The notes beneath the pieces are model-generated. The model had not been told where the DNA came from and searched no databases. It saw only the letters and a list, made by a program, of their open reading frames with translations. From positions 1 to 64,000 of the IMG/VR virus record IMGVR_UViG_3300020172_002590: 64,000 nt of DNA. One strand, 5' to 3'. Both the position numbers and the translations under genes were made by a program. This DNA comes from a virus. Numbering within the stretch: position 1 is the stretch's first letter; each line of letters starts with the position of its first letter. This document shows positions 1 to 64,000 of this stretch, in pieces.

Positions 1-1496
1 GTTGTCATCTTGATTGATTCACGAATACCAAACCATTCAGAATAAATATTGTCATATCTCTTTACAGTTTCATATCCACTATCCATCCATTCACGAAGAA
101 CAGGGATGCCATGAATATCGGCAAAGTTTGCAATACCAGACATTGATGTTCCAATACGGCGATTTCTTTGCATGATTGCATTTGTCTTTTCCCAGTGAGT
201 TGGAAGAAGAGTTACTGTCTTTGCATAGAGGTATGCAAATTTTAAAGTTCGCTTATAGTCTTCAAGTGACTCATGACGATTTAAATAAGTCTCTACGAGC
301 GTACAGCACTCATAGGACTCAAGTGATTGCTCAGCACAGGGGTTATATCCTGCAACACGCCAATCTTTGTTATTTGGCGGATCGATAAGGCGACCATACT
401 TGCGTGACATATCCATCCAAATAACTCCTGGCTCTCCGTTGAGCGCAATACCATCAACAATGTTTGAGATATCAGCGCCAACAGTTGTTTCAATTGAGTT
501 ATTACTCATCCAACCCCAGCCAGGATTTTCTGCATCATAGGAGTTACGCTCAGGATAAACTTCTTTATTCTTAAGATTTAGAGTTTCGGGGGTGTTGCGA
601 CCAATAAAAAGCTCAGCAGAACGGCGAACATTGCCAGAAACAACACAGACTCCAATAAGATTTCCAATATCTGCAATATCAACAGTCGTTAGCTTTTGAC
701 CAGCACGACCATCAAACATTTTCTTGATAGCCTTATGAAGTTTAATCAATGGCTCTGGTCCAGATGCTGTTCCACCAAAAGTTGCAATTGGAGAACCGTA
801 TGGGCGAATAAGGTTATAATCAAATTCAATTGCATTTTGCTCTGGCTTTAGATATGAGTTAATCAAATCACCAGTTGCTCTTGCCCAACTTTCACGATCA
901 TCAGAAATAATATCTAAAACTGTTTTTCCCTTTGGCTCATAGATTGTAAAATCTTTGTCTGAACCCTTATCGTCAAAACCAACTCCAATACCAAGCATTG
1001 ATGCTTCCATAAGAAAAGCAAAAGGCTCTGCTGGATTATCTTTAGTCATTTCAGATGTTGAAACAAAAGCACAGTTCTGAAGAGCAGCAGAGTTTTTATG
1101 GATATTGACCAATGGTGTCCCCATAATCCAAAGTCCACGCCCAGGTGGTGTCCACTTAAGATTAAATAAACGATCAAAAGCTTCTTTAGCACTTGCTTGA
1201 GCCTTTACACCGTTCCAAGGTAGACGATTCTTTTTACAGTGATCCTTCTGAAGAGAATACATGCCATTGATGACACGCTCACAAACATCAACCCAAGTTT
1301 CTTTTGTGCCATCTTCTTTTTTGCGTGAATATGTTCTTAAAAAAGTAATTTCTCCAACAGAGTTACCAGCAGCATCTCTATATCCGAAAGGGGCTTTCTT
1401 GCTTCTATAGGAAGAAATAAATTCTTCGCTTAGCTTAAAAGAAAAAAGAGCGGCCTTTTCGGAAAGACCACCCTCTGTAATTTGAAAATTTGACAT
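1..1496 (-). CDS. nrdJ: Adenosylcobalamin-dependent class II ribonucleotide reductase, partial (3' end outside window)
   Basis: The enzyme reduces ribonucleotides to deoxyribonucleotides for phage DNA synthesis, using coenzyme B12. My reading of the complement gives an open frame from ATG at 1494-1496 to the window edge, about 498 residues. Seen: an N-terminal PPGRGLW segment, an NCAFVST stretch, and NPCAEQSLESYECC near residue 400, which resembles the active-site NPC-x-E region of monomeric Lactobacillus-type RTPR. AGGAG lies 7 nt before the ATG. The C-terminus, with the redox-active cysteines, lies outside the window. Class II is inferred from this signature; no small-subunit gene is visible. 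Together with thyX it suggests the phage makes its own dNTPs. Confidence 0.85.
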   Translation of the reverse strand, partial: MSNFQITEGGLSEKAALFSFKLSEEFISSYRSKKAPFGYRDAAGNSVGEITFLRTYSRKKEDGTKETWVDVCERVINGMYSLQKDHCKKNRLPWNGVKAQASAKEAFDRLFNLKWTPPGRGLWIMGTPLVNIHKNSAALQNCAFVSTSEMTKDNPAEPFAFLMEASMLGIGVGFDDKGSDKDFTIYEPKGKTVLDIISDDRESWARATGDLINSYLKPEQNAIEFDYNLIRPYGSPIATFGGTASGPEPLIKLHKAIKKMFDGRAGQKLTTVDIADIGNLIGVCVVSGNVRRSAELFIGRNTPETLNLKNKEVYPERNSYDAENPGWGWMSNNSIETTVGADISNIVDGIALNGEPGVIWMDMSRKYGRLIDPPNNKDWRVAGYNPCAEQSLESYECCTLVETYLNRHESLEDYKRTLKFAYLYAKTVTLLPTHWEKTNAIMQRNRRIGTSMSGIANFADIHGIPVLREWMDSGYETVKRYDNIYSEWFGIRESIKMT

Positions 1497-1567
1497 GTGA
1501 ACTCCTAAATATGTGTAACAACAATGCTATCAAAGATTAATCCCATTAGGAATAAATAATACTAGGG

Positions 1568-2581
1568 TCAGTTAAATGTATTTTTGTAATCTTGATATCG
1601 CGCAATTATCTTATCAGCAACAGCGCCCCAAGACCACTCGGAATGAATAATTCTTGCGGATTTGACAGCAAAATCTGCAACTTCATCGTATTCACTAACT
1701 ACTGATTCCATTGTTTTAAGTAGTTCATCAATATCAGGAGATGCCCATAATCCTGTATCATCAGAATAAACATGATCGTGCCAATCAGCTTTTGTCATAG
1801 TTGCTGAAATAGGAATCCCAAGATGTGCGTAGTCAGTACATCCAGTAGCATTAGTCACAATAGTTGGCAATCCTGTTGCCATTGACTCAAGAGGAATAAG
1901 TCCAAAACCTTCTCCACTTGTTGGATAGACCATGCAATGACATTTATGATATAACCTTACAAGTTCATCAGTTGTAAATATATCTGGAATACCTATAATC
2001 TGAGGATGATTTACAGCAGAGACTAACTTGCCATCGATATATATTTCTGCATGACAGAAATTATTGTATTTAAGAACTAATCTAAAATCATCATCTCCAT
2101 CATAGAGTTCTAGAAAAGCATCAACAACAAGTTGTGCATTTTTTCTTTTAGAATCTCCACCTACATGTAGAAAATTGAATCTTCCAGTAAGTTCTCTTTC
2201 AAAAATTTCCCATTCTGAAGTAATACCGTGAGGAATTACATGGATATTTGTATGTACATTATTTTTAATATAAATATCTTTAACAAAAGAAGATGTAGCC
2301 CAGATTTCATCACATTGAGCCATGTTGTGTAACCAATTTTTTGGAACTTTTGTAGACTCCCAAGGTGTATAACCAACTTTATACTTATTTCTTAACTGAT
2401 AGTATAAAGGGTTACAGAAATTAATATGATAATCTAATTCTTCTCTATTATAGAAAACACCAGTTTGTTTTTCCTGTAGAGCACGTATTGTATTCAATCC
2501 TGCATTATAATAGCCTTGGCTATACCAAAGCTCACCAGATTCGTCAAGATTGTTGAGACTAAACCAACTTATTTTATCCAT
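1568..2581 (-). CDS. GT4-type glycosyltransferase
   Basis: A 337-residue protein with the C-terminal half of a GT-B glycosyltransferase. Seen: FNFLHVGGDSKRKN near residue 135, where the nucleotide-sugar domain begins, and YPTSGEGFGLIPLESMATG near residue 220, matching the E-x7-E motif of GT4 enzymes. It is clearly paralogous to the protein at 53820-54902: both carry the KN-x5-VDAFL and CVIYPTSGEG-like blocks. Acceptor and sugar cannot be read from sequence. No convincing Shine-Dalgarno precedes the ATG. It may glycosylate a virion protein, host surface or modified DNA. Confidence 0.8.
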   Translation of the reverse strand: MDKISWFSLNNLDESGELWYSQGYYNAGLNTIRALQEKQTGVFYNREELDYHINFCNPLYYQLRNKYKVGYTPWESTKVPKNWLHNMAQCDEIWATSSFVKDIYIKNNVHTNIHVIPHGITSEWEIFERELTGRFNFLHVGGDSKRKNAQLVVDAFLELYDGDDDFRLVLKYNNFCHAEIYIDGKLVSAVNHPQIIGIPDIFTTDELVRLYHKCHCMVYPTSGEGFGLIPLESMATGLPTIVTNATGCTDYAHLGIPISATMTKADWHDHVYSDDTGLWASPDIDELLKTMESVVSEYDEVADFAVKSARIIHSEWSWGAVADKIIARYQDYKNTFN

Positions 2582-2590
2582 TTTGTTTAA

Positions 2591-2824
2591 CTATGATTGT
2601 TCCTCAGCAAAAGCGTTTAAACATCTTACACCCTTTTCAATGAGTGCAAGGGCTGTTTCTTTAGAAATTTCACAAGTTATTGGTCTATCGCTATACATAC
2701 ATCTTGTAGCAGCCATATAAAAATCTTCAAAATGGAAAACAGTAATATGATCGGGGTCAACAATAATTGCAGGTCCGTAGTCATCAGACTCAACAACAGC
2801 AATTATTTCCACAGTATCAATCAT
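2591..2824 (-). CDS. Small hypothetical protein, acidic
   Basis: A 77-residue protein that I do not recognise. It has a hydrophobic strand-rich N-terminus (VEIIAVVESDDYGPAIIVD) and no cysteine motif beyond two isolated Cys. The start is supported by TAGGAG 5 nt upstream. It is the first gene of a minus-strand unit whose promoter should lie in the AT-rich gap before thyX. Confidence 0.6.
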   Translation of the reverse strand: MIDTVEIIAVVESDDYGPAIIVDPDHITVFHFEDFYMAATRCMYSDRPITCEISKETALALIEKGVRCLNAFAEEQS

Positions 2825-2988
2825 ACCACTCCTAGTAATCTAATATATATATTATTAAGTATACTTAATATACTTAGCATACTACGCATGCTGGCATGCT
2901 TTAGCATACAGCACTTGTCAATACCATGTCGGAGAAAAAAGATATTTTTTTAAAAAAAAATTGCTGATTTCCATGATAGTGTGTCGTC
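2825..2988. promoter_or_regulatory. Divergent intergenic region with nested palindromes
   Basis: This gap separates minus-strand genes from thyX. It contains the palindrome TTAAGTATACTTAA (2853-2866 region), GCATGC repeated twice within 20 bp, and TAGCATA-type repeats. On the minus strand there is a perfect TTGACA (complement of 2916-2921). I could not assign a well-spaced -10 box to it. The repeats look like operator sites, but the regulator is unknown. Confidence 0.4.
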
Positions 2989-3687
2989 ATGGATTATAAG
3001 AATACAGTACTTGATGTTCTAGATCATGGAGAAGTTGAACTTCTTGATGTGATGGGGAACGATTTATCGGTTGTAAATGCAGCTAAAGTTTCTTTTGCTG
3101 CACAGATTAAGGAGATTGATGAAGCATCAATTGGACTTATTAATTATCTTATGAAGAATAAACATGCTACTCCATTTGAGCATGTTATTTTTAAGTTTAG
3201 AATTAAAGCACCAATTTTTGTTACAAGAGAGTGGATGAGACATAGATGGTCATCATTTAATGAAATGAGTATGAGGTATCATATTCCACCAGTTATTGAT
3301 TACTATGTCCCAGCACAAAATTCTATTCGTAAACAAGTTGGAAAACCTGGTTCTTATTCATTTGAAGAAATAGAAGATGATGAAACAAAAACATTATTCA
3401 CATTGCTAATGCAAAATGTCATTAGTTATGCGGATGAAGCATACCATCGAATGATTCAAGCTGGAGTTGCAAAAGAGATTGCTCGATGTGTATTACCAGT
3501 AACTCAATATACTGAATTTATTTGGACAGTTAATGCTAGATCTTTAATTAACTTCATAAGTCTTAGAGCAGAGTCAAATGCACAATATGAAATTCAAGAA
3601 TATGCAACAATTATTGAATCATTCTTTGCAGAAATAATGCCAATTACTCATGAAGCATTTAATAAGTCTGGTAGAATGGCAATCTAA
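2989..3687 (+). CDS. thyX: Flavin-dependent thymidylate synthase ThyX
   Basis: Converts dUMP to dTMP with methylene-tetrahydrofolate and FADH2. The 232-residue length is normal for ThyX. The diagnostic motif RHR-x2-S-x-NE-x-S-x-R is complete at residues 84-96 (RHRWSSFNEMSMR). There is no clear Shine-Dalgarno; a TAGTGT box 6 nt before the ATG would allow a leaderless message, as for several genes further right. The stop overlaps the next start (TAATG), so the downstream genes are probably co-translated. Confidence 0.96.
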   Translation: MDYKNTVLDVLDHGEVELLDVMGNDLSVVNAAKVSFAAQIKEIDEASIGLINYLMKNKHATPFEHVIFKFRIKAPIFVTREWMRHRWSSFNEMSMRYHIPPVIDYYVPAQNSIRKQVGKPGSYSFEEIEDDETKTLFTLLMQNVISYADEAYHRMIQAGVAKEIARCVLPVTQYTEFIWTVNARSLINFISLRAESNAQYEIQEYATIIESFFAEIMPITHEAFNKSGRMAI

Positions 3688-3881
3688 TGAAGAATTTTAT
3701 TGTTTATGCTATTTGGACTTTTATATCAGCAGCACTTTTAAAGAGTGGAATTGATATTATATCTGGTACAAAGGTTGGATACTTGCCAGTAATTATTCTT
3801 ACTGTTTTTACACATGTAACAATTGTATTTCCAATAATGGTTTCAGTTAATGCCCTATTTGCGAGATATGAGAATCGTTAA
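3687..3881 (+). CDS. Small membrane protein
   Basis: A 64-residue protein with two hydrophobic segments (about residues 5-25 and 30-57), so probably two membrane passes. The start overlaps the thyX stop by one base. Function unknown. Confidence 0.65.
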   Translation: MKNFIVYAIWTFISAALLKSGIDIISGTKVGYLPVIILTVFTHVTIVFPIMVSVNALFARYENR

Positions 3882-4146
3882 CTATCCTCATAGTTATGAT
3901 CTTGGGGATATTGAGACATTATCTATAACAATTAAAGCCGTTCCATTTGAGGGTTACTTCGTTCCAGCCTTTGTTATAACATCTCCAGAAGATGAATATG
4001 AGATAACTATTGATGAATTAAACTGCCTTATGGATGGAATTGAGATTGCAACCAAGAAAGTTGACGATATAATAGATTTTATACTTAAAACAAAAGTTTT
4101 TAATGAAAAGGAGGAGCCAGATGATAATGGGGAGAGTGATTCCTGA
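3868..4146 (+). CDS. Hypothetical acidic protein
   Basis: A 92-residue unrecognised protein with an acidic tail (EKEEPDDNGESD). The ATG at 3868 is preferred because it leaves a short 14-nt overlap with the upstream gene; an ATG at 3850 in the same frame would add six residues. No domain recognised. Confidence 0.6.
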   Translation: MRIVNYPHSYDLGDIETLSITIKAVPFEGYFVPAFVITSPEDEYEITIDELNCLMDGIEIATKKVDDIIDFILKTKVFNEKEEPDDNGESDS

Positions 4147-4408
4147 TTTTCCATACCCCGAAAAGTTATGTCCATACTGCAACTTTAAATTGGTTGTGGT
4201 AAATGCTATACATTGGCACCAAGATCCGTACCAATTTAAGGCTGTTTATCTAGACCCAAATCCTAAATGTCCAATTTATGATGAAGAAGCACTTCAAGCT
4301 TATGCAAGAATCTATTACACATCTGAAGACGCATTTAATTACTTTAGAGATGTTCAAATCCCAGTACAAAGATGGTCCAAAGAAGAATTATATTCTATTT
4401 ATCAATAG
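4121..4408 (+). CDS. Hypothetical protein with CPYC motif
   Basis: A 95-residue protein. The start at 4121 is chosen because AAGGAGGAG ends 6 nt upstream, the strongest ribosome-binding site nearby. CPYC sits near residue 16 and a further Cys (KCPIYDEE) near residue 49, so a metal site is possible but not complete. It overlaps the preceding gene by 26 nt. Confidence 0.65.
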   Translation: MIMGRVIPDFPYPEKLCPYCNFKLVVVNAIHWHQDPYQFKAVYLDPNPKCPIYDEEALQAYARIYYTSEDAFNYFRDVQIPVQRWSKEELYSIYQ

Positions 4409-4416
4409 TTTAATGG

Positions 4417-4431
4417 TATAATTAGTATACT
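4417..4431 (+). promoter_or_regulatory. Probable -10 box, leaderless start
   Basis: TATAAT at 4417-4422 lies 9 nt before the ATG at 4432, and there is no Shine-Dalgarno between. Transcription would begin at or next to the start codon. The -35 is poorly conserved, so this is inference. Confidence 0.4.
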
Positions 4432-5412
4432 ATGCCTGTAAATCCTTGCTCAGAAAATGGTCAACCCGGCTTTAAATGGGGAGATAGCGGTAAATGCTAT
4501 CTCTACACAAGAGGCGATGTTGATTCAATGGGTGAAGCAAAGAGGAAGGCTACTGTTCAGGGTATCGCTACTGGCGAATATAAGAATAAGAGTGAATTTG
4601 ACGAACAAGAACTTGAAGACACACTTAAGTCTCTTAAGGAATGGTTTAAAGAAAGATGGGTTGATATTTCAAGACCCAAGCCAGGTGGTGGTTTTGAACC
4701 TTGTGGAAGAAGTGATGCAAGCACTGGGAAGTACCCGAAGTGTGTTCCAGCATCAAGGGCTGCAAGAATGACACCTGAGCAAATTGAATCTGCTGTAAGA
4801 CGTAAAAGAAGAGCAGAATCGACTGAAACAAGAGATGGTAAAAAGCCTATTAATGTTTCAACAGATAAAGAGAGTATGGAGAAGGCAAATGTACCTACTA
4901 ATCCAGAACTCTATGCCAGGGTTAAAGCCGAGGCAAAAGCAAAATTTGATGTATATCCATCGGCCTATGCAAACGCATGGCTTGTAAGAGAATACAAGAA
5001 AAGAGGAGGAGGTTACAGAGTGACAAAAGAAAATGTTGAAAAAGTTGCAGAAGATCTTGCAGAAGAAGAAGCAGCACTTGCCGATGCATTGGTAACAATT
5101 GCATCAAACTATGGTAAGTTCAATGAAGATGAAACCGGTATTTGGGCTGGATACGATAGCCCAGAAGAGAACGAAGTAAAAAGCATTGGTGTTAAGTGTG
5201 CTAACTGTGTTCTGTACGAAGGCGAGGGTGTTTGTAAAATTATTGCCCAGCAAGTAGAAGAAGAAGGAAAGTGCAGATTTGCTGTAATCCCAGACGGTCT
5301 AGTATCTCCAGAAATGGAAGATGAAGAAGAAGAGGAGTATGACGAAGAAGAAGATTCAATGTCATCTCTTATCTCTATAATTAGAGATTTATTACTTAAT
5401 AAGGAGAAATAA
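4432..5412 (+). CDS. Possible structural/head-associated protein with DUF5872-like and HiPIP-like segments
   Basis: A 326-residue protein. Residues about 75-110 (WVDISRPKPGGGFEPCGR, then GKYPKCVPASRA) resemble a DUF5872-like segment found in phage proteins. Residues about 170-195 (YPSAYANAWLVREYKKRGGGY) are a block I associate with phage structural operons. Near residues 250-280 the pattern CANC, then EGVCK, then GKCRF resembles HiPIP-like iron-sulfur sites. The C-terminus is very acidic (EDEEEEEYDEEED). Role is inferred as head-associated; whether the cysteines bind Fe-S or zinc is unknown. The following gene starts immediately after. Confidence 0.55.
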   Translation: MPVNPCSENGQPGFKWGDSGKCYLYTRGDVDSMGEAKRKATVQGIATGEYKNKSEFDEQELEDTLKSLKEWFKERWVDISRPKPGGGFEPCGRSDASTGKYPKCVPASRAARMTPEQIESAVRRKRRAESTETRDGKKPINVSTDKESMEKANVPTNPELYARVKAEAKAKFDVYPSAYANAWLVREYKKRGGGYRVTKENVEKVAEDLAEEEAALADALVTIASNYGKFNEDETGIWAGYDSPEENEVKSIGVKCANCVLYEGEGVCKIIAQQVEEEGKCRFAVIPDGLVSPEMEDEEEEEYDEEEDSMSSLISIIRDLLLNKEK

Positions 5413-5413
5413 A

Positions 5414-5794
5414 ATGAAATACAATGTTGATAAAATGATTCAAGATCATGATTCAATGAAGTCTTGGCATGAAGAAATGGCAAAGTCTGCCGCTGAATCT
5501 ATGCAAGACCATATCAAGGCTGCCGCATGGCACAGTTCACAGGGCGATATCATCAAGGCTATGATGAATGAAGTCCCATTGGACCCAGAAAAGAAGGTTA
5601 CGAGCATTCCAGCAGCTGGTTCTGCTCAGACACCAACTTCTGGCGCTGGTAAGACTGCCCCTACAAAGCAGGTTCCTCTTGACCCAGAAGTTAAGAAGTC
5701 TGATCTAGTTGCTATTCTTTCTGAGCATGCAGCAGAATATGGTGATTTCGACATGGATGTTGAAGCCATTGCTAAATTTCTATTGAATGACTAA
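5414..5794 (+). CDS. Hypothetical protein, possible structural component
   Basis: A 126-residue protein with a helical His- and Met-rich N-terminus (residues 1-50), a low-complexity Pro/Thr/Ala linker (about 60-90) and a short helical C-terminus. It starts 1 nt after the upstream stop with AAGGAGAAATAAA in front, so it is translationally coupled to the HiPIP-like gene. Function unknown. Confidence 0.6.
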   Translation: MKYNVDKMIQDHDSMKSWHEEMAKSAAESMQDHIKAAAWHSSQGDIIKAMMNEVPLDPEKKVTSIPAAGSAQTPTSGAGKTAPTKQVPLDPEVKKSDLVAILSEHAAEYGDFDMDVEAIAKFLLND

Positions 5795-5797
5795 ACC

Positions 5798-5998
5798 ATG
5801 GATGCCAGTATTGCAAGTCTCATAGGTGTCTTGGTTGCAGGTGTTTTTTCTGTTCTTGTTGCTCTAATTCAGAAAACAAGAAAAGAGAATAAAGAAGATC
5901 ACAACCTCGTATATGAAAGTCTTCAGAATCTTCATGAAGATGTTCGTAGTGTAGGAGACAAATTAGATAATCATATTGATTGGCATTTAAAAAAATAA
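5798..5998 (+). CDS. Holin-like single-pass membrane protein
   Basis: A 66-residue protein with one N-terminal membrane segment (about residues 5-25, SLIGVLVAGVFSVLVALI) and a charged, helical C-terminal tail (VRSVGDKLDNHIDWHLKK). The layout resembles the small DUF2746-like putative holins of actinobacteriophages. That is a structural analogy; no lysin gene is adjacent. A strong terminator follows. Confidence 0.5.
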   Translation: MDASIASLIGVLVAGVFSVLVALIQKTRKENKEDHNLVYESLQNLHEDVRSVGDKLDNHIDWHLKK

Positions 5999-6002
5999 GT
6001 TT

Positions 6003-6070
6003 GTGGAGCGCCTTTTGGCTGTGATATTTCGCAAGATTATCACGGTATTCAGAAGGCGCTTCACTTTTTT
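6003..6070 (+). terminator. Rho-independent terminator with nested hairpin
   Basis: Arms at 6003-6017 and 6051-6065 pair around AGCGCCTT and AAGGCGCT and are followed by TTTTTT. The loop contains a second small stem (GTGATA with TATCAC). It closes the unit that starts near thyX or at 4432. Confidence 0.85.
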
Positions 6071-6089
6071 TAAAAAATAACAACTTTCT

Positions 6090-6116
6090 TTAAAAACTTG
6101 TGATATGCTGTCACAA
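6090..6116 (+). promoter_or_regulatory. Promoter with overlapping operator-like palindrome
   Basis: TATGCT at 6104-6109 is a plausible -10 box. It sits exactly inside an inverted repeat, TTGTGA at 6098-6103 and TCACAA at 6111-6116. A repressor bound there would block the promoter of the next gene, which encodes an HTH protein, so autoregulation is plausible. The -35 is weak. Confidence 0.45.
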
Positions 6117-6137
6117 AGAGCGTAGAAAGGAAAAAGA

Positions 6138-6560
6138 ATGCTCACAAAACAACAAGAACAGCAATTGATCAGCCTCATTCCAGAGGGCACAAATGGCGAA
6201 GACCGCAGGGTTGCCTATTCTGTTATTACTGGGATACGAGAGGATAAGACTCCATCTCAAATTGCTGGTTACTACACAGCAGATCCAGATTTGGTAAATA
6301 AGTGGTACGACTTCTTTGGCTTCTCTAAGCCCAATTCACCACAAAAGTCTGGTAGAGGTCGCAAGAGTAAGGACTTGGCTGGCTTTATTAAGAGTAATAC
6401 AGGGCGTGTTGTAACTCCAAAGATCGTATCAGATGAACTTGGAATTTCTTTGCCTACTTTTTATAATTATTATAACGCTAATCGTCATCTTTTTAAGAAA
6501 GTAAGACGAGGAGAATTTGAAATTATCAATCCAGAAAAGGAAAGAAGTTCTTCAAAATGA
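6138..6560 (+). CDS. Helix-turn-helix DNA-binding protein
   Basis: A 140-residue protein. Residues about 25-55 (REDKTPSQIAGYYTADPDLVNKWY) and about 90-115 (VVTPKIVSDELGISLPTFYNYY) each look like a helix-turn-helix. Between them is GRGRKSKDL, an RGRKS segment also found in the small basic proteins at 15608 and 16464. It starts after GAAAGGAAAAAGA. It is probably a regulator; its target may be the palindrome in its own promoter. Confidence 0.65.
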   Translation: MLTKQQEQQLISLIPEGTNGEDRRVAYSVITGIREDKTPSQIAGYYTADPDLVNKWYDFFGFSKPNSPQKSGRGRKSKDLAGFIKSNTGRVVTPKIVSDELGISLPTFYNYYNANRHLFKKVRRGEFEIINPEKERSSSK

Positions 6561-7267
6561 AAAGCTCTTTTGAAAAAGAATTAGAAGTACAAGATAATTA
6601 TTTTATTTGTTGGGATGATGCAGCAAAACATTATGTCCAAAAAATCTTTTCTTTTTCTGAACAGTGCGGAAATAAAAGTATTATTGAAATAGTAAATGAC
6701 ATATATACACATAATGGTACAGATACAACTTTTATTCCATTTACATTTGTAAACTTTACTGGACACTCAGAATATATTGAATACTTAAAAAACTTAATTA
6801 ATTCATATATCGAACAAGAAATGAACAAGATAGACCCTCAAAGATCTGAAGATTTTTCAACCCCTGAAGATTTTTTTGACTCAATCAGGGTTCATCAAGC
6901 ATTCTTTCTATTAGCATCACATTGTGCAATCTCCTTGTTTAAGTATCTATCAGAACATCCAGATTATTCTGGTTTTGTTAATACAATGCTTAATCCAAGT
7001 ATGATTGCATCAACTGTCATTAGAAAGCAGAATGACTACGGCCCAGAAAATATTGCAAAATTTGGTATGTGGGGACTGATTGTAAGGCTGCATGACAAGA
7101 TTGCAAGATTTGAAAATCTTATGTCTAAGAAGAGACAAGGCGTTAATGCCGTTTCAGATGAGACTGTTTACGATACATTATTAGACATTGTTGGGTATTC
7201 AACAGTTGCTCTTCTTTGGACAAATGGAGACTTTCTTTTACCATTGCAAAAGGATCTTGTTGGCTAA
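6557..7267 (+). CDS. DUF1599/Nmad-like (all-alpha NTP-PPase-like) protein
   Basis: A 236-residue protein. The C-terminal 90 residues (KQNDYGPENIAKFGMWGLIV, then RLHDKIARFENL, then DETVYDTLLDIVGYSTVALL) match the layout of DUF1599, proposed as a nucleotide-modification-associated domain related to MazG-like pyrophosphohydrolases. The N-terminal 130 residues are unrecognised. It would act on nucleotides, for dUTP sanitation or base modification; which is not visible. It overlaps the preceding gene by 4 nt. Confidence 0.65.
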   Translation: MKSSFEKELEVQDNYFICWDDAAKHYVQKIFSFSEQCGNKSIIEIVNDIYTHNGTDTTFIPFTFVNFTGHSEYIEYLKNLINSYIEQEMNKIDPQRSEDFSTPEDFFDSIRVHQAFFLLASHCAISLFKYLSEHPDYSGFVNTMLNPSMIASTVIRKQNDYGPENIAKFGMWGLIVRLHDKIARFENLMSKKRQGVNAVSDETVYDTLLDIVGYSTVALLWTNGDFLLPLQKDLVG

Positions 7268-7875
7268 TGACTACAATTGTTGCAATTCAGGGTGATGATT
7301 ATTGTGTAGTAGGCACAGATTCTAGAGTTTCATCTTTTGATGAAAGCGGTCTTGCATATCAAATAACAACACTTGGCACTGGTTCGTGTAAAATTTCTCA
7401 AAAGGGAAGATATTTACTAGGAGCTGCTGGAGATGTTAGAGCAATTAATATTCTTCATCATGCCTTTACTCCACCAGTACCACCATTTAAAACTGGCGGA
7501 GAGCAACTTGATGAGTTTATAACAACAAAATTTATACCACAACTTCAAGTTTGCTTTGAGAATACCGGATACGCTATGCCAGATCAAGCAGATGATAAAA
7601 CACATATGTCAGAACATTCATCTACAATTCTAGTAGCAGTTAATGGGGTTGTGTATATTATTGATGGTGACTATTCTTGGACCTCAGATAGAACTGGTAT
7701 CTATGCAATTGGCACTGGTTCTTCATATGCTCTTGGAGCAATTTATGCCATCACTGGTGGAAAACAAATATCAATTCAGAAAGCAAAGCTTGCCATTAAT
7801 AAGGCGCTTTCAATAACATCAAAGTTCGATCCATACACAGGAGCGCCTTTTCAAACTTTTGCACAGGAGCAATAA
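7267..7875 (+). CDS. Proteasome beta/HslV-like Ntn hydrolase
   Basis: A 202-residue protein beginning MTTIVAIQGDDYCVVGTDSR. After Met removal Thr2 would be the N-terminal nucleophile, with Asp18 and a Lys (K42, TGSCKIS) placed as in proteasome beta subunits and HslV. Glycine-rich strands follow (YLLGAAGDVRAIN; GTGSSYALGAIYA), also typical of the fold. The start at 7267 overlaps the upstream stop (TAATG) and puts Thr at position 2; an upstream in-frame start would destroy this. It could be a phage peptidase, a maturation protease or a decoy subunit for the host proteasome. No ATPase partner is adjacent. Confidence 0.7.
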   Translation: MTTIVAIQGDDYCVVGTDSRVSSFDESGLAYQITTLGTGSCKISQKGRYLLGAAGDVRAINILHHAFTPPVPPFKTGGEQLDEFITTKFIPQLQVCFENTGYAMPDQADDKTHMSEHSSTILVAVNGVVYIIDGDYSWTSDRTGIYAIGTGSSYALGAIYAITGGKQISIQKAKLAINKALSITSKFDPYTGAPFQTFAQEQ

Positions 7876-8048
7876 TGCCAACTTATCAATATAAATGCCT
7901 TAGTGGTCATGAAGTAGAGGAAACAAGAAAAATTAATGAAGATCAAAAAATGATCTGTTGTCCAATATGCGGAGATGCTTTAAAACCTGTATACTCATCA
8001 CCAGGTGTCCAATTAAAAGGCGGGGGCTTCTATCGGAATAGCCGATAG
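7875..8048 (+). CDS. FmdB-type zinc ribbon protein
   Basis: A 57-residue protein starting at an ATG that overlaps the Ntn hydrolase stop. Sequence: MPTYQYKCLSGHEVEE at the start, CCPICG at about 29-33, and PGVQLKGGGFYRN at the end. This is the FmdB-family layout (MPxYxYxC-x2-GH, then CPxCG, then a GFYR-like end). Role unknown; the family is often annotated as regulatory. Confidence 0.85.
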   Translation: MPTYQYKCLSGHEVEETRKINEDQKMICCPICGDALKPVYSSPGVQLKGGGFYRNSR

Positions 8049-8172
8049 TGTATAATTATTACGACACCTCTGGTGTTTGTTACGCAAGTGCAGGCTACCT
8101 TGGGGATCGTTATAGTTACGCCATCGCCCTATGTGAAAACATGGGGCTTTGGTTTTTACAAGAAAGAAAAAT
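8049..8172 (+). ncRNA. Possible short structured RNA or leader with terminator
   Basis: TATAAT at 8051-8056 could be a -10 box. Downstream is a small hairpin (ACACC/GGTGT, 8064-8076) and then a terminator-like hairpin (GCCCTATG at 8126-8133, CATGGGGC at 8140-8147) followed by TTTGGTTTTT. A transcript of about 95 nt ending here is possible, or this is an attenuator of the next gene. No known RNA family was recognised. Confidence 0.35.
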
Positions 8173-8460
8173 ATGTGTAATGAAAATTATGCTGTAATAC
8201 GAGATATGCAGCAAAGTGTACAAGACTGTGAAAGACAAATCTCTATATGGATGAAAACTGCTGAACAAACAACAATCCAATCTTTCTATGCAAATGCAGA
8301 AAGAGATGCTTATAAAAAGATTATAAGAGAAATTATTGAGGCTATTGAAAACGAAGGACCAGTACCTCACTATCACCATCATGTTATGAGAAAGCATCGC
8401 AGTGAATGGCCGACTTTGTGGAAGGCTATTGATAAGGCAATTGAGAAAATAAATGATTGA
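8173..8460 (+). CDS. Hypothetical helical protein
   Basis: A 95-residue protein predicted helical throughout, with a His-rich stretch (PHYHHHVMRKH). The ATG at 8173 after AAGAAAGAAAAAT is preferred over a TTG 24 nt upstream that falls inside the terminator. It overlaps the oxygenase start (ATGATTGA). Unrecognised. Confidence 0.6.
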   Translation: MCNENYAVIRDMQQSVQDCERQISIWMKTAEQTTIQSFYANAERDAYKKIIREIIEAIENEGPVPHYHHHVMRKHRSEWPTLWKAIDKAIEKIND

Positions 8461-9016
8461 TTATATTGAAGACCTGATTCCAAAAGAAAAACAGAATCTT
8501 ATTGAAGACTATGTAAAAGATTCGAGTTTCCCCTATAGGTTTCATAAAACTCATATCTATGGACAAGGAGAAACTGGTAATTCTCCACTGCAGTTGACAC
8601 ATCATCTAATGATGTACGGAGAAGAGCGTGTTTCTCCACACTTTCCGATAATAACATCCGTTTATGATAGCTTGATCAAACTTTATGGGAATATCACACT
8701 ATTTCGTGCAAAGGTAAACTGCACCTTCCCTGACCCTACGAGGACTGGATACGAGCCTCAGGAGCCTCATACTGATTTAAAATACGATGATGGTCGTAAG
8801 ATTCCACATCTCGTATGTTTATATTACATAAATGATTCTGACGGACCGACATACTTCTACGATAGAGACAAGATTTCTTTGGCAATTCCTCCAAAAAAGG
8901 GTTCTGCCGTAGTTTTTGATGGTAGTATCATTCATGCGGGTAGTAACCCCATTCATAACCCTTTTAGATTTGCTTTAAATATCAATTTTAGAAAAGGTTT
9001 AAACCAAATTCTATAG
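8453..9016 (+). CDS. 2-oxoglutarate/Fe(II)-dependent oxygenase
   Basis: A 187-residue protein with the double-stranded beta-helix motifs: HTD near residue 104 (EPHTDLKYDDG), the distal His in SIIHAGSNP near residue 164, and the 2OG-binding Arg in NPFRFALNINF near 172. This is prolyl-4-hydroxylase-like. Substrate unknown; phage enzymes of this type may hydroxylate proteins or nucleobases. It is coupled to the upstream gene by an 8-nt overlap. Confidence 0.85.
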   Translation: MIDYIEDLIPKEKQNLIEDYVKDSSFPYRFHKTHIYGQGETGNSPLQLTHHLMMYGEERVSPHFPIITSVYDSLIKLYGNITLFRAKVNCTFPDPTRTGYEPQEPHTDLKYDDGRKIPHLVCLYYINDSDGPTYFYDRDKISLAIPPKKGSAVVFDGSIIHAGSNPIHNPFRFALNINFRKGLNQIL

Positions 9017-9025
9017 GAAAGAACA

Positions 9026-9667
9026 ATGCCAGAGTTAAACGCAAATATACCACCAATTGAATGCTATGTAAGAGGCAACTATCTTCGTGATCAAAAGGAT
9101 TCACACGATAAATACTTCCCATGTATGATTTTTGGAGTCGCCTCAATTCAAGGAAGAAGTCCCCTATTTCATTTTCTAATGGAAGATGGCGGTGTTTGGT
9201 GGAGAATGCCAATTAGTGCGTTCTGTGCAGAGCCTGATACCCCTGAAGTGGACATTCACGACCTTGTGTTGTGGAATTCTTTCAGTCCTCATGTGACCGT
9301 AACCGAGTTTCAGGCTATGAGAAACATGAGAATGACATATGTAAGCCGCTCAGGAGAGTTTGTAAAGGGTAAATATCTCTTTACGCTTGACTGGCATGCC
9401 CCAGATGACAATACCACCAACCTTGGATTCAGTACAAATCCCGGTCAACATAAGTGTGGTCATGTAATATTGCGGGATGATGGTAATTTTGCCATTCAGC
9501 CAAATAATCGGGTCCGTCTATTTGACCCTTCATACACGACAAAAGATGGTAACCTTATTGATAGATTCATTAATACAAGAAAATGGGATGTGGAGGATGC
9601 TTCCAAGTGGAGAACTTCCGATGATGACCATTACTATTATGAAATCAATAATAAATTACAAGGATAA
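9026..9667 (+). CDS. Conserved phage hypothetical protein
   Basis: A 213-residue, strand-rich, soluble protein (DKYFPCMIFGVASIQGRSPL; LFTLDWHAPD; GHVILRDDGNFAIQPNNR). I associate this layout with conserved hypotheticals in phages, but cannot name a function. GGAAAGAACA precedes the ATG. Confidence 0.7.
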   Translation: MPELNANIPPIECYVRGNYLRDQKDSHDKYFPCMIFGVASIQGRSPLFHFLMEDGGVWWRMPISAFCAEPDTPEVDIHDLVLWNSFSPHVTVTEFQAMRNMRMTYVSRSGEFVKGKYLFTLDWHAPDDNTTNLGFSTNPGQHKCGHVILRDDGNFAIQPNNRVRLFDPSYTTKDGNLIDRFINTRKWDVEDASKWRTSDDDHYYYEINNKLQG

Positions 9668-9671
9668 ATAA

Positions 9672-9767
9672 ATGGATACAATATATTTAATTGCAGTTGT
9701 TGCGGTTTGGTGGACAGTTGGGCTTTTGTGCGGAATTCTTAGCGAAAGAAGAAAAAGAGGGCGGTAA
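9672..9767 (+). CDS. 31-residue membrane peptide
   Basis: MDTIYLIAVVAVWWTVGLLC followed by a basic tail (SERRKRGR): one membrane span with positive-inside charge. It starts 4 nt after the upstream stop. Small but plausible. Confidence 0.45.
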   Translation: MDTIYLIAVVAVWWTVGLLCGILSERRKRGR

Positions 9768-9814
9768 AAGGTGAGCAAATCTCATTCGGGTGGCCCCCGA
9801 AAAAGACTAATTGG

Positions 9815-9859
9815 CTCCTTGCTCTCTTGCTCTCTTGCTTCCTTGCTCTCTTGCTCCTT
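9815..9859. repeat. CTTGCTCT microsatellite
   Basis: Five imperfect tandem units of the octamer CTTGCTCT/CTTGCTTC. This could arise by slippage. A GTG-initiated frame beginning at 9771 crosses it but ends soon after, and I do not call it a gene. Confidence 0.6.
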
Positions 9860-9889
9860 TATCCGTCATGATTGTGGGGATTCCGTGAT

Positions 9890-9979
9890 ATGATGTATTC
9901 CGATATGCTATACATCATCGGATACTTTGTAACAGTGAGCGTTTTTGCCACCGTGATATTTAAATCATTTAAGGATTAG
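9890..9979 (+). CDS. 29-residue membrane peptide
   Basis: MMYSDMLYIIGYFVTVSVFA followed by TVIFKSFKD: a single hydrophobic segment. No clear ribosome-binding site. It is called because of its position in a run of tiny plus-strand genes. Confidence 0.35.
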   Translation: MMYSDMLYIIGYFVTVSVFATVIFKSFKD

Positions 9980-9983
9980 AGAT

Positions 9984-10154
9984 ATGGAAAATCAAATAAG
10001 AAGATATAGACCACTATCATTGGGGAGTTCTAAGAAGCTGAAGCCCATTGAATTGAAATCCCATCCCTCTGATATAAGAGATAATAGATCTTTGATTAAG
10101 GGATTCTCAGAAAGAACCCAAACCCGATTTTATATTAAAAAGAAAGAGATATAA
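9984..10154 (+). CDS. Small basic hypothetical protein
   Basis: A 56-residue basic protein (IRRYRPLSLGSSKKLKPIEL; FYIKKKEI). It ends in an overlap with the next ATG (TAATG). Unrecognised. Confidence 0.5.
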   Translation: MENQIRRYRPLSLGSSKKLKPIELKSHPSDIRDNRSLIKGFSERTQTRFYIKKKEI

Positions 10155-10564
10155 TGTTAACCAAGTTAATTAAAAAACTAAATCAGATTCTCTCACGAAG
10201 GAATCAGACAACCGTAACAGAGAGTGTCTTCTATGATAGAGACAAGATTGAAGAGATTCAAGCCTTTGTTTATAAAGACCTTGATCTTATCAAGAAGAAA
10301 GCTGCTCGAACCGCTTATATCAAGAATCTTCCTCAACCGCTTTCTGAAGAAGCAATCAAGAAGATTAGAGATAATAAGATGGAATTATCCCGTGAACTTG
10401 ATCGCATGTTGCGAGACAAGCAGCTGAGAGACAAAAAGATTGCCGAGATCCAATTCAACAAGCTCTCCGATCTGCAAAACAAGATTAAGAAGCAGTACCC
10501 CGATATCTCCCCGATCCCTCGTCACCCTTCTACTCCGAAAGACAATGAGACAGATACTCCGTAA
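10154..10564 (+). CDS. Hypothetical charged helical protein
   Basis: A 136-residue, very Lys/Asp/Arg-rich protein, probably coiled coil over residues 30-110 (EEAIKKIRDNKMELSREL; LSDLQNKIKKQY). The C-terminus is Pro-rich. AAGAAAGAG precedes the ATG. Last gene before the base composition changes. Confidence 0.6.
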   Translation: MLTKLIKKLNQILSRRNQTTVTESVFYDRDKIEEIQAFVYKDLDLIKKKAARTAYIKNLPQPLSEEAIKKIRDNKMELSRELDRMLRDKQLRDKKIAEIQFNKLSDLQNKIKKQYPDISPIPRHPSTPKDNETDTP

Positions 10565-10875
10565 AAATTTAATACAAATTTTTGACGGTAAACTCCCGAT
10601 CTCAATTGTGATGAAACTCAACCGAACCCGTTTTTTCTAGCGAAGCAACTTTTCCCCAAATTTTAGTATGCAGTCGTGGAAGGCTATGCATGCATACGGT
10701 CGTGGAGAGTCTTTGTCTGTTCGCGGGGTCAATGCCATCGGATACCCCTGGGGGTACCCCTGCCCGATGAGATCCTGCATATTATGCAAGCTCGCGCCTG
10801 CCTGCCCCCGTAGATAGTGGATATCGTTGCATAAATATGCGGCGGGGTGCATAGAATAAATATGTGCGGGGGGGG
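10565..10875. other. GC-rich non-coding junction
   Basis: About 300 bp where GC rises sharply compared with the left flank. It holds GTCGTGGA twice, ATGCATGCAT, a mirror-like CCCCTGGGGGTACCCC block, two ATAAATATG repeats and a G8 run at 10869-10875. Open frames on either strand here have no ribosome-binding site and are not called. Confidence 0.6.
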
Positions 10876-10904
10876 TTGTGTTGGGTCGCCTATTGGGATA
10901 GTAT
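10876..10904 (+). promoter_or_regulatory. Cassette promoter P1
   Basis: TTGTGT at 10876-10881, 17 bp, TAGTAT at 10899-10904. First of eleven promoters of the same build in this region. Confidence 0.75.
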
Positions 10905-10909
10905 TTACT

Positions 10910-10936
10910 TATCGGGCGGGGCGGTCTCGCCCGATA
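10910..10936 (+). promoter_or_regulatory. 5' UTR hairpin before ribosome-binding site
   Basis: TATCGGGCG (10910-10918) pairs perfectly with CGCCCGATA (10928-10936). It ends directly before the GAAAGG ribosome-binding site, so it could control translation or stabilise the message. Confidence 0.5.
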
Positions 10937-10947
10937 GAAAGGCAGTA

Positions 10948-11250
10948 ATGCGTTCAGTAAATATGGCAATTGAGGAGGGTCTGGAAAGTGTTCTTTACAC
11001 TGTCGGACACGAATCAGGTCGCCGTTCCGATATTGTCCACTTCCTTTACAAGGAAGATATGGAGACTTATGTCCATTCAATCCTTGTGCCCTTGCACTTG
11101 GAAGATGATGGATTAGACCCCGATGACACCACCTCAATGTTCGCCAAGTATGACAAGTACGGCAACTATGAGGTCATCGTCAATATTGACTCTAAGACAT
11201 GGATTAAGAGTTTCAAGGTCACTGCTACCGAACGGTTCATTCAATACTGA
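10948..11250 (+). CDS. Cassette protein, hypothetical
   Basis: A 100-residue acidic protein. The ATG at 10948 follows GATAGAAAGGCAGTA, which decides the start over an upstream in-frame ATG at 10864 that lies before the promoter. The codon usage is GC-rich at third positions, unlike the left flank. No domain recognised (HDIVHFLYKEDMET-like charged helices, then beta-rich YGNYEVIVNIDSKTWIKSF). Confidence 0.65.
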   Translation: MRSVNMAIEEGLESVLYTVGHESGRRSDIVHFLYKEDMETYVHSILVPLHLEDDGLDPDDTTSMFAKYDKYGNYEVIVNIDSKTWIKSFKVTATERFIQY

Positions 11251-11257
11251 TACCCCG

Positions 11258-11324
11258 CTTGCCCCGCCCGCAAGGGCGGGGCAAGTCCCCCCAATGAGAC
11301 CCCGCCCGCAATGCGGGCGGGGTC
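11258..11324 (+). terminator. Tandem GC-rich terminators
   Basis: First stem: CTTGCCCCGCCC, loop GCAA, GGGCGGGGCAAG (11258-11285). Second stem: GACCCCGCCCGC, loop AAT, GCGGGCGGGGTC (11298-11324), followed by TTTCC. Both are perfect 12-bp stems. Confidence 0.85.
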
Positions 11325-11649
11325 TTTCCATTCCCGCCCCATTCACGCCCGCCCCGCAAACGGCTGCATCGATCGTGCTAGGACCGGGACCGAGCTCTAC
11401 ACCCTGCCATATAACTGTACGCATTTATGGGAATTGAGTATGGTCTCTTTATGTGGTTCTCTACACCACCCCAAATAGAGGCTACAAATTATGGGGATTG
11501 AGTATACGTCAAATTATGGGAAACGCTGGCCTTTCAAATTATGGCAGCCTATTTTTTCGAGGGTGTAGGGAACAAAGGTACGACTTTCTTACACCCTTTC
11601 GTCTGACGGTGTATGTGCGAGAAATTTCAACACAAATTCTGAACAATAG
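11325..11649. other. Non-coding spacer with CAAATTATGG repeats and a GGGTGTA hairpin
   Basis: CAAATTATGG occurs three times between about 11480 and 11545, and ATTTATGGG once near 11430. GGATTGAGTATA/GAATTGAGTATG is also repeated. An inverted repeat with GGGTGTA (11561-11567) and TACACCC (11590-11596) is the first member of the hairpin family described below. No supported gene. Confidence 0.6.
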
Positions 11650-11678
11650 TTGTGTTTCCCGATAGTTTCCTGTAATCT
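11650..11678 (+). promoter_or_regulatory. Cassette promoter P2 (leaderless)
   Basis: TTGTGT at 11650-11655, 17 bp, TAATCT at 11673-11678, then exactly 6 nt to the ATG at 11685. With no Shine-Dalgarno, a leaderless message is likely. Confidence 0.8.
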
Positions 11679-11684
11679 AACACT

Positions 11685-12194
11685 ATGACAAAGCGTCAAG
11701 CCAAAGCAGGTAATGGTCGCGTGGTGACCAATACCCCCAAGAGTGCGAAGGGTCAAAGCACAGTTACCAAGTCCGCTGTATTGCGTCACATTGCGACAGC
11801 ACGAACAGTGAACCTTAGTCGTGGAGTAAAGGCACACTACGACAACGAAGGCACACAGCGTTTAGCGGAAGCCATTGTCAAGTCATTCCGTATGCCAACA
11901 CTCACGGAAGCGAAACTTGCCAAGAAAGGCAAGGACATGCCCAAGAGCGCACAAGACGGAGCAATGCGTAGAGAGTTTGCTGTAGCACACAAGGCTATCG
12001 CCATAGACATCTCTATCATTCTCGGAGAGAGAAAGGGTGGACAGATTACACACAACCGCCCTGAGAACAACCTACACATGAAACTCGCAGGTATTGCCGT
12101 AGCAATGGGGCTACCTGCTAAGACTTTCTATCCCGTTCGTTCTGAAGCCGTTCGTGACGGTGAAGTGCCTACGGTGTACATAGTACGCCGATAG
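11685..12194 (+). CDS. Basic cassette protein A, paralogue of the protein at 14212
   Basis: A 169-residue basic protein with a disordered Lys/Thr-rich N-terminus. It aligns along its length with the 14212-14694 protein: GVKAHYDNEGTQRLAEAIVK against GAKANYDNEGAQLLAKAVVR, then DISIILGERKGGQITHNRPE against NVSDILGEGKNGEIIHDRPE, and matching VPTVYIVRR/IPQVFIVRK ends. No known domain recognised; basic charge suggests nucleic-acid binding, which is inference. It starts directly after promoter P2 without a leader. Confidence 0.75.
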   Translation: MTKRQAKAGNGRVVTNTPKSAKGQSTVTKSAVLRHIATARTVNLSRGVKAHYDNEGTQRLAEAIVKSFRMPTLTEAKLAKKGKDMPKSAQDGAMRREFAVAHKAIAIDISIILGERKGGQITHNRPENNLHMKLAGIAVAMGLPAKTFYPVRSEAVRDGEVPTVYIVRR

Positions 12195-12216
12195 AGCGTT
12201 CATAATCCCCCCATTG

Positions 12217-12244
12217 GAGAGCCTACCCGAAAGGGTAGGCTCTC
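12217..12244 (+). terminator. Terminator of cassette A
   Basis: GAGAGCCTACCC, loop GAAA, GGGTAGGCTCTC: a perfect 12-bp stem with a stable tetraloop. No U-run follows. Confidence 0.75.
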
Positions 12245-12264
12245 TCTGTGTGTTATGGTCTGGG

Positions 12265-12302
12265 GTGGTGTGACAAAGCCCCAGGGGGCTTTGTCACACC
12301 AC
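12265..12302. repeat. Long inverted repeat, 18-bp perfect arms
   Basis: GTGGTGTGACAAAGCCCC (12265-12282) pairs with its exact complement at 12285-12302 across a 2-nt loop. It lies between a terminator and the next promoter, like the GGGTGTA repeats. Confidence 0.8.
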
Positions 12303-12330
12303 TTCGTATGAGCGTGTCTCTATGAATAAA

Positions 12331-12393
12331 TTTAGTGCAAATTCCAAAAATAATCAGAGAATAGTTGTGTTTCCTACTTTTCCGTGTTACATT
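12331..12393 (+). promoter_or_regulatory. Cassette promoter P3 with upstream element (leaderless)
   Basis: Upstream element TTTAGTGCAAATTC (12331-12344), TTGTGT at 12365-12370, 17 bp, TACATT at 12388-12393, then 6 nt to the ATG at 12400. The upstream element recurs before P4, and in shorter form before P5 and P7. Confidence 0.75.
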
Positions 12394-12399
12394 CAGGGT

Positions 12400-12624
12400 A
12401 TGAGAAACTTTTCATACATCACACCAACACTTGACCACAACCTATTCCTGATTTCATTCGCCCGCCCAATTCGCATTCAGAGCAAGTATCTTGACTGCAT
12501 TGTGCGTAAGCGTTTCAATGACGCAATGTTGCGACACTACTCAGGTACTGTCATCATTTTCAATGTGTCTCAAATTGACGAGCGCAATTTCCGTGTTCTC
12601 TGTCTCGTTACGCCAACAGCGTAG
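12400..12624 (+). CDS. Cassette protein, small hypothetical
   Basis: A 74-residue basic protein (MRNFSYITPTLDHNLFLISF at the start; IRIQSKYLDCIVRKRFND in the middle). The leaderless start at 12400 is set by promoter spacing; an in-frame ATG at 12322 lies upstream of the promoter. Unrecognised. Confidence 0.6.
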   Translation: MRNFSYITPTLDHNLFLISFARPIRIQSKYLDCIVRKRFNDAMLRHYSGTVIIFNVSQIDERNFRVLCLVTPTA

Positions 12625-12640
12625 CGAGATAGAGAGCCAG

Positions 12641-12679
12641 GCAGGTGTAACGCCTTGGCATAGCCAGCGTTACACCTGC
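12641..12679. repeat. GGTGTA inverted repeat
   Basis: GCAGGTGTAACGC (12641-12653) pairs perfectly with GCGTTACACCTGC (12667-12679). It also sits where a terminator for the 12400 gene would be expected; no separate terminator was found. Confidence 0.85.
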
Positions 12680-12706
12680 GTCTATGTAGTCACTCACTCA
12701 GGCAAA

Positions 12707-12768
12707 TTTAGTGCAAATTCTGAAAATGTTTCTAGAAAACTTGCTATTCCAAATTTTTCAGTTATACT
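12707..12768 (+). promoter_or_regulatory. Cassette promoter P4 with upstream element (leaderless)
   Basis: TTTAGTGCAAATTC at 12707-12720, TTGCTA at 12741-12746, 16 bp, TATACT at 12763-12768, then 7 nt to the ATG at 12776. Confidence 0.7.
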
Positions 12769-12775
12769 CTTACCT

Positions 12776-13060
12776 ATGAAGAAATACAACTCATTCCAAA
12801 TGACACTTCTACCCGTTCGTGAAAACGAAGCAGGTCGTGACATTTACACCGTAGCCGTAACCATTCCCAACTATGAGTTGGGCGAGGACATTCATTTTCT
12901 CGGACTTTCCGCTCGTCAGGCGTTCATTGACGCAACGGAATTCATCAACGGAATTATCGGGCGTATGTGCGGTTTCTGTAGCGGTGTCACCACTGAAGGC
13001 GATGAGACATTCCGTAGCGCGGGCATCTGCCAGCCCTGCTACGAGAAAATCTCACTCTAA
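12776..13060 (+). CDS. Cassette protein with zinc ribbon
   Basis: A 94-residue protein: a strand-rich N-terminus (residues 1-35), a helix (46-60) and a C-terminal CGFC (65-68) and CQPC (85-88) pair, fitting a treble-clef or ribbon zinc site. The start follows from promoter spacing. Function unknown; it may bind nucleic acid. Confidence 0.7.
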   Translation: MKKYNSFQMTLLPVRENEAGRDIYTVAVTIPNYELGEDIHFLGLSARQAFIDATEFINGIIGRMCGFCSGVTTEGDETFRSAGICQPCYEKISL

Positions 13061-13080
13061 GAAAAGGACAGCACACAGGA

Positions 13081-13102
13081 GAGCGGGTCGCAAGACCCGC
13101 TC
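13081..13102 (+). terminator. Terminator
   Basis: GAGCGGGTC, loop GCAA, GACCCGCTC, then TTTTCCTTTT. The stem and loop are identical to those at 13544-13565. Confidence 0.9.
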
Positions 13103-13116
13103 TTTTCCTTTTCCGG

Positions 13117-13155
13117 GCAGGTGTAAGAGTTCGGCATAGCCGTTCTTACACCTGC
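13117..13155. repeat. GGTGTA inverted repeat
   Basis: GCAGGTGTAAGA (13117-13128) pairs perfectly with TCTTACACCTGC (13144-13155). Its loop (TTCGGCATAGCCG) can form a second small stem. Confidence 0.85.
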
Positions 13156-13182
13156 TTGTCTAAACACAACATAGAACCAGCT

Positions 13183-13272
13183 TTTAGTGCAAAAAATTAG
13201 TTGTAGTGTACAAATACTTTTTTCAAGTTTTTTTGGAATTGGGGTTGTGTTTGCCTTTGGATTTGTTATGCT
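13183..13272 (+). promoter_or_regulatory. Cassette promoter P5 with upstream element
   Basis: Upstream element TTTAGTGCAAAA (13183-13194), TTGTGT at 13245-13250, 16 bp, TATGCT at 13267-13272. The segment TTTTTGGAATTGGGGTTGTG before and into the -35 is repeated almost exactly before P8. Confidence 0.75.
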
Positions 13273-13278
13273 GTGTGT

Positions 13279-13299
13279 ATGGCAATAGTGCCAGAGTGA
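13279..13299 (+). CDS. Possible six-residue leader peptide MAIVPE
   Basis: An ATG lies exactly 6 nt after the -10 box of P5, the same spacing as the leaderless starts of other cassettes. It opens a six-codon frame ending in TGA at 13297-13299, just before the AAAGGA ribosome-binding site of the next gene. It may be a real leader peptide or a relic of a leaderless start. Confidence 0.35.
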   Translation: MAIVPE

Positions 13300-13310
13300 A
13301 AGGAACTCCA

Positions 13311-13517
13311 ATGCGAGTCTTTGATAGCCCCGACAACAAACTGTCCGACATTCTTGACCAAATGCAGGCAGAAGCCGTTGCTTGGGAGAGCGTATTCTCA
13401 CCACAGTTCATTGCAGGAATGATTTACGCCTGCGAGTGCCTGCGTAACAGCGCAAGCAACATGAAGGGCAACGGCGTTCTCTTGAACGAAGCAGTCCTAG
13501 TTCGCCCAAAAAAATAG
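13311..13517 (+). CDS. Cassette protein, small helical
   Basis: A 68-residue protein with helical segments (SDILDQMQAEAVAWESVF; FIAGMIYACECLRNSASNM). The ATG at 13311 follows GTGAAAGGAACTCCA. An earlier in-frame start at 13206 would precede the promoter. Unrecognised. Confidence 0.65.
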   Translation: MRVFDSPDNKLSDILDQMQAEAVAWESVFSPQFIAGMIYACECLRNSASNMKGNGVLLNEAVLVRPKK

Positions 13518-13543
13518 AAAGGAGAGTTTTTCTTCTGCGGGAA

Positions 13544-13565
13544 GAGCGGGTCGCAAGACCCGCTC
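13544..13565 (+). terminator. Terminator
   Basis: GAGCGGGTC, GCAA, GACCCGCTC, then TTTTG; an exact copy of the stem at 13081-13102. Confidence 0.88.
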
Positions 13566-13578
13566 TTTTGCTTTCCTG

Positions 13579-13617
13579 GCGGGTGTAGATCTATTGGCTC
13601 CGCCGATCTACACCCGC
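13579..13617. repeat. GGGTGTA inverted repeat
   Basis: GCGGGTGTAGATC (13579-13591) pairs perfectly with GATCTACACCCGC (13605-13617). Confidence 0.85.
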
Positions 13618-13656
13618 AGGTACGAAATAACAACACATAAAGATTTGAGTATGTGT

Positions 13657-13685
13657 TTGTAATTGCCTTTAGTAACTGATAGGGT
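13657..13685 (+). promoter_or_regulatory. Cassette promoter P6 (leaderless GTG start)
   Basis: TTGTAA at 13657-13662, 17 bp, TAGGGT at 13680-13685, then 6 nt to GTG at 13692. The constant spacing supports a GTG leaderless start. Confidence 0.65.
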
Positions 13686-13691
13686 GAAGCC

Positions 13692-13904
13692 GTGACAAAC
13701 ACACACACGCCGACTGAAGTTACAGAGGCAAAATCAGCACCCCGCTACTACGAAGAATTGGTCAAGGACTTAGTTGAGACCCTTGCCCTCGGAGACTTTC
13801 AGGAACTGTTCCTGAACTTCTTGTCTCACTACGAGGACAACCTTGAGGTTCTCAAGACCGCCCGTATCTGCTACGGAGACCTCATAGCCGAAATCTACGG
13901 CTAA
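13692..13904 (+). CDS. Cassette protein, small acidic
   Basis: A 70-residue acidic helical protein starting at GTG (YYEELVKDLVETLALGDFQE; LSHYEDNLEVLKTARICYGD). Start chosen by promoter spacing. Unrecognised. Confidence 0.65.
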   Translation: MTNTHTPTEVTEAKSAPRYYEELVKDLVETLALGDFQELFLNFLSHYEDNLEVLKTARICYGDLIAEIYG

Positions 13905-13924
13905 GACCCCCAGCCCCCCCAGCG

Positions 13925-13951
13925 GACCCCCTCTCAGAGCGAGAGGGGGTC
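13925..13951 (+). terminator. Terminator
   Basis: GACCCCCTCTC, loop AGAGC, GAGAGGGGGTC, then TTGCT. Perfect 11-bp stem. Confidence 0.85.
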
Positions 13952-13960
13952 TTGCTATTG

Positions 13961-14107
13961 GCGGGTGTAGACGCTCGGCTCCGCTCGACTCCTACACCCG
14001 TGTAATAAAAGCAAATATACCTTTATGTAGAGTATACAAATTCCAATTGATATTGACTTTGCTGCAGGCGGGTGTGGTGCAAAGCAAACGCAGTGATCCA
14101 CACCCGC
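13961..14107. repeat. Two consecutive GGGTGTA/GGGTGTG inverted repeats
   Basis: The first has GCGGGTGTAG at 13961-13970 facing CCTACACCCG at 13991-14000. The second has GCGGGTGTGG at 14068-14077 facing CCACACCCGC at 14098-14107. The space between holds ACCTTTATGTAGAGTATAC. There is no gene between them: either a cassette was lost here or the repeats spread on their own. Confidence 0.8.
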
Positions 14108-14134
14108 GAGCTTGATACGATTGTTCCGAGCGTT

Positions 14135-14205
14135 TTTAGTGAAAAAATGTAATCAGAAAAAAAATTGTGTTAGTAGTTGTATTTACTAATGGAGTGCGTT
14201 AGTAT
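14135..14205 (+). promoter_or_regulatory. Cassette promoter P7 (leaderless)
   Basis: Upstream element TTTAGTGAAAAAAT (14135-14148), TTGTAT at 14177-14182, 17 bp, TAGTAT at 14200-14205, then 6 nt to the ATG at 14212. A further TTGTGT lies at 14165. Confidence 0.75.
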
Positions 14206-14211
14206 GTCCCT

Positions 14212-14694
14212 ATGGCATCAACACCTAAGACTACTGCTAAGCAGGGTCGCAATACCAAGTCCACCCCGACCGCAAAGGTCACCTACACGGCAGTAATGGC
14301 GCACATCGCTAGTGCTCGTAGTTTCCGCCTCGCACAAGGCGCAAAGGCTAACTACGACAATGAAGGCGCACAACTACTCGCAAAGGCTGTCGTGAGAGCG
14401 TCTGCTATGCCAACAATGGCGAGTGAAGGTATCACTACCGACAAGGCTCGCCCAATGGCTCAGGCTCGCCGTGAGTTCGCTCGCAAGCGCAAGGCTCACC
14501 TACTCAATGTTTCCGACATTCTCGGTGAAGGTAAGAACGGCGAGATTATCCACGACCGCCCCGAAAATACCATTCGTATTCGCCTTGCGTCTATTGCTAA
14601 GGCAATGGGACTGCCAGCAGACACCTACTACGCCGTGAGAGCGAATGAGTACGCCGTAGGCGACATTCCGCAAGTGTTCATCGTTCGCAAATAG
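14212..14694 (+). CDS. Basic cassette protein A', paralogue of the protein at 11685
   Basis: A 160-residue basic protein with a Lys/Thr-rich tail (residues 1-25) and a core shared with the 11685 protein, including GAKANYDNEGAQLLAKAVVR, DILGEGKNGEIIHDRPEN and MGLPADTYYAVR. The two genes have similar length, promoter type and terminator layout, so the whole cassette may have duplicated. Function unknown; nucleic-acid binding is a guess from charge. Confidence 0.75.
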   Translation: MASTPKTTAKQGRNTKSTPTAKVTYTAVMAHIASARSFRLAQGAKANYDNEGAQLLAKAVVRASAMPTMASEGITTDKARPMAQARREFARKRKAHLLNVSDILGEGKNGEIIHDRPENTIRIRLASIAKAMGLPADTYYAVRANEYAVGDIPQVFIVRK

Positions 14695-14720
14695 CGAACG
14701 CCTAACCGCCCCCCCCCAAT

Positions 14721-14748
14721 GAAGCCCCGCTCGTCTGAGCGGGGCTTC
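14721..14748 (+). terminator. Terminator
   Basis: GAAGCCCCGCTC, loop GTCT, GAGCGGGGCTTC. Perfect 12-bp stem. Confidence 0.85.
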
Positions 14749-14759
14749 ACATCGTATGG

Positions 14760-14798
14760 GCGGGCGTAAGATCTGCGCAAGCTTGATCTTACGCCCGC
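14760..14798. repeat. GGGCGTA inverted repeat
   Basis: GCGGGCGTAAGATC (14760-14773) pairs perfectly with GATCTTACGCCCGC (14785-14798). The first TGTAATATTACA palindrome starts 2 nt later. Confidence 0.85.
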
Positions 14799-14887
14799 GT
14801 GTAATATTACATTGAGACCTTTATGTTTAGTACATAATTTCAAATTATGATTACCTAGAAAAAATAGAAACATTTTTGGAATTGGGG

Positions 14888-14916
14888 TTGTGTTTCTCTA
14901 TTAGTTTGGTTAGTAT
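14888..14916 (+). promoter_or_regulatory. Cassette promoter P8
   Basis: TTGTGT at 14888-14893, 17 bp, TAGTAT at 14911-14916. The upstream TTTTTGGAATTGGGG block matches P5. A leader of about 30 nt with GAAAGAA precedes the ATG at 14955. Confidence 0.8.
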
Positions 14917-14954
14917 GTACATACAAGGCGCAAGCCCCTAACGAAAGAAAAAAA

Positions 14955-15245
14955 ATGAAAGTTCCACCGCTAAAAGTGCAGACCATTGTCCACCTAGAAA
15001 TGCCGTACGACATGTATCTTTTTGTTCTGTATTGCATGGCAACCTACAACAACCCAACAGATGAAGACGCAAAAGCGCTACATAAGAATGCTTGGGAGTT
15101 TGCAGAGTCATTGGGCGCAGAGTCACCTCACCATTTCATTGCAGAAAATGTTCCGTTTATGAAGAACTACTGCACTCAGTTGTTGCAACTGTCAAGCACA
15201 GCAAAAGAGCAAGCAGACCTCGCTTACTCGGCTCTGTATCGCTAA
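14955..15245 (+). CDS. Cassette protein, helical hypothetical
   Basis: A 96-residue mostly helical protein (MPYDMYLFVLYCMATYNNPT; DAKALHKNAWEFAESLG; LLQLSSTAKEQADLAY). AACGAAAGAAAAAAA precedes the ATG. Unrecognised. Confidence 0.65.
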   Translation: MKVPPLKVQTIVHLEMPYDMYLFVLYCMATYNNPTDEDAKALHKNAWEFAESLGAESPHHFIAENVPFMKNYCTQLLQLSSTAKEQADLAYSALYR

Positions 15246-15250
15246 TCCGT

Positions 15251-15274
15251 TGGGGGCAGGTAACACTGCCCCCA
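15251..15274 (+). terminator. Terminator
   Basis: TGGGGGCAG, loop GTAACA, CTGCCCCCA. Perfect 9-bp stem directly after the stop codon. Confidence 0.75.
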
Positions 15275-15281
15275 TAAGCGG

Positions 15282-15320
15282 GCAGGTGTAAGGCTCTTGC
15301 TTTGCGAGCCTTACACCTGC
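15282..15320. repeat. GGTGTA inverted repeat
   Basis: GCAGGTGTAAGGCTC (15282-15296) pairs perfectly with GAGCCTTACACCTGC (15306-15320). TGTAATGTTACA follows at 15324. The rest of the gap up to 15513 has only TGTAAT-type and CTTTATGG repeats. Confidence 0.85.
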
Positions 15321-15513
15321 GTCTGTAATGTTACACGATCAGAAAAATTGAGTGTGTATATGTAATATTACTTAGCCTATCTTTATGGATGTAATATTAC
15401 AATCCTGAACTTTATGGAGCTGTGTAATATAAGAGATCCTGTGTAACATAAGCTGTAATTTTAGAAAACCCGTGTAATACTAGAAAAAAACCTGAAAAAA
15501 CTTGGAAAGGTAG

Positions 15514-15542
15514 TTGTGTTCCTTAGGTAGTTCCTGTATCTT
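15514..15542 (+). promoter_or_regulatory. Cassette promoter P9
   Basis: TTGTGT at 15514-15519, 17 bp, TATCTT at 15537-15542. A 65-nt leader follows (GGAAACGCCCC; GCGGAAAGTATCCGC small stem) before AGGAAAGACA and the ATG. Confidence 0.75.
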
Positions 15543-15607
15543 TATAAATACCAAAGGGAAACGCCCCGATGGTGCGGAAAGTATCCGCTAGTTAGATAGG
15601 AAAGACA

Positions 15608-15898
15608 ATGGACTTTGAGTTTATTGACGAAAACGACATTCAGGCTGTACGCCGTGGACGTAAGTCCACAGCCCCCGCCGAATTGGTAGATGCGTTTGCC
15701 AAGATGCCAAAGGGTAAGGCTATTCGCCTTACAGGTCTACGCCAAGACCCAACTAGCCCTGAATATAAGAATGACAAGGCAACGGTCTCTGCCACCATTC
15801 GCACAGCAGGCAAGTTGGCAGGCGTAGCGGTCTCTATCAGTTGGTCACCCGATGGTGTTCCACAGGTAAAGACCAAGATGGTCAAGGCTAAGAAGTAG
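15608..15898 (+). CDS. FEFIDE-family basic protein B1
   Basis: A 96-residue protein starting MDFEFIDENDIQAVRRGRKS. After the RGRKS segment it has a helix (PAELVDAFAKMPKGKAIRL), a variable loop, a second helix (ATIRTAGKLAG) and a strand (VAVSISWSPDGVPQV), with a Lys-rich tail. It is paralogous to the proteins at 16464 and 17117. RGRK resembles an AT-hook core. I infer a small DNA-binding protein; the family is unknown to me. AGGAAAG precedes the ATG. Confidence 0.75.
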   Translation: MDFEFIDENDIQAVRRGRKSTAPAELVDAFAKMPKGKAIRLTGLRQDPTSPEYKNDKATVSATIRTAGKLAGVAVSISWSPDGVPQVKTKMVKAKK

Positions 15899-15922
15899 CA
15901 CCCCCCGCTACCAGCCTTGATA

Positions 15923-15954
15923 GGGGCTAGGGTGTCTGTCATCACCCTAGCCCC
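15923..15954 (+). terminator. Terminator, followed by a second GC stem
   Basis: GGGGCTAGGGTG, loop of 8, CACCCTAGCCCC. A second perfect stem, CCCGCCCGCC with GGCGGGCGGG, follows at 15964-15990 and overlaps the next inverted repeat. Confidence 0.8.
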
Positions 15955-15985
15955 GCCCCTTACCCCGCCCGCCCTAATCAGGCGG

Positions 15986-16025
15986 GCGGGCGTAATGAAG
16001 TCGTTCCTTTGTTCATTACGCCCGC
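15986..16025. repeat. GGGCGTA inverted repeat
   Basis: GCGGGCGTAATGAA (15986-15999) pairs perfectly with TTCATTACGCCCGC (16012-16025), followed by TTTT. Further right to 16246 there are TGTAAT-type repeats only. Confidence 0.85.
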
Positions 16026-16246
16026 TTTTCTAATCGTAACATTACACACAAATTTAGTATGAATTTGTAATATTACATAGAGTAAATCCTGGAGCTTGAT
16101 CGTGTAATATAAGAGATCGTGTAATATAAGATCGTGTAATAATAGACCGTGTAACTTTATGTCAAGCTGTGTAACATAAGGGATCCCGTGTAACATAAGA
16201 AACGGAGATACTTGCACACTACAACTATTATTTTTTCCGTTTGACG

Positions 16247-16275
16247 TTGTGTTTCCCTATTGGCTCGGATAATCT
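16247..16275 (+). promoter_or_regulatory. Cassette promoter P10
   Basis: TTGTGT at 16247-16252, 17 bp, TAATCT at 16270-16275. Confidence 0.8.
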
Positions 16276-16463
16276 AATACTTGTCAGATTGACACTCGGT
16301 TACGGGGTTCGGTTAGGCAGGTGATTTTCACCTAGCAGTTTCCGCCCGTTTCGGTTCTGACCTAGCAAGAGTGAAGGGTCGTAGTAGGCGCACCATAATC
16401 CCCTACAAGTCACCATTGGCAATGGTGATTATTCAAAAAAAACTTTCAAGAAAGGCTTTCATA
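16276..16463 (+). ncRNA. Long structured 5' leader of the 16464 gene
   Basis: The leader is about 185 nt, far longer than for other cassettes. Visible stems: AGGTGA with TCACCT, and CACCATT with AATGGTG shortly before the A-rich ribosome-binding site. GACCTAGCA/CACCTAGCA is repeated. It could be a translation-controlling leader bound by a protein or ligand; no known riboswitch class was recognised. Confidence 0.4.
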
Positions 16464-16766
16464 ATGGATTTTGAATTTATTGATGAAGGCGACATTGAAG
16501 GCGTAAAGCGTGGTCGCAAGTCGCAGGTTCCACAAGAACTCATTGACTTGTTCAAGGCTATCCCAGCAGGCAAGGCAGTCCGACTGTCTGAGTTTGCAGG
16601 TGACCCAACAGACCCCGATTACAAGACACACAAGCAGAACGCAGGTTCTACTATCCGTCAGGCTAGTAAGCAGGCAGGCATTGAAATCCGTATTTCATGG
16701 TCGCCCGCAGGCGTTCCGCAGGTGTCTCGTAAAGCGCCTAAAAAGGTCGCCAAGTCTGCCAAGTAA
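16464..16766 (+). CDS. FEFIDE-family basic protein B2
   Basis: A 100-residue protein starting MDFEFIDEGDIEGVKRGRKS, closely paralogous to the 15608 protein: the same helix (PQELIDLFKAIPAGKAVRL), the same IRQASKQAG helix, ISWSPAGVPQV strand and a Lys/Ala tail. The ATG at 16464 after AAGAAAGG is chosen because it gives the same N-terminus as its paralogue. Proposed DNA-binding role is inference. Confidence 0.75.
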   Translation: MDFEFIDEGDIEGVKRGRKSQVPQELIDLFKAIPAGKAVRLSEFAGDPTDPDYKTHKQNAGSTIRQASKQAGIEIRISWSPAGVPQVSRKAPKKVAKSAK

Positions 16767-16829
16767 TTAGGCAGGCGTAGCGCACATACCGCCTAGAGTG
16801 CCGAAGCACTGCAACGGTATGGAAAATGT

Positions 16830-16862
16830 AACCCCGACACACTCGCCAAGTGTGTCGGGGTT
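16830..16862 (+). terminator. Strong Rho-independent terminator
   Basis: AACCCCGACACACT, loop CGCCA, AGTGTGTCGGGGTT, then CTTTTTTT. Perfect 14-bp stem. Confidence 0.95.
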
Positions 16863-16883
16863 CTTTTTTTGCCCGCTTACGGG

Positions 16884-16921
16884 CGGGTGTAGATCACTGC
16901 GTTTGCTACGCACTACACCCG
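16884..16921. repeat. GGGTGTA inverted repeat
   Basis: CGGGTGTAG (16884-16892) pairs with CTACACCCG (16913-16921). TGTAATGTTACA follows at 16922. The rest of the gap up to 17056 contains CTTTATG repeats and another TGTAATATTACA. Confidence 0.8.
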
Positions 16922-17056
16922 TGTAATGTTACACATCTTTATCGTAAATTATAATACATATTTGTAATCACATTATAGCTAATATATTTTATTACCTTTA
17001 TGTAATCTTTATGGGGGTATGTAATATTACATACCATCGCGCAAATAAAAAAAAAG

Positions 17057-17082
17057 AAAGGGTAGCATTTCTGCTACCCTTT
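17057..17082 (-). terminator. Terminator of the minus-strand FEFIDE gene
   Basis: AAAGGGTAGCA, loop TTTC, TGCTACCCTTT. Read on the minus strand it is followed by a long T-run. Confidence 0.88.
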
Positions 17083-17116
17083 CCCGGACTCTTAGTGAAC
17101 TATTTGTTTTATTTAT

Positions 17117-17431
17117 TTAGGAAACTTTTTTCGCGTATGGGACATTCTTTATGTCCCAAGTAATGCGAACCTTTTTCCAACCTGCAATTTTTGCCTGATT
17201 ACGAATAATCGCGGAATTTGCAGCCTTAGCAGTTTTCTTATCTTCCGCCGTAACAAATTCGTCACCCAATGCCAAGTTTGCTACCTTGACAATTTGACCA
17301 ATTTTTGCCTTAGCAAAAAACTCAACCATCTCAGGAATAACGACAGCCTTACGCCCACGCTTTACTGATTCAATTTCTGATTCTTCAATGAACTCAAATG
17401 AGAATCCATTTTCTTCGTTTTTTGGAGCCAT
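17117..17431 (-). CDS. FEFIDE-family basic protein B3, inverted
   Basis: A 104-residue protein; residues 11-27 read FSFEFIEESEIESVKRG, then RKAVVIPEMVEFFAKAKIGQ and ANSAIIRNQAKIAGWKKVRI. It shares the order of segments with B1 and B2 but is more diverged, AT-rich, and on the opposite strand, so it may be an older copy. AAAAGAGAGAAAA precedes the ATG. Likely DNA-binding by analogy only. Confidence 0.72.
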   Translation of the reverse strand: MAPKNEENGFSFEFIEESEIESVKRGRKAVVIPEMVEFFAKAKIGQIVKVANLALGDEFVTAEDKKTAKAANSAIIRNQAKIAGWKKVRITWDIKNVPYAKKVS

Positions 17432-17828
17432 TTTTCTCTCTTTTCTTTTAGTTATTTGGCTATTTATTTGACACGTTCACCGAGTCATTTATCACGATAT
17501 CGGGGAGAATGGCGAACAACTACCGATAAATAAAAAAATATAAAAAAGATCCATTTCTCAACAAAATACGCGATCTAATCCAGGATGTAATATTACAGGG
17601 GTTGTAATATTACACGGATGGGTGTAAGTGAGTCGGTACCCGAACTTACACCCATTTGTAATATTACACGATACTATAAAAATATAGTGTGTAATTTAAG
17701 AATTGCTACCTTTATTTCCATCTAATCGCGTATCTAATCCTGGATCTAATTCTTTATCTTTATATACTTTATGGAACCCCCAAACCTTTACAAATTATGT
17801 GAACTTCTAAAAAAGCTATTTCCGCACG
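17432..17828. other. Non-coding spacer with GGGTGTA repeat and palindromes
   Basis: Between two divergent cassettes. It contains ATGGGTGTAAGT (17618-17629) paired perfectly with ACTTACACCCAT (17644-17655), flanked on each side by TGTAATATTACA copies. Repeats of CTAATC and CTTTATGG follow. No gene seen. Confidence 0.75.
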
Positions 17829-17857
17829 TTGGAAATCTAATTTCTACACGGTAGGAT
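17829..17857 (+). promoter_or_regulatory. Cassette promoter P11
   Basis: TTGGAA at 17829-17834, 17 bp, TAGGAT at 17852-17857. The leader of about 60 nt ends in CCGAAAGGAAAATCTA before the ATG. Confidence 0.6.
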
Positions 17858-17919
17858 ATCTATATGGTGAGAAATATCTCAATAAACCAAATCCAATTCA
17901 TAACCGAAAGGAAAATCTA

Positions 17920-18408
17920 ATGTCTCCGATTGAAAACTTATTCAATGAACCAACAAAAGCTTTAGCAATTATTGCACATCTTTCAAAAAATCACGAAATT
18001 GTTGCTACAACAATTACTGAACTTCATATGCAATTAATTAATGCAACTTCTACTGCAAACCAATTAGATAACTTTTTGCAAAAGTTAAATGATATGCAAA
18101 TCCCAAAAAATATGTTTAACAATTTGGAGGCTGCTATTTCTGAACGTCAAAAAATGGAAAATCTTTTAGACAATAATGAAATTAGTCGTGCTGATTTAGA
18201 CCTATACATAATGGAAACCTTTTCTTTAACTGATGACCTTTGTTCAATTGGACAACAATTTGTAACACTTGTTGGAAAAAATGACCAATTTAATCTTCAA
18301 AACATTGTTGTTAACTTTGACACAATTTTTGTAAAACTATATAACCTTTTTCACGAAGTTGCTTTAACCACATTTGAACTTGTTAAAGAATACGGTTCTC
18401 TTAACTAA
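17920..18408 (+). CDS. Cassette protein, all-helical hypothetical
   Basis: A 162-residue protein, predicted helical (LAIIAHLSKNHEIVATTITE; NLEAAISERQKMENLLDNNE), weakly acidic, AT-rich codons unlike the GC-rich cassettes. AAAGGA precedes the ATG. Unrecognised. Confidence 0.65.
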   Translation: MSPIENLFNEPTKALAIIAHLSKNHEIVATTITELHMQLINATSTANQLDNFLQKLNDMQIPKNMFNNLEAAISERQKMENLLDNNEISRADLDLYIMETFSLTDDLCSIGQQFVTLVGKNDQFNLQNIVVNFDTIFVKLYNLFHEVALTTFELVKEYGSLN

Positions 18409-18424
18409 TAACTAATAAATAACT

Positions 18425-18454
18425 AAAAGGGTAGACGTTTGTCTACCCTTTTTT
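18425..18454 (+). terminator. Rho-independent terminator
   Basis: AAAAGGGTAGAC, loop GTTT, GTCTACCCTTTT, then TTT. Perfect 12-bp stem, and the last plus-strand terminator before the divergent region. Confidence 0.93.
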
Positions 18455-19259
18455 TATGCCCAAATGCCGGGCGTGTAATATTACACCATTTGTAATATTA
18501 CACGGTGATGGACAAATTGTAGTATGTAATATTACAGTGCTATCTTTATGAAAAACTAAAACTAAATTCTAATCTAAATCCAAATCCTAACATCCCGGCA
18601 CCTTTATGGCGGGGCAATAGGCTTACTAATACTACGTCTGATACCTGATCTATTCCTAGAGGGTATTGACTACCTATAGATAGGTATTACAGCATTGTAA
18701 TTTGCACATTTATAGCCTCAAAACACACACTAAAATTCTCACAAATAAAAACCGCCTGATTTATGAGCATTTTACTGCCTTTTTGATTGATTTTATAAAC
18801 AATTAGTTTGTTTTTTTATATAATTAGTAACATTTTCTCACCTTTATGGGGGGTACTTATCCACAATATTATCCACAATTCGGGGGATAAGTCTTATTCT
18901 GTATAGAGATAGATAGAGTATACAATGTCTGATCGCGCACCAGTTTATCTAATATATTTCTACCTTTATTTAGTACGCTAAACAAGCCCATTATACAATT
19001 CTGGATATAAATCGGAAGTAATTCCTTAGCACATCTCCGTATGCCTTAAAGGAATCTATTTACCTACCTAATCTATATCTAATCTATACTTCTTCTATCT
19101 AGGTATCTATTAAATATCTAGACCGGTTTTTTCAGAATCCATTATTTCTTCCAATCCCCTAGCCATAGAGTTATGGAGAATCTTCCTCAGTTTCCGAACC
19201 ATTCTCCATGTGTAATACCAGAGTCTTATCCTTCTATAAAGACTTATCATAACCCCTCC
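18455..19259. other. Divergent non-coding region, candidate replication origin
   Basis: About 800 bp without a supported gene, between the plus-strand left part and the all-minus right part. It holds three TGTAATATTACA copies (18474-18536), CTTTATGG copies, two perfect DnaA-type boxes TTATCCACA (18857-18865 and 18869-18877, 12 bp apart) and AT-rich, TCTATCTA-rich sequence to 19.1 kb. Strand switch plus DnaA boxes plus AT-rich DNA fit an origin. This is inference; GC skew was not computed. Confidence 0.5.
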
Positions 19260-19436
19260 TTACCCTAGAATCATAAAGATAAGATCGAATATTACCCAAC
19301 ATATAGAAGCTGCCATAAGGCAAGGAATAAGGAAGGCTGTTACATTATCCCTATCCCTACCATCTCTTACCAGCTCTTTCTCTATCTTCCAAACAATATA
19401 AAGGATTAGCACCCCCATAATATTAAGAAAAATCAT
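19260..19436 (-). CDS. Small two-span membrane protein
   Basis: A 58-residue protein with two hydrophobic segments (IFLNIMGVLILYIVW at 2-16; TAFLIPCLMAASICWVIFDL at 33-52) joined by a charged loop. GGGAAAGGATAG precedes the ATG. It is the first or last gene of the minus-strand side of the divergence. Holin-like in size, but unrecognised. Confidence 0.6.
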   Translation of the reverse strand: MIFLNIMGVLILYIVWKIEKELVRDGRDRDNVTAFLIPCLMAASICWVIFDLIFMILG

Positions 19437-19491
19437 TTGTCTATCCTTTCCCGATAGTTTGTATAGTATCTTTTGGCCACTTTTGCTGCCC

Positions 19492-19740
19492 TTACCCTAA
19501 GTTAATAATCCGCTCAAATTCAAAGTCATCTCGAATGTCTTCAAGAATGTCATACATAAGGTTATAATCCCCCATTGGTAAAGCTATTCCCTGACCTTCA
19601 AGTTCCTGAAAAACGCAATGAATATAGTTGAGCTTTTCCACATATGAATCCACAGTCTTTCCACAACTATGTGTGGATATCTCTTCTAATGAAATCCAAG
19701 ATCCACATTCTTTACATTTAGTCATTCCCATTGCCATCAT
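19492..19740 (-). CDS. Small zinc-finger-like protein; gene contains a cluster of DnaA-like boxes
   Basis: An 82-residue protein with CKEC at about 9-12 and H-x-C at about 28-30, then a helical acidic C-terminus. AAGGAG precedes the cluster of start codons (MMAMGM), so the exact start is uncertain. Odd: five sequences within 1-3 mismatches of TTATCCACA lie between 19634 and 19707 inside the gene. Confidence 0.6.
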   Translation of the reverse strand: MMAMGMTKCKECGSWISLEEISTHSCGKTVDSYVEKLNYIHCVFQELEGQGIALPMGDYNLMYDILEDIRDDFEFERIINLG

Positions 19741-19903
19741 TTTCTCCTTGTAAATAAGAAGCCAAAGCCCCCTCCTAATCTCCTCTCATTCGCAAGCCAT
19801 TTGCCGTGTCTGCTTTTTAAAGATTAGAAAGGGGCAATGACCGACCTTTTTAATTTCTTTACAATTATATCCCTGTGTATTATATACCTAAGGATATTTA
19901 CAT

Positions 19904-20086
19904 TTAAGTGTTAGGGTTATTTGTTGCCTGATTATAATCTTCAAGCGCTTCCATTAGTCCACAATCTGAACAAATTTCTGTCTTATTATCAACCCTAGAC
20001 AAAGCCCCAGGATATTGTCCAGCATATTCGTTATTTGGAATATAACTTACTTTGCAACGTGGACATTTCTTCAATTCGTCATTCAC
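19904..20086 (-). CDS. Phage zinc-ribbon protein
   Basis: A 60-residue protein: CPRC at 8-11, YIPNNEYAGQYPGALSRVDN in the middle, then CSDCG at about 39-43. The PGALSR-x-DN-x-TEIC-x2-CG layout is, to my knowledge, common in phages of Actinobacteria. Function unknown. Confidence 0.8.
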   Translation of the reverse strand: MNDELKKCPRCKVSYIPNNEYAGQYPGALSRVDNKTEICSDCGLMEALEDYNQATNNPNT

Positions 20087-20355
20087 GCAGTTTTGCCTTC
20101 CTTGATCATTTCATCAGTCAATGGGGAAACAATAATTGCCTCATTTTCCTTAGTCATACCGAAAAGACAACCAGCATCATTTCCTTCAGGATCAGATGAA
20201 GCATAAATTTTACCCCCATCTTCAAGTTCTAAGACAACAGGAAAACCACCATAATTTTCTTCCCAACCTTCAGCTTCAAGCTCAAGTTTTGTCATCATTC
20301 TTACATTTACTATTTTCAACCCTATTGGGTATGCTACTTTTTGTTCAATAGTCAT
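20083..20355 (-). CDS. Hypothetical protein
   Basis: A 90-residue, beta-rich acidic protein (GGFPVVLELEDGGKIYASSD) that I associate with small conserved phage hypotheticals. Its stop overlaps the next start by 4 nt (ATGA type). Confidence 0.65.
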   Translation of the reverse strand: MTIEQKVAYPIGLKIVNVRMMTKLELEAEGWEENYGGFPVVLELEDGGKIYASSDPEGNDAGCLFGMTKENEAIIVSPLTDEMIKEGKTA

Positions 20356-20365
20356 TTTATCTTTC

Positions 20366-20857
20366 CTATTCTATTTCTGAAACAAAATCGTTGTACGCAT
20401 CAAAAGAACCATCTAAATTATTAAGATAAGTTTTCCAGTCTTTTACTTGTTTACCATCATGAATACCTTGTAAAACTCTCAACATTCTATATGATTTTTC
20501 TGTTATTTTCCAAACAGGATTTGATTTTTGGACAGCATCCATAATGCCATTTTCAAGTTCAATAACTGTCCCCTCCAAATTCTGATCATAAAATTGATCT
20601 AAAATCAGACAACCAACCGCACAAGATGCATCAGGCTTAATCTCAGCCAAAAGGCCATAAAAAAGGTCATATGCTTGATCATCATAATCAGAATCGTAAT
20701 CATTAAAACCAGAGTTTTCTTTGATCATATCCATAGTCTCTTCTTTATAACCTCGGTATTGACAATCCTCTCCTAAATTCATAGCCTTTTGTCCTTGATT
20801 TAGAAGATGGCTTTTAATAAAGAGAAATGCCTCATAATCATTTGTTATAACTGACAT
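20366..20857 (-). CDS. Hypothetical acidic protein
   Basis: A 163-residue acidic, mostly helical protein. ATG at 20857 (MSVITNDYEAF) is chosen because GAGG lies at the right distance; an earlier start at 20872 would bury that site. Unrecognised. Confidence 0.65.
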   Translation of the reverse strand: MSVITNDYEAFLFIKSHLLNQGQKAMNLGEDCQYRGYKEETMDMIKENSGFNDYDSDYDDQAYDLFYGLLAEIKPDASCAVGCLILDQFYDQNLEGTVIELENGIMDAVQKSNPVWKITEKSYRMLRVLQGIHDGKQVKDWKTYLNNLDGSFDAYNDFVSEIE

Positions 20858-20858
20858 T

Positions 20859-21056
20859 TTAATCCTCATCATCCATATCTACTTCAACTTCTTCACCTTC
20901 TATGACAGAAAAGAAGCTATCCAAAAATGTTTTTAATGAATTAGCACTTGTTCCTTTCAAATCAGCCTCCAATTGGGCAAGAATAAATTCACTAATATCC
21001 TTGTCCTTAGGGATTTGGGCAATATAATTACCTACTACGAAGTATTGCTTGATCAT
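20859..21056 (-). CDS. Small acidic hypothetical protein
   Basis: A 65-residue protein ending VEVDMDDED. It ends 1 nt before the next start, so translation is coupled. Unrecognised. Confidence 0.6.
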   Translation of the reverse strand: MIKQYFVVGNYIAQIPKDKDISEFILAQLEADLKGTSANSLKTFLDSFFSVIEGEEVEVDMDDED

Positions 21057-21071
21057 TTTTATCTTTCTTTT

Positions 21072-21281
21072 TTATTGTGGTTTAGGGATACAGACACGCG
21101 AACAATATGCGGAACTATTTTCTTCATAAATAATTCCCTTAATTAGTTCTCTTTTACAAGTTGGGCAAACAAAAGGAGCAGCGTTTTTCAAGCCGAAAAA
21201 CTTAACAGTTTTTCCTGGCAATGCTTTGCTCATATCTTTACTTTGTCCAGCAATTGGTTTTGCTGGCTTTTTACCTGCCAT
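21072..21281 (-). CDS. Small zinc-ribbon protein with basic N-terminus
   Basis: A 69-residue protein with a Lys/Pro-rich disordered start (residues 1-25), then CPTC at about 39-42 and C-x3-C near the end (YCSRVC). Probable zinc binder, function unknown. Confidence 0.65.
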   Translation of the reverse strand: MAGKKPAKPIAGQSKDMSKALPGKTVKFFGLKNAAPFVCPTCKRELIKGIIYEENSSAYCSRVCIPKPQ

Positions 21282-21282
21282 A

Positions 21283-21774
21283 TTATTCTCCTATTTTTTC
21301 TGTTAATGTGAATGAAGTCTCGAACTCAATCTTTGATTCTCTGAGAAACGCTCTAATTTCTTTTTCAGTAACTAAATTGTCTCTATAGCCCTTAGCGTGT
21401 TCCTGAGAATAATTCTTAGCAATTCTCTTAGCCCAAACGCTCTCTGATTCAGTAGAGACATTTGTAACCAATCCAAAATGCTTTATGACAATCTTAGGAG
21501 TGAGATATTCTTTAGTTGATTTCTCACCATCCCAAACGCTGTACAGATAAAAATTGTCATACTTTTCAAAAAACTTCCAGCGAGCATAAAAGTCAGGTGC
21601 ATTCTTATAATTAATGCATCCAATACCTAAAGCCATAGAACCAAAGATCAATGCTTTTGTTTCAGCATTTACATCTTCATATTCTTCTACTGTGCCTTCT
21701 CTATACTTAACCCAAAGCGCATCTGGATTATCAGTAAAATACTTTACATTTTCTGTTGACCAATTAAGGCTCAT
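21283..21774 (-). CDS. Conserved phage hypothetical protein
   Basis: A 163-residue mixed alpha/beta protein (VKYFTDNPDALWVKYREGTV; WAKRIAKNYSQEHAKGYRD). No catalytic motif stands out. It follows the previous gene closely, in the same direction. Confidence 0.6.
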   Translation of the reverse strand: MSLNWSTENVKYFTDNPDALWVKYREGTVEEYEDVNAETKALIFGSMALGIGCINYKNAPDFYARWKFFEKYDNFYLYSVWDGEKSTKEYLTPKIVIKHFGLVTNVSTESESVWAKRIAKNYSQEHAKGYRDNLVTEKEIRAFLRESKIEFETSFTLTEKIGE

Positions 21775-21783
21775 TTTATTTCC

Positions 21784-21930
21784 TTACTCTATTTCTTCCG
21801 ATTCTGTAGAGAAATCTCTATTTCTGATTTCTCCATTGATTAACATATCCCTTGCTGTTTCCTCAGCAAGAGCATTATTAGCAGCTTCAACATCTACTGA
21901 TGTCCAAATTGATACTCTGTATTTCTTCAT
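21784..21930 (-). CDS. Small protein, DpnD/PcfM-like fold possible
   Basis: A 48-residue protein (MKKYRVSIWTSVDVEAANNA then LAEETARDMLING). A strand followed by an Ala/Glu-rich helix resembles the DpnD-PcfM type of small domain; the proteins at 24496 and 23946 look similar. It overlaps the upstream stop by ATGA. Confidence 0.55.
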   Translation of the reverse strand: MKKYRVSIWTSVDVEAANNALAEETARDMLINGEIRNRDFSTESEEIE

Positions 21931-22262
21931 ACAGAAACTTTACTCAAATCCATAAGCAATGATTGTGGATAATCTGTGTCATTTCCTTCATCATCAATGT
22001 TACCGAAAAAGATAACACTTCCAGCAATATAATCTCCAAGCAAAACTACTTGCCCTGAGTTATACCACAATTCAGTAGCAAACTTATTTTCATCTAATCC
22101 AACAAGTTTACCTTCTTCATTGCAATAACAAAAGTATGGTTTATCACCAAAGCTAACTGCTTCAATATATCCATCTACAATTGCACACAATTTTTGATAA
22201 TTGCCTTCATAATTGAATTCTTCAATTTCACCATCTGTATGTAGCACTAATGCTTTAGGCAT
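21927..22262 (-). CDS. DUF3846-like protein
   Basis: A 111-residue protein. MPKALVLHTDGEIEEF at the start, then VDGYIEAVSF, CNEEGKLVGLDENKFAT and VLLGDYIAGSVIFFG match the DUF3846 layout of phage and plasmid proteins. Start at 22262 follows GAAGGAGAG. Its 5' end overlaps the upstream stop by 8 nt. Function unknown. Confidence 0.75.
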   Translation of the reverse strand: MPKALVLHTDGEIEEFNYEGNYQKLCAIVDGYIEAVSFGDKPYFCYCNEEGKLVGLDENKFATELWYNSGQVVLLGDYIAGSVIFFGNIDDEGNDTDYPQSLLMDLSKVSV

Positions 22263-22677
22263 AATACTCTCCTTCATTCATATAATTTTTTACTTTTTCA
22301 AGAATCTCATCAAGAGTTCCTGAAACCATATCTAAATGTTCAAAACTATCCACACCATTCTCTGGCTGGTAATCATCAGTAATGTCATAAGCATCAAACC
22401 AAGGATTATCAATCCATTCTAATTTGTCTTCATACTTTTTAAGATCTTCATCTGTTTTAATTCCAACATCAATCAAATCCCAAAAATCCGTAAGCTTATG
22501 CTCTTCTCCATCGCTATCAATAAATCGAGCATCCATCTCACCGTCACAGCTAATCAATACCTTTTTGTTTTCGCCTTTTACAACGCAAACAGGAGTATGA
22601 TTATATCCGTCACAATAAAACACATCTGATCTTTGCTCTTTTTCTTCGTGGACAAGCCATTCAATATCTATAGTCAT
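22255..22677 (-). CDS. Hypothetical acidic protein
   Basis: A 140-residue strongly acidic protein (CDGEMDARFIDSDGEEHKLT). Overlaps both neighbours by a few bases. Unrecognised. Confidence 0.6.
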   Translation of the reverse strand: MTIDIEWLVHEEKEQRSDVFYCDGYNHTPVCVVKGENKKVLISCDGEMDARFIDSDGEEHKLTDFWDLIDVGIKTDEDLKKYEDKLEWIDNPWFDAYDITDDYQPENGVDSFEHLDMVSGTLDEILEKVKNYMNEGEYYA

Positions 22678-23084
22678 TAATATAATCCTAACTCTTCTCT
22701 TTCTTCTTCTGTAACAATTGTCAATGTTGTACTGCTACCCATTGGGGCATCGTGATGTGAAAGTGAATAATTAATGTGATCATTAAATACTTCCCCAGAC
22801 ATAACCCATTCACTATTCACAGTCATACCGTGAATTAATTCTTTTACATTATCTGCAAAGAAATAACCACTGCTTTCTCCATCCCATAAACGAATGTTAG
22901 AAACTTTCCACCAATTTGTTTCATTTTCATAAAACAAATCTTTAGTTATTTCTTTAAAGTCATCAAGAACATATTCCCAACAATCACCCCAACAATCAGA
23001 TGATGGAATTGATTCACCTGTTTCTTCATCATAATATTCACAAGTACAAGTATTTGTGTACTCAAACTTAATTCCTGTTTTCAT
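22677..23084 (-). CDS. Hypothetical acidic protein
   Basis: A 135-residue protein, Asp/Glu/Trp-rich (CWGDCWEYVLDDFKEITKD), ending one base into the next start codon. Unrecognised. Confidence 0.62.
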   Translation of the reverse strand: MKTGIKFEYTNTCTCEYYDEETGESIPSSDCWGDCWEYVLDDFKEITKDLFYENETNWWKVSNIRLWDGESSGYFFADNVKELIHGMTVNSEWVMSGEVFNDHINYSLSHHDAPMGSSTTLTIVTEEEREELGLY

Positions 23085-23248
23085 TGTTTCTCCATTTTAA
23101 TTTTACAAGGCTGACACATCATTGGGTGAACAATATGTCCATTTTGATATCCAATATAACCAAGATCTTGATTCATAGGCAATTCGCAAAAATAGCATAT
23201 AAAAAAGTCTGGCTGCATTTCTTCATAAATAACTTCTTCTGTTTTCAT
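23081..23248 (-). CDS. Small zinc-ribbon protein
   Basis: A 55-residue protein with CYFC and CQPC separated by about 28 residues. ATG at 23248 with GGAG in front; overlaps the next start by 4 nt. Confidence 0.62.
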   Translation of the reverse strand: MKTEEVIYEEMQPDFFICYFCELPMNQDLGYIGYQNGHIVHPMMCQPCKIKMEKQ

Positions 23249-23249
23249 T

Positions 23250-23456
23250 TCATTTCTCCACTGGTTCGTTAACATATATTTCTACCCATTCACCATCTAA
23301 TGGGAGATTCCAATTTTTATCTTCAAAGACAGTTGCATCTTTTTTAAAGACCCAACCATCTTCATTATTCCAATACTCAGACTCAAACTCTGTCCAATGA
23401 TTTGGCAAAGAGATTTTCGGAGTTCCAACTCTATGGATTGTATATTTAACTAACAT
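23250..23456 (-). CDS. Small hypothetical protein
   Basis: A 68-residue Trp-rich acidic protein (HWTEFESEYWNNEDGWVF; WNLPLDGEWVEIYVNEP). Unrecognised. Confidence 0.58.
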   Translation of the reverse strand: MLVKYTIHRVGTPKISLPNHWTEFESEYWNNEDGWVFKKDATVFEDKNWNLPLDGEWVEIYVNEPVEK

Positions 23457-23694
23457 TATTATTCCTTATAATTGGTGATATTTGGTTTAAATAATCTAAG
23501 CCAGTATTCATCAGTGAATCAATGTGATTTACTAATTCATCCCAACCAGTCTCCTTATTGAAAGTACTTTCCCAATCCTGTTCTTCAGAATTCCAAATTG
23601 TTTTACTATCAAATTTTACTGACTCAACATCATATTCATGAACCCATTTATTTGTTTCTGGATTATATGAAATGACATAATGATATTCTTTCAT
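23446..23694 (-). CDS. Small hypothetical protein
   Basis: An 82-residue acidic, Trp-rich protein (MKEYHYVISYNPETNKWVHE). The start is ambiguous: ATG at 23694 directly after the upstream stop is used; ATG at 23706 is also possible. Confidence 0.55.
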   Translation of the reverse strand: MKEYHYVISYNPETNKWVHEYDVESVKFDSKTIWNSEEQDWESTFNKETGWDELVNHIDSLMNTGLDYLNQISPIIRNNNVS

Positions 23695-23695
23695 T

Positions 23696-23944
23696 TCAGT
23701 ATTCATTCCCATCTTCATCACTGAAAATAAAATTTCTTATATTCGCTTCATGACCCCAACCACAACTAAAGTCATCTTTTGCATAAACTTCAATCATAAT
23801 TATTACATCTTCAAGAGTAATTTCTATTTCTCCTTCTGCTGCGCGATTATCAGATAATAAATTCTGATAAACAGTTTCTACATCATATGAAACAATATGC
23901 GTTACATTAATTGTTGAAGGCCAATCTTTTCTGTCAGTATCCAT
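23696..23944 (-). CDS. Small hypothetical protein
   Basis: An 82-residue acidic protein (MDTDRKDWPSTINVTHIVSY). ATG at 23944 is preferred because AAAAGG lies about 10 nt upstream. Unrecognised. Confidence 0.55.
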   Translation of the reverse strand: MDTDRKDWPSTINVTHIVSYDVETVYQNLLSDNRAAEGEIEITLEDVIIMIEVYAKDDFSCGWGHEANIRNFIFSDEDGNEY

Positions 23945-23945
23945 A

Positions 23946-24122
23946 TTATTCATCATCCTTTTCTTTGTATGCATCATAATGATCAAATTCTTGAATAATG
24001 TCATCTGGTTCTTGACCAAATTCAATATCATCTACCATCTCAATTGCAGCTCTTTCACTTACTGCATTCACGTAGTAAACTTCAGAGTAATGATAATGTT
24101 TAAATACAGCATATTCGCTCAT
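23946..24122 (-). CDS. Small protein, DpnD/PcfM-like fold possible
   Basis: A 58-residue protein (SEYAVFKHYHYSEVYYVNAV then SERAAIEMVDDIEFG): a strand pair followed by an Ala/Glu helix, as in the 21784 and 24496 proteins. GGGGAT precedes the ATG at 24122. Confidence 0.55.
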   Translation of the reverse strand: MSEYAVFKHYHYSEVYYVNAVSERAAIEMVDDIEFGQEPDDIIQEFDHYDAYKEKDDE

Positions 24123-24256
24123 CGATATCCCCAATCTATTTTGTATCCTGTTTCTATTACTTGTACAATTTGATCAATACATTCACCATCACTAAGGTCT
24201 TCACCCGGCGTTTGTAAAATCTCAATAATTCTTTCAATAATAACCCTATCTTCCAT
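24119..24256 (-). CDS. Small helical acidic protein
   Basis: A 45-residue protein (MEDRVIIERIIEILQTPGED then ECIDQIVQVIETGYKIDWGY). It lies in the same direction as its neighbours and overlaps the next start (ATGA). Unrecognised. Confidence 0.5.
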   Translation of the reverse strand: MEDRVIIERIIEILQTPGEDLSDGECIDQIVQVIETGYKIDWGYR

Positions 24257-24499
24257 CTACTTATCTTTCTTTGTCAAAGCCAATGTTGCAAAGGTTGTTG
24301 AAAGTTGAGCGTGAATCTGAGCTTCAACAAAAGTAAAAGGCGTAGTGCTATAAAAAACACCTTTCTCTGGCTTTGTTACAAGCATTAACTGACTCGCACA
24401 TTCAGCGTGAAAAATTGACAATGCTTCATAATTTTCTGTTTCTAAATAATGATCTTGTATTGCAATGTCATCTTCTGACCAACTCATATTTGTTCTCAT
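24257..24499 (-). CDS. Small hypothetical protein
   Basis: An 80-residue protein with Ala/Thr-rich helices near its end (EAQIHAQLSTTFATLALTKK). GAGGAA precedes the ATG, which overlaps the upstream stop. Unrecognised. Confidence 0.58.
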   Translation of the reverse strand: MRTNMSWSEDDIAIQDHYLETENYEALSIFHAECASQLMLVTKPEKGVFYSTTPFTFVEAQIHAQLSTTFATLALTKKDK

Positions 24500-24702
24500 T
24501 CGTATTCCTCATCTCTAATTGAAGAATGATAGCCTTCTCTTGCTATCATTGTTGTTATATGTACTTCGCTATTACCTAAGATATTGTTTTTGTCGTTGCC
24601 AAGCAATGCTTCGTAAACAACACTTATTGCCTCATTGTAATCTTCTGCTTCAACAAAATTTGTTGTAAAAGCTGTTACTGTATATATTTTCTTTTCTGAC
24701 AC
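24496..24702 (-). CDS. Small protein, DpnD/PcfM-like fold possible (GTG start)
   Basis: A 68-residue protein (KKIYTVTAFTTNFVEAEDYN then EAISVVYEALLGN). The start is GTG, supported by AGGAGGC 5 nt upstream. Fold analogy only. Confidence 0.58.
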   Translation of the reverse strand: MSEKKIYTVTAFTTNFVEAEDYNEAISVVYEALLGNDKNNILGNSEVHITTMIAREGYHSSIRDEEYE

Positions 24703-24710
24703 TTTGCCTC

Positions 24711-25136
24711 CTAGAATTGTCTTGTGTCAAAGTTGTCTTTTGTATGAAATGTTAATGTAAAACATCCATTATCTTCATCTGGTAGTTGAACTTCATCAAT
24801 ATTTAACCACCAATCTTTGTCCTTATCGCTGACAACAATTTGAATATCATCATCAACATTTTTCAAAATTTCTTTCAATTGTTTTACTGTAATTGTTGGT
24901 TGAAAATTGGTTGTTTGTAAAAGGAACTTTTCTGATAGGTTATTCATCCAATTAGCGTACTCATAAATCCATTCGTCAAAAGAACCAGTGAAAGGATAAT
25001 CAACAGATGTTTCACCATTATCCTCAGCTGATAGTTGCTCCCAAGCCATAGTTAGTTTCATAAGCGGAGTCCAAAGACTTCCCGCAGCATCTATGAATTC
25101 TTTTCTTGCTATGTAATTATTATATGTTTCTTTCAT
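24711..25136 (-). CDS. Hypothetical protein
   Basis: A 141-residue protein with a helical N-terminus and a C-terminal segment (TVKQLKEILKNVDDDIQIVV then SDKDKDWWLNIDEVQL). The C-terminal part resembles small phage domains that begin with TV-x-QL-x3-L. AAGGAGAC precedes the ATG. Confidence 0.6.
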   Translation of the reverse strand: MKETYNNYIARKEFIDAAGSLWTPLMKLTMAWEQLSAEDNGETSVDYPFTGSFDEWIYEYANWMNNLSEKFLLQTTNFQPTITVKQLKEILKNVDDDIQIVVSDKDKDWWLNIDEVQLPDEDNGCFTLTFHTKDNFDTRQF

Positions 25137-25164
25137 GTTTGTCTCCTTTGTTTGAGAATATAAA

Positions 25165-25217
25165 AAGAGACTAGCTACCGTTAGTAGTATCCAATTTCTA
25201 ACGGTAACTAGTCTCTT
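25165..25217 (-). terminator. Terminator between the tRNA-Arg and the small-gene run
   Basis: Arms at 25165-25184 and 25198-25217 pair over 20 bp with one mismatch (AAGAGACTAG and CTACCGTTAG against their complements). Read on the minus strand it is followed by TTTTTAT. It would separate the tRNA transcript from the next gene or release the tRNA 3' end. Confidence 0.85.
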
Positions 25218-25219
25218 AG

Positions 25220-25292
25220 CGCTTTCAGTAAGATTCGAACTTACAACCTACTGATTAGAAGTCAGTTGCTCTATCCATTGAGCTATGAAAGC
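25220..25292 (-). tRNA. tRNA-Arg (UCU)
   Basis: A full cloverleaf reads on the complement: acceptor GCTTTCA/TGAAAGC, D arm GCTC-AATGGATA-GAGC, anticodon arm ACTGA-CTTCTAA-TCAGT, T arm GTAAG-TTCGAAT-CTTAC, discriminator G, no encoded CCA. The anticodon UCU reads AGA (and AGG), a codon favoured by an AT-rich phage over a richer host. Confidence 0.95.
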
Positions 25293-25346
25293 ATAAAGGT
25301 ATATAAGTTATTTTTACCCGCATATATACCAGATACGGGGTTATTA

Positions 25347-25436
25347 GGTAATAACTTAACCTATTTTAATATAATGATTATTTTTCGGCGCATTTATATT
25401 AGAAACGCTTTTCTGTGGTAATAACCTAACCACTAT
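25347..25436. repeat. Direct repeats GGTAATAACYTAACC
   Basis: GGTAATAACTTAACC at 25347-25361 and GGTAATAACCTAACC at 25417-25431, 70 bp apart, upstream of the tRNA and downstream of the transglycosylase gene. They could be operator sites. Confidence 0.6.
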
Positions 25437-25438
25437 AT

Positions 25439-25960
25439 TCACACTTTGAAACCCCAGTTACCAAATCCACCACCATAATACAGAAGATATTTAGCAACTT
25501 TAATATTACATCTTGATTTTAGGAGAACTGTCATATCTCCCCAACGCTTTCCACAAACTACTTGTGTTACCGTTGTCCAAGATGAATTGATTTGCAATAA
25601 ACCAGAGTCATAAGAACTAATTGCATTACACTTCTTGTAAATATTAGCTGGGGCTAATATACAATTCTTATGTGACTTACCTTTCTTATAATTCCAACCA
25701 ATTGCTTTAGGTTGACACCTAGATTCTCTCCACATAATGTATGAAAAGATTTGTACAGGCAATCCTTCATCTTTAATCATTTGATGATATTTAGGACACC
25801 TATATTTTTGATCTTTTGGTATTTGTCTTTTTACCAAAGATATTTGTTGTTTTAATTCCTGTTCACTTATTTGTTCAGCCTGAACAGAATGGGCAGCAAT
25901 ACTGCTACCTAAGCTGATTATCAAAGTAATTGATAATAATCGTTTTATAAACCTAGACAT
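25439..25960 (-). CDS. Secreted lysozyme/transglycosylase-like protein
   Basis: A 173-residue protein. Residues 1-28 form a signal peptide (basic RFIKRLL, hydrophobic core, cleavage near SVQAEQ). FSYIMWRESRC near residue 76 gives a candidate catalytic Glu and SGLLQINSSW near 118 matches the lytic transglycosylase (SLT) layout. Five or more cysteines could form disulfides outside the cell. It would cleave peptidoglycan after Sec export. AAGGAGCGAAAT precedes the ATG. As a phage gene it may aid lysis or superinfection exclusion. Confidence 0.75.
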   Translation of the reverse strand: MSRFIKRLLSITLIISLGSSIAAHSVQAEQISEQELKQQISLVKRQIPKDQKYRCPKYHQMIKDEGLPVQIFSYIMWRESRCQPKAIGWNYKKGKSHKNCILAPANIYKKCNAISSYDSGLLQINSSWTTVTQVVCGKRWGDMTVLLKSRCNIKVAKYLLYYGGGFGNWGFKV

Positions 25961-26158
25961 ATTTCGCTCCTTTAGTTGTTGGGTTTACGATTCTGTTATA
26001 CACAGATAACGCATTAGCATAAGCTAAGGTTGCGAAACGAGGTCATAGCATATTTATCTACAATTCAATGCTCACTCGCTTCACTTACATTTATTCATAG
26101 GCATCACCTTTCCTTTAAAAAACAGATAAATACAATTATATCACTTAATGCAATATAG

Positions 26159-26232
26159 TGCCGAATATAGGAATTGAACCTATTCAAAAAACTTATAAGG
26201 TTTTCTCCGTCAAACCGTTCGGACCATTCGGC
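26159..26232 (-). tRNA. tRNA-Ile (UAU), reads AUA
   Basis: On the complement the acceptor GCCGAAT pairs perfectly with ATTCGGC, the D arm is TCCG-AACGGTTTGA-CGGA, the anticodon arm AAAAC-CTTATAA-GTTTT and the T arm ATAGG-TTCAATT-CCTAT, discriminator A. The anticodon in the loop is TAT. Odd features: position 8 appears to be G instead of U, and the variable loop is only 4 nt. AUA is frequent in AT-rich DNA, so the tRNA would help the phage. CCA is not encoded. Confidence 0.8.
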
Positions 26233-26247
26233 TAATTAATCTACATA

Positions 26248-26625
26248 TTAATCATCTTCATAATTTTCAAACATTTCGTCAATCTCTTTCATTGCTTCTA
26301 ACAATTGACTTAATACTTCTCTTGCTTTATGAACATTTAGCAATGGATTATCAAGAAGTTCTTCTCTAGCAATAGCATAATCTATAGCATAGTCTGAAAG
26401 CAATTTATCAACAGGAGTATTAGTTGCGTGTGAAACTAATCTCATAATAGTTGCCATATGATACATTAATCCATAGATCAAACCCGGCATAAACATATCA
26501 TCAATATTCTTTTCATCATCTTTGAATGACTCCAATATTTTTTCCATTGAATTCATATCTTCTGATATGTAAGAAGAAAATATCTGCAATGCGTAATCAG
26601 TATATAGATCATTTTTATCAGCCAT
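26248..26625 (-). CDS. Hypothetical helical protein
   Basis: A 125-residue acidic, all-helical protein (LQIFSSYISEDMNSMEKILE; HKAREVLSQLLEAMKEIDEM). Unrecognised. Overlaps the 26618 gene by 8 nt. Confidence 0.6.
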   Translation of the reverse strand: MADKNDLYTDYALQIFSSYISEDMNSMEKILESFKDDEKNIDDMFMPGLIYGLMYHMATIMRLVSHATNTPVDKLLSDYAIDYAIAREELLDNPLLNVHKAREVLSQLLEAMKEIDEMFENYEDD

Positions 26626-26692
26626 CTCTAACCCCTAACAAAATAATTGTCATAAAAGTTATAACAATAGCCATACTGAAAATACGAAACAT
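26618..26692 (-). CDS. 24-residue membrane peptide
   Basis: MFRIFSMAIVITFMTIILLG then VRDG: a single hydrophobic span. It starts 1 nt after the upstream stop and its 3' end carries TTAGGGG, usable as the ribosome-binding site for the next gene. Confidence 0.4.
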   Translation of the reverse strand: MFRIFSMAIVITFMTIILLGVRDG

Positions 26693-26693
26693 T

Positions 26694-27260
26694 TTATGCT
26701 TGTTCCTTTTCGGCAGCTAATTGCTTTCTGAATGCTTCCATATATATCTTTGATGCAATGTCTGCTTCTGTTGGCTTACCAAAATCATACACTTCTGCTG
26801 GCTCCCAAGTGATTTTTAAATCTCCATGCCATCTTGACATTTTATCTTCAAAAAATACAAATCGGAAATAGTCATCATTCTCTTCACCTTTGAAGGAAAT
26901 ATAATCTCCATCTCTTGTATAACCAGCAAAGCATTGCAAGAAATATTCTTCATTGCCGACCTTAGTGTAATAAGAAAGATTGATCAAATTACCATCTTCA
27001 TCGAGTTCCCATTCAAAACCCAACTGTTGCAAAATATCAAACATATTCTTACAAGTTTCTGGATAGTTATATTCCATCCAAGAGAACCACTTATTTCTTG
27101 GATATCTTTCACCTTCAACATTGTCATTATTTGAACCATAAGATCCACCACGCTTCAATTCGTGAAAATCATTTAGTTCACACATTTTTTTATAAATAGC
27201 ATCAAAATGCTTTTTATCTACAAAGATGTTAGCTTCTTCTATGCTTACATAGTATCCCAT
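26694..27260 (-). CDS. Conserved phage hypothetical protein
   Basis: A 188-residue protein starting MGYYVSIEEANIFVDKKHFD, acidic and aromatic-rich (NKWFSWMEYNYPETCKNMFD). The layout resembles small conserved phage hypotheticals; function unknown. Downstream, 27301-27388, a 29-codon frame has no ribosome-binding site and is not called. Confidence 0.65.
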   Translation of the reverse strand: MGYYVSIEEANIFVDKKHFDAIYKKMCELNDFHELKRGGSYGSNNDNVEGERYPRNKWFSWMEYNYPETCKNMFDILQQLGFEWELDEDGNLINLSYYTKVGNEEYFLQCFAGYTRDGDYISFKGEENDDYFRFVFFEDKMSRWHGDLKITWEPAEVYDFGKPTEADIASKIYMEAFRKQLAAEKEQA

Positions 27261-27397
27261 TTTTATTTCTTTTCCTTTTTTTTATTTTGATAACCCTTTA
27301 TGGGCGAGCAATTTGGTCACCTAATGCTACACCAGCATTTTTTTTGCTAAATGCAAATGAAAATTGAGTATGCGCTAGAGCAACCATTACTTAGTTT

Positions 27398-27838
27398 TTA
27401 AATTTTTTGACTTACTATTTCCGTTGTATATTTATTAAATTTGTCCACATATTTCTCCCATCCATTTTGATGAACAGAAACATGACAGTTATGACATAGC
27501 AAAATAAGATTCGTATAATCATCTTCACCACCATTTGATACTGGAACAATATGATGAACTTGAGCACGAATTGTTTCTACTTCTTTGTTGCATAGACGAC
27601 ATATTAAGTCATCCCTGTTTCTAATATAATTTCTTAATTCTTCATTTACTCCGTGTCTAAAAGTTCCTTTTTCAATCTTCTTTTGTGTTTTTTTATAATT
27701 ATGATGCTTTACTTTTTCATCAATAACTTCTTTACACAAGTTATCCCCACACCATCTTTTTCTTCTATGAAAAGTTGTTTGTGGAATATAAAATGAATTC
27801 AGACAGCCAGCGCAAATAACCTTTCTATTGTTACTCAC
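27398..27838 (-). CDS. HNH endonuclease
   Basis: A 146-residue protein: an N-terminal CAGC finger (9-12), a basic linker, then the HNH domain with CRLC (about 83-86), VHHIVPVSNGG (HH at about 96) and ILLCHNCHVSVH near residue 115. Such phage nucleases can be homing enzymes or work with the terminase; it sits far from terL here. It overlaps the upstream gene by 4 nt, so it is not an obvious recent insertion. Confidence 0.88.
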   Translation of the reverse strand: MSNNRKVICAGCLNSFYIPQTTFHRRKRWCGDNLCKEVIDEKVKHHNYKKTQKKIEKGTFRHGVNEELRNYIRNRDDLICRLCNKEVETIRAQVHHIVPVSNGGEDDYTNLILLCHNCHVSVHQNGWEKYVDKFNKYTTEIVSQKI

Positions 27839-28122
27839 AATTCTATTCCAATTTTCTCAAGTGGAGAACCACTCTTAATTTCTCCAATATTTTTGTATGG
27901 ATACCTTAATTTAATTTCTTTTGAAAAAGCTGATCCAACAGAATCAGCTTTTAAAACACTTAAAATATCAAACATTGATACATCGTTATAAATACACGAT
28001 TGATCATTATCAAAAATGACTCCAAGTAAACTCTTATCACCATCATTGTGATAATGCATATACTTAATCATAGATGAATCAATATCTGACCAAATGATAT
28101 TTACAACACCACTCTTATTCAA
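27835..28122 (-). CDS. KTSC-domain protein
   Basis: A 95-residue protein. SSMIKYMHYHNDGDKSLLGV, then CIYNDVSMFDILSVL, then VGSAFSKEIKLRYPYKNIG match the KTSC layout (S-x2-I, Y-x3-S, YF-x2-IK-x-YP). KTSC proteins are small phage and bacterial proteins, possibly nucleic-acid binding. Confidence 0.7.
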   Translation of the reverse strand: MNKSGVVNIIWSDIDSSMIKYMHYHNDGDKSLLGVIFDNDQSCIYNDVSMFDILSVLKADSVGSAFSKEIKLRYPYKNIGEIKSGSPLEKIGIEL

Positions 28123-28432
28123 TGTCTTTTCCTTTCTCTATATCTTCTGGCGTTAGCCCTCTTGCAACCAAATCTGTATGATAAGCAATATTCTTTGTTA
28201 TCTCTCTAGATGTTGCTGAATTTGGATTGTAAAAGAATTCTTTTACATACCCCGATGAATTTGAATCAGTTGAATATAAGAATATTCGCGCATTCCAATT
28301 GTCAGGTTTAAAACCAAACTGATTTTGAAATACTTGTCCCGCCATTGAAACCGCTTCTTGAACAGAACCTACAGAATCAATTTTAATTGGGAACCTATAT
28401 TCAACAATGAAATATTCATTATGCTTAGGCAA
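28115..28432 (-). CDS. Hypothetical protein (TTG start)
   Basis: A 105-residue protein (NEYFIVEYRFPIKIDSVGSV). TTG start chosen because ATAGGAGTATTAA lies directly upstream. Unrecognised. Confidence 0.58.
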   Translation of the reverse strand: MPKHNEYFIVEYRFPIKIDSVGSVQEAVSMAGQVFQNQFGFKPDNWNARIFLYSTDSNSSGYVKEFFYNPNSATSREITKNIAYHTDLVARGLTPEDIEKGKDIE

Positions 28433-28550
28433 TTAATACTCCTATCATTATTATTGCGTATGCAATAAGCATAAAAAACAAAATGGGTAATGCAATGATA
28501 AATAAAAAGATACATATCATTGCTAAAGCTGAACAGTACAAAAAATGCAT
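28425..28550 (-). CDS. 41-residue membrane peptide
   Basis: A hydrophobic peptide (MHFLYCSALAMICIFLFIIA and onward) with probably two spans. AGAAAG precedes the ATG. It overlaps the next gene by 8 nt and its last codons supply that gene's ribosome-binding site. Confidence 0.5.
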   Translation of the reverse strand: MHFLYCSALAMICIFLFIIALPILFFMLIAYAIIMIGVLIA

Positions 28551-28556
28551 AAAGCA

Positions 28557-28581
28557 ACTTTCTTCTAGGCTAGAAGAAAGT
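28557..28581. repeat. Perfect 12-bp inverted repeat
   Basis: ACTTTCTTCTAG, one base, CTAGAAGAAAGT. No T-run follows on either strand, so an operator is more likely than a terminator. It lies between the GHKL-like gene and the membrane peptide. Confidence 0.7.
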
Positions 28582-28609
28582 CTATACCGAACTCAACCAA
28601 AATGTCTTG

Positions 28610-30043
28610 TTACTTATTCGTTAGTTTATAAATTTTGCAGATTAGTTTAGCGATTTTGTCATCTGCTACGTCCCTAAACATTCTACCAACCATATCTCCA
28701 TCACTAATTCCAGTAGAATAGTGATCCCATTCGTGAACAATAGTACCGATCATTTTTTCAATACTTGTTTTGAATACTGTCTCTTCGTTAATAAGAACGA
28801 TTTTCTTCTTATCTCCATCCTCATTAATATCTACAGTCATTGCTAAGACCATATCTTCTTCATCAAATGGTGTATAAAATCCAACCTTATCTTTGATTTC
28901 AATGACTTCTGGAAGTACGGATATTACCATATCTAAAGCTTGAACTACCATCGGATAATTTTCAATATTAAAATGGTAGTTATATTTCAGAGATTCCCCA
29001 AAAATATCGTCAACACAAGAAATACCTAATCTTCTCATAAAAGAATAAACACCTTCGTGGTCTACTTTTAGAGATAGGAAACCTTTTGCTTCAATCGTTT
29101 TTAGAGCATTAATGGTAGCAAAATGTTCCATAATCATTACACTATTTAAATATTCACTATCAAACACTTCTTCCCAAAGGCTATTTTTTGTGTTTATATT
29201 TTGATAAGTATAATCAGTAATAGATTCTTTTTCGTAAAGTCTATCACCTTCATTTTCAAAGAAATATTGAAGAATTGTGCTGATTACTTCTCTATCTTTA
29301 ACACTTGATAATGATGTAAGAATTTTATAATTCATAGAGAAATTGCCATCTACAGTTCTATCTTCATTCAGATCAAGATTACTAATATCATAATCAAACA
29401 TACCTGGAAGATTTTCTCCACCATAATTATTAACTGATTTTTCTGAAGTAAAGACAAGAATGCCCTTACAATAAACTCTAAATGAATCATCAATAGGTTC
29501 GTAAAGTTTAAACCAACTATCTGAATAGATTGGCTTCCTATTTACACAAAAATACTTATCAAAGTTTTTATGAATTTCTAGCAGCTCATCAGTAGCAGTA
29601 ATATAAACAGAAAACTCACCGGAGACTGGAACAAATTCATCAACATCTACTATTTCAATATTCCAACCATTGCCATTAAGAGTATCTTCATCAATGGCAT
29701 TAGATACTACTTCACGATAAATTTGAAACTCATCTTTCCAAGAAAGTACACCTGCATCTGCAGAAAAAGATGAAGGCTTTTCATAATCTTGATACTTATA
29801 AAATACGGAAGGAATTCCTTCATCATCTTTAATGATGTATTCTAAGACATAATTGCCCTTACTATCCTCTCCTGTAAATGCCCATCTCATTCCTTTGCGA
29901 ATTGCAGCAATTGGAGCAAACTTAATTCCAGAACCGAACTGTCCAATTGTCTGATCATTATCCCGTTTTGTTGACATACCTAATTTCTCAAGTGATAGTC
30001 TGTTTACATTGCTTACATAATTTGTTACTTTAATGTATTTCAT
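28610..30043 (-). CDS. GHKL ATPase-like protein with C-terminal HEWDH metalloprotease-like motif
   Basis: A 477-residue protein. Residues 33-44 (IGQFGSGIKFAP) resemble the G2 glycine loop of Hsp90-type ATPases, and residues 110-119 (REVVSNAIDE) resemble the N-box with Asn115 and Asp118. In GHKL proteins the N-box normally precedes the glycine loop; here the order is reversed. Near the end, H437-E-W-D-H441 fits an HExxH zinc-protease motif, followed by YSTG. The middle has no recognised domain. I infer an ATP-dependent protease or chaperone-like role; the pairing is unusual. ATG with weak upstream site; genes on both sides point the same way. Confidence 0.6.
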   Translation of the reverse strand: MKYIKVTNYVSNVNRLSLEKLGMSTKRDNDQTIGQFGSGIKFAPIAAIRKGMRWAFTGEDSKGNYVLEYIIKDDEGIPSVFYKYQDYEKPSSFSADAGVLSWKDEFQIYREVVSNAIDEDTLNGNGWNIEIVDVDEFVPVSGEFSVYITATDELLEIHKNFDKYFCVNRKPIYSDSWFKLYEPIDDSFRVYCKGILVFTSEKSVNNYGGENLPGMFDYDISNLDLNEDRTVDGNFSMNYKILTSLSSVKDREVISTILQYFFENEGDRLYEKESITDYTYQNINTKNSLWEEVFDSEYLNSVMIMEHFATINALKTIEAKGFLSLKVDHEGVYSFMRRLGISCVDDIFGESLKYNYHFNIENYPMVVQALDMVISVLPEVIEIKDKVGFYTPFDEEDMVLAMTVDINEDGDKKKIVLINEETVFKTSIEKMIGTIVHEWDHYSTGISDGDMVGRMFRDVADDKIAKLICKIYKLTNK

Positions 30044-30115
30044 AATATTTTTCTCTCTTTATGGTAGCGACATTTGGGGATAGATATTTCACTATCCCCA
30101 AACGTCATTTTATTT

Positions 30116-30715
30116 TTAAACCAAATCCAATGGCACTGTAGCAGTTACTTCAGTATTCAAAAGTTTTTTGGCATTCTCAACAGCAGTTGAATACTCATTC
30201 AACTCATTGATAAATTCAATACGTAATTCTGAACGAATTGCATCTCTTGTATGAGCAATAATAGATTCACGCACTTCTGCAATCAAATCTTTTTGCTCAA
30301 GACGAGACAAAGCATCTGCGATATCAGAAACGAATTCATCATCCTTAAGCAAAAAGTACCGCATAGCATTTCTAATTGCTTGAGTTGCAAGTTCAGCAGT
30401 TGTACAACCACTTAATGGACTGTATTGTTCAAGCAATTTTTGAATATCAGACTCAGTATCATTTTCAATATAATCACTAAAGTCAATATTACGAATATGG
30501 TCTTCAATATCAAAATGATAATCCATCCAGTTGCTAATGCTATCACTGATATCATAATCATCTCGAATGTAATCAATCACTTTTTCAGTGACTTCATCTT
30601 GAAAGTCATCCTTTACTGCTTCAGCAATTGACTCTTTAATATTTTCTTGAACAAGTGCAGAAATTTTTTCGACTGCCTGATTGTCAATACCCAATGTTAC
30701 GTTAAGATGTTCCAT
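30116..30715 (-). CDS. Hypothetical helical acidic protein
   Basis: A 199-residue protein with repeated amphipathic helices (QENIKESIAEAVKDDFQDEV; DIEDHIRNIDFSDYIENDTE). ATG at 30715 follows AGAAGGATAAATAAA. Unrecognised; may oligomerise. Confidence 0.6.
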   Translation of the reverse strand: MEHLNVTLGIDNQAVEKISALVQENIKESIAEAVKDDFQDEVTEKVIDYIRDDYDISDSISNWMDYHFDIEDHIRNIDFSDYIENDTESDIQKLLEQYSPLSGCTTAELATQAIRNAMRYFLLKDDEFVSDIADALSRLEQKDLIAEVRESIIAHTRDAIRSELRIEFINELNEYSTAVENAKKLLNTEVTATVPLDLV

Positions 30716-30720
30716 TTTAT

Positions 30721-31083
30721 TTATCCTTCTGTGTCTGCAATTTGCATAGCGTAATCCCAAAGATAGGAATCACTTGGTACTTTAACTTCAGCGTGATCAA
30801 ACCAATCAGCATAATGATAAGTTAATTCAGAAGGATTTCCATCATCATCAACTTTTAATTCAAGCCAATCAGCAGGACCACCTGTTGATAAAAGAATTTT
30901 AATTACTTTAAATTTAGAAATTTCGAGAGCCAAATTATTCAACTCTTCCAAAGCTTCTTCTTGCTTTTCTTCATCAATGTCATCATCTCCAAGAATGTCA
31001 TTGATTTCTTCAAGCTGTTCGCTACGACTAATCATTTGGTCATAGACAAGTTCTGCACAAGTCTTTTTCTCTACTGTACTCAT
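30721..31083 (-). CDS. Hypothetical acidic protein
   Basis: A 120-residue acidic protein: helical first half (INDILGDDDIDEEKQEEALE) and a Trp-containing beta-rich second half. Overlaps the upstream gene by 4 nt. Unrecognised. Confidence 0.6.
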   Translation of the reverse strand: MSTVEKKTCAELVYDQMISRSEQLEEINDILGDDDIDEEKQEEALEELNNLALEISKFKVIKILLSTGGPADWLELKVDDDGNPSELTYHYADWFDHAEVKVPSDSYLWDYAMQIADTEG

Positions 31084-31523
31084 AATTCTGTATACTCCTT
31101 GATATACTCATTGAATTGTTCTAAAGATTCAGAATACTCTAGAATTTTTTTTATATTTTCAAATTGACTTTTAATCAAAATAAAAGCCAATTGGATCTTT
31201 TGTTGAACAACATATTCTTCATAATCAATAAAATCATCATTAGGATAATTGATTGTTCTATTATCTTTGTCAATTGGTTTTAACCAACCTCCAAGTCTGC
31301 CATCAATTTCAAACCCCTCAAATCCAAATTCTTTGAGAATATAATTTGTTTGATGAAAGAATGTTTCACTAGCTTCAACGTAAGCTTTTTCAAATTCTTC
31401 ATTGCTCATCTTGTAATAATGAGCATAATATTTAATTTTAAAAGCATATGACCCATTATGGCTATACTGAACAAAAGTATTTCTACATTTTGGAATAGAT
31501 AAAAATGTATTAGTCATAGTCAT
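31080..31523 (-). CDS. Hypothetical protein
   Basis: A 147-residue protein rich in aromatic residues (YSHNGSYAFKIKYYAHYYKM). AGAAAGAGATT precedes the ATG. Unrecognised. Confidence 0.6.
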   Translation of the reverse strand: MTMTNTFLSIPKCRNTFVQYSHNGSYAFKIKYYAHYYKMSNEEFEKAYVEASETFFHQTNYILKEFGFEGFEIDGRLGGWLKPIDKDNRTINYPNDDFIDYEEYVVQQKIQLAFILIKSQFENIKKILEYSESLEQFNEYIKEYTEL

Positions 31524-31896
31524 AATCTCTTTCTATTTGCGATTCATAGCTTTTACCACATTTTGGACAAGACCAATAAGTTGTTCCACGAAAAGATTCT
31601 TTTAATACAACTCCATCAAAGTCGCATTTTTCAACAATAACTTCTGGAGCAATTTCTGGCATATTAAACAATGAATTTAAATGTGCTAAATGACGGTAGA
31701 TACCATCTTTAGCTTTTTCTATTTCCTCTGTTCTGTTTACTTTCTTTCCAAATTCGCTGCAATAATTAAAAGCATATTCTGAAATACGAACATAGCTAAA
31801 ATTTTCATTCCAACACTCAAATTCTTCTTCAAACTCAGCGTCAGGCCCAGCAATTTCGTATTCATTACCAGTAACTCCTGGTGGATAATTACTCAT
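31510..31896 (-). CDS. Hypothetical protein with C-terminal zinc ribbon
   Basis: A 128-residue acidic protein; a Cys (EKCDFDGV) and CPKC (SCPKCGKSY) near the end fit a rubredoxin-like zinc site. ATG at 31896 follows AAGGAGAAAAAGTGAT. Confidence 0.6.
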   Translation of the reverse strand: MSNYPPGVTGNEYEIAGPDAEFEEEFECWNENFSYVRISEYAFNYCSEFGKKVNRTEEIEKAKDGIYRHLAHLNSLFNMPEIAPEVIVEKCDFDGVVLKESFRGTTYWSCPKCGKSYESQIERDYDYD

Positions 31897-31897
31897 A

Positions 31898-32020
31898 TCA
31901 CTTTTTCTCCTTTTTTGATTTCCTTTTGTTACCCCTTTTGAGGATAACAAAAGGAATATTCAAAACTTTTTTTATTTCCGATATTTTAACTGGCACATCA
32001 AAGTTAAGATTTTCATCCAT
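31898..32020 (-). CDS. 40-residue basic protein
   Basis: MDENLNFDVPVKISEIKKVL at the start, Lys/Arg-rich at the end (KRGNKRKSKKEKK). The gene contains a perfect 12-bp inverted repeat (31920-31931 and 31945-31956), and its last codons form the ribosome-binding site of the next gene. Confidence 0.45.
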   Translation of the reverse strand: MDENLNFDVPVKISEIKKVLNIPFVILKRGNKRKSKKEKK

Positions 32021-32186
32021 TTTCAAACTTTTCAATTTCACTATAAGTGTAAGAAATATTTCCAATAAAATTAGAAATACTGTTTCTTTCTTCTAGCAAG
32101 TCAGCAATTTGCTTTGCTTCATTTAATGATTCAAGTTCGAGAATAGTTTCATTAATAACTTTAATTTTAAATTTTGTTGTTGTCAT
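32013..32186 (-). CDS. Small hypothetical protein
   Basis: A 57-residue protein (MTTTKFKIKVINETILELES then NEAKQIADLLEERN): two strands and a helix, like other small alpha/beta proteins here. It overlaps the WhiB gene by 20 nt. Confidence 0.5.
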   Translation of the reverse strand: MTTTKFKIKVINETILELESLNEAKQIADLLEERNSISNFIGNISYTYSEIEKFENG

Positions 32187-32463
32187 TAGTTTTTACTACC
32201 TTAATAGAAACATCTTTGGCAATAACGCTACGTTGTGCAAGAATTTTACTTCTTTCTTTTGGAGTTGTGCCTCCCCAAATACCAAAAGCTTCTTCATTTT
32301 TTAAAGCATATTCTAGACATTCCGCTCTCACAGAACAAATCTTACAAAAAGCTTTAATTTCAGCAGATTGCTTTGCTGAACCTTTTACCCCAGGTTCAGG
32401 GTAAAACAATTCTGTATCTTGACCAAAACATGCAGCGTTATTACGCCAAGTTTCATTATTCAT
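32167..32463 (-). CDS. WhiB-family transcriptional regulator
   Basis: A 98-residue protein with the four WhiB cysteines (C12, C40, C43, C49) that hold a 4Fe-4S cluster, and the turn GIWGGTTPKER at 61-71 that binds the host sigma factor and DNA. WhiB proteins are restricted to Actinobacteria and their phages, so this is the best evidence for the host. The gene sits among very small genes and overlaps both neighbours. Confidence 0.95.
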   Translation of the reverse strand: MNNETWRNNAACFGQDTELFYPEPGVKGSAKQSAEIKAFCKICSVRAECLEYALKNEEAFGIWGGTTPKERSKILAQRSVIAKDVSIKVVKTNDNNKI

Positions 32464-32848
32464 TTATCTCCCAATATGGTAATGATTTTGATTCTTCTCT
32501 CATAACAGGCAAAACCTCAGACATAAGAAAAGAGTAATAGTCTTCAATATTAAAACCATCAGCGATTAGATTGCTAATGATATTAGAATAGTTAAAACAC
32601 AAGGCCAGGATTACTCCAAATACATTGTCTTCAACTAAAATATCTTCACTATTTTCTCCATCTTCATAGCATAAATTAATACACTGCATCATAAATGTCA
32701 TTCTATCTTCATCAGATGTAAAATCTGTTGTAGACATAATATTTACAATGTTTTCGAGAATAAAATGTGAATCTGAACCGTCAGTCATACCGTCTGCCAT
32801 TTCAGTTCTCATTTTTTCAATATGATCAAAGTCTTCTTTCTTAAACAT
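32456..32848 (-). CDS. Hypothetical acidic protein
   Basis: A 130-residue acidic, Met-rich helical protein (HIEKMRTEMADGMTDGSDSH). Unrecognised. Directly upstream of whiB, 8-nt overlap. Confidence 0.6.
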   Translation of the reverse strand: MFKKEDFDHIEKMRTEMADGMTDGSDSHFILENIVNIMSTTDFTSDEDRMTFMMQCINLCYEDGENSEDILVEDNVFGVILALCFNYSNIISNLIADGFNIEDYYSFLMSEVLPVMREESKSLPYWEINE

Positions 32849-32862
32849 TTAAAACTTTCTAC

Positions 32863-33294
32863 TCAGAACAATTCGTTAATTGCTTCAGCAAGTGAACCTG
32901 TAGCATTATTGAAATCATATACCTTTTCATCAGCATCATCAAATTTAATAACGCTACCAAAGATATTCTTATTTGCAATGTTAACAGCAATAGCAAGAGC
33001 AACTCTACGCCTATCTGGATGCTTACTTGGAGCTCCATCTACTTCTCCATCATCATTCAAAGGTGCAGCCCAACCTGTTGTTACAACGCTTACATATTCA
33101 AATAGCAAATGCTTGTTTTGATTTCCAATCTCTTGAATAAGATCATACACATCTGGATTGAAATCAATAAGTACAGACTTAAGTTCTCCTTTTTCATTAG
33201 TTGAAATTCCATATGCTTTGGCATCTGTAATCTCAGGGTGAACAGCAGAGATATCAAAAATCTCATCCAATAGTGTTTCGTTTTTGTCTTTCAT
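32863..33294 (-). CDS. Hypothetical protein
   Basis: A 143-residue protein (AVHPEITDAKAYGISTNEKG; SVVTTGWAAPLNDDGEVDG; DRRRVALAIAVNIANKN). The GWAAPL and HPDRRRV segments suggest a conserved phage family, but I cannot name it. ATG at 33294 follows AAAGGAAAAAA. Confidence 0.6.
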   Translation of the reverse strand: MKDKNETLLDEIFDISAVHPEITDAKAYGISTNEKGELKSVLIDFNPDVYDLIQEIGNQNKHLLFEYVSVVTTGWAAPLNDDGEVDGAPSKHPDRRRVALAIAVNIANKNIFGSVIKFDDADEKVYDFNNATGSLAEAINELF

Positions 33295-33319
33295 TTTTTT
33301 TCCTTTGTTATTGTTGTTG

Positions 33320-33907
33320 TTATTTTTTGTTTGAATCGAATAGATACTCTGTATCAAATTCGTTTTCGATTAGATCAGCTTGGTATGATTCTTTACATTC
33401 GCCATTAATCCAAATGTTCTTTCCACAGAAACCCATTCCTTCTTCTTGATAGTAAAGACAGAACAAAAGGTTTGGATAATCCATTGCAATTTTTTCAAAT
33501 GCTTCAATAGGTGGAGACCAAGCAGTTGAAAAATCAAAATCAATTTCAATACGCCCTCTTGAAAGCATAGGGGGATTGAAAAACAAATCACTTTCTGGCC
33601 ATTTAGTTCCCCATTTCTCAATTCGCCATTGATACCAATCAGGATAACCAAATTTTTCAATATTAGTTTTTTGAGTATCGTTATGCACCATAGGAGCATC
33701 ACCAATTAACAAATCTGTAGGTGTTGGATAAAGATTTTCCAAAAGACTAACATTAACTTCTCCGTGTTGAAATTCTTCAAGAACAACTTCTGTTGTTTCT
33801 ACTACATTATTGTATTGATCAAGCTTACGAGAAATGATACTAAGAAATTGCATCATATCTTTTTCTTCGCCATAAACATATAAATTATTTGAGCACCAAT
33901 TAGGCAT
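33320..33907 (-). CDS. Api92-like phage protein
   Basis: A 195-residue protein beginning MPNWCSNNLYVYG, with ENLYPTP, YPDWYQWRIEKWGTKWPES and FSTAWSPPIEAFEK. This is the layout of Api92-like (DUF1281-type) phage proteins. Function unknown. The ATG overlaps the upstream stop. Confidence 0.78.
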   Translation of the reverse strand: MPNWCSNNLYVYGEEKDMMQFLSIISRKLDQYNNVVETTEVVLEEFQHGEVNVSLLENLYPTPTDLLIGDAPMVHNDTQKTNIEKFGYPDWYQWRIEKWGTKWPESDLFFNPPMLSRGRIEIDFDFSTAWSPPIEAFEKIAMDYPNLLFCLYYQEEGMGFCGKNIWINGECKESYQADLIENEFDTEYLFDSNKK

Positions 33908-34049
33908 CTTGTTCTACTTTCTTATTGCTGTTTTTATTTGCACATTCATAACAGATATTTGTGATATCATCAAGGCAACCCAAAATCCAAGCATCAATGC
34001 CTGACCAAACGATATTTTCTTTGGTATCACATTCTTTACATTTACTCAC
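33900..34049 (-). CDS. Small zinc-ribbon protein (GTG start)
   Basis: A 49-residue protein with CKEC (4-7) and CYEC (about 33-36). It starts at GTG, overlapping the previous gene by 8 nt. Confidence 0.55.
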   Translation of the reverse strand: MSKCKECDTKENIVWSGIDAWILGCLDDITNICYECANKNSNKKVEQDA

Positions 34050-34176
34050 TATCTTCTTCTTTCTTGAATAAATCATCCCAAGATGATTTTACATACTTGA
34101 CATTTCCTTTTTCATCAACATAAGCTGTTAGCACCATTGTTGCACTAAACAGTTCTGAATTATTTTCATTTTCCAT
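34042..34176 (-). CDS. Small acidic protein
   Basis: A 44-residue protein (MVLTAYVDEKGNVKYVKSSW followed by an acidic end). It overlaps both neighbours by 8-11 nt. Unrecognised. Confidence 0.5.
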   Translation of the reverse strand: MENENNSELFSATMVLTAYVDEKGNVKYVKSSWDDLFKKEEDSE

Positions 34177-34369
34177 TATTTTCTTCCTTCATTAATTGAT
34201 TAATCAGCCATCTTGCTTTTATAAAATTCGGATGTTCTTGATTATGAATAGCAAGATTTCTATTCAACCATCCGATATCTTTTTTCCTACGTTCCGGTAT
34301 TGTCATACCAATAAGAGCATCTTGAAGTAAATCCATCATTTGCTCTTTATCTAATTTCTCAGGTTCCAT
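34166..34369 (-). CDS. Small helical protein
   Basis: A 67-residue protein (KLDKEQMMDLLQDALIGMTI; RWLINQLMKEENNGK). Unrecognised. Confidence 0.55.
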   Translation of the reverse strand: MEPEKLDKEQMMDLLQDALIGMTIPERRKKDIGWLNRNLAIHNQEHPNFIKARWLINQLMKEENNGK

Positions 34370-34371
34370 TT

Positions 34372-35061
34372 TTAATCCTCAAATAAATTTAATTGATTAG
34401 GGTTATATTGTCTTGTAGGAATTGGCTCAAGATTATTACGTTCAATAAACTCAGTCCAACCCCCAATGTTTTCTTTGTTCCAATATTTAATGTTATAGAC
34501 AGCCATTAAAATATCTTCATCTTCTGGATAAAGTCCAGCATCTGGAGATAGCTCCACATTCATATTCATCGCTAATTCGTTATAGATAAAATCAGCCCAA
34601 TTAGAATCAGAAGTATCAATTAAATCTAAAAGATAACTTGGTAGTTCCTTTATGGATTCAATTACACTTTCATATTCTTTGTTAAAGTAATCACCTTCAT
34701 CAGCAACTGAATACTCCATCAATCTTTCTTGCCATTCCATAGCAGCAATAAAAGCAGGACTAATATTGCTTTCTGTAACGTCACTTTCTGATAAAAGAAT
34801 ACGACAAACTAAACGATCAATTGAACCTACAACCCAATGCTTATATGTTTCAATTCTAAAATCACCAGGAAATCTTTCCATTAAATCTTTACTGATAACT
34901 TCAAAGTTTGACTTTTCAAGAATACTTTGAGCAGTATCATCAATTCCAGAAAAACCCCAAGTTTTAAACATATCTTCAGACCCCCAATAACCAAAATCTT
35001 CTGGTTTTTTCAAAGCCATAGTCGCAAGTTCTTCAATGCTGTAATGCGAAATATCAATCAT
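34372..35061 (-). CDS. Hypothetical acidic protein
   Basis: A 229-residue acidic, helical protein (SIEELATMALKKPEDFGYWG; SAVADEG-like loops). No recognised domain. It begins in an 8-nt overlap with the upstream gene. Confidence 0.62.
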   Translation of the reverse strand: MIDISHYSIEELATMALKKPEDFGYWGSEDMFKTWGFSGIDDTAQSILEKSNFEVISKDLMERFPGDFRIETYKHWVVGSIDRLVCRILLSESDVTESNISPAFIAAMEWQERLMEYSVADEGDYFNKEYESVIESIKELPSYLLDLIDTSDSNWADFIYNELAMNMNVELSPDAGLYPEDEDILMAVYNIKYWNKENIGGWTEFIERNNLEPIPTRQYNPNQLNLFED

Positions 35062-35380
35062 TTTGTTTTTCCAATTCTTTCAATGCTTCTTCATCCCAAT
35101 TTGAAGGAATAGACTTATCAATTACATAAACATATTCGTCAGCAATAGGATCATCCATATCCCAATACATACAAACTTCGCCATATGAACCAAATTCGTG
35201 ACTAAACCACTTAACTTTAAATCTAATTCCTTTTTCTTCTGCTTCAGGAAAACTTCTATTTAACTGATCAATAAAAGCATCCATTTCTTTTTTAGCAAGT
35301 TCGCGGTAATTATAAGTACCAACTTGAGCACAATCTTCATCATAAGGCGTTGAGCCAATTTCAATATATTCAATATTCAT
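35054..35380 (-). CDS. Hypothetical protein
   Basis: A 108-residue protein (MNIEYIEIGSTPYDEDCAQV). ATG at 35380 follows AGAAAGGTATTTAAA. The block IGSTPYDEDCAQVG recalls small conserved phage proteins; function unknown. Confidence 0.6.
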   Translation of the reverse strand: MNIEYIEIGSTPYDEDCAQVGTYNYRELAKKEMDAFIDQLNRSFPEAEEKGIRFKVKWFSHEFGSYGEVCMYWDMDDPIADEYVYVIDKSIPSNWDEEALKELEKQND

Positions 35381-35381
35381 T

Positions 35382-35597
35382 TTAAATACCTTTCTTCTTA
35401 AACATTTTTTTGATTTTGTAATTACGATAATAACGCTTATAATAAGCTGACCATTTATTATCAAGCTTTTCTACAACGCTTGTGTAGTCTTTAATATAAA
35501 GATCATTTTCACGAAAAGCGCGATCTTCAAGATAATCAAGAGCTTCAATAATTAACTCAAGTTCAGGTTTAGTAAAAGAAACTTTAATACTTCTCAC
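35382..35597 (-). CDS. Hypothetical helical protein (GTG start)
   Basis: A 71-residue protein (SFTKPELELIIEALDYLEDR; Tyr/Lys-rich end). GTG at 35597 is chosen because AAAGG at the end of the previous gene is its ribosome-binding site. Confidence 0.55.
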   Translation of the reverse strand: MRSIKVSFTKPELELIIEALDYLEDRAFRENDLYIKDYTSVVEKLDNKWSAYYKRYYRNYKIKKMFKKKGI

Positions 35598-35598
35598 T

Positions 35599-35712
35599 TT
35601 ACATATACCTTTCATTGTAAGCTTTTACTACTTCTTGTTCCATACACTGAGTACAGACTGAATCATCAGGCAATTCTTCATAAACAGCTTCACAGTTTTT
35701 ACAAATATACAT
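35599..35712 (-). CDS. Small rubredoxin-like zinc protein
   Basis: A 37-residue protein with CKNC (4-7) and CTQC (20-23). Directly upstream of the 35597 start, with a 1-nt gap. Confidence 0.55.
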   Translation of the reverse strand: MYICKNCEAVYEELPDDSVCTQCMEQEVVKAYNERYM

Positions 35713-35720
35713 TGCTACCT

Positions 35721-36026
35721 CTATTCGTATTTTGTTTCAATACAATGAACACAAGGCTGACCTTGTTCCATTTCTTCACATTCACACTCATCTTCATCAA
35801 TAGTAAGAAACATTTCTTCCCAACAATTTGGATGAGTTCCTGAAATCATAACTTCTCGAATTTCTTTTGGCAAAAAAGGAAAGACATCTTGAATGTATTC
35901 ATTATTCAGAATCAGTCTTTGATATTCATCAAAAGACAAACAAAATTCACTTTCTTCTCCGCAATGAAAACACTTTCTGGTAAAACCATAAGCATTTTCA
36001 TTAATCATATAAATATTTGCTCTCAT
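35721..36026 (-). CDS. Phage protein with CxxC and Cys/His pairs
   Basis: A 101-residue protein. Residues 18-23 read KCFHCG; then EYIQDVFPFLPKEIREVMIS and GTHPNCWEEMF. This block resembles a protein family of actinobacteriophages. A second Cys group (CECEEMEQGQPCVHC) is at the end. Likely zinc-binding; function unknown. Confidence 0.75.
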   Translation of the reverse strand: MRANIYMINENAYGFTRKCFHCGEESEFCLSFDEYQRLILNNEYIQDVFPFLPKEIREVMISGTHPNCWEEMFLTIDEDECECEEMEQGQPCVHCIETKYE

Positions 36027-36027
36027 T

Positions 36028-36312
36028 TTAATTGTTCCTTTCAGGATAAATAGTTAATAATGCTTGATACCTTTTTACAAAAGTTGGATTTTCCCAAGCC
36101 AAAGAACCATATTTTGCGCTAGGCAAATCTGGAAGTTCTTCGCGATTAATATGGATTGACATTCCATTAATAAAAATGGAAAGCCTATAACCAAGATAAG
36201 AAGCAAAGTCTTCTAAAGCTTCTTCAATTGTTTGGAAATATTTAATTTCTCCATATTGATTTCGAGTTGAATAATTAGTTTCTTCTTGAAACATCATTTC
36301 ATCATCATTCAT
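36028..36312 (-). CDS. Hypothetical protein
   Basis: A 94-residue protein (EEALEDFASYLGYRLSIFIN). ATG at 36312 (MNDDEMM) follows GGAAG. Unrecognised. Confidence 0.58.
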   Translation of the reverse strand: MNDDEMMFQEETNYSTRNQYGEIKYFQTIEEALEDFASYLGYRLSIFINGMSIHINREELPDLPSAKYGSLAWENPTFVKRYQALLTIYPERNN

Positions 36313-36562
36313 TTTCATCTTCCATTTCATAATCACTGTTTACATCTTCATTGACCATAACGATTCTTTCTTTCATTTTTTCTTGAATGCAATCATCACA
36401 AATCCAAATTTTCATATGAGATAAGTCAAAAATAGAACCATAAGAACCATAAATGTCAATTTCAATGGCACCTTCAACTAATACAAAATCAGTTTTTATG
36501 TTGTTAGTTTGCATATAACTAATTTGTTTTCCACAAGAAAAACAAGGACAGGGTGTATACAT
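36305..36562 (-). CDS. Small zinc-binding protein
   Basis: An 85-residue protein with CPCFSCGK at 4-11 and CDDC near 55. Acidic tail. It starts one base into the upstream stop. Confidence 0.6.
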   Translation of the reverse strand: MYTPCPCFSCGKQISYMQTNNIKTDFVLVEGAIEIDIYGSYGSIFDLSHMKIWICDDCIQEKMKERIVMVNEDVNSDYEMEDENE

Positions 36563-36897
36563 TATCTCATCTCCAAAAATTGAGGGTATTTCTTATAAAA
36601 CAAAAATGTTTTGATCTGGTAATTAACCATTTGATGAACATAGTTAGATGCAAGATGAATTCTTAACTCATCTCCCATCTCGGTTTTACTACCAAGATTT
36701 TTCATAACTTGATCTTTAACTCTTGAATGGAAAAAACATTCGCGTCCTTTCTTAATTTCAAAAGTATTGATCACTTTAACTATCTCTCTACCAATTTTTT
36801 TATTAGTAGCAACATCATCAGTGCCATAATCAGCATTGATAAATATTTTTTTCTCTACGTCATTTATAGAAAAGCTAACCATTTCTTCAGTCTTCAT
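36562..36897 (-). CDS. Hypothetical protein
   Basis: A 111-residue protein (MKTEEMVSFSINDVEKKIFI; FYKKYPQFLEMR). ATG at 36897 follows ATAGGAGTGAAAAAA. Unrecognised. Confidence 0.6.
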   Translation of the reverse strand: MKTEEMVSFSINDVEKKIFINADYGTDDVATNKKIGREIVKVINTFEIKKGRECFFHSRVKDQVMKNLGSKTEMGDELRIHLASNYVHQMVNYQIKTFLFYKKYPQFLEMR

Positions 36898-36997
36898 TTT
36901 TTTCACTCCTATATTCGTAAATACATTCAATAACGGCTACATAACCGAAACAAATAAAAGGTGTCATTGCGACACCAAATATCAACCAATCAATCAT
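36887..36997 (-). CDS. 36-residue membrane protein
   Basis: One hydrophobic span (MIDWLIFGVAMTPFICFGYV then AVIECIYEYRSEKNED). Its 3' end carries AGGAG for the next gene. Confidence 0.5.
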   Translation of the reverse strand: MIDWLIFGVAMTPFICFGYVAVIECIYEYRSEKNED

Positions 36998-37175
36998 TTT
37001 GCAAATCCTTTCCAGATTCAACATTTTTTGTTTTTTGCATTCCGCAACCTTTTGGGCAATCAGTAAGCTGCCCCTTTTTCAATTGGAAAAACCTCATTGG
37101 TAATCCAGTTTCTATCTTATGTTCACAGAATAAAACTTGAATTGCTTCAAATCTACCCGGAATGTTTTTATTCAT
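36990..37175 (-). CDS. Small basic Cys-containing protein
   Basis: A 61-residue protein with isolated Cys near 15 and C-x3-C near 46-50 (DCPKGCGM). ATG at 37175 follows GGAGATCAAA. Confidence 0.55.
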   Translation of the reverse strand: MNKNIPGRFEAIQVLFCEHKIETGLPMRFFQLKKGQLTDCPKGCGMQKTKNVESGKDLQND

Positions 37176-37410
37176 TTTGATCTCCATATCCATCAATAAT
37201 GTCTGCTCTTGTATTTAGACTTTTAAGTTCATCTTTCCGAACCCAAAAGTAATTGCATTTATGTAGTAAAGCCGGGGTATAAACCTTACGAAATTCTCTT
37301 TCTCTTTCGTCAAGTCCCATACGATTACATTTTTCTTCTAAACAATAATCGTAACCAGCTTCAAATCTTTCTTCAATAAATTCTTGTTCACAAAATTTAC
37401 AAATTGCCAT
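37168..37410 (-). CDS. Small zinc-ribbon protein
   Basis: An 80-residue protein with CKFC (4-7) and C-x4-C (CLEEKC, 23-28), then a basic helix. Likely zinc-binding. Confidence 0.6.
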   Translation of the reverse strand: MAICKFCEQEFIEERFEAGYDYCLEEKCNRMGLDEREREFRKVYTPALLHKCNYFWVRKDELKSLNTRADIIDGYGDQNE

Positions 37411-37558
37411 CGATTGTTTCTTTCTGTTTTTTTGCTATGTCAAATAACACATTTATCAACTTTTTCATTTCATCATTTTTCTTTTGAAGAAGCTTAATTC
37501 TTTTTTCTAAGTCTTCTATCATCATTTTAAAAATGACTTCATCTGTATTTGTATTCAT
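37397..37558 (-). CDS. Small coiled-coil protein
   Basis: A 53-residue Lys-rich coiled coil (IEDLEKRIKLLQKKNDEMKK). It overlaps the next gene by 14 nt. Confidence 0.52.
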   Translation of the reverse strand: MNTNTDEVIFKMMIEDLEKRIKLLQKKNDEMKKLINVLFDIAKKQKETIDGNL

Positions 37559-37828
37559 TTATATACCTTCAATAATTAAAGTAATTTTTTTCTTATCTTT
37601 TGACCAACGATGATGTACTTCTATGTTGTTATACAAACAAGATTTTTTAACAGCTTTAAGAATTAATTTTCTATCTTCTTCTTTTGTTCCGTCAATTTCA
37701 ATGTCAATCTTTTCTCCAACTCGCATAGTTGAAATCTTTTTATGAAACATTTTTTCAAGTTCTGTTACAAACTTTAGACCAACTTTTTTGTGGTTATAAG
37801 CTTCAACTTTGTTTACTTTTTCTATCAT
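37559..37828 (-). CDS. Hypothetical basic protein
   Basis: An 89-residue basic alpha/beta protein (HKKISTMRVGEKIDIEIDGT; RKLILKAVKKSCLYNNIEVH). The GEKIDIEI then helix then IEVHHRW order echoes the core of the FEFIDE proteins. ATG at 37828 follows AGAAAG. Confidence 0.58.
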   Translation of the reverse strand: MIEKVNKVEAYNHKKVGLKFVTELEKMFHKKISTMRVGEKIDIEIDGTKEEDRKLILKAVKKSCLYNNIEVHHRWSKDKKKITLIIEGI

Positions 37829-37862
37829 TTTTATTCTTTCTTTTTTGTGCCTACTCAATGAA

Positions 37863-37890
37863 AAATGGGATAGTAAACACTATCCCATTT
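37863..37890 (-). terminator. Terminator
   Basis: AAATGGGATAGT, loop AAAC, ACTATCCCATTT. On the minus strand it is followed by TT then CATTG. It ends the unit of the 37928-39208 genes. Confidence 0.75.
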
Positions 37891-37927
37891 CCCATCTTTT
37901 TCTTATCTTTATGACGTAAGTAATTAC

Positions 37928-38329
37928 TTACTCAGAATCAATTGCTGTATACAGTTCTTCAACATTTTGATAATGAGGAAGAATAACAATTTCACAATCA
38001 CCATAATCAAGTTGACGAATTGTGTAATTATCTTGCGTAATCAAAACTTGAAGCATTTCTAATTGGTAAATGCGTAACTCATCTCTATGTTCTTTACTCA
38101 ATCTTGCAGCATAATCATAATGCTCAATATTGATCAAACGCAAATTCTTAATACTTTTACGAATTTCCATTCGAGCAAAAATCATAAGTATTTCTGAACC
38201 AGCATCATTACCCCAATAAGTTCTATCTTCCAAAGGAGTATCAAAAATAGAAGGTGTTTTTTCTACTTTTTCTCCACCAAAACCTCTTGATGGAACAATT
38301 TCACTTTCGTCAATAAATTCAAATTCCAT
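37928..38329 (-). CDS. FEFIDE-motif protein B4
   Basis: A 133-residue protein beginning MEFEFIDESEIVPSRGFGGE. The first eleven residues match MDFEFIDENDI and MDFEFIDEGDI of the cassette proteins, but the rest (a helical region EILMIFARMEIRKSIKNLRL and a beta-rich end) does not align with them in an obvious way. The start at 38329, overlapping the upstream TAA by one base, is chosen because it gives the same N-terminus; an earlier in-frame ATG would add four residues. Confidence 0.68.
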   Translation of the reverse strand: MEFEFIDESEIVPSRGFGGEKVEKTPSIFDTPLEDRTYWGNDAGSEILMIFARMEIRKSIKNLRLINIEHYDYAARLSKEHRDELRIYQLEMLQVLITQDNYTIRQLDYGDCEIVILPHYQNVEELYTAIDSE

Positions 38330-38697
38330 TACTTCATCCAATCTTTGTTGTAACCATTAATTTCTGAATAATCTCTACCATCAACAATCAGCTTATCGCC
38401 ATTTTTTGAATAGTAGTAAAACAAACCATTTTCAAATTCAATATTCATTTCTTGTTTGAGTTTCTGAATAGCAATCAAAACACTACTCTTTAATCCTTCA
38501 TCAATTATTGAATCAATAAAACACATTGTTCTAATCTGTGTATCAAGATTTTTCGTAAGAATTCTTACAATATCAAATCTTGCTACATTCATTTTGTCAT
38601 TATGAACAATTACTTTTTCATTTGCCAAAATACGAAGCTTTTGCTCAAACTCATTCGCACGATTTTTCCAATACTGAATGTCATCATTATTGCTCAT
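38329..38697 (-). CDS. Hypothetical protein
   Basis: A 122-residue protein (IQYWKNRANEFEQKLRILAN; a helix-rich start). ATG at 38697 follows AAGGAAGAACAAA. Unrecognised. Coupled to the FEFIDE gene by TAATG. Confidence 0.6.
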   Translation of the reverse strand: MSNNDDIQYWKNRANEFEQKLRILANEKVIVHNDKMNVARFDIVRILTKNLDTQIRTMCFIDSIIDEGLKSSVLIAIQKLKQEMNIEFENGLFYYYSKNGDKLIVDGRDYSEINGYNKDWMK

Positions 38698-39208
38698 TTT
38701 GTTCTTCCTTTTTATTGTTGAAATATTCATTGACGCTAAGATTAGCACGTTCTAAAATCTCGTCAATAGTCAAACCGTTAGGGTTAGTCTTACCTTTAGG
38801 TAAAACAAATTCTTCAGGAAAAGCACCAGCAGAAGTTACAGTTGATGTAATATCAATACTTTCATCATTACTTACTTTTGCAGCAGTATGTATTTGTCCA
38901 CTTGTAAGTGAACGCATACCTGAACGCCTAACTCGCATTTGACGATTACGCAATACCTTATCTGTACCGTCAGGATAAACAATAGCAGGTCTATTTTCTA
39001 ACTTGCGGCGATAGTTATTCATAAAACGCATAGCAGAACCTGAATCAATTTTTCTACCTGTATCTGTTACAAATACATATCTAACAGCCATATTTTCTGT
39101 AATCTTGATGTAATCCACAATCTTACCGAAATCTTTTACGCCATTAGATAATTGAGTGCCAAGCATAGCGATAACCTTATCTTGATACTCATCTAATTCT
39201 GAACCCAT
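38687..39208 (-). CDS. Hypothetical basic protein
   Basis: A 173-residue protein with a basic centre (NNYRRKLENRP; RNRQMRVRRSGMRSLTSGQI), suggesting nucleic-acid binding. No recognised fold. GAGG precedes the ATG. First gene of its unit. Confidence 0.6.
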   Translation of the reverse strand: MGSELDEYQDKVIAMLGTQLSNGVKDFGKIVDYIKITENMAVRYVFVTDTGRKIDSGSAMRFMNNYRRKLENRPAIVYPDGTDKVLRNRQMRVRRSGMRSLTSGQIHTAAKVSNDESIDITSTVTSAGAFPEEFVLPKGKTNPNGLTIDEILERANLSVNEYFNNKKEEQNEQ

Positions 39209-39220
39209 AAGTGAACCTCA

Positions 39221-39269
39221 CTAATAATGTAATAAAATAACACGTACAAATCCTAACCTATTTGTACGT
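39221..39269 (-). promoter_or_regulatory. Promoter with overlapping palindromic operator
   Basis: On the minus strand: TTGTAC (complement of 39244-39249), 17 bp, TATTAG (complement of 39221-39226). The -35 lies inside an inverted repeat with perfect 10-bp arms, ACGTACAAAT (39242-39251) and ATTTGTACGT (39260-39269). A repressor site is likely. Confidence 0.7.
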
Positions 39270-39600
39270 CTATTTGTGCCATAAAGATAGTCTATCAGTT
39301 GGGAATTAGATTCACACGCTAGAAATTAGATTTCTTTTATATTTCTTTTAGGTGAGAAAATGACGCGATCAATAGATCGGGATTGTATGTCGAGCAGCTT
39401 ATTTATAATATTTTTAATTACATTAGCCAGGATCTAAAAAATCAGCTTATTGACGATCTATATTGCCCGTGTAATTTTAGGCTATTTTCTCACCTAATTC
39501 ACACCCTGCAATATTTTAGCAAATAATGCAAAAATTTTAATATATTTTTTTGGGCCTACTACATTATTCTTATAAAACCCAAAAAAGTAAACACTTTGAC
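39270..39600. other. AT-rich non-coding region
   Basis: About 330 bp downstream of the glycosyltransferase at 39601. AT-rich, with TCTATCTTTATGG on the complement near 39283 and no supported gene. GATCTA/AGATCG-like short repeats are visible; nothing clear. Confidence 0.6.
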
Positions 39601-40413
39601 TTATTCTGCTGGCTTAGCATTATCTATAAGGAACTGCATAAGAGTTCCTGTGTATTTCATTCTACCTAGATGCGTAAGTTCAATAGTTGGGTCTGTCCAA
39701 ATATCGCCATTCATCTTTTGCCAATAGCGACAGAAACCGTAATCCTCAGATAAGAATCTATTATCTTCGTCTACATAAGAATTAAATAATGCATAAGAAT
39801 AGTTTCTTTCCTCTTCATTAAGCAGCCCGGTATCATCATCATATTTTAATTCCGGATACTGAGCAAACATTTTCTCAAATGCGCTACGCTTAATCATCAT
39901 AAAACCAGTGCCAGCATCATGAACAGAAATTGCACCATTTTCTACAACAATTTGATCACTACCAAAACGAACTGGATTTACAACAAATCTTGTACTCAAT
40001 GATAAAAGCCTATCTGGATCCACACCTTTTTCTACTGCTTTAGAAATTTTTTCCCAATTTATATCCTTTATGGGATAAGCACCAGTTACAATTTCTTTAT
40101 CGTGCCATAACATCTTCAAAATATCATCAGGGTTAAAACCTAAATCAACATCAATAAATACCAAATGAGTAAACTCAGGATTAGCCATAAACTTAGCTAC
40201 AAGTTGATTTCTAGCTCTTGAAATAAGAGAATCAGATAATGTACTAATAGAAAATTTTAATCCAATGTCTTTAAACCCAATTGCTGTCTTTATGAAGGAC
40301 ATAAAAAATGGTTCCGTAATTTGTTGATCATAACAAGGCAAAGCAAAAAATGGATGCCAACCTTTTATTTGATCAGAAGTAATTTCAATTTCTTGTTCTT
40401 GTGTTTGAATCAT
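39601..40413 (-). CDS. GT-A (family 2-like) glycosyltransferase
   Basis: A 270-residue protein. HLVFIDVDLGFNPDDILKML near residue 85 holds the DVD metal-binding motif of GT-A enzymes, and LSEDYGFCRYWQKMNGDIW near 220 a candidate catalytic acidic residue. Sequences of this layout are common in phages. ATG at 40413; a TTG two codons earlier is less likely. Confidence 0.75.
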   Translation of the reverse strand: MIQTQEQEIEITSDQIKGWHPFFALPCYDQQITEPFFMSFIKTAIGFKDIGLKFSISTLSDSLISRARNQLVAKFMANPEFTHLVFIDVDLGFNPDDILKMLWHDKEIVTGAYPIKDINWEKISKAVEKGVDPDRLLSLSTRFVVNPVRFGSDQIVVENGAISVHDAGTGFMMIKRSAFEKMFAQYPELKYDDDTGLLNEEERNYSYALFNSYVDEDNRFLSEDYGFCRYWQKMNGDIWTDPTIELTHLGRMKYTGTLMQFLIDNAKPAE

Positions 40414-40430
40414 AAACAAAAGTATACACG

Positions 40431-40463
40431 AAAAAAACCCCCATGTGTTTCCACATGAGGGTC
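40431..40463 (-). terminator. Rho-independent terminator
   Basis: On the minus strand, ACCCTCATGTG, loop GAAA, CACATGGGGGT, then TTTTTT. It ends the 40487 gene. Confidence 0.9.
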
Positions 40464-40486
40464 TTTTCCTAAATATTTTTTAATAT

Positions 40487-40828
40487 TTACTTAGATGCTT
40501 TTGTCTTCTCTTTTGCAGTAACAGAAGGCACTGCATTTGCAGTAACAGAAGTCATTGCATTTGTGTCTTGTGTTGCCTTAAAGTAAAGCTTGCTATCATC
40601 TGCATCAAAGCGAATAACAATATTGAAACCCAACTTCTTAGCCTGAGCACGAATACGCTGCTGCATTGAATTATATGCCTTACCCTTTTCAATACCAGTA
40701 ATGCAAAACTTTTCTCCAGTCTTTACAGACTCATTGAGTGCATCAATAATCATCTGCAATTCTTCAGACACTCTACCTGAGCGAGAGATTTCTGGAAAGT
40801 TTTCTACTTTTTGAATGCTAATGGACAT
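40487..40828 (-). CDS. Small basic protein, distant relative of the cassette proteins
   Basis: A 113-residue protein. EISRSGRVSEELQMIIDALN, then TGEKFCITGI, then MQQRIRAQAKKLGFNIVIRF follows the same order as RGRKS, helix, GKAVRL, IRQASKQAG and ISW in B1 to B3. The N-terminal FEFIDE peptide is missing. The C-terminus contains a duplicated Ala/Thr/Val segment (TANAVPSVTAKE). ATG at 40828 follows AAAGGAAATTAAA. Its own terminator makes it a cassette-like single gene. Confidence 0.62.
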   Translation of the reverse strand: MSISIQKVENFPEISRSGRVSEELQMIIDALNESVKTGEKFCITGIEKGKAYNSMQQRIRAQAKKLGFNIVIRFDADDSKLYFKATQDTNAMTSVTANAVPSVTAKEKTKASK

Positions 40829-40972
40829 TTTAATTTCCTTTGTTCTTGTTGTTTGTAAGTGTTGAAATGGTCTTTCCATTTCGTTGAATGTCATCATAAC
40901 ACCGCCTTTTTCACCGTGTCGGCAGTTTGCGTATCTTTTTTAAAAAAAGTTTTTGTAACAATTATTTTGTGA

Positions 40973-41170
40973 TCAAAAGTCTTGAGCAATATTTTTAGAC
41001 TTTACATCGTCAGTTTCTTCATAAGAAGAAATGATTTTTTGCAGCTTTTGCACAGCCAATTTGTTTACAGTAAGTTCAAAATTTAAACTACTAATTTGGC
41101 GATTCAATTCAGCAATAATTTCATCAACAGTAACTTGTCCGCTATCTTTATTTAGACTAGATCTATCCAT
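40973..41170 (-). CDS. Small coiled-coil protein
   Basis: A 65-residue protein (VDEIIAELNRQISSLNFELT then VNKLAVQKLQKIISSYEET), predicted coiled coil. It overlaps the terminase gene end by 19 nt, in another frame. Unknown role; possibly a packaging accessory. Confidence 0.55.
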   Translation of the reverse strand: MDRSSLNKDSGQVTVDEIIAELNRQISSLNFELTVNKLAVQKLQKIISSYEETDDVKSKNIAQDF

Positions 41171-42882
41171 CTCTCAGCCCCTCCAATCTCTTTCTTATCT
41201 GTATCTTCAAACATTTGAAGATCTCTATTATACATTTTTACAGAAGAGAATTCTTCAAATTCATCATCCATTTCAAATATAGGACTAGGTGCTAATACTT
41301 CAATTTCAACTTCTGAATCAATAGCAGCCATACTCATAGCATTAAAGACAGACCCGGCTAATGCATCAGCTAAGTCTTTAGAACCAGTAGCAGGGTGATC
41401 AATTTTGTTATTACCAAATAGCTTTAACTTTAATAATTCTTCTTCAACTAATAACTCATTCCAATATCCGCGTAATCTTGTATCATACATACAGGACATT
41501 AAGGTGTCATAATCTGTTTTCTTAACGCTATGGAAATCTGAATTGATCCCCATACTTCTAAGGCTCTGAATCATTTCAATAGATTGCCAACGGTCAAATG
41601 TAACTAATCCAACATCAAATTTTCTATGTAGATCAACGATCATTTGTCTAATTGATGCAAAGTTAATTTCTGCACCAACTGAAGCTTCCCAAGAATAAAC
41701 AAGATCAACATTAATAATAGGTAACTTTTCTACACCCATTGAAGTTTTTACTTCTTTAAATCCAGCACAATGCGACATACAAAGTGCAGCCCTATCTCGT
41801 TTCAAAGCCAAGTCAACATGAATAAATCTTGTATATCCATCTTTATTATTAAACCAGGGTTTAAACATTCCTTCTTCATCTACTGGGTCTTCTCTATACA
41901 TAAATGCTTTTCTAACTAGATCAGCATCTCTAAAGTATGCGTCTTCCATATTAGGTGGTTCACATTCAAATCTAGCTCTAGCCTGAATAGGATTACGAAT
42001 ATATTCCGACTCTAATTGCTCTCTCTTAATCGTAGGATTAACTTCCCAAGTAGCAGCTTTCATTGACCAAGTTTTTGGTTCATTATTATTTCTAGAATCA
42101 AAATATCTTTGCTGAATAAAGTCACCTTTATAACGAGGGAAAGACAAAAGAATAACCTTACCGACTTCCGGGAAACGAGACATAACAGATAACTTACTCA
42201 TATTATAAATCGCAGATGCAGAACCTTTTGATCTAGTTTCTCCCTTTAATTCAACATCTGTTTTAAAAGCTGCAATTTCGTCAAGAATAATTGTCATAAC
42301 TTCATAACCTTCCCAACCTTCACTTTCAGAGTGACCAGAGAAACATCTTACAGGTCTACTAAAGAAAAATATTTCTGAAACTCTAGGTTCAAATCCTACT
42401 TCATTAAAAAATGGAGAACCAAGCAGTAAGTTTTTAAAAGGCTCAAAGAAAACTCTTTGTGCTTGCTGAGCGTTTACAGCTAAGTTAAGCAAGTCAATAT
42501 ATACACCATTTGCTTTACCATAATAACTTAAAGGATCTCGAAGACAATGCATAAGATAAGCTGTATACGCCATTGAAATTCTTGCACAATGGTCTTTACC
42601 AGAACCTTTACCTAACATGCATATGACTTCATTATCTGTATACTTATCGTAATAAGCCGCACCTTCTTCTTCACCCATCAAATTCATTAACGTATGTTTT
42701 TTAAAAATTTGTGTAGAATGTCGTACAATCTCTAATTGAATAGGAGATAATGGTGGAAGCCCAAGATATTTCCTATCCTGAACAAATACTTCAATAGGAA
42801 CAGGTTCTTGTACAAATTCTTCTTTCTTTAGCAATCTTTCAAAGTCTGCTAATTCTAAGTTCATACCGATGAAGTCAGACAT
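41152..42882 (-). CDS. terL: Terminase large subunit
   Basis: A 576-residue packaging motor. ATPase: Walker A MLGKGSGKD at 89-97 and Walker B TIILDEIAAF near 197-206. Nuclease: HVDLALKRDRAALC near residue 365, VTFDRWQS and HPATGSKDLADALAGSVF near 515, giving the acidic residues of the RNase H-like fold. It cuts concatemers and pumps DNA into heads. The gene begins in a 1-nt overlap with the small-subunit-like gene. No portal or capsid gene is next to it, which is unusual; the structural genes must lie outside the window. Confidence 0.95.
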   Translation of the reverse strand: MSDFIGMNLELADFERLLKKEEFVQEPVPIEVFVQDRKYLGLPPLSPIQLEIVRHSTQIFKKHTLMNLMGEEEGAAYYDKYTDNEVICMLGKGSGKDHCARISMAYTAYLMHCLRDPLSYYGKANGVYIDLLNLAVNAQQAQRVFFEPFKNLLLGSPFFNEVGFEPRVSEIFFFSRPVRCFSGHSESEGWEGYEVMTIILDEIAAFKTDVELKGETRSKGSASAIYNMSKLSVMSRFPEVGKVILLSFPRYKGDFIQQRYFDSRNNNEPKTWSMKAATWEVNPTIKREQLESEYIRNPIQARARFECEPPNMEDAYFRDADLVRKAFMYREDPVDEEGMFKPWFNNKDGYTRFIHVDLALKRDRAALCMSHCAGFKEVKTSMGVEKLPIINVDLVYSWEASVGAEINFASIRQMIVDLHRKFDVGLVTFDRWQSIEMIQSLRSMGINSDFHSVKKTDYDTLMSCMYDTRLRGYWNELLVEEELLKLKLFGNNKIDHPATGSKDLADALAGSVFNAMSMAAIDSEVEIEVLAPSPIFEMDDEFEEFSSVKMYNRDLQMFEDTDKKEIGGAERWIDLV

Positions 42883-43505
42883 TATTCTGCTCCTTTATGG
42901 GGCGAATTTTCCGTTTCAAATTGTGGAGTTTCTACAATCTCTGCTTCTTCTATAAATTCTTCTTGCGTATTCATAATGTCAAAAGCAATAGAAAGCTCTC
43001 TACGGACTTCATCAGCAATCTCTGGGTATTTTGAAATAACATCTCTGAGAACTCTGGATAGGATTTGATTAACATTCTCAGCCTTTTGCATTCGGGCAAT
43101 GTAATCAGAATCGCCATTTGTCCCGCCCATAAGTTTATGCAATTGTGCTTTCTTATTAGCAATGTCTGCTGCCAATTTAAGAGCCTGAATTCTTGCTGGA
43201 ACCATTCCATGATCAGTTGCTATGTTAACTGTCTCCCAAGCTTCCTTGCTTAATTGATCAAACTCTTGAAGAGCTTTAATCGTATTAAATTGAATTCTCT
43301 CAAGGAAGTATGGGTCTTCCTCTGCTTGACGGTTGAGTATCTTTTTATACTCGTTTATATAATCTTTCGCATCCGCTATCTTTATAGATAATAGCGTTGC
43401 TATTTCGTGATAAGAATAACCTTTAACATACAACTGGCCTGCATCTTCTATAGACCTTAATTTGTCAAAGATATTCTTGTCACCTATTGGTTCAATATTT
43501 GACAT
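42882..43505 (-). CDS. Probable terminase small subunit
   Basis: A 207-residue protein with an N-terminal helix-turn-helix (YVKGYSYHEIATLLSIKIAD, about 27-46), a helical middle and an acidic C-terminus. Position directly before terL with a shared A of the stop/start supports this role; sequence alone does not. There is no Shine-Dalgarno, and TATGAT lies about 12 nt before the ATG. Confidence 0.6.
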   Translation of the reverse strand: MSNIEPIGDKNIFDKLRSIEDAGQLYVKGYSYHEIATLLSIKIADAKDYINEYKKILNRQAEEDPYFLERIQFNTIKALQEFDQLSKEAWETVNIATDHGMVPARIQALKLAADIANKKAQLHKLMGGTNGDSDYIARMQKAENVNQILSRVLRDVISKYPEIADEVRRELSIAFDIMNTQEEFIEEAEIVETPQFETENSPHKGAE

Positions 43506-43547
43506 AATATATAGTTTATCATACTAATACAGAAATAAAAGCGAAAA

Positions 43548-43565
43548 GCCCCGCCGAAGCGAGGC
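43548..43565 (-). terminator. Terminator
   Basis: GCCTCGC, loop TTCG, GCGGGGC on the minus strand, then TTTT. It separates the YkgJ-type gene from the terminase unit. Confidence 0.75.
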
Positions 43566-43584
43566 AATTCACTATTTTTACTTA

Positions 43585-43671
43585 TTAGTTAGAGACAACT
43601 CTGTAAATAGTAATCTTGTCGTTTTTTGCAAAAAGGACAAGTTGCTCTTGGACTTTTATTGGTGAATTCAT
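43585..43671 (-). CDS. Possible 28-residue peptide
   Basis: MNSPIKVQEQLVLFAKNDKI then TIYRVVSN. No ribosome-binding site; called weakly because it fits between a terminator and the next gene. Confidence 0.25.
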   Translation of the reverse strand: MNSPIKVQEQLVLFAKNDKITIYRVVSN

Positions 43672-43734
43672 ATTTCTATAATATCATATTCCGGATCGTT
43701 ATTTTGTCGTTTGTTTTTGTTTGTATAAAAATTA

Positions 43735-44499
43735 TTATTCTTTCACAAAACCAAGTTGGTCGCCATCTTTTTCAGCAAAAGTGTGAAGAGTATCATAATC
43801 ATAACCATGCATCTTAGTAAAAACTAATCTATAGTTATACCATCCTCTTACACCTTCCCAAAATTTTTGGTCTGTTTCCGCTGCTAGGTCTACCAATTCT
43901 TCACTCGTTAACAAGAATGTTAGAACTCCCAAAGGCATATAAACAACACTGTTATATGTTGCATCTTTGTCACTTGCATATTCAGCAAGAAGGTCTTGGT
44001 ATTGCTTAATAACTTTGACTACGCCTTCTCCAGAATAATAATCTACTTGTCCATGTGCATTTCTAATTCTTGGGCAGTAATCATCAACAGGGGTAATTGT
44101 TCCAAAAGTTCTGCAAACCATTGGTCTGTATCTGTAAATGGTACAACCACCTTTGTAAAATACACAATGACGATCTGTTTCGCCATTCATTTCCCAATTT
44201 GGATCATGCATTGCTTCTTTCAAATTAGCAATCGTTTCTTCCATCCAAACATTTGCTACATCTTCACCTTCTGATTCCATTTTAAAATAAAAGTCTTGCG
44301 TGATGCGAAAAGCAATATTTGCACATTCAGCAAGCGGAATACGCAAGCCAATACGACAGCACTTGCCAGAACCCAAGCACTTGTATTCTGTTGTGTTCTG
44401 TTTTGATTCAATCACTCTTACCTGATTGTAAACCATATCTAATTTTGAAAATGTGGAAATGTCTTTTGCTGACACACTCCTTCTCATTTCTTTTTTCAT
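43735..44499 (-). CDS. YkgJ-family zinc/iron-binding cysteine-cluster protein
   Basis: A 254-residue protein with CLGSGKCC at about 41-48, then CVFYKGGCTIYRYRPMVCRT near 112-131 and CPRI near 143. The C-x5-CC then C-x5-C-x(I)Y-x2-RP-x-CR layout is the YkgJ signature. It binds zinc or Fe-S; role in the phage unknown. Confidence 0.85.
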   Translation of the reverse strand: MKKEMRRSVSAKDISTFSKLDMVYNQVRVIESKQNTTEYKCLGSGKCCRIGLRIPLAECANIAFRITQDFYFKMESEGEDVANVWMEETIANLKEAMHDPNWEMNGETDRHCVFYKGGCTIYRYRPMVCRTFGTITPVDDYCPRIRNAHGQVDYYSGEGVVKVIKQYQDLLAEYASDKDATYNSVVYMPLGVLTFLLTSEELVDLAAETDQKFWEGVRGWYNYRLVFTKMHGYDYDTLHTFAEKDGDQLGFVKE

Positions 44500-44792
44500 T
44501 TTAATTTTCCTTTCTTTTTGAGTTCATTTTGTTTTCTCATTTCTCTTCGTCTTTGCTCTACCATTTTTTGGGCTGGCGATTTAGGAGCTTTCTGTTTACC
44601 AGCAGATAAGTTTCTTCCCTTACCTCTGTACTTAAGCAGATCATATTTTTTACACCAGTTGTAAACTGTCTGAGGACTTGTTTTAATATTGTAATTCTTA
44701 TCTAAAAGTTTCACAATATCTGTCAAGTTCATTCTTTTAGCAACATAATGCTCATATAAAAATGTTTTATCTTTATAAGGCTCAAGGCCCAT
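44496..44792 (-). CDS. HTH protein with basic tail
   Basis: A 98-residue protein: a helix-turn-helix (MNLTDIVKLLDKNYNIKTSP then QTVYNWCKKYDLL) followed by a Lys/Arg-rich C-terminus (KMVEQRRREMRKQNELKKKG). The ATG at 44792 follows GGTGGTAAAG inside the resolvase gene. Probably a DNA-binding regulator or a resolvase accessory. Confidence 0.65.
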   Translation of the reverse strand: MGLEPYKDKTFLYEHYVAKRMNLTDIVKLLDKNYNIKTSPQTVYNWCKKYDLLKYRGKGRNLSAGKQKAPKSPAQKMVEQRRREMRKQNELKKKGKLK

Positions 44793-45363
44793 CTTTACCA
44801 CCAGTTTTGTAATACCATAAAGCAATTCCTAATGCGTCAATAATATCATCATCTTCAAGACCTGGGGTTTCATTTCCATAAGCAATTGAAACAATTTCTC
44901 TTACTCTAGTTTTTCTTTCGTTCTTCATTTTAATCTGAATAGACCCTTTGGTGCCATTCTTTTCTAAAGAACTCTTATCTTGCTTAGTAACATTTTTGTA
45001 GCCAATAGCTGGCTTCCATTTAAGAGGATTAATATCTCTAGTTTTGATACCTGCTTGATGGAGTATTCCCCATGTAAAACCTATTACATAAGAAATAATT
45101 CTACTTGATTGAAAGTTTTGGACATACACTGATTGCTCAATAGCAGCAACATCTGGCTTATACATATCTATAACCGAAGACATTTCTTTGTATATCTTTG
45201 CAAACTTTTCTGATTCTGTTTTCTCTTTTTTAAGATCTATTTTCCCAGTAGCAATCACATCTTTTTCTTTTGTGACGACTGCCCATGCCAAAGAATGAGA
45301 TGCTGGGTCAATGGCTATGACTTTTTGCCAGTCATTACTACCGACAATATTCTTTAAACTCAT
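44782..45363 (-). CDS. RuvC-like Holliday junction resolvase
   Basis: A 193-residue RNase H-fold nuclease: IAIDPASHSLAWAVV at 16-30 (first Asp), AIEQSVY near 75 (Glu), and LEDDDIIDALGIALWYY near 170-185 (last acidic pair). It cuts branched DNA before packaging or in recombination. There is no Shine-Dalgarno; a TATAAT box 6 nt before the ATG suggests a leaderless message. Confidence 0.88.
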   Translation of the reverse strand: MSLKNIVGSNDWQKVIAIDPASHSLAWAVVTKEKDVIATGKIDLKKEKTESEKFAKIYKEMSSVIDMYKPDVAAIEQSVYVQNFQSSRIISYVIGFTWGILHQAGIKTRDINPLKWKPAIGYKNVTKQDKSSLEKNGTKGSIQIKMKNERKTRVREIVSIAYGNETPGLEDDDIIDALGIALWYYKTGGKDGP

Positions 45364-45369
45364 CTATAT

Positions 45370-45390
45370 ATTATAGCGTATAGACTAACG
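45370..45390 (-). promoter_or_regulatory. Leaderless promoter of the resolvase gene
   Basis: On the minus strand: TGAACA-like -35, 16 bp, TATAAT (complement of 45370-45375), then exactly 6 nt to the ATG at 45363. The same 6-nt gap occurs in the cassette array. Confidence 0.5.
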
Positions 45391-45696
45391 CTGTTCATCC
45401 CTAAGCTTCTTTTCATCCCATCCCCAACTAATTAATCTTTGTATGTATCGTTCAGTTTTACACTGCTCGCATATTTCTTCTTCATTATAGGATGAAAGAA
45501 CAGTATCACAATCTTTTGTTTTACAAATTCTTTTTCGCTTTTTATTCTCTTTTTTTCTGTAGTAGTTTTCAAGCAGTTTTTTATTTGTTACAACTTTTCT
45601 ACATTCTGGCGAGCAGTATATAGTGTTGTAAACTTTTGCTATAAAATCTTTTTTACATTCCTCGTTTTGACATACTCTTTGTTCGCTATCAAACAT
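45385..45696 (-). CDS. Double zinc-finger protein
   Basis: A 103-residue basic protein with two Cys groups: CQNEECKKDF to YCSPECRK (about 9-33) and CKTKDCDT to CEQCK (about 60-80). Each fits a zinc ribbon. ATG at 45696 follows GGTCGGGG and overlaps the upstream gene by 8 nt. It may assist the nuclease or resolvase on either side. Confidence 0.65.
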   Translation of the reverse strand: MFDSEQRVCQNEECKKDFIAKVYNTIYCSPECRKVVTNKKLLENYYRKKENKKRKRICKTKDCDTVLSSYNEEEICEQCKTERYIQRLISWGWDEKKLRDEQR

Positions 45697-45925
45697 TCCC
45701 CGACCAGCATTTATCAGCCAAAGCACACTCTGCACATTTAGCAGAACTACGCTTATAGGGCTGAGCGGGGATTTCTCGCTTTAAGAAAGCATCGTAAATT
45801 CCCCTATATTTTTTAAATAATTTATCTATGAATGTGTCATCTCTTTCAATATAAATTGGAAGAATTTCTTGGTTATTTTTATTCTCGTAAATAACTAAAC
45901 CAGATGGCAAATCAAGACAGCGCAT
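45689..45925 (-). CDS. Cas4/RecB-like exonuclease, C-terminal part (after an in-frame TAA)
   Basis: A 78-residue protein, MRCLDLPSGLVIYENKNNQE followed by a Tyr/Arg-rich helix and KCAECALADKCW. The VIYENKN block is the one that follows the catalytic core in Cas4-like nucleases, and the three cysteines fit the C-terminal part of their 4Fe-4S site. It continues the frame of the 45938 gene after TAA, GCA, CAA, ATT and TAT. Whether it is translated from the ATG at 45925 or by reading through the stop is not known. Confidence 0.65.
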   Translation of the reverse strand: MRCLDLPSGLVIYENKNNQEILPIYIERDDTFIDKLFKKYRGIYDAFLKREIPAQPYKRSSAKCAECALADKCWSGNV

Positions 45926-45937
45926 ATAAATTTGTGC

Positions 45938-46408
45938 TTATCTAAAATGATCGTCTTTTGGTTTGTTATATAGCTTTCTATAGTGAAAGCCTTCATTTGA
46001 GATTGATTTCAACTCTATTAGTTTATGACCATCAAGATCAATTATACCATCTGCAGTGCCCTCAATTGGGGGATCATCGTGTGTTACTGGAATTTCTTCT
46101 GCTACAAGTATGCCAATCTCTCTCAAATAACTGTAAAGTCTGTCATGGACAGCATGACCATTATCAAAGATTCTATAAGTTTGAGGATGGAATTTAGTTG
46201 TCATTTCAGTACCCTCAAATAGATAATACCAATAACGCGCACATTGATTTGTATAACTAGGATGGAACCCGCCAACCTTTTTCTCAGTTGGGGTATTACG
46301 CTTTTCTAGATGGGTATCAATTGTTTTTAACAACTCCCCTACAATATCGTCACCGGATTTCTGTATCTTTTCCTGTTTTGGGAGTTTTAATGCATTTAAT
46401 GATTTCAA
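45938..46408 (-). CDS. Cas4/RecB-like exonuclease, N-terminal part, ended by TAA
   Basis: A 156-residue protein with PSYTNQCARYWYYLFEG near 50 (first cluster Cys and the QhxxY-type region) and the PD-(D/E)xK core GTADGIIDLDGHKLIELKS near 116-134. The frame ends at TAA in the phrase HFR-stop-AQIYM, where related nucleases usually have RQ-A-QIYM: a CAA to TAA change would explain it. Alone it lacks the last three cysteines. Probable role: 5'-3' single-strand exonuclease in recombination. Confidence 0.7.
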   Translation of the reverse strand: MKSLNALKLPKQEKIQKSGDDIVGELLKTIDTHLEKRNTPTEKKVGGFHPSYTNQCARYWYYLFEGTEMTTKFHPQTYRIFDNGHAVHDRLYSYLREIGILVAEEIPVTHDDPPIEGTADGIIDLDGHKLIELKSISNEGFHYRKLYNKPKDDHFR

Positions 46409-46723
46409 TTAATTTCCTTTTGATGCGATTTTGAGAACATTAATGTTCTCTGCTAGAGCTTCATACATGGTTTTCCATATATCATTTACCATTTTATCTT
46501 GTTCACTCATGAGACTAGATCTTCTCTTAAAAGCCTGAGACTTAATAATCATTTGAGTTCTATATGCTGCCAAAAGGTTTGCATATTTAATAGCTTGCGC
46601 TCCAACATAGTGATTTGGGTTGTCAATAATATCTTGTACAATTGCCATACACTCAATAAATTCTTTTGATCTTTCCCCCATGTGTTGGGCGATGAAATCA
46701 ACATCTACAATAATATCAGCCAT
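46409..46723 (-). CDS. Conserved phage hypothetical protein
   Basis: A 104-residue helical protein (GERSKEFIECMAIVQDIIDN then ANLLAAYRTQMIIKSQAFKR). Directly downstream of the methyltransferase with an 8-nt overlap and upstream of the nuclease gene. Unrecognised by name. Confidence 0.65.
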   Translation of the reverse strand: MADIIVDVDFIAQHMGERSKEFIECMAIVQDIIDNPNHYVGAQAIKYANLLAAYRTQMIIKSQAFKRRSSLMSEQDKMVNDIWKTMYEALAENINVLKIASKGN

Positions 46724-48107
46724 GTGTATCTTCTCTTTCTATTAGGTTCTTCAATTGTACACCTATCCAATGCGATACAGGGCTTGCAATAGCATTTCCG
46801 CACATTTTATATCTATTGGTATCAGCAATCTTTTTGCCGTTGCTATCTAATGCTGTGTGATTATCAGGGAACCCCATCAACCTTTCGCATTCAACAGGTG
46901 TAAGTCTTCTTAAAATAAATTTCTTTTCATCTACTGGAATAGCAATGTGGTCAGCAGAGTCAACACCAGTTCTGATTGTTCTATAAGTATCTTCTGTTAT
47001 TTTATTATTATAGCCATCATATGCAAGAACAGGTACTTGACCACCACCTGTCCCCATTCTGTGCTTTAAAGTTGGAACAATCCCATCTTCATAGATTCTA
47101 ATATCATCAACTCTTGTCCCATCAAGCACCATTATATGAGGCATATTATCCCCATTATGATGTTCTGCTCTAAGAGTTGGAACTAAATCTTCACTAACTC
47201 CATAACCTTGTCTAACCATTACTCCCGGCTGAAAGACAAGGACTGTTGCTCTTGCTTCTCCAGTGTTATCAAATGCGTTAAGAGTTGGTGATACATTACC
47301 ACTAATCCAAGACTCTGAATCTTCATTATTCTGCGCCCTCTTTGTCTTAACAAAAGGCTCTAAAATGAAGTTCATATCTGGTCTTTTATGGTCAGAAGAA
47401 GATAGACTTACTCCTCCTTCTTCGTATTTGCTAAATCCTGTTTTTCCATACCAGATAGGTCCATCAATGCCTGTCTCAGAGGCTCTGGGATTTGATTTCC
47501 CTTTCTTTCTCCTCTTCTTAATATCCCCATTGCTGTCTTCGGGGACAGATAATATTTTTCCATTACTTCTTCTAATGGCTGAAGAGTCCCAGCAAGCGAT
47601 GACAAATACTCTTCTTCTTCGTTGGGCGACTCCGAACCATTGTGCATCCAAGATATGCCATTCAATTCCCAATGCCCCGATGTTAGCCATTTGGTTGAGG
47701 ACTTCCCCGAAGTCTTCTCCTTTATTACTTGTGAGGGCACCTGGGACATTTTCCCAGATTGCCCATTTTGGATATTGTCCATTTGTTGCATCACGCATCT
47801 CCTTAATTATTCTAATACCTTCAAAAAATAATCCTGATCTATCTCCGTCAAGACCAGAACGCTTACCTGCTACTGATAAGTCTTGGCATGGTGAGCCAAA
47901 AGAAATCAAATCAACAGGTGTTAAATCTGCGCCATTAACATCTCGTACATCTGTGTACTTTAATGTATCAGGCCAGTTTCTTTGCAATACTTCTTGGCAA
48001 TGCTTATCCCATTCAACTTGGAATTTACATTCCCAGCCAGCAGAATCAAAACCAAGATCAAATCCACCTACTCCTGCGAATAGGCTTCCATAGGTTAAAT
48101 TACTCAT
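46716..48107 (-). CDS. DNA (cytosine-5) methyltransferase
   Basis: A 463-residue enzyme with the C5-MTase motifs in order: FAGVGGFDLG (10-19, motif I), GSPCQDLS (71-78, motif IV, Cys74 catalytic), WENVPG near 118 (motif VI), QRRRRVFVIA near 161 (motif VIII), and the C-terminal YKMCGNAIASPV (motif X). Recognition sequence not readable. It may protect phage DNA from host restriction. The N6 methyltransferase gene lies just upstream. Confidence 0.93.
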   Translation of the reverse strand: MSNLTYGSLFAGVGGFDLGFDSAGWECKFQVEWDKHCQEVLQRNWPDTLKYTDVRDVNGADLTPVDLISFGSPCQDLSVAGKRSGLDGDRSGLFFEGIRIIKEMRDATNGQYPKWAIWENVPGALTSNKGEDFGEVLNQMANIGALGIEWHILDAQWFGVAQRRRRVFVIACWDSSAIRRSNGKILSVPEDSNGDIKKRRKKGKSNPRASETGIDGPIWYGKTGFSKYEEGGVSLSSSDHKRPDMNFILEPFVKTKRAQNNEDSESWISGNVSPTLNAFDNTGEARATVLVFQPGVMVRQGYGVSEDLVPTLRAEHHNGDNMPHIMVLDGTRVDDIRIYEDGIVPTLKHRMGTGGGQVPVLAYDGYNNKITEDTYRTIRTGVDSADHIAIPVDEKKFILRRLTPVECERLMGFPDNHTALDSNGKKIADTNRYKMCGNAIASPVSHWIGVQLKNLIEREDTHG

Positions 48108-48502
48108 CTTTTTCCTTTAAATACTACTATAACTGATGGGAACGGTGCATTATACACTGCTCCTTGAAATCTCAGTCTACCTTTGATAAATCTAATTTCA
48201 TCGGCTTCCATTACATATGTATGCCACCATTTGGTGTCTGTACGGCTCGGTATCAAAAATACAGATGTTTTTCCTTTCATCTGCTCTTGAACAGCTTTTT
48301 CTAACCACTTGGTAATAATATTGCCATAAGGAGGGTTAACAAAATTACATTTACCCCATTCAATTTCCAAACCATCAAACTGAGGGCTAGGAGGACAGGG
48401 ATCAAAGTCAAAGTTAAATTCTTCATTAAGTTTTTCATAAAATGCCTTTGGTGTTTTCCAATTATCTCTATTGGCTGTGAAGTGGACTTTGCTTTTATTC
48501 AT
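48104..48502 (-). CDS. Phage DNA N6-adenine methyltransferase (Dam-like)
   Basis: A 132-residue protein: FTANRDNWKTPKAFYEKLNE then FDFDPCPPSPQ, NFVNPPYGNIITKWLEKAV with NPPY, and VFLIPSRTDTKWWH. This is the layout of short phage N-6-adenine methyltransferases. It lacks an obvious target-recognition domain. ATG at 48502 follows TGGAGAAAATTTG. Confidence 0.85.
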   Translation of the reverse strand: MNKSKVHFTANRDNWKTPKAFYEKLNEEFNFDFDPCPPSPQFDGLEIEWGKCNFVNPPYGNIITKWLEKAVQEQMKGKTSVFLIPSRTDTKWWHTYVMEADEIRFIKGRLRFQGAVYNAPFPSVIVVFKGKR

Positions 48503-49187
48503 CAAATTTTCTCCAGTTATAAACAGGCTGTAGACCGAGTGGTTTATTAATTTTATCTTTATATGTAAGAATAATATCGGAAGCAATACATATTCTTTTT
48601 TTATTTAAATCGTAAAATGATTTAACAGGCTCTTCAGGAGTATTTAGAATCTTACCATCACCAAAAGTGTCATGAGGGATCCTTGAAGAGAAAACAACAA
48701 CTTGACCTTGGTATGTGTTTATACTATATGTTCTGGAATTAAACTCATTATAGCCAGAATTGTTATAATCGTATAAACCAGGAAAAGCTTGTCTTTCCTT
48801 ATCGAAATAATGCAATCTTAAAAATTGCCCCATATCATCGGGTGTATTTGCATAATACACAATTGATATGTGTGCATCACCATGACTATGCAATGGTGTT
48901 GTACTTTCACCAAGAATATTAAACCAAGATTTAACAAAATTTATATCAAAATTATCAGCAATGTTTAATGCTTGTAAATATTTTTTAATGGATTTACTTA
49001 AGAAGCAGTATAAATCTTTATACCTAACATCTAAATGTATGTCCAAATTGTTTGTTGATTCATTAGAATATCCATTATAAAAATGGTCTTCCCAACTCTT
49101 AGATAGTATTTCTAAAAATTTTTTATTATCTTCATAGTAATCTTCAAAGATTAATGTTGGGAAAGCATAATGAACAGTTTCATTCAT
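48495..49187 (-). CDS. Putative 2OG-Fe(II) oxygenase
   Basis: A 230-residue protein: HSHGDAHISIVYYANTP near 105 gives HxD-like residues (the His-x-His-x-Asp variant), VVVFSSRIPHDTF near 168 the distal His, and RICIASDIILTY near 205 the 2OG Arg. It resembles phage 2OG-Fe(II) oxygenases of the TIGR02466 kind. Substrate unknown. Second oxygenase in the window. Confidence 0.75.
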   Translation of the reverse strand: MNETVHYAFPTLIFEDYYEDNKKFLEILSKSWEDHFYNGYSNESTNNLDIHLDVRYKDLYCFLSKSIKKYLQALNIADNFDINFVKSWFNILGESTTPLHSHGDAHISIVYYANTPDDMGQFLRLHYFDKERQAFPGLYDYNNSGYNEFNSRTYSINTYQGQVVVFSSRIPHDTFGDGKILNTPEEPVKSFYDLNKKRICIASDIILTYKDKINKPLGLQPVYNWRKFDE

Positions 49188-49479
49188 AATCGCTATCCTT
49201 GATCAACTCTTTAAACACATGCCATTCAATAATAGCAACCTTAACATCAGAATCCTCTCCAAGCACAACAGAAATACATGGGTATTTATGATTGGATTTC
49301 CATGCATCCTTACGCATTTTAATCCAAGCAGTTCTTGTTAATGTAAAAGATGCCCCATTGTGTTTATAATCTAATAAAAACTCATGGAACTCTGCATCAC
49401 CCTTCTTGAATCCTCTACCTGAATTCTTCACAGCCTTTGCTTTATCCTTTTTGATTTCTTCTTTTTCAGTTCTTTTCAT
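49180..49479 (-). CDS. PD-(D/E)xK Holliday junction resolvase-like protein
   Basis: A 99-residue protein: GRGFKKGDAEFHEFLLDYKH then ASFTLTRTAWIKMRKDAWKS. The RKGD then D/E-x-K then SFTL-x3-W order matches small phage resolvase-like nucleases, with Asp29/Asp-x-Lys as candidate residues. It starts at 49479 overlapping the upstream stop (ATGA). Confidence 0.65.
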   Translation of the reverse strand: MKRTEKEEIKKDKAKAVKNSGRGFKKGDAEFHEFLLDYKHNGASFTLTRTAWIKMRKDAWKSNHKYPCISVVLGEDSDVKVAIIEWHVFKELIKDSDYE

Positions 49480-49925
49480 AGTAGCGCCCATACATAACTT
49501 GGCTCATCAACTGGTCTTTCTGTAACATCGTCAAACTTATCACAATACCAATCCCAGTGTTTCCATGCTAACTTCAAGCGGTGTGATCGGTGAATGTCTT
49601 CACGACCAAACCAATATGGCATTACTAGCTTATCATAATTTATGACTTCAAGCTTCATTGTATTGTTATAACCACGATTAATCCATTGCTCAACTGATTC
49701 ATTAAAGTAAAGTTTCAATGCTTCTTCGTAACCTCTCCACATTCTTGTAACAACATGGTTTTCCCAGCCATAATAAAATGTCCCATCCTTTTTCATCTTC
49801 GGCTGAACTCTTTTCAAAAGAACATTCAAGACCTGATGTGTCTCAACACGCTGTTTCCCAAGTCTTTTATAATCAAGAACTTGTAGCGATTCTTTGAAAT
49901 CTGGGTACGGTAAAAATGTTTGCAT
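49476..49925 (-). CDS. Pyrimidine dimer DNA glycosylase-like protein (MSMEG_6728-like)
   Basis: A 149-residue protein starting MQTFLPYPDFKESLQVLDYK then RLGKQRVETHQVLNVL, GWENHVVTRMWRGYEEALKL and HRSHRLKLAWKH. This is the MSMEG_6728 layout, related to T4 endonuclease V. It would repair UV damage. AGGAGGC precedes the ATG. Confidence 0.8.
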   Translation of the reverse strand: MQTFLPYPDFKESLQVLDYKRLGKQRVETHQVLNVLLKRVQPKMKKDGTFYYGWENHVVTRMWRGYEEALKLYFNESVEQWINRGYNNTMKLEVINYDKLVMPYWFGREDIHRSHRLKLAWKHWDWYCDKFDDVTERPVDEPSYVWALL

Positions 49926-50016
49926 AGATGCCTCCTATTTAGACGGTGTGCAGAATATAGCACAATGGCAAACGGCAATAGGGGGTAACGAGGATTTTTT
50001 ATTTTTTATTTTTGGG

Positions 50017-50142
50017 TTATTCCCAAAAAATATCTTCATCAAAGTCCTCTTCAACCTTCTTTATTAAAGCAATTGTGCCAACAACGAGAAGTCCAGAGGC
50101 TACTAAAAATGGTAGTGATACTAATACTAGGAGTCTTTTCAT
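50017..50142 (-). CDS. 41-residue membrane protein
   Basis: KRLLVLVSLPFLVASGLLVV then GTIALIKKVEEDFDEDIFWE: a basic start and one membrane span, with an acidic cytoplasmic-like tail. It overlaps the RecA stop (ATGA). Unrecognised. Confidence 0.5.
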   Translation of the reverse strand: MKRLLVLVSLPFLVASGLLVVGTIALIKKVEEDFDEDIFWE

Positions 50143-51053
50143 CCTAATATTTTAGCACTAATTTCCTCAATTTGCTTATCAGTAAGCTCAATCTTACCCA
50201 TACCATTCCACTTCTGATCTCCGTAGAAAAACCAAGCGCCCCTGCGCTCAATGATATTCATCTCAATTGCAATATCAAGCATTTCACGATATTTATCAAT
50301 CATACCCTCTTGAGGAAGAACATAATACTGCCCATGTGTCCCAATGCTTGGGATCTGTTTTGTCTTTTCAATTGTCCATGTTACTTTTTGAGATGTAATC
50401 ATATTAACTTCATCTCTTTCCATTTCCTTTGACGACATAGATAGGAACAACTTAACAATATTATGCATATTATGATGAACCGTATTACCCATCTTTGCTT
50501 TTGTTATTGCGTACATTCCTGACAAGTCAATCGTCTGGTGAGCAACAAAGATCATCATATTCCTCTCTTTATGGAGATAGTTTACGAGCTTCTGAAGAAG
50601 AAAGCCTTGTGAGCGAGATTGAAGACCCATTGCCTTACCACCTTCAGGCTTGTCATAAAACTCTTCCTTAATAATATTTGAAAGAGAGTCAAACAAGAAG
50701 ATATGCTTCTCTTCTTCGTGAGTAAGATATGGATGGATATTCTTCAGAATGTCTTCAACAACTGTTGATTGAATAACTACAATGTCATCAATATCAATAC
50801 CACACTTAGCAGCATACTCTTCGTTAAATGAATACTCTGAGTCAACAATTACTGGTCTAAAACCCCTACTCTGTGCTTCAGCTAAAATTCTAAAACACAT
50901 TGTAGATTTGCCTACTGATGGAGTACCCCAAAACAAATGTGTTGCTCCTGTATTTAGACCTCCACCTAATGCACGATTAAGTCCAACACTAGGAGTTGGA
51001 ATAACCTCATGCACTGGCATATGGTCGCCTTTTCTTTTATCTACAATTAACAT
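50139..51053 (-). CDS. RecA/UvsX-like recombinase
   Basis: A 304-residue protein with Walker A GTPSVGKST at 43-51, a Walker B region KHIFLFDSLSN near 120, and MMIFVAHQT near 175. RecA-type ATPases pair homologous DNA; this is a short form. Start: ATG at 51053; ATG at 51020 after AAAAGGCGACC is also possible. It lies between repair genes and the glycosyltransferase cluster. Confidence 0.85.
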   Translation of the reverse strand: MLIVDKRKGDHMPVHEVIPTPSVGLNRALGGGLNTGATHLFWGTPSVGKSTMCFRILAEAQSRGFRPVIVDSEYSFNEEYAAKCGIDIDDIVVIQSTVVEDILKNIHPYLTHEEEKHIFLFDSLSNIIKEEFYDKPEGGKAMGLQSRSQGFLLQKLVNYLHKERNMMIFVAHQTIDLSGMYAITKAKMGNTVHHNMHNIVKLFLSMSSKEMERDEVNMITSQKVTWTIEKTKQIPSIGTHGQYYVLPQEGMIDKYREMLDIAIEMNIIERRGAWFFYGDQKWNGMGKIELTDKQIEEISAKILG

Positions 51054-51100
51054 TTACTCTTCTTTCTACTATAGATTTATGCAATAATAACACATGGGAG

Positions 51101-52138
51101 CTACAGAGTTCCCATCCAGTTATAAACTTTTTCCGCATCGTATGCGAAATCAACATTATTTTTAAATGTTTCATATGCCTTAATTGACATTGAATTCAAT
51201 AACTCTTCATCAGATAAAATTTTTCTAACTTTATGAGCAGCATCTTCAATTGAAATGCCATCAAGATTTATACTGCTTTCATCATTGAATAACTCTTGAC
51301 CTAAACAATTGTCATACATAGAGTTACGAATAATTACTGGTTTACCACACGCGTAAGCATTGTATAGAATATGACCGTATCCATCTCCACCGTCTTTTAC
51401 ATGAAAGATCATACTATTACGATTCATAGAATCCGCTAATAGGCTTGCGCCAGCAATACTTCCATCTCTGCATTGACCACCGTAGCTATTAAATTTAACT
51501 TCATTGACTAAAAGATTTTCCAAATTAGTAAAATCTCTCCAGCCTTGATTCATATTTTGCAATATATTAATATAGCTGTTTATACTGTTATCTGTTTTAT
51601 AGTTTAATGGTTTAAAAATATCTATATCAAATTCTTGATGATAGTAAACAACATTAGAATTATCCAATAGTCCTGGTTTAACTGATGCTAATACATTCAG
51701 CCCTTGTACAATATTTGAAGACCAATTATTTCCAACTTGAACAATCAACTTAGCTTTTGGCTGGTATTGATTAATGAGTTTTTGATATAAATGTATATGC
51801 TGAGGGATAGAAGCAATAACGAAGTCGAACTCCATACTTTTAAATGCATCTAGTGTAATAGCTTTATGAGTAGACTCATACCCAGGATCATATATATGAT
51901 ATATACCATTACTTTCATCATTTACGATGTTTAATGGGGCTGTATTGTCAGGAACAAAAGCAGATTGTGTATCTAAAAATTGTTTTGCAGTATCTGCATT
52001 ATCATTAATTGCCCAAAAACCCTCATTAAACCATTCTAAACCAGCTGGTCTATAAATATCCATGCTTAGTCTATTTTCAAAAAGTAGAACCAACGAGCGT
52101 AATAAAGAATTGTGATGAAAATCAGTTAAGATATTCAT
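51101..52138 (-). CDS. Glycosyltransferase-like protein
   Basis: A 345-residue protein with a GT-B-like C-terminal half: FHVKDGGDGYGHILYNAYAC near 260 and GKPVIIRNS, then an ISIEDAAHKVRKILSDEELL helix. N-terminal motifs are weak, so the donor is unknown. Downstream of three cotranscribed surface-type genes. Confidence 0.65.
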   Translation of the reverse strand: MNILTDFHHNSLLRSLVLLFENRLSMDIYRPAGLEWFNEGFWAINDNADTAKQFLDTQSAFVPDNTAPLNIVNDESNGIYHIYDPGYESTHKAITLDAFKSMEFDFVIASIPQHIHLYQKLINQYQPKAKLIVQVGNNWSSNIVQGLNVLASVKPGLLDNSNVVYYHQEFDIDIFKPLNYKTDNSINSYINILQNMNQGWRDFTNLENLLVNEVKFNSYGGQCRDGSIAGASLLADSMNRNSMIFHVKDGGDGYGHILYNAYACGKPVIIRNSMYDNCLGQELFNDESSINLDGISIEDAAHKVRKILSDEELLNSMSIKAYETFKNNVDFAYDAEKVYNWMGTL

Positions 52139-52813
52139 TTATTGCCAAGAGTAATCTTCACTTTTTGGTTTATAAAACATTGTCAATCCTCTTGGAGTCT
52201 CATAGTGGAATGGAACTAATTTCTTATTCAAAACTAAGTCGTTAAATTCTTTTGGAATCAAACCGTATGGAGAGCCAAAACCGTGTTCTTCATTCGGAAT
52301 CTGACTCATATGACGATGAAGATCGTGAATAAATAAATAACCGCCTTCTTTAAGGTTTGGATAAAATCTAACCAATTCATTAAATCGAGTTTGTGGTTCA
52401 GTATCTAGGAATATAAAATCATACTGCACATCCAACTTAAGAGTATCAACATTTGTCAAGCTAGATACAATATGATCATTAAGTTGAAGCCTATTGAACC
52501 TTTCATTAGCTATTTTATAATTATCAGGATTGAATTCATGTGTGTGTAGAACTCCAAAGCCATTATTTTTTAATGCAGAAGCAACAAATGAAGAACTAAC
52601 TCCTTGATGTGTGCCTGTCTCCAGTACAAAGTCTGGTTTAATCAAGCGCATAAAACTGTACAAGAATTCTCCAACTTCACATTCCACTCCAGCATCGTTA
52701 AAAGCAGAATACTTCTTAGTGTGTTCATCACCTGCACCCCATTTGCTTTCATTGTAAATTTCTAAAAGACCATCTAAGTCTTTTAATTGTTCTGATATTG
52801 TTTTAATTTTCAT
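52139..52813 (-). CDS. Class I SAM-dependent methyltransferase
   Basis: A 224-residue protein with motif I LETGTHQGVSSSFVASAL near 70, an acidic loop (LHTHEFNPDN) and FDFIFLDTEP-like YDFIFLDTEPQ near 130, then GGYLFIHDLHRH. It resembles sugar- or peptide-modifying methyltransferases (Methyltransf_24 type). ATG at 52813 follows AAGGAAGTAT. Confidence 0.75.
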   Translation of the reverse strand: MKIKTISEQLKDLDGLLEIYNESKWGAGDEHTKKYSAFNDAGVECEVGEFLYSFMRLIKPDFVLETGTHQGVSSSFVASALKNNGFGVLHTHEFNPDNYKIANERFNRLQLNDHIVSSLTNVDTLKLDVQYDFIFLDTEPQTRFNELVRFYPNLKEGGYLFIHDLHRHMSQIPNEEHGFGSPYGLIPKEFNDLVLNKKLVPFHYETPRGLTMFYKPKSEDYSWQ

Positions 52814-52821
52814 ATACTTCC

Positions 52822-53820
52822 TTATATTGTATTTAAAAAGCTTTCCCATTGCTTTATTATTTTCTTTTTACCAAATACATCAATAGCGTAAGCTCTTTGC
52901 TTTTCGCTAATGTCTTTAGCGTAGGACTCATTATTAAGTAGCTCTTCGGTTTGGGAAATCATTTCTTCAACACTTCCACAAACTATTCCTCCGATACTTC
53001 TTAATATTTCTTCAACTTCATAAAAGTCAAAATTATAAATAATATTTGCCATTTGATTATTAATTGCGACAATTGGCAATCCCATCATCAAAGCTTCAAT
53101 AAATGAAAGAGTGTACGAAGCAGGAGCAGTTCCACCATATGGCATAACCCTTGCCTCTTGCATTCTCTTTATCTGTGCTTCATACGGGATTGCACCACCA
53201 TTATATTTACCTAAATCATCATTGCCAGGACCATATACTGTTCCATCAAATTTTTCTATTACAGCTATTATCTCATCATAATGACAATGACTTCTTCGCC
53301 CCTTCAAAGACTGAGCAAAGTTAACAATGCTACGACCACCCCCAGTCCAGCCAGATAACTCATCTTCATCTTTATAAAAACGAATGAGAATATCTTCACC
53401 AATGTAATTAGACAATCTTCTCTCATTTGGTGAGTATCTAATAATCTTTAAACTATCATCACGCATTGGCTTTAAAGATGCTTCAACACCCTCTGTTGAT
53501 TGACCAATCGTTCGCCAAATTACCTTTTTATGCTTAATCTTATCCCAGTTGTTGATAATAACATCAGGTGAATGCATAATTATAATAATATCAAATGGTT
53601 CAATTAATTCATTTGGCAAATTTGTCTTAGGGAAATTAGTTGCAAAAGGAATATATTCTTCATAGTATTTAGCACCCTTAATTCCCGGTCTTGGCAAAGT
53701 GATATGGCCTTTAGGATCAATATATGACCCATTAGAAAATACTTCATGTCCTAAGTCTGTCAGTAGTTGTACCTCATCATATTCTAATATGGAATGACAA
53801 CTTAAATAATGAATCTTCAT
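52822..53820 (-). CDS. Glycosyltransferase (GT4-like)
   Basis: A 332-residue protein. GGTAPASYTLSFIEALMMGL near 240 carries an E-x-LMMGLPIVA motif of GT4 enzymes; the N-terminus has a Rossmann-like HYLSCHSILEYDEVQLLTDL. ATG at 53820 overlaps the upstream TAA by one base and follows AGAGG. Confidence 0.7.
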   Translation of the reverse strand: MKIHYLSCHSILEYDEVQLLTDLGHEVFSNGSYIDPKGHITLPRPGIKGAKYYEEYIPFATNFPKTNLPNELIEPFDIIIIMHSPDVIINNWDKIKHKKVIWRTIGQSTEGVEASLKPMRDDSLKIIRYSPNERRLSNYIGEDILIRFYKDEDELSGWTGGGRSIVNFAQSLKGRRSHCHYDEIIAVIEKFDGTVYGPGNDDLGKYNGGAIPYEAQIKRMQEARVMPYGGTAPASYTLSFIEALMMGLPIVAINNQMANIIYNFDFYEVEEILRSIGGIVCGSVEEMISQTEELLNNESYAKDISEKQRAYAIDVFGKKKIIKQWESFLNTI

Positions 53821-54902
53821 TAACTTTTTACCTCTTCTAATATTTCCCAAGCTCTTTTAATGTATGGTTGAGAAACTTTCTCCCAAGTCATGTGCTCATT
53901 GATATACAATGCACTTTCATATGTGCGTTGTGCAACTGATGAATAGTTCTCAGCAACATAAAGCATTTTATCACACAAGTCGTCAAATTCTGGTTCTGCC
54001 CATTCACCGCAGTCTTCGTATCTTCCAAACATACGCCATGTGCCCCATCTAAAGTTAAGCGGTACTGACATATGAGCAAAATCTTTACAAGCCAATACAT
54101 CTGTGCAGATTGTTGGGATACCTTTAGCAATTGCTTGGAATGGCAAGTTACCCCATCCTTCTCCGCTAGTCGGATATATAACGCAGTCTGCCATGTCAAA
54201 GATTCTTCCCAATTCTTCATGAGATACTTCATCATCAATCACTTCAATTTGGGGGTGTCTAAGACCATGCATTTCTCCACCTCTATAAATTCTTCCATCA
54301 GGTTCACCATTGGATTTATAAATTAAACGGTAGTCATCATTGCCCTCAAACATTCTTAAAAATGCATCAACCGCCATCTGAGAATTCTTACGACTAGATG
54401 GTGATCCAATAGACAAGAATGTAAATGTAGAATGAGGTGTCCTTAACTTAGGGAAATAGATATTAGGGTCAACACCTAACTTAAATTCATACACAGGCCG
54501 CTGAATTCCTGAAGCAATGAAAACCTTTTGCATGTCCAAACTGCATGTCCAAATCTCATCCATTTGATTGCATAGTTTTACCCAATGATCGGGGAGTTTA
54601 TTTGTTTCCCAGAATGTAAAACCGACAGAGTAAATCTTTGACTTAACAAACCCTTCAGGAACGGAATGGTTAATTACAATCTCATTTGTGCAATCATCCT
54701 TTTGCATATAACCAAGTCCAAGAAATTCTTGCATCGTGGCAAGTTCGGGTGGCACTTGAATCTTTCCAATCTCATCCCAATTTGTGGGCTTGCTTCTGCG
54801 GATTGGCAATCCGCTTGTGCCGATGAAATCCCATAGACGGTCAGGCGTATAGCCATAGCCTTCACTAAATTTCGGTATTTGGTTATCCGACCATACTAGC
54901 AT
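53820..54902 (-). CDS. GT4-type glycosyltransferase
   Basis: A 360-residue protein: FTFLSIGSPSSRKNSQMAVD near 155 and CVIYPTSGEGWGNLPFQAIA near 245 (E-x7-E type motif). It is a close paralogue of the protein at 1568-2581. The ATG lies inside the 3' end of the polymerase gene, with a 20-nt overlap. Confidence 0.85.
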   Translation of the reverse strand: MLVWSDNQIPKFSEGYGYTPDRLWDFIGTSGLPIRRSKPTNWDEIGKIQVPPELATMQEFLGLGYMQKDDCTNEIVINHSVPEGFVKSKIYSVGFTFWETNKLPDHWVKLCNQMDEIWTCSLDMQKVFIASGIQRPVYEFKLGVDPNIYFPKLRTPHSTFTFLSIGSPSSRKNSQMAVDAFLRMFEGNDDYRLIYKSNGEPDGRIYRGGEMHGLRHPQIEVIDDEVSHEELGRIFDMADCVIYPTSGEGWGNLPFQAIAKGIPTICTDVLACKDFAHMSVPLNFRWGTWRMFGRYEDCGEWAEPEFDDLCDKMLYVAENYSSVAQRTYESALYINEHMTWEKVSQPYIKRAWEILEEVKS

Positions 54903-57900
54903 TCTTTAATCCTTTCATGTCTATGTACTGTTCAATTGGAATCATTGATCTCTCATTCTCAATCTTGTATGAGTCCAATCTTGTTAGAGTTTTCTTGTCC
55001 TCAATTTTAGCAAGTTTTGCAGCATACCATGTGTTCTTTTTGATAATATTTTTCAGTTTTCCGAATACCGAAGGGAACAGAACGATCTTAAAGATTTGTT
55101 CTCCATCCCAGCAATACAAGTTAGCCATATCCTTACCAGTTTGTGTGGTGAAGAATCGTGTGTGAAAAATGTACAACAATGTCTTTTCGTTATTAACGCT
55201 CCCCAACCCCGATGGATACAGCCACCCAAAGTCATGCTCTAAGCCTTTGGCTCTCAATTTGATAAAGTCATGCAATGGTGTATCAATATAGTTAAAAGCG
55301 TCACTAAAGGCATGGAGCGTTCGGTCACCGATAAGGGCATAGAGATAGTCTCTGACGGCCACCTCGGTATCACGCTCTGCAAACACCGTAGCAGAGCCTG
55401 AGGCATCTTCAAATTCAATACGGAGGTATTGGGGGGTTTTCTTAGTAGAACGCACCACAGCCTTAACCAGCGTCAATGGAGAGTTGATTTCATGGAAGTT
55501 TGCTATGTCCTCTACGAATTCATCCATCTCATTCCTATCCGAAGCCAATGTAATAGGGAATCCTAGGATTGGTAGATAGTATCTTTCATGCTCATATTGG
55601 GATTCAAACCCGATTGATTTGAAAGCACCTACCTTTTCTAAGTTTTCCTTGACATTGGATCTTACGGCTCTCTTAGAGCATTTGTTTACGAATTCATCGT
55701 AAGAGTTAAATGGTCTCTTTGAAGTAATCTCTTCAATGGCTGTCTTGCCACAAGCCTGAACATTGCTCAACCCAAAACGAATACCCTCTACTCCGTCTTC
55801 ACTGCCGATAGTAAAGTACTCGTCTGATTCATTGATATCAGGAGGAAGAACCTTAACCCCAAGTCTTTGCGCTTCCATAAGATATGCAGTAATCTTATCT
55901 GTTGAGTCCTCGTTGCAAAGCAATGCCCAAGTAAACTCAAGAGGATAATAAACTTTCAACCACATTGTCTGATACGACAACATTGAATATGCAACGGCAT
56001 GAGATTTGTTAAACATATACAAAGCCGCTAGTTCAAAGTCAGCCCAAATCTTTTCCGCTTTCTCTCTCGTAATATATTTGTTATTGACGAACTTTTCTCT
56101 GTATTCATCAAATCCAGCAGCATCACGCTTCTTACCAATGATCTTACGAAGTTTGTCTGCTTCTGACCAAGTAAAGTCAGCAAGTAGCACAGCCATTTGC
56201 ATTAACTGCTCTTGGAAGATAACTGTTCCATAAGTTTCACGAAGAATGTCTTCTACTAATGGATGAGGATACCTAGGCTTCTTTTCCCCCTTCTTACATT
56301 CAATATAAGTTTTACCCTGAGAAAGTAATGCACCTGGTCTTACAAGAGCGTTGCTAACAACCAAGTCATTGAAGTCATCAATGCCCATTCGTTCAATGAG
56401 ATTCCTATAAGCAGCGGCATCAGCTTGGAATACCCCAACTGTGTTACCGTTTGCAATGTTTTGGTATACAGCCTTGTCATCAAGCCTGAGTGATTCTTCT
56501 GTAACATCTACACCTGTTCTTTCTTTAATCTTTGAAATACAATCTTTAATAACTGATACTGTTTTTAGACCCAATACGTCAATCTTAATTAGACCAACTG
56601 CTTCAGCGTCTTCCATATCAAAAGCAGTAACAATAGATCTAACTCCTGAGTTAACATCTTTTCTTGTTTCTACAGGACAGATATCAGTTAATGGGATTGA
56701 AGAAACAACCATGCCAGCAGCATGAATGCCTGCGTTACGAATTCGACCTTCTAATTGTTTTGATAACTTTGCAACATCAGGATACTTTTTACAAAAAATC
56801 TTACCCTTGTCAGAAGTCTCAAGTTCTTCTAATGTTTCAAAGTATGGAGTAATTGCGTTAATCTCTTGAAAAGGAACTTGATAAACTCTTGAAACATCCT
56901 TAACAGCCGACTTTGGTTTGTAAGTTCCATATGTTGTAATAGCGGCAACATTATCATGACCCCATCTTTCACGAAGATAGTTTCTAACTTCATGTCTGCG
57001 CTTATCTTCAAAGTCTAAGTCAATGTCGGGATAGTCATTACGGTCTGGGTTAATAAAACGCGCAAATAGCAAACTATACTTGATTGGATCAACTTTAGAA
57101 ATATCCAACAAGAACGCTAAGATGCTTCCACCGACAGAGCCTCGGCCTGTACCACGACCAATGTTGTTCTGGTCTGCCCATTTAACCAAGTCCCATACAA
57201 TCAAGAAGTAGTCAGCAAATCCCAATTGTTTAATGATTGCTAATTCTTCATCAAGACGAGTCTTGTATTCTTCACCGTATCCTCTTGATTGCAATTCAAA
57301 TTCAGTAATCTCACGAAGATAATCATCAGAGTTGAATAACTTAGAATACTTAGGCAATAGATTTGCTCTTTTTTGAAGTCTTGCAGTGCATTTGTCTGCA
57401 ACTTCAATTGTATTCTCTAGAAATGATGCATTAGAATATCCAGCTTCTTGAAACCAACTAAATACAGTATCAGCATCAGCAACATAAGGATTGATTTCAT
57501 CAAATCGCAAGAAACGATTTGGGTACATCTTATTAATCTTGTCAACTACAGAAGCACTAGGGTCATTAATAATTGAACTATTTTCTTTAGCCAATCTTTC
57601 CTCTGCTGCTCCCATACTTGGATACTGTGAAACCATAAGAAGAACTTCCTCACAACCTCTATCGTCATGAGTTGGGAAATGACAGTCAGCAGTGCCAACT
57701 ACTTTCTTATTAAAATGCTCTGCTAAGTTAATTAGACCGTCATTAATATTCTTTGGGTTCCAAGCCTGTACTTCAAAGTAAAAGTCATCCTTAAAGATTT
57801 TAATAAATCTTTCAGACAACTGCTCTGCTCTTGCGTAGTTCTTATTTTCAATAGCCTTAGAGATTGCACTACCCATGCAACCTGATAGTGCAATAATGTC

Positions 57901-58287
57901 ATCATCAACTAATGATTCAAGAAGTTCAAAGTCCATTCTTGGTTTGTAATAAAAGTTATTAGTCCAACCGATTCTTGATGCTTTAAATAACTTCTGCAAA
58001 CCCTCGTTGTTCTTAGCCAAAAGAATTAAGTGATATCTTTCGTGCTTTCCATCACCATCACTACCTACTGATGGAACAAAGTATGCTTCAATGCCAAATA
58101 TTGGCTTTACATTTTGCTTATCACAAGCTTCTTGAAATTTTAAAACACCACCCATTGTCCCATGATCGGTAATAGCAGCAGCATACTGCCCATTCCTACT
58201 TGATGTTCTTGCAATTTCTTCTGGTGTTGACATACCATCCAATAATGAATATTCTGAATGGCAGTGTAGGTGAACAAAATCAGTCAT
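54883..58287 (-). CDS. dnaE: DNA polymerase III alpha-type replicative polymerase
   Basis: A 1134-residue C-family polymerase, near the usual DnaE length. PHP domain at the start (HLHCHSEYSLLDG at 6-18; TDHGTMGGVL). Polymerase core: RGTGRGSVGGSI near 378 and PDIDLDFED near 418-426 (catalytic Asp pair), then the third Asp region. The C-terminus carries an OB-fold-like part. It gives the phage its own replicase; no separate proofreading subunit is visible, so the PHP site may act. It overlaps the HAD gene by 8 nt. Confidence 0.96.
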   Translation of the reverse strand: MTDFVHLHCHSEYSLLDGMSTPEEIARTSSRNGQYAAAITDHGTMGGVLKFQEACDKQNVKPIFGIEAYFVPSVGSDGDGKHERYHLILLAKNNEGLQKLFKASRIGWTNNFYYKPRMDFELLESLVDDDIIALSGCMGSAISKAIENKNYARAEQLSERFIKIFKDDFYFEVQAWNPKNINDGLINLAEHFNKKVVGTADCHFPTHDDRGCEEVLLMVSQYPSMGAAEERLAKENSSIINDPSASVVDKINKMYPNRFLRFDEINPYVADADTVFSWFQEAGYSNASFLENTIEVADKCTARLQKRANLLPKYSKLFNSDDYLREITEFELQSRGYGEEYKTRLDEELAIIKQLGFADYFLIVWDLVKWADQNNIGRGTGRGSVGGSILAFLLDISKVDPIKYSLLFARFINPDRNDYPDIDLDFEDKRRHEVRNYLRERWGHDNVAAITTYGTYKPKSAVKDVSRVYQVPFQEINAITPYFETLEELETSDKGKIFCKKYPDVAKLSKQLEGRIRNAGIHAAGMVVSSIPLTDICPVETRKDVNSGVRSIVTAFDMEDAEAVGLIKIDVLGLKTVSVIKDCISKIKERTGVDVTEESLRLDDKAVYQNIANGNTVGVFQADAAAYRNLIERMGIDDFNDLVVSNALVRPGALLSQGKTYIECKKGEKKPRYPHPLVEDILRETYGTVIFQEQLMQMAVLLADFTWSEADKLRKIIGKKRDAAGFDEYREKFVNNKYITREKAEKIWADFELAALYMFNKSHAVAYSMLSYQTMWLKVYYPLEFTWALLCNEDSTDKITAYLMEAQRLGVKVLPPDINESDEYFTIGSEDGVEGIRFGLSNVQACGKTAIEEITSKRPFNSYDEFVNKCSKRAVRSNVKENLEKVGAFKSIGFESQYEHERYYLPILGFPITLASDRNEMDEFVEDIANFHEINSPLTLVKAVVRSTKKTPQYLRIEFEDASGSATVFAERDTEVAVRDYLYALIGDRTLHAFSDAFNYIDTPLHDFIKLRAKGLEHDFGWLYPSGLGSVNNEKTLLYIFHTRFFTTQTGKDMANLYCWDGEQIFKIVLFPSVFGKLKNIIKKNTWYAAKLAKIEDKKTLTRLDSYKIENERSMIPIEQYIDMKGLKNASMVG

Positions 58288-58804
58288 TGATTTCCAATTC
58301 TAGTAGACCGCCGATTGTAGGCAGTTCGTTCCAATATTTGCGATTGTACCATGCTTTTCTAAGGAAAGCGTTATGACCTTCCTCAAGAAGTGTGATTACT
58401 TCATTTGGGTTATCTTCTACAATGAATTCAGGGTTTAATTCCTTAATTACATTGTGCTTTTCACCCATCTTACAGAAGATAGGCTTCATAGTGTTTATCT
58501 TCCACTCATCAAGCCATTGCTCTGTTACTTCAATAGATGCAGGAGTTCGTCTAGCAGTAACAATATATACATCATTACCGTTAGAAAACCACTTGTTAAC
58601 TTGATGCCATGCATCTTCAAAAGGTTTTAAATTTCTCCAAAATAAAGATGAACTCATTATTTCATCTGATAATTCGCATTCATGATGCGTAGTCAGCCAT
58701 TCTGTATAATCATAATCAAAATGGCCTCTTTCTTCAAGTTCTATATTTAACGCTTCGCCAATGTCTGCGATTACGCCATCTAGGTCTAAGGCTATCTTTT
58801 TCAT
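58280..58804 (-). CDS. HAD-family 5'(3')-nucleotidase-like phosphatase
   Basis: A 174-residue protein with motif I ALDLDGVIADIGEAL (5-19, DxDG), motif II VYIVTARRTP near 80 and a late acidic VEDNPNE (motif IV) near 132. Fits deoxyribonucleotidases that trim the dNTP pool. It immediately precedes the polymerase gene. Confidence 0.82.
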   Translation of the reverse strand: MKKIALDLDGVIADIGEALNIELEERGHFDYDYTEWLTTHHECELSDEIMSSSLFWRNLKPFEDAWHQVNKWFSNGNDVYIVTARRTPASIEVTEQWLDEWKINTMKPIFCKMGEKHNVIKELNPEFIVEDNPNEVITLLEEGHNAFLRKAWYNRKYWNELPTIGGLLELEIND

Positions 58805-58863
58805 AAAATGAGGATTGGGGAGTGGTTTTTACACCACTCCCCTCTCGCATCATACCTTTCTAA

Positions 58864-59511
58864 TTACCACTCTTCTTTGGTGATTTCGCCAGTCGTATAG
58901 AAACGCTCTTGCTTATCGTATGGCAATGTCAAATAAGTGTTTTCAAGTTCATGCATAGGCAATTGCTTAATTTCACTTGTCATTTCTGAGACACTCAATG
59001 GAATAAGGCTATAGTTAGTGTCAGATGCTCCTGAACCTTGACGAGAATACTTGTAGTCACGATCAGTGATTGTCCCAAATTCCTTTGCGTACTCAATCAA
59101 GATTGCACCAATATGACGCTGATTGAAAGTAGTGTCAATGATTCGTGGTTCCCAAACTCCCGGCTCAACCTCAACTGCAACATTGATAATCAAGTGAGTC
59201 TTTGGTCTCCAAGCCTTATCCTTATGAACCTGCTCTGAGGCCCAGCATCTAAAACCAAACTTTTCAATCTGGGCAGTAGAAGCTGCTCTCCATTTCCAGT
59301 TAATTGGAGAAGTAATAACAGGAACCATAATACCTGTCCCAAACTTCTCATCGTAGCCTTTGCCATCCTCAGTTAGTTCCTGACGGAAACGAACTTTAAC
59401 GGACTCTCCAGCACCAATTGTTAGATACTTCTTAGTGCCAGTCTTTTGTGCACCTGCTACTGGTGCTACTGTCTTTTCTAATTCTGATAGTGTTTTTACT
59501 GATTTAAACAT
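58864..59511 (-). CDS. Putative single-stranded DNA-binding protein
   Basis: A 215-residue beta-rich protein (GAGESVKVRFRQELTEDGKG; aromatic and basic surface WRPKTHLIINVAVEVEPGVW) ending in an acidic stretch (TTGEITKEEW). Its position between primase and polymerase genes and the acidic tail suggest an SSB-type role. That is inference; it could be another replication accessory. Confidence 0.5.
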   Translation of the reverse strand: MFKSVKTLSELEKTVAPVAGAQKTGTKKYLTIGAGESVKVRFRQELTEDGKGYDEKFGTGIMVPVITSPINWKWRAASTAQIEKFGFRCWASEQVHKDKAWRPKTHLIINVAVEVEPGVWEPRIIDTTFNQRHIGAILIEYAKEFGTITDRDYKYSRQGSGASDTNYSLIPLSVSEMTSEIKQLPMHELENTYLTLPYDKQERFYTTGEITKEEW

Positions 59512-59526
59512 TTGTTTATACCTTCC

Positions 59527-60471
59527 TTATATGTGTATTTGTTTGTTTGTTAATGTAAGTTTAATTTCTGTTTCTGTCATATCACCTGCATCCTTGCGGT
59601 CCTCAGGTAATGTGACTGTGTAGAGTTCCTTGCCACTACACGCATCCAGTATATCATGCTTCATCTGCTCTCCAGCCTCATCATTATCCGAGAAGATAAT
59701 TATTTTATCAAAATATCTTCTAAGTAATTTGTATTGATACTCTGAAACTTTTGAGCCGAGTGTAGCAACAACATTGGGAAAACCAGATTGATGAATGAAC
59801 ATTGCATCAACACTACCTTCCACAACTATGCAAGAATCATACTGTTTTGCATTTTGGATATTAAACAATACATCGGCTCTTTTAAAGCCTTTGTTGTATA
59901 AGTATCTTGGCTCTTGCTCCGTACTGATAGCACGACCAATAAAGCCAACTAACTTATATTGTGCATCCCTTACAGGAATTACAATTCTTTCTTTCTTGGT
60001 TGAATAACCAATTTCAAAATATTCAAGTGTTTCAACTAATAGCCCTCTTTCAATGAAAGTAAATAGATTATTAATTTCATCTTCATTAGAGTAATCAATC
60101 TCAACATCAGAAATATTTAATTGTTCTTTTTCTCCCTCTTCATAATTTAAATCTCTATCAATAGCATTTTTAAGGGCTAAGTGATCTAGCTTTATATCTT
60201 TTGTAAAAGGCTTACCAGTAATCTGTTTGTACAGTTGTCTGAAATTACCCTTTTTACCGCAAGACGGATTAAAGCATTGCCAAAGACCAGTTTTTACATT
60301 TATATAAAAAGCAGGACTATGTAGATTTTTATGAAATGGGCAAAAGATTGTTACTTCATTCATACCCTCATTATGGATATGAATATTATAATTATCAAAT
60401 AACTCTCTTATGTTTCTTTCAATATTACTTGAAGAAATGTAACTGGAATTTGAAGATATTTGATTTCGCAT
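59527..60471 (-). CDS. DnaG-like primase
   Basis: A 314-residue protein. Zinc site: C44, H47, C66, C71 (CPFHKNL; WQCFNPSCGKKG). TOPRIM: SCIVVEGSVDAMFIHQSG near 215-232 and IIIFSDNDEAGEQ near 268. It makes RNA primers for the DnaE polymerase and pairs with the DnaB-like helicase gene just upstream. Shorter than bacterial DnaG, as usual for phages. Confidence 0.92.
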   Translation of the reverse strand: MRNQISSNSSYISSSNIERNIRELFDNYNIHIHNEGMNEVTIFCPFHKNLHSPAFYINVKTGLWQCFNPSCGKKGNFRQLYKQITGKPFTKDIKLDHLALKNAIDRDLNYEEGEKEQLNISDVEIDYSNEDEINNLFTFIERGLLVETLEYFEIGYSTKKERIVIPVRDAQYKLVGFIGRAISTEQEPRYLYNKGFKRADVLFNIQNAKQYDSCIVVEGSVDAMFIHQSGFPNVVATLGSKVSEYQYKLLRRYFDKIIIFSDNDEAGEQMKHDILDACSGKELYTVTLPEDRKDAGDMTETEIKLTLTNKQIHI

Positions 60472-60613
60472 CGTAGTCTGTTGTTAGCTTAGTCTTCTTA
60501 AAATCACCGTATTCGGCCTTCCATTCATCTTCAATCCAAGGTCTCAACCTTACGATTGTCTCAATGTCTTGAGCCTCACCAGCAATATACTTCTTTGGAA
60601 TTATAGTTCCCAT
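60425..60613 (-). CDS. Small protein overlapping primase start
   Basis: A 62-residue acidic protein (MGTIIPKKYIAGEAQDIETI; LRPWIEDEWKAEYGDFKKTK). It overlaps the primase gene by 47 nt in another frame and the helicase stop by 13 nt. ATG at 60613 follows GACAGAAGA. Possibly a helicase-primase linker; unrecognised. Confidence 0.55.
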   Translation of the reverse strand: MGTIIPKKYIAGEAQDIETIVRLRPWIEDEWKAEYGDFKKTKLTTDYDAKSNIFKFQLHFFK

Positions 60614-61818
60614 TCTTCTGTCCACTTTCCTGTCTCTAGGTTCCATCTTAGATAAAAACCAAAATGTGTTGATCTTCTTACTTTTCTTGATACTACTTGA
60701 AATACATCTGAATTATATTCACGATGAATTGCAAGCACTAAGTCTGCATCGTAAGCAAGTTGCTTACTCCATGCTACCTCTTCCAATTCTGGCGGTCTTT
60801 CTGAGTGACCTTCATTCATTGTTACTGCTGCTACGTCAATGATAGGAATACCATTTTTAACAGCAATTCTCTTGAATGCCTTTGAAAGATTTTTTGCCTT
60901 CTCTGTCTCATTTTTTGCACCACTGGCATCATCAAATAATCCGTGGTAATCCAAAATAACCATGTCAGGATGATATTGGTCAATCTTTGCTTGAACCATA
61001 TTTTGATCTGCAGTTTCAAGACCCTCTGATGTTACAAGATAGATAGGATGCTTACCCTCAAAGGTTGCTTCAGCCCATCTCTCATAACTATCCACAATGC
61101 CCCTGTTCGCTTTTACAAGATCGGTATTGGTAAAGTGACCTTCTCCATTGTTTAACAATGTATCAAGTCTCTGGCCCTCCTGTTGCTTATTCATTTCTAA
61201 TGAAATAATCAATGGGCGATAACCTGCTCTCCAAGCATTAGCAGCAAATAGTCTAGCAATAAAACTTTTACCAACTCCTGTCCAACCTAAAAGAACAACA
61301 AAGTCTCCCGGTTGCCAACCACCAAAAGATTTATCAAGAACTTTAATACCACTTGGAATCCCAGGAATATCTCTAGCTTCTTGCAAGGATCTTTCTCTTA
61401 AGTTGTCTGCTCTATCTTTCCACTCACTTACTAAGTCAGTATCTTTCAAGCTGCTAGAGAACTTATACAATTGAGATGTTGATTGCATAAGGTAAGCCAT
61501 TGATTCTTTTGGCCCCATATCTTTGAGTATATTATGTGCCTTAGAAATAATCTGTCTTGTCTGATAGGACAGAGATTCCCTCTTTGCTTCATCAATATAA
61601 TAAGTTAATGGCTCAGGTGTGTTAATAAATTCAAAGTCTGGGTAATGATGTTTTACCGTATCTTTTGATGGTGTCTTTTTATATTCATCGTAGTGTTGCA
61701 CTACGAAATTCCAAATGTCACGGTATTCAACGAATACATTCTCAATGCCATCGTTTACTGCCGTTACATATTCTCCAGAATTAAGTAAGGAGTTTATAAC
61801 CCTTAACTCATAATTCAT
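60601..61818 (-). CDS. DnaB-like replicative helicase
   Basis: A 405-residue protein with Walker A GWTGVGKS at 178-185 (RecA-type), LIISLEMNKQQ near 203, and MVILDYHGLFDD near 280 (Walker B). The N-terminal 120 residues are a helical interaction domain. It unwinds DNA ahead of the polymerase. Closely spaced with primase and SSB-like genes. Confidence 0.92.
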   Translation of the reverse strand: MNYELRVINSLLNSGEYVTAVNDGIENVFVEYRDIWNFVVQHYDEYKKTPSKDTVKHHYPDFEFINTPEPLTYYIDEAKRESLSYQTRQIISKAHNILKDMGPKESMAYLMQSTSQLYKFSSSLKDTDLVSEWKDRADNLRERSLQEARDIPGIPSGIKVLDKSFGGWQPGDFVVLLGWTGVGKSFIARLFAANAWRAGYRPLIISLEMNKQQEGQRLDTLLNNGEGHFTNTDLVKANRGIVDSYERWAEATFEGKHPIYLVTSEGLETADQNMVQAKIDQYHPDMVILDYHGLFDDASGAKNETEKAKNLSKAFKRIAVKNGIPIIDVAAVTMNEGHSERPPELEEVAWSKQLAYDADLVLAIHREYNSDVFQVVSRKVRRSTHFGFYLRWNLETGKWTEEWEL

Positions 61819-62116
61819 CTGTCATTCGCTTTCTTGTTTCTTCTAATATTGCCTGAAATTTGCTTTCTGATTTATTATCAAATTGCACCTTGTCTATATA
61901 TGTCTTAGATTCAATTGCAAAATCAAAAACTAAAACTGGCCCTGACTTTGCTTTGACAAAAGATTCAATTGCCTTAAACAACAGTTCTGATTCATAGAAT
62001 TCAGAGATTGCTTTTGCTACTGGCTCTTGTCTTGGTGAATCTGGGATAAACAACTTACTGTGCTTTTTGCAACAATCTTGAAAGTGTTGAATTGTCTGTT
62101 CTCCAGTTACTTTCAT
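61808..62116 (-). CDS. Small hypothetical protein
   Basis: A 102-residue protein (MKVTGEQTIQHFQDCCKKHS; SGPVLVFDFAIESKTYIDKV). ATG at 62116 follows CTAAGGAAG. It overlaps the WhiB gene by 62 nt in another frame. No recognised domain. Confidence 0.6.
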   Translation of the reverse strand: MKVTGEQTIQHFQDCCKKHSKLFIPDSPRQEPVAKAISEFYESELLFKAIESFVKAKSGPVLVFDFAIESKTYIDKVQFDNKSESKFQAILEETRKRMTDEL

Positions 62117-62357
62117 CTTCCTTAGATGCTCTTTTCCAAATCGTGTTGAGGTAATCATACTCTGACATACCTGCAACAACTCCTACAAAATAATCATTTT
62201 CTAATGCCATTATTAGGCATTCTTTTTTAACATTACATCTCGCACAGCCAGATTTTGCATATTCAACATCGTTAAGATCATAAGACAGCCATTTGTTAGC
62301 AAACTTATCGTTAGTACAAACTGCCTCATCTCTCCAACTACTTTGTTGTTGCATCAT
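62055..62357 (-). CDS. WhiB-like protein, diverged
   Basis: A 100-residue protein. Trp and Cys early (SWRDEAVCTNDK), then GCARCNVKKEC gives the C-x2-C-x5-C triplet of WhiB; the usual GVWGG turn is replaced by GVVAGMSEYD. It keeps the four cluster cysteines but the sigma/DNA turn is altered. Start between 62357 and 62354 is ambiguous. Second WhiB protein of the window. Confidence 0.82.
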   Translation of the reverse strand: MMQQQSSWRDEAVCTNDKFANKWLSYDLNDVEYAKSGCARCNVKKECLIMALENDYFVGVVAGMSEYDYLNTIWKRASKEDESNWRTDNSTLSRLLQKAQ

Positions 62358-62541
62358 CCAACTCTTTGAGTTTTGCTTCAATTTGCAAATCAATAGAATC
62401 CCAAAGCTTTTTCCAAGCTGCTTCGTCTTCTAAAGATGATGCCATTGTCTTTGCACCTGCATCCAATCTTAGCGACTCATAGTTGCCAAGATTTTTCGTG
62501 ATGCCAAGTGATGCCCAAATTTCTACTTTTTCTTCTGCCAT
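62338..62541 (-). CDS. Small helical protein
   Basis: A 67-residue acidic protein (DEAAWKKLWDSIDLQIEAKL). Ends in a 20-nt overlap with the WhiB gene. Unrecognised. Confidence 0.55.
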   Translation of the reverse strand: MAEEKVEIWASLGITKNLGNYESLRLDAGAKTMASSLEDEAAWKKLWDSIDLQIEAKLKELDDATTK

Positions 62542-62548
62542 AATTACC

Positions 62549-62983
62549 TCAGAATTTTAATTTTACTTTCTGTTCAATTGATTTAATTTTTGAATTAACA
62601 TCAATACTTTTACTTTGCGCTGGTCTTCCCGGAATCCTAGTGTTAAAGAATTCAATCATCTCATAAATGTCTGATTCTTCATAGTATCTCCAGTTTTCAT
62701 AGCTTTTATACTTATCCCCAAATTTATTTGGTGAGGGAATAAGATTTTTTTTCTCATACTTTCTTAGGGTATCAGATCTTTTTTCTACAATCTTTGCAAC
62801 TTCTCCAACAGTATAAAGTCGTGTTAGAAGAATTTCGCATTGCTCGTATGGTATCAGAATAGATTCTCCATTGTCCAGCCTTTCGGCAAGAATCTTATTA
62901 GAATTTTTGCTGATTTTTTTTAATTTCACAATAGTGTTTGCGTATCTATAAAACTTATTTAGAACTGGTTTTCTTGTTATCAT
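62549..62983 (-). CDS. MerR-type helix-turn-helix protein
   Basis: A 144-residue protein with LYTVGEVAKIVEKRSDTLRK then YEKKNLIPSPNKFG and WRYYEESDIYEMIEFFN near 56-115: the MerR/excisionase-type winged HTH with its Y-x4-L-P and W-R-Y motifs. C-terminal effector domain is absent, so it is a short DNA-binding regulator. Confidence 0.8.
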   Translation of the reverse strand: MITRKPVLNKFYRYANTIVKLKKISKNSNKILAERLDNGESILIPYEQCEILLTRLYTVGEVAKIVEKRSDTLRKYEKKNLIPSPNKFGDKYKSYENWRYYEESDIYEMIEFFNTRIPGRPAQSKSIDVNSKIKSIEQKVKLKF

Positions 62984-63167
62984 TTACAACCACTTTCTCA
63001 TGCTTAAGTTTTTCTAAAAATACATTTAATTTTTCAACCTCAATATCTTTGGTATCACTACATATTACACATGTAACATCAACATAGTAAGTTCCATATA
63101 CATAATATGGTTCACCAATAAACTTAGGTCCACTACATACAGCACACTTAAGTCTAATTTTATCCAT
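62955..63167 (-). CDS. Small zinc-ribbon protein
   Basis: A 70-residue protein with CAVC at 8-11 and CVIC near 33-36, then a helical Lys-rich tail. Overlaps the MerR gene by 29 nt. Confidence 0.62.
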   Translation of the reverse strand: MDKIRLKCAVCSGPKFIGEPYYVYGTYYVDVTCVICSDTKDIEVEKLNVFLEKLKHEKVVVNDNKKTSSK

Positions 63168-63168
63168 A

Positions 63169-64000
63169 TTAGTCCAACCAGCAAGTATACTCGGCAGTTA
63201 CTATTCCCTTTTCTGGGTGGATAAACATCAACGGCTGTGATGCTTTACCAATAGCAGCAAGACTCTCCATTGCGTATGTATTAGTTGATTCAGGGCTTCC
63301 TGAGATGCGACATTGAACACTATTAAATGTCATCTTAGTTGGAGTATGGAAGTGTCCAAAATAAACATCATCAAAATCCTCCTCAATTGCTCCGACCTTC
63401 CATCCATAAATCTTCTTTTGGAATGAGTAGAGAGTTGAAAGACTGCCAAACTGATCACCATGAATTAACAATGACTTATAGTTGCCAATTGTGTCAATTG
63501 CATACCAGTTTCTTTCACCACGACCATCTGGAATAATGAACTTAATCCTCTTTTCATTTTCAAACATGAGTTGAACAATGCGATAAAGCATTCTATCTCC
63601 GTTTGTTTCGGGATCGTGGTCTCTTCTTGCTCTACCGCCAATTGAACCATGATTACCAATTACACCGACAAATGTAACTGTTTCAAAATTCTCAAGCATC
63701 TTTGTCAAGAAATTCTTAATAATTCTTGGTCCATCAACAGTGATTTGACGATACAAGCCTCCATCAACTAAGAAGCTCTGACCAGGAAAGATTAATTCTC
63801 CTTCAACAATATCTCCTAAAGCCCAAACATGTAGGTGCTTAACTGGATGTTCAGTTCTCTGAATTTCCGTTAGTCTGATTACAGTATCAGCATACTGTTC
63901 AATTCTCTTTTCACAAATTTCAGAATTATAAGTAGGAGTTACTTTTGCTAACTGCCAGTCTGCAATCACAGCAACAGCAACTTCTTCTGAGTGCTTTCTT
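63169..64000 (-). CDS. Metallophosphoesterase, partial (5' end outside window)
   Basis: The frame stays open past a GTG at 63967-63969 to the window edge, and residues before it (EEVAVAVIADWQLAK) look like the first strand of the fold, so the gene starts further right. Visible motifs: IADWQ (motif I), WALGDIVEG (D of motif II), GVIGNHGS (GNH, motif III), LLIHGDQFG (motif IV) and YFGHFHTP (GHFH, motif V). These bind two metals. SbcD- or Mre11-like in layout, so possibly a nuclease of recombination, but a nucleotide phosphatase is possible. Confidence 0.88.
   Translation of the reverse strand, partial: RKHSEEVAVAVIADWQLAKVTPTYNSEICEKRIEQYADTVIRLTEIQRTEHPVKHLHVWALGDIVEGELIFPGQSFLVDGGLYRQITVDGPRIIKNFLTKMLENFETVTFVGVIGNHGSIGGRARRDHDPETNGDRMLYRIVQLMFENEKRIKFIIPDGRGERNWYAIDTIGNYKSLLIHGDQFGSLSTLYSFQKKIYGWKVGAIEEDFDDVYFGHFHTPTKMTFNSVQCRISGSPESTNTYAMESLAAIGKASQPLMFIHPEKGIVTAEYTCWLD

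Follow-up and report, generated by a model that had tools for sequence, protein, structure and literature searches.

A probable early region of single-gene cassettes, diversified one gene at a time, in freshwater phages with predicted actinobacterial hosts

The DNA analyzed here (the window) is the first 64,000 nucleotides of IMGVR_UViG_3300020172_002590, an 81-kb freshwater phage contig. It carries 11 single-gene units at 10.9 to 18.5 kb, most of which include a second hairpin. The features are listed below; comparisons are with the nearest relative, a 90-kb phage.

10876-11350, plus strand: cassette 1, with promoter TTGTGT-17-TAGTAT, ORF 10948-11250 (100 aa; 49% amino acid identity, dS 3.1) and GC hairpins 11257-11286 and 11298-11322
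11560-11597, plus strand: second hairpin GGGTGTA..TACACCC upstream of cassette 2, unchanged in the relative
11650-12304, plus strand: cassette 2, with promoter, putatively leaderless ORF 11685-12194 (169 aa), terminator 12216-12245 and second hairpin 12263-12304 (3 compensatory pairs between the two phages)
12365-12681, plus strand: cassette 3, with promoter, putatively leaderless ORF 12400-12624 (74 aa) and only the second hairpin, 12639-12681
12741-13157, plus strand: cassette 4, with promoter TTGCTA-16-TATACT, putatively leaderless ORF 12776-13060 (94 aa, CxxC...CxxC; dS 0.58), terminator 13078-13104 and second hairpin 13115-13157
13245-13617, plus strand: cassette 5, with promoter, leaderless 6-codon uORF 13280-13300, ORF 13311-13517 (68 aa), terminator 13540-13569 and second hairpin 13579-13617
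13657-14107, plus strand: cassette 6, with promoter TTGTAA-17-TAGGGT, putatively leaderless GTG ORF 13692-13904 (70 aa), terminator 13924-13951 and two second hairpins, 13962-14000 and 14068-14107
14177-14811, plus strand: cassette 7, with promoter TTGTAT-17-TAGTAT, putatively leaderless ORF 14212-14694 (160 aa; paralogue of ORF 11685 in cassette 2), GC hairpin 14722-14747, second hairpin 14760-14798 and palindrome 14800-14811
14888-15401, plus strand: cassette 8, with promoter, ORF 14955-15245 (96 aa; 71% nucleotide identity, flanks 90-100% in the nearest windows), terminator 15251-15274, second hairpin 15282-15320 and palindrome 15390-15401
15514-16077, plus strand: cassette 9, with promoter, ORF 15608-15898 (RGR family copy 1), hairpin 15923-15954, second hairpin 15984-16027 and palindrome 16066-16077
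16247-17031, plus strand: cassette 10, with promoter, leader of about 190 nt, ORF 16464-16766 (RGR copy 2), terminator 16830-16862, second hairpin 16883-16922 and palindrome 17020-17031
17054-17431, minus strand: opposite-strand cassette, with ORF 17117-17431 (RGR copy 3) and terminator 17054-17085
17586-17668, no strand assigned: three TGTAATATTACA palindromes (17586, 17603, 17657) and second hairpin 17620-17653
17652-17670, plus strand: left copy of direct repeat CCATTTGTAATATTACACG
17829-18452, plus strand: cassette 11, with weak promoter-like TTGGAA-17-TAGGAT, ORF 17920-18408 (162 aa) and terminator 18425-18452
18486-18504, plus strand: right copy of CCATTTGTAATATTACACG
18474, 18491, 18525: palindromes around the right direct repeat

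When the positions were re-read in the sequence, all 11 of the -35 coordinates given in the original prediction proved right. The box is TTGTGT at 10876, 11650, 12365, 13245, 14888, 15514, and 16247; the variants are TTGCTA (12741), TTGTAA (13657), TTGTAT (14177), and TTGGAA (17829). Spacers measured the expected 16 to 17 nt. The proposed TAATCT/TAGTAT-like -10 was likewise recovered, as TAGTAT at 10876, 14177, and 14888, as TAATCT at 11650 and 16247, and otherwise as variants (TACATT at 12365, TATACT at 12741, TATGCT at 13245, TAGGGT at 13657, TATCTT at 15514, and TAGGAT at 17829). The 17829 unit is the weakest, being AT-rich with a poor -35. Between 10600 and 18600, the pattern TTGT[GA][TA]T-N15..17-TANNNT matched 10 times on the plus strand and once on the minus strand, against a mean of 0.17 and a maximum of 2 in 300 dinucleotide shuffles; since the pattern was composed after the sites had been seen, these counts measure promoter uniformity and are not an independent prediction. 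A generic sigma-70 scan found no excess of promoters (23 versus 24.7). Hence, the promoter case depends on array-specific similarity. Spacing is kept in 10 of 10 promoters comparable with the relative (0 indels), and the hexamers vary less than the spacers (substitutions at 8/120 versus 23/168 positions, p = 0.08).

The start codon lies 6 to 7 nt downstream of the -10 in 5 of the 11 units (p about 4e-6), and the mRNAs of ORFs 11685, 12400, 12776, 13692, and 14212 look leaderless. Terminators are enriched in the island (18 versus 9.8 +/- 2.6). Every unit but that of ORF 12400 has its own perfect-stem hairpin, in line with the claim that most genes have their own terminator; several of the cassette hairpins lack a good U-run. 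Second hairpins are conserved in the relative with compensatory changes, and an Rfam search returned no match above gathering thresholds. The TGTAATATTACA palindromes are confined to the island. Leaderless starts, second hairpins, island-only palindromes, the opposite-strand cassette (17117-17431), and the GC jump had not figured in the original prediction.

GC content is 0.46 to 0.48 in the island versus 0.32, and coding density is 52%, with gaps of 151 to 565 bp. The other genes are tightly packed, as had been asserted: 19 to 81 kb is about 95% coding, with a median gap of -1. Most cassette ORFs are under purifying selection. Pfam and PHROGs yielded no significant function for the cassette proteins, in keeping with the description of nearly every small protein as unrecognised. 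Foldseek searches with AlphaFold models of two cassette proteins (pLDDT 77 and 74) gave no match at E <= 0.001, three cassette proteins searched against cultured phages had no relatives there, and a search of bacterial genomes with one peptide pattern found no relatives of the RGR family. Each island examined has two to three members of this family. We considered whether it is homologous to Lsr2; it has the RGR motif, but hhalign against LukeCage gp6 gave a probability of only 8.5%, and the assignment is not supported. No Lsr2-like gene of the kind found in the terminal-repeat region of Stanwilliamsviridae was detected in the array.

The island was then compared with those of related phages for gain and loss of whole cassettes, a check suggested with the original prediction. 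Gain, loss, and horizontal exchange between phages were all seen, which strongly supports its description as a modular accessory island. Cassette 11 is absent from the nearest relative and has a homologue in G003. The missing segment is 834 bp, exactly the spacing of the 19-bp direct repeats, and the relative retains a single repeat copy. That relative, G001, has an extra 417-bp cassette in the cassette 9 slot, between TAGTATGAAATTGYAATATTACAC repeats. This cassette matches one in G003 over 432 bp at 95.6% identity (background about 70%), in a different slot and with both ends at palindromes, whereas the rest of the two islands shows 66 to 76% similarity over long matches. Four ORFs have been replaced by diverged alleles (dS 0.58 to 3.1 versus 0.02 to 0.18 in the other seven), with most flanks still 90 to 100% identical. 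A conserved element sits at the junctions of cassette gain, loss, or swap. We conclude from these alignments that small genes come and go, are swapped, and pass between phages one gene at a time, and we infer that homologous recombination is the agent of this flux.

Perhaps the second hairpins or palindromes are instead recombination sites of a dedicated recombinase, as in an integron? Cassette ends do lie at palindromes, and the hairpins are conserved with compensatory changes. However, seven of these phages were searched and yielded neither a tyrosine integrase nor a serine recombinase or resolvase; PF00589 was absent, while the search control was positive in 14 genomes. Moreover, each cassette has its own promoter, the junctions vary, their repeats (19 to 24 bp) could serve general recombination, and allele swaps fall inside cassettes, at gene edges. 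We regard an integron-like system as highly improbable.

In all near-complete relatives examined, the island occupies a fixed, syntenic position, and it is equally placed and GC-rich in G001, G003, G005, G007, G008, and G009. Sister phages have islands of like kind but with other uniform promoters, and further arrays were found as well. For 54 of 54 promoters the nearest neighbor was a paralogue in the same genome; outside the search motif this held for 54/55, against 14/55 in a random control. Promoters are thus evidently homogenised within each genome. These observations bear on the suggestion of a moron array. In the strict form of that idea, foreign single genes would have been acquired independently by illegitimate recombination, each bringing a promoter and a terminator along and being expressed outside the lytic programme. 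Modularity, promoter-gene-terminator units, orphan proteins, and aberrant GC and codon usage all agree with it. The part of that suggestion implying insertions expressed in lysogeny is probably wrong: the lack of an integrase in seven phages, the fixed site, and the homogenised promoters are unlike unrelated insertions expressed from a prophage, and every examined island retains two to three RGR copies. Independently acquired morons are therefore an unlikely explanation; the term works as an analogy only, and an early takeover region reshaped by recombination fits better.

Other arrays carry their own motif, TGTAAACTTACA in L214 and GTTAGGnnnnCCTAAC adjoining the L143 promoters, island-confined where tested, and in type B arrays the hairpin sits upstream of the promoter at a nearly fixed distance. 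We wondered if palindromes and hairpins are mainly operators, making the array a regulon under a phage DNA-binding protein, with cassette flux incidental. In this phage, however, no palindromes were found near cassettes 1 to 6, the hairpin-to-promoter distance is variable, and no regulator was identified. As the main explanation this seems quite unlikely; an operator role is compatible with, and not exclusive of, the explanation we prefer.

AGA makes up 0 to 17% of Arg codons in the islands versus 55 to 64% elsewhere in 7 phages, each of which encodes tRNA-Arg(TCT); ORF 17920 (GC3 0.20) is an exception to the codon shift. The GC and codon shift recurs in 7 of 7 freshwater islands measured, as expected if the cassettes are expressed before phage tRNAs are made. 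It could alternatively mark foreign origin, the reading given for the cluster BE repeat (PMC8612146). The nearest TerL proteins are those of actinobacterial siphophages, and these together with a WhiB gene point to an actinobacterial host; megablast of the DNA against phages gave no match.

We consider it likely that the array is an early region of host-takeover type, that the actinobacterial phage carrying it is strictly lytic, and that recombination within conserved promoter/hairpin scaffolds diversifies the single-gene cassettes. Each small gene would have its own terminator and its own copy of the array-wide promoter, which host RNA polymerase presumably reads; each could then be transcribed upon DNA entry, before phage tRNAs exist, and the cassette genes are probably the earliest that the virus uses in taking over a cell. 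The scaffolds (terminator, second hairpin, palindrome, and promoter) would double as homology for recombination, allowing single genes to be deleted, inserted, allele-replaced, or moved with expression undisturbed, and promoters to be homogenised within a genome. The island occupies the place of the Streptomyces cluster BE long terminal repeat and may be terminally redundant too. Three relatives (G003, G007, and G009) were assembled as circular contigs; in two of them the ends overlap cleanly by about 125 nt, which is equally consistent with a terminal repeat that has collapsed and with a circularly permuted genome. A more ambitious version, a dedicated gene-exchange locus, is possible though doubtful: in a terminally redundant island, scaffold homology, homogenised promoters, and hairpins would be jointly selected, making counter-host genes interchangeable population-wide, with host-adapted codons letting any cassette work at once in a shared host. 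On the preferred takeover reading, several dozen small orphan genes become likely early anti-host factors. For this uncultured group of freshwater phages, the comparisons document turnover cassette by cassette, breakpoints included.

Several known systems resemble the array in part. A lambdoid moron is a short ORF of unusual GC content, flanked by a promoter and a terminator of its own (PMC1524935); array units share the signals and the divergent base composition, but lambdoid morons are single insertions in temperate phages, whereas these form an array in apparently lytic phages. The SPO1 host takeover module is a cluster of early genes, most of them small, that lies in a terminal region and has promoters typical of highly expressed genes (PMC6873191). 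The promoters and codon usage here fit that pattern, and early timing is presumed; in SPO1 the genes lie in small operons, and their function and terminal position, demonstrated for that phage, are presumptive here. In mycobacteriophages of clusters O (17-bp palindromes) and K (SAS/ESAS), repeated palindromes or inverted repeats particular to each phage likewise lie between genes, some of them next to indels, and leaderless mRNAs are predicted in cluster O too; their repeats, however, are genome-wide, and most cluster O sites lie away from promoters (PMC4351075, PMC3203893).

In the PeSL (promoter-early stem-loop) regulatory cassettes that T4-like phages carry (Arbiol 2010 and Comeau 2014, as cited in PMC4503421 and PMC3950731), an early promoter and stem-loop lie in intergenic gaps, and the conserved sequence permits modular shuffling of small genes among related phages. 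Here too a promoter adjoins a stem-loop in the intergenic gap, and a conserved element lies at gain, loss, and swap junctions. Our phages differ in being unrelated actinophages with all cassettes in one island, an extra hairpin, island-only palindromes, leaderless starts, and promoters that vary between sister phages and differ from the T4 early promoter. The array works like T4-type PeSL cassettes but is not a member of that system, as this phage is no T4-like myovirus; the promoter/stem-loop shuffling idea thus extends past T4-like phages.

The nearest cultured relatives by TerL (42%) are Streptomyces cluster BE phages (Stanwilliamsviridae), which have a direct terminal repeat of about 11 kb (PMC5764925, PMC8612146). 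The LukeCage repeat holds 26 small genes with gaps of about 100 bp and their own -10s and terminators, at GC 0.55 versus 0.48; promoter-like -10s precede 15/26 versus 10/48 (p = 0.002), and codons shift as in the freshwater islands. In both groups the ThyX side carries a GC-rich array of small genes that stand singly, with like flank order: ThyX and a glycosyltransferase are collinear, a synteny of two genes at about 32% identity. They differ in that no common cassette protein was detected, cassette flux and promoter homogenisation are not described in PMC5764925 or PMC8612146, and the freshwater island is only presumptively redundant. The recurrence of this GC and codon shift in all seven freshwater islands measured, as expected from expression ahead of phage tRNAs, offers a testable alternative to the idea that the GC-rich cluster BE repeat was acquired whole from some unknown host.

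The island of 11 single-gene cassettes is flanked by rightward genes (to 10.56 kb) and leftward genes (from about 19 kb) in an IMG/VR virus record of 81,457 bp, bases 1-64000 of which make up the window. GC content is 0.46-0.48 in the island versus 0.32-0.34 in the leftward region, and only 52% of the island is coding; its gaps measure 151-565 bp. The original prediction had described the other genes as packed, and this holds: genes cover about 95% of 19-81 kb, where the median gap is -1. The terminase is 42% identical to those of Streptomyces cluster BE phages; together with a WhiB-like gene, this likeness points to an actinobacterial host.

Each unit runs from a promoter through one ORF (68-169 aa), a terminator hairpin and a second hairpin to the next promoter. 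All 11 promoter positions of the original prediction proved correct. The array-specific pattern matched 10 sites on the coding strand and one on the opposite strand, against 0.17 in shuffles (statistics made after the sites were seen), and a generic sigma-70 scan detected no excess of promoters in the island. Unit 17829 (named, like the ORFs, by start coordinate) is atypical, being AT-rich with a weak -35. In five genes (11685, 12400, 12776, 13692 and 14212) the start codon lies 6-7 nt past the -10 (p about 4e-6 by chance, from the rate at other offsets); with this spacing, their messages should begin at the start codon and be leaderless. A leaderless six-codon frame, MAIVPE-stop, lies at 13280-13300 between promoter and ORF 13311; a relative has MAIAPE-stop.

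The second hairpins have mostly GGTGTA/TACACC-like ends and variable interiors, and compensatory changes preserve their pairing between two phages, as in three double changes at 12263-12304. All 10 copies of TGTAATATTACA in the 81 kb fall inside the island. Repeats of this type are common to four phages (the window phage and its relatives G001, G003 and G009), and in G003 the core GTAATATTAC lies inside the island in 44 of 44 cases, both strands counted. Proteins of one family, characterised by an RGR motif, were found in islands only (motif search, ten records), each island having two to three copies; searches gave no known relatives of the family. A main-operon ORF at 37928-38341 (-) shares the family's N-terminal FEFIDESEI, without RGRK, and this may be an interaction motif common to both.

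Six near-complete relatives carry a GC-rich single-gene island in the same position, near the equivalent of gene 9026-9667; the relatives compared include some incomplete contigs. At least 599 relatives of gene 9026-9667 itself, which flanks the island, occur in viral contigs, and many of them have no adjoining island.

Uniform promoters of three arrays in relatives
G008 array: TTGAGTACACTTACTTG, 10 copies
G005 array: TTGAGTACACATTCTCAATGCCTAGGTA, 9 copies
G007 array: TTGAATACACATTTT, 6 copies

More arrays with their own uniform promoters occur in the viral records L141, L143, L182, L184, L214 and most of L220-L232. Across seven arrays, the nearest neighbour of a promoter lay in its own genome in 54 of 54 cases, even where cassettes encode homologues up to 85% identical. 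Outside the search motif alone, the figure was 54/55, versus 14/55 for random 20-mers. We conclude from these sequence comparisons that promoters are homogenised within each array. Directly upstream of all nine promoters in the L143 array (about 11.3-16.3 kb) is the palindrome GTTAGGnnnnCCTAAC or a close variant, likely the operator of an array-wide regulator. In most G007 cassettes (57.7-62.7 kb) the main promoter is preceded, at a distance of about 98 nt, by another promoter-like sequence, TTTAATACACATTCTCA, and the hairpin lies between the two.

Were whole cassettes gained and lost, as a modular island would suggest? The island can be aligned along its full length with the closest relative, G001 (90.6 kb), in which unit 17829-18452 is absent and an extra cassette present. 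The absent segment is 834 bp, the spacing of two CCATTTGTAATATTACACG copies in the window, and G001 carries one related copy. Since the more distant G003 has a homologue of this unit's gene (45%), deletion in G001 is the simpler reading. The extra cassette lies between TAGTATGAAATTGYAATATTACAC repeats 417 bp apart and is 95.6% identical to a G003 cassette over 432 bp; the rest of these two islands is 66-76% similar over long matches. This 432-bp block has palindromes at both ends and sits in different slots: the first RGR gene follows it in G003 and precedes it in G001.

Between the window and G001, ORFs 10948, 12776, 14955 and 15608 have dS of 0.58-3.1, versus 0.02-0.18 for the other seven, and intergenic scaffolds are 90-97% identical. 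The sequence leading to the start codon of ORF 14955 is 90-100% identical and that from its stop codon onward 93-100%, against 43-87% within the ORF; the downstream swap edge is less sharp at 10948 and 15608. Most cassette ORFs are under purifying selection. In the comparison of the two closest phages, ORF 13311-13517 (68 aa) has dN 0.107 versus dS 0.024, and positive selection on its protein is possible. PF00589 and PF00239 recombinases were not found in seven of these phages, which speaks against the cassettes being prophage morons and likewise against integron-like movement. Homologous recombination through the conserved scaffolds would exchange cassettes and offers an economical mechanism.

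Of the Arg codons in seven phages, AGA accounts for 0-17% in islands versus 55-64% elsewhere; all seven encode its reader, tRNA-Arg(TCT). The window has:
25219-25292, minus strand, tRNA-Arg(TCT), corresponding to the codon avoided in the island
26158-26232, minus strand, tRNA-Ile(TAT)
Genes translated before the phage tRNAs exist would be expected to avoid phage-tRNA codons.

The 11-kb terminal repeat of the cluster BE phage LukeCage consists, like the freshwater islands, of small single genes in a row, and these have promoter-like -10s. Its GC is 0.55 versus 0.48, and its codon shift is the same as theirs. ThyX and a glycosyltransferase flank the repeat on the side, in the order and in the orientation in which they flank the island, the synteny comprising these two genes only. 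The GC difference of the cluster BE repeat has been reported and read as block transfer from an unidentified host (PMC8612146). SPO1 provides an analogue, with small early genes that act against host processes (PMC6873191). From the codon contrast, the LukeCage likeness and the SPO1 analogue, we infer that the island genes are expressed early and serve in host takeover, and we suspect that the island is terminally redundant. Scaffolds acting as recombination homology would resemble the mechanism proposed for the promoter-early stem-loop cassettes (PeSLs) of T4-like phages, recombination via scaffolds, as cited in PMC4503421 and PMC3950731.

Follow-up and report, generated by a model that had tools for sequence, protein, structure and literature searches.

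A phased array of palindromic 12-bp sites at the boundaries of accessory-gene cassettes in related uncultured phages

Introduction

Phages gain and lose accessory genes very fast, and what sets the seams of such events is seldom visible. The locus considered here raises the question of what a dense set of near-identical 12-bp palindromes, lying between small genes of a phage, may be for. The window, i.e., the whole stretch of 64,000 nucleotides that was analysed, belongs to a phage record of 81,457 bp. A sequence-only reading of it had proposed an operator or iteron array for one phage protein, perhaps serving segregation, origin control or silencing.

Dyads, half-units and phasing

Between 14800 and 18536 lie ten exact copies of TGTAATATTACA and four near-exact ones (Table 1), a count from the sequence-only reading that the site listing confirmed. 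Allowing up to two mismatches, 25 matches occur in the window against 7.2 expected, with 0 of 100 dinucleotide shuffles reaching 25, and TGTAANNTTACA is seen 12 times in the array span against ca. 0.01 expected from shuffling. Across the whole record, all ten exact TGTAATATTACA sites and all 12 TGTAANNTTACA sites (ten TGTAATATTACA and two TGTAATGTTACA) fall inside the 3.7-kb array, which upholds the earlier remark that none were seen elsewhere in the window. The full sites are perfect dyads, and all are intergenic as had been claimed, every one lying outside the six credible genes used for this test (the three cassette genes and three FEFIDE genes of Table 1).

The degenerate half sites noticed before are real, with 47 units in the array vs 16 in shuffles, and are asymmetric, unlike the full dyads. 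Spacing is regular: the window's array has 10 neighbour spacings of 15–17 bp vs 0.16 in shuffles, and arrays across the related phages have 10–38 each vs 0.1–0.3. The pitch of tandem 12-bp dyads and half-dyads is 16 bp in most relatives and 15–20 bp in the window's own clade, with phased runs among the array phages reaching 11 units.

Table 1. Coordinates of the array, its genes and neighbouring features in the window.
Feature	Position	Strand	Remarks
Weakly HTH-like protein	6138..6560	+	conserved in 6/6 class-I records tested
Variable cassette gene, 160 aa	14212..14694	+	P2-type promoter TTGTAT-17-TAGTAT at 14177
Exact dyad TGTAATATTACA	14800..14811	.	gap between genes 14212-14694 and 14955-15245
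Variable cassette gene, 96 aa	14955..15245	+	promoter TTGTGT-17-TAGTAT at 14888
Dyad TGTAATGTTACA	15324..15335	.	one mismatch to TGTAATATTACA consensus
Near dyad TGTAATATTACT	15361..15372	.	one mismatch to consensus
Exact dyad	15390..15401	.	
Four left half-units (GTGTAAYNNWAG)	15422..15484	+	12-19 bp apart
FEFIDE protein 1	15608..15898	+	96 aa, basic, RGRK
Near dyad CGTAACATTACA	16035..16046	.	two mismatches to consensus, one to TGTAANNTTACA
-10-like TAGTAT	16055..16060	+	8 bp after 16035 dyad; within 25-bp repeat where relative has extra cassette
Exact dyad	16066..16077	.	
Six left half-units GTGTAAYNTAAG/CTTTATG	16102..16200	+	15-20 bp apart
FEFIDE protein 2	16464..16766	+	100 aa
Dyad TGTAATGTTACA	16922..16933	.	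one mismatch; convergent gap; TATAAT at 16950 after 16 bp
Exact dyad	17020..17031	.	in convergent gap 16767-17116
FEFIDE protein 3	17117..17431	-	~104 aa, convergent to protein 2
Exact dyad	17586..17597	.	
Exact dyad	17603..17614	.	17 bp from dyad at 17586
Hairpin GGGTGTAAG..CTTACACCC	17618..17652	+	arms are half-units in register with dyads on both sides (run D-D-L-R-D)
Exact dyad	17657..17668	.	left seam of 17920 cassette
Variable cassette gene, 162 aa	17920..18408	+	DUF3231-like match weak, below cut-off
Exact dyad	18474..18485	.	
Exact dyad	18491..18502	.	right seam of 17920 cassette
Last exact dyad	18525..18536	.	followed by CTTTATG at 18544
CTTTATG	18544..18550	+	one of 11 + strand motifs in or beside array
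Other CTTTATG	14021, 14819, 15381, 15410, 16155, 16996, 17007, 17767, 18602, 18842	+	
Two DnaA-box-like sites TTATCCACA	18857..18877	+	at 18857 and 18869; non-coding gap where rightward and leftward genes meet

The array in related phages

The same array is present in ca. 14 related phages, uncultured viruses of bacteria, where it spans 3.7–8 kb and places sites at every cassette boundary. In 13 of the 13 arrays whose last two FEFIDE genes face each other across a convergent gap, that gap holds 2–7 dyads. The DNA polymerase and terminase are nearest to those of Streptomyces phages of the Stanwilliamsviridae (38–43%), not of T4-type myoviruses. Lineages differ in dyad sequence but share the layout and the FEFIDE genes: the dyads TCTAACGTTAGA (34 copies of the core) and TTAACGTTAA (23 copies), of two other lineages, both occur in FEFIDE phages with the cassette layout kept.

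Among the known phages of INPHARED there was neither a DNA match to the region nor a FEFIDE match, Rfam gave nothing above the gathering score, and no relevant paper was found to contain the dyad as a host or plasmid motif. A composite search for a dyad and CTTTATG, with a gap of 2–7 that proved too short, returned mostly chance matches. The pair search at 4–5 bp spacing also picked up two other phages, G015, with 16 sites mostly of TTGTAANNTTACAA type over 54 kb, and L089, with long GGGTGTAACGTTACACCC palindromes; neither has FEFIDE in the DNA read and both are set aside as separate cases.

Promoter-like sites and the candidate origin

Hexamers resembling a -10 element are 7.5-fold more frequent 26–31 bp after a dyad start than elsewhere (21 vs 2.8), and hairpins adjoin dyads and -10-like sites in the gaps of the variable region. 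CTTTATG is locked to one strand (139 vs 9) irrespective of gene direction. The array does end just before the candidate origin, as had been read, the last dyad finishing ca. 320 bp ahead of the TTATCCACA boxes.

Dyads as seams of cassette exchange

The best-shown property of the dyads is that they are seams of cassette exchange or loss, with dyad edges at two events. The cassette at 17920 is missing from the closest relative (G001) exactly dyad to dyad, and a 432-bp cassette common to two relatives, 95.6% identical in coding and non-coding parts alike, loses its similarity at the dyads, the flanks beyond being at chance level. Cassettes gained or lost are flanked by direct repeats of 25–80 bp. 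Over all pairs, 37% of breakpoints lie within 20 bp of a dyad vs 22% expected, a modest enrichment, and the dyad element may itself be the cause of module exchange. A scan with the 17920 protein gave no further relative, and the DNA search with the cassette gave one further contig, a chance match.

This seam property was beyond what the sequence-only reading could see.

The FEFIDE proteins

The FEFIDE genes are the sole array genes common to all 11 phages compared. They encode small basic proteins (pI 9.2–10.8 in 45 of 45 extracted) with invariant R-G-R, K57 and R65, and contain no dyads. The 14 loci found by a profile search all belong to array phages, and a scan of 84,980 bacterial genomes with one peptide pattern gave no hit. 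AlphaFold models (pLDDT 79–80) did not match any solved structure significantly (best Z ca. 5), their matches being middling and mutually unrelated, SpoVS and IF3-C-like folds among them. There is no FEFIDE match to the Pfam Lsr2 family, with which only the RGR motif is in common. If FEFIDE binds DNA, it would represent a DNA-binding family new to science, as neither Pfam nor PHROGs contains a recognisable relative.

What the array may do

The earlier proposal stands insofar as a one-protein array is concerned, the sites being clustered and phased, with a layout that is kept while the dyad switches, but not as a plain operator or iteron. Dyads occupy the space between convergent genes in 13/13 arrays tested, which is at odds with a plain operator array; together with the exchange seams, they rule out promoter operators as the whole story. 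A plain iteron origin fits poorly because sites are spread over 3.7–8 kb at every gene boundary. A silencing or insulation role is plausible.

Our best reading, which we consider about equally likely to be right or wrong, is that the array comprises the sites of one phage DNA-binding protein, most likely FEFIDE, in a nucleoprotein structure of stoperator or operator type, and forms operator or insulator boundaries of accessory cassettes that double as crossover points. Dyads and half-dyads would be bound by one phage-encoded, sequence-specific protein, most likely of the three-copy FEFIDE family inside the array, which would coat the phased site clusters at each boundary between one-gene cassettes. 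Where a dyad overlaps the -35 region of a promoter, the bound protein would control that promoter in the manner of an operator; it would also insulate transcription by stopping read-through from one cassette into the next, in convergent gaps as well. Since nearly the same sequence recurs at every boundary, the boundaries could also serve as crossover points for exchange or loss of whole cassettes, the crossovers presumably being made by ordinary homologous recombination. Several points stand against this reading: the FEFIDE models match no solved structure significantly, one site does not need three FEFIDE paralogues, the 6138 protein is conserved in the class-I records tested, the strand-locked CTTTATG is not accounted for, and the breakpoint enrichment is modest. 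A bolder version, which we hold tentatively and think rather unlikely, casts FEFIDE as a new phage family of DNA-binding proteins that recognise a specific sequence, form filaments and coat phased dyads as an accessory-gene platform, the boundaries insulating and directing recombinase-free exchange, and protein and dyad changing specificity together between lineages.

The same operator/insulator array could instead be bound by another protein, a possible though unlikely arrangement, in which the main rival candidate is the HTH-like phage protein at 6138 and the other a host regulator. The 6138 protein occurs in all six class-I records tested, is 43–96% identical in relatives and resembles HTH_23 weakly, its E of 0.038 falling short of the cut-off. 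Yet it is encoded 8 kb away from the array, and the class-II record, which is partial, gave no match to it, whereas every array encodes FEFIDE, whichever of the three dyad classes it belongs to. That related phages have three classes of dyad would be hard to attribute to a host regulator.

Phased repeats of 15–20 bp, with a pair of DnaA-box-like sites and a non-coding gap that is conserved close by, and CTTTATG fixed to one strand whatever the gene direction, would also suit iteron- or centromere-like units nucleating a replication-origin or segregation complex beside the origin, with the cassettes incidental. We judge this improbable: sites extend over 3.7–8 kb and occupy every cassette boundary, GC skew follows the direction of the genes without singling out this spot, and ParA (PF13614) and ParB (PF02195) had no match in seven records, possibly incomplete, leaving the suggested segregation role without support. 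The dyads might also be no more than junctions for recombination, or a repeat that spreads, retained for cassette exchange with no bound protein, as their exact seams and the direct repeats around gained or lost cassettes could suggest; passive repeats, however, need no 16-bp register, palindromic symmetry or lineage-specific core switch, and this explanation seems very improbable. With seam, regulatory site and candidate protein visible together here, and three dyad sequence classes as ready-made specificity controls, cassette exchange and insulation are therefore directly testable in vitro.

Comparison with known systems

Iteron origins, bound by plasmid Rep proteins, contain phased 15–20 bp repeats, in which one sequence occurs both as full dyads and as half-sites, and DnaA boxes nearby. 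The array is similar in having phased direct repeats near DnaA-box-like sites, but differs in that sites stand at every cassette boundary with cassettes interleaved; no Rep family was recognised among the proteins scanned. The nearest isolated relatives, Streptomyces phages such as BillNye, encode two small RGR-motif, Lsr2-type DNA-bridging proteins (gp039 and gp040 in BillNye) in the small-gene region. Seven array-phage records gave no Lsr2 match, and the 87 kb of BillNye read held no dyad array.

The stoperators of cluster A mycobacteriophages, temperate phages with an L5-type repressor, are asymmetric 13-mers found genome-wide, each recognised by a monomer of an HTH repressor (PMC9283540). 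The array resembles them in repeating one short site many times within the short gaps between genes, in a genome of actinobacteriophage type, and a stoperator-like job would be the control of initiation and elongation. Unlike stoperators, the dyad sites are palindromic, phased at ca. 16 bp and confined to one region of 4–8 kb; the full dyads are symmetric rather than oriented and also lie between convergent genes. Nine array-phage records, possibly incomplete, gave no match to an integrase (tyrosine or serine recombinase) or to an HTH_3 repressor.

The PeSL elements of T4-type phages, as outlined in the passage concerned (Arbiol 2010 and Comeau 2014, via PMC4503421), are a repeated promoter and stem-loop between small genes of a variable region, shuffling modules. 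By that outline, both systems have promoter-like sites and hairpins in the gaps of a variable region and are tied to module exchange, with cassette edges at the element in the array, whereas phased 12-bp dyads, a coupled candidate DNA-binding family and dyad classes are features of the array only. The phages with PeSL in that passage are T4-type myoviruses, while the array phages stand nearest to the Stanwilliamsviridae.

The dyad array and its relatives

The sequence-only reading described ten exact 12-bp dyads, all between genes and confined to one array, and each point holds, since the ten positions agree, near-exact copies are present as well, every dyad is intergenic and a whole-genome count finds none further in the complete 81,457-bp record. 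Within the array span TGTAANNTTACA occurs 12 times, against 0.01 in dinucleotide shuffles. The array further holds hairpins with arms that are again TGTAA...TTACA, and asymmetric half-units that read GTGTAAYNNWAG or its mirror image. The GC content of the cassette region is 46–48%, versus 29–41% across the remaining window, which is consistent with recently acquired genes.

Coordinates of features in the window and in related IMG/VR phage loci (L numbers)
Feature	Locus	Position	Strand
Dyad array	window	14800-18536	
Higher-GC cassette region	window	10000-16000	
Strand-locked CTTTATG	window	14021-18848	
Promoters TTGTRT-17-TAGTAT	window	14177; 14888	
FEFIDE 1	window	15608-15898	+
FEFIDE 2	window	16464-16766	+
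FEFIDE 3	window	17117-17431	-
Interval replaced by one dyad in L015	window	17657-18491	
17920 cassette gene	window	17920-18408	+
HTH-like protein gene	window	6138-6560	+
Cassette dense in TTACA	L016	7954-8383	
Cassette dense in TTACA	L034	3573-4220	
parS-like palindrome	L016	9050-9067	

Two queries, the paired dyad and FEFIDE (a set of small basic proteins encoded inside the array), retrieved about fourteen further IMG/VR records. Grouped by dyad sequence, the FEFIDE phages form three classes that share a TAANNTTA core and diverge chiefly in the base pairs outside it. Class-I records each carry 12–31 copies of TGTAANNTTACA grouped within 3–8 kb, and the centre dinucleotide is clade-dependent: the window's clade has TA and CA there, L017–L021 have GT and GA, and others are mixed. 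The dyad is TCTAACGTTAGA in L060 and L061 (34 core copies in L060) and TTAACGTTAA in L062 (23 copies), all three retaining the one-gene-per-gap layout of class I.

Phasing and strand bias

With TGTAA, TTACA and CTTTATG each taken as the sign of a 12-bp unit, the pitch is 16 bp in most class-I phages and 15–20 bp in the window's clade. Spacings of 15–17 bp number 10–38 per array (0.1–0.3 in shuffles), the longest phased runs reach 11 units, and around exact dyads the neighbouring units are commonest at -16 and +16. Protein molecules bound side by side would be expected to give this register; passive repeats would not. Unit spacing in classes II and III has no single sharp peak, so the 16-bp register is a result for class I. 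Multi-gene cassettes in L016 and L034 are dense in TTACA reverse half-units within and between short reading frames.

All three classes have CTTTATG enriched in their arrays. In eleven arrays taken together, 139 copies lie on one strand and 9 on the other, a bias that ignores the direction of neighbouring genes and extends to convergent gaps; in class I the motif often starts 20–21 bp after the dyad start. Because its strand is set by the genome rather than by the genes, the motif may have a part in replication or in some other process that runs in one direction.

Cassette seams

L015 and L016 have in common a 432-bp stretch at 95.6% identity (coding 96.0%, non-coding 95.0 and 95.8%); their remaining homologous array stretches are at 67–76%, and the flanking 250 bp at 24% and 41%, which is chance level (random-pair average 32%). 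In both phages, each end is no more than 8 bp from the centre of a dyad. Compared with L015, the window is without this cassette, its junction being a single 25-bp stretch with the 16066 dyad, and L015 is without the window's 17920 cassette, a single dyad standing in its place. L034 and L047, compared with L045, hold an additional cassette with dyads at either edge. Over all pairs 37% of alignment ends lie within 20 bp of a dyad versus 22% expected, a modest enrichment, as alignment ends between distant phages mostly do not mark true breakpoints.

Function of the dyads and their candidate binder

The proposal that the dyads are operators stands in part. At 26–31 bp past the start of a dyad, 21 -10-like hexamers are seen where 2.8 would be expected, placing the dyad right half at the -35 position, so some dyads occupy promoter-like sites; distinct gene-proximal promoters are also present. 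However, the gap between FEFIDE 2 and the third FEFIDE gene is bounded by convergent genes and still contains 2–7 dyads in 13 of the 13 arrays having that third gene, for which reason operators only is rejected as a full account. In L034 and L047 an additional rightward cassette is located inside this gap.

In a comparison of eleven phages, FEFIDE genes are the only array genes that every one has, non-FEFIDE cassette genes being patchy. The FEFIDE order is +, +, - in 13 of 16 loci, and all 14 loci from a profile search are in array phages. The proteins are basic, with invariant R16, G17, R18, K57, R65 and P85. Pfam, PHROGs and PDB gave no match above noise and no structure clearly resembles the predicted alpha/beta fold, so the dyads are linked to FEFIDE through association and chemistry, which make it a candidate binder rather than a proven one. 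The main alternative is that the dyads are bound instead by the weakly HTH-like 6138 protein, to which the sequence-only reading had already pointed and which is kept in six of six class-I records tested. Just upstream of FEFIDE 1 in L016 is a perfect 16-bp parS-like palindrome, TGTTTCACGTGAAACA.

Genome context and comparison with known systems

The genome has genes for a DnaE-type polymerase, primase, DnaB helicase, UvsX-like recombinase, terminase, thymidylate synthase and glycosyltransferases. Among isolated phages, those of Streptomyces in Stanwilliamsviridae are its closest relatives (polymerase 38%, terminase 42–43%). Neither an integrase nor an HTH_3 repressor was found in the nine records searched. 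Genes run rightward left of 18.4 kb and leftward right of 19.3 kb, so the array terminates at a convergent, non-coding gap, which contains two TTATCCACA sites and is kept in relatives. GC skew tracks gene direction only and does not single out this candidate origin gap.

Similar sites are present in other phages. The unrelated L107–L109 (IMGVR_UViG_3300018080_000225, 53.8 kb) carries 16 TGTAANNTTACA sites, 15 of them inside TTGTAANNTTACAA, spread genome-wide and mostly intergenic in a stoperator-like distribution. In L089 (IMGVR_UViG_3300014913_000106), which has no FEFIDE in the DNA read, there are seven long GGGTGTAACGTTACACCC-type palindromes, mostly located in gaps.

Operators, and the repressor-bound stoperators of cluster A mycobacteriophages, are a precedent for the site type of the array dyads, and PeSL, the promoter/stem-loop elements of T4-type phages, for their exchange role. 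Neither stoperators nor PeSL combine phased dyads with a linked uncharacterised protein family and lineage-specific dyad classes; site type and exchange role are each already known in kind, and what is new here is the combination.
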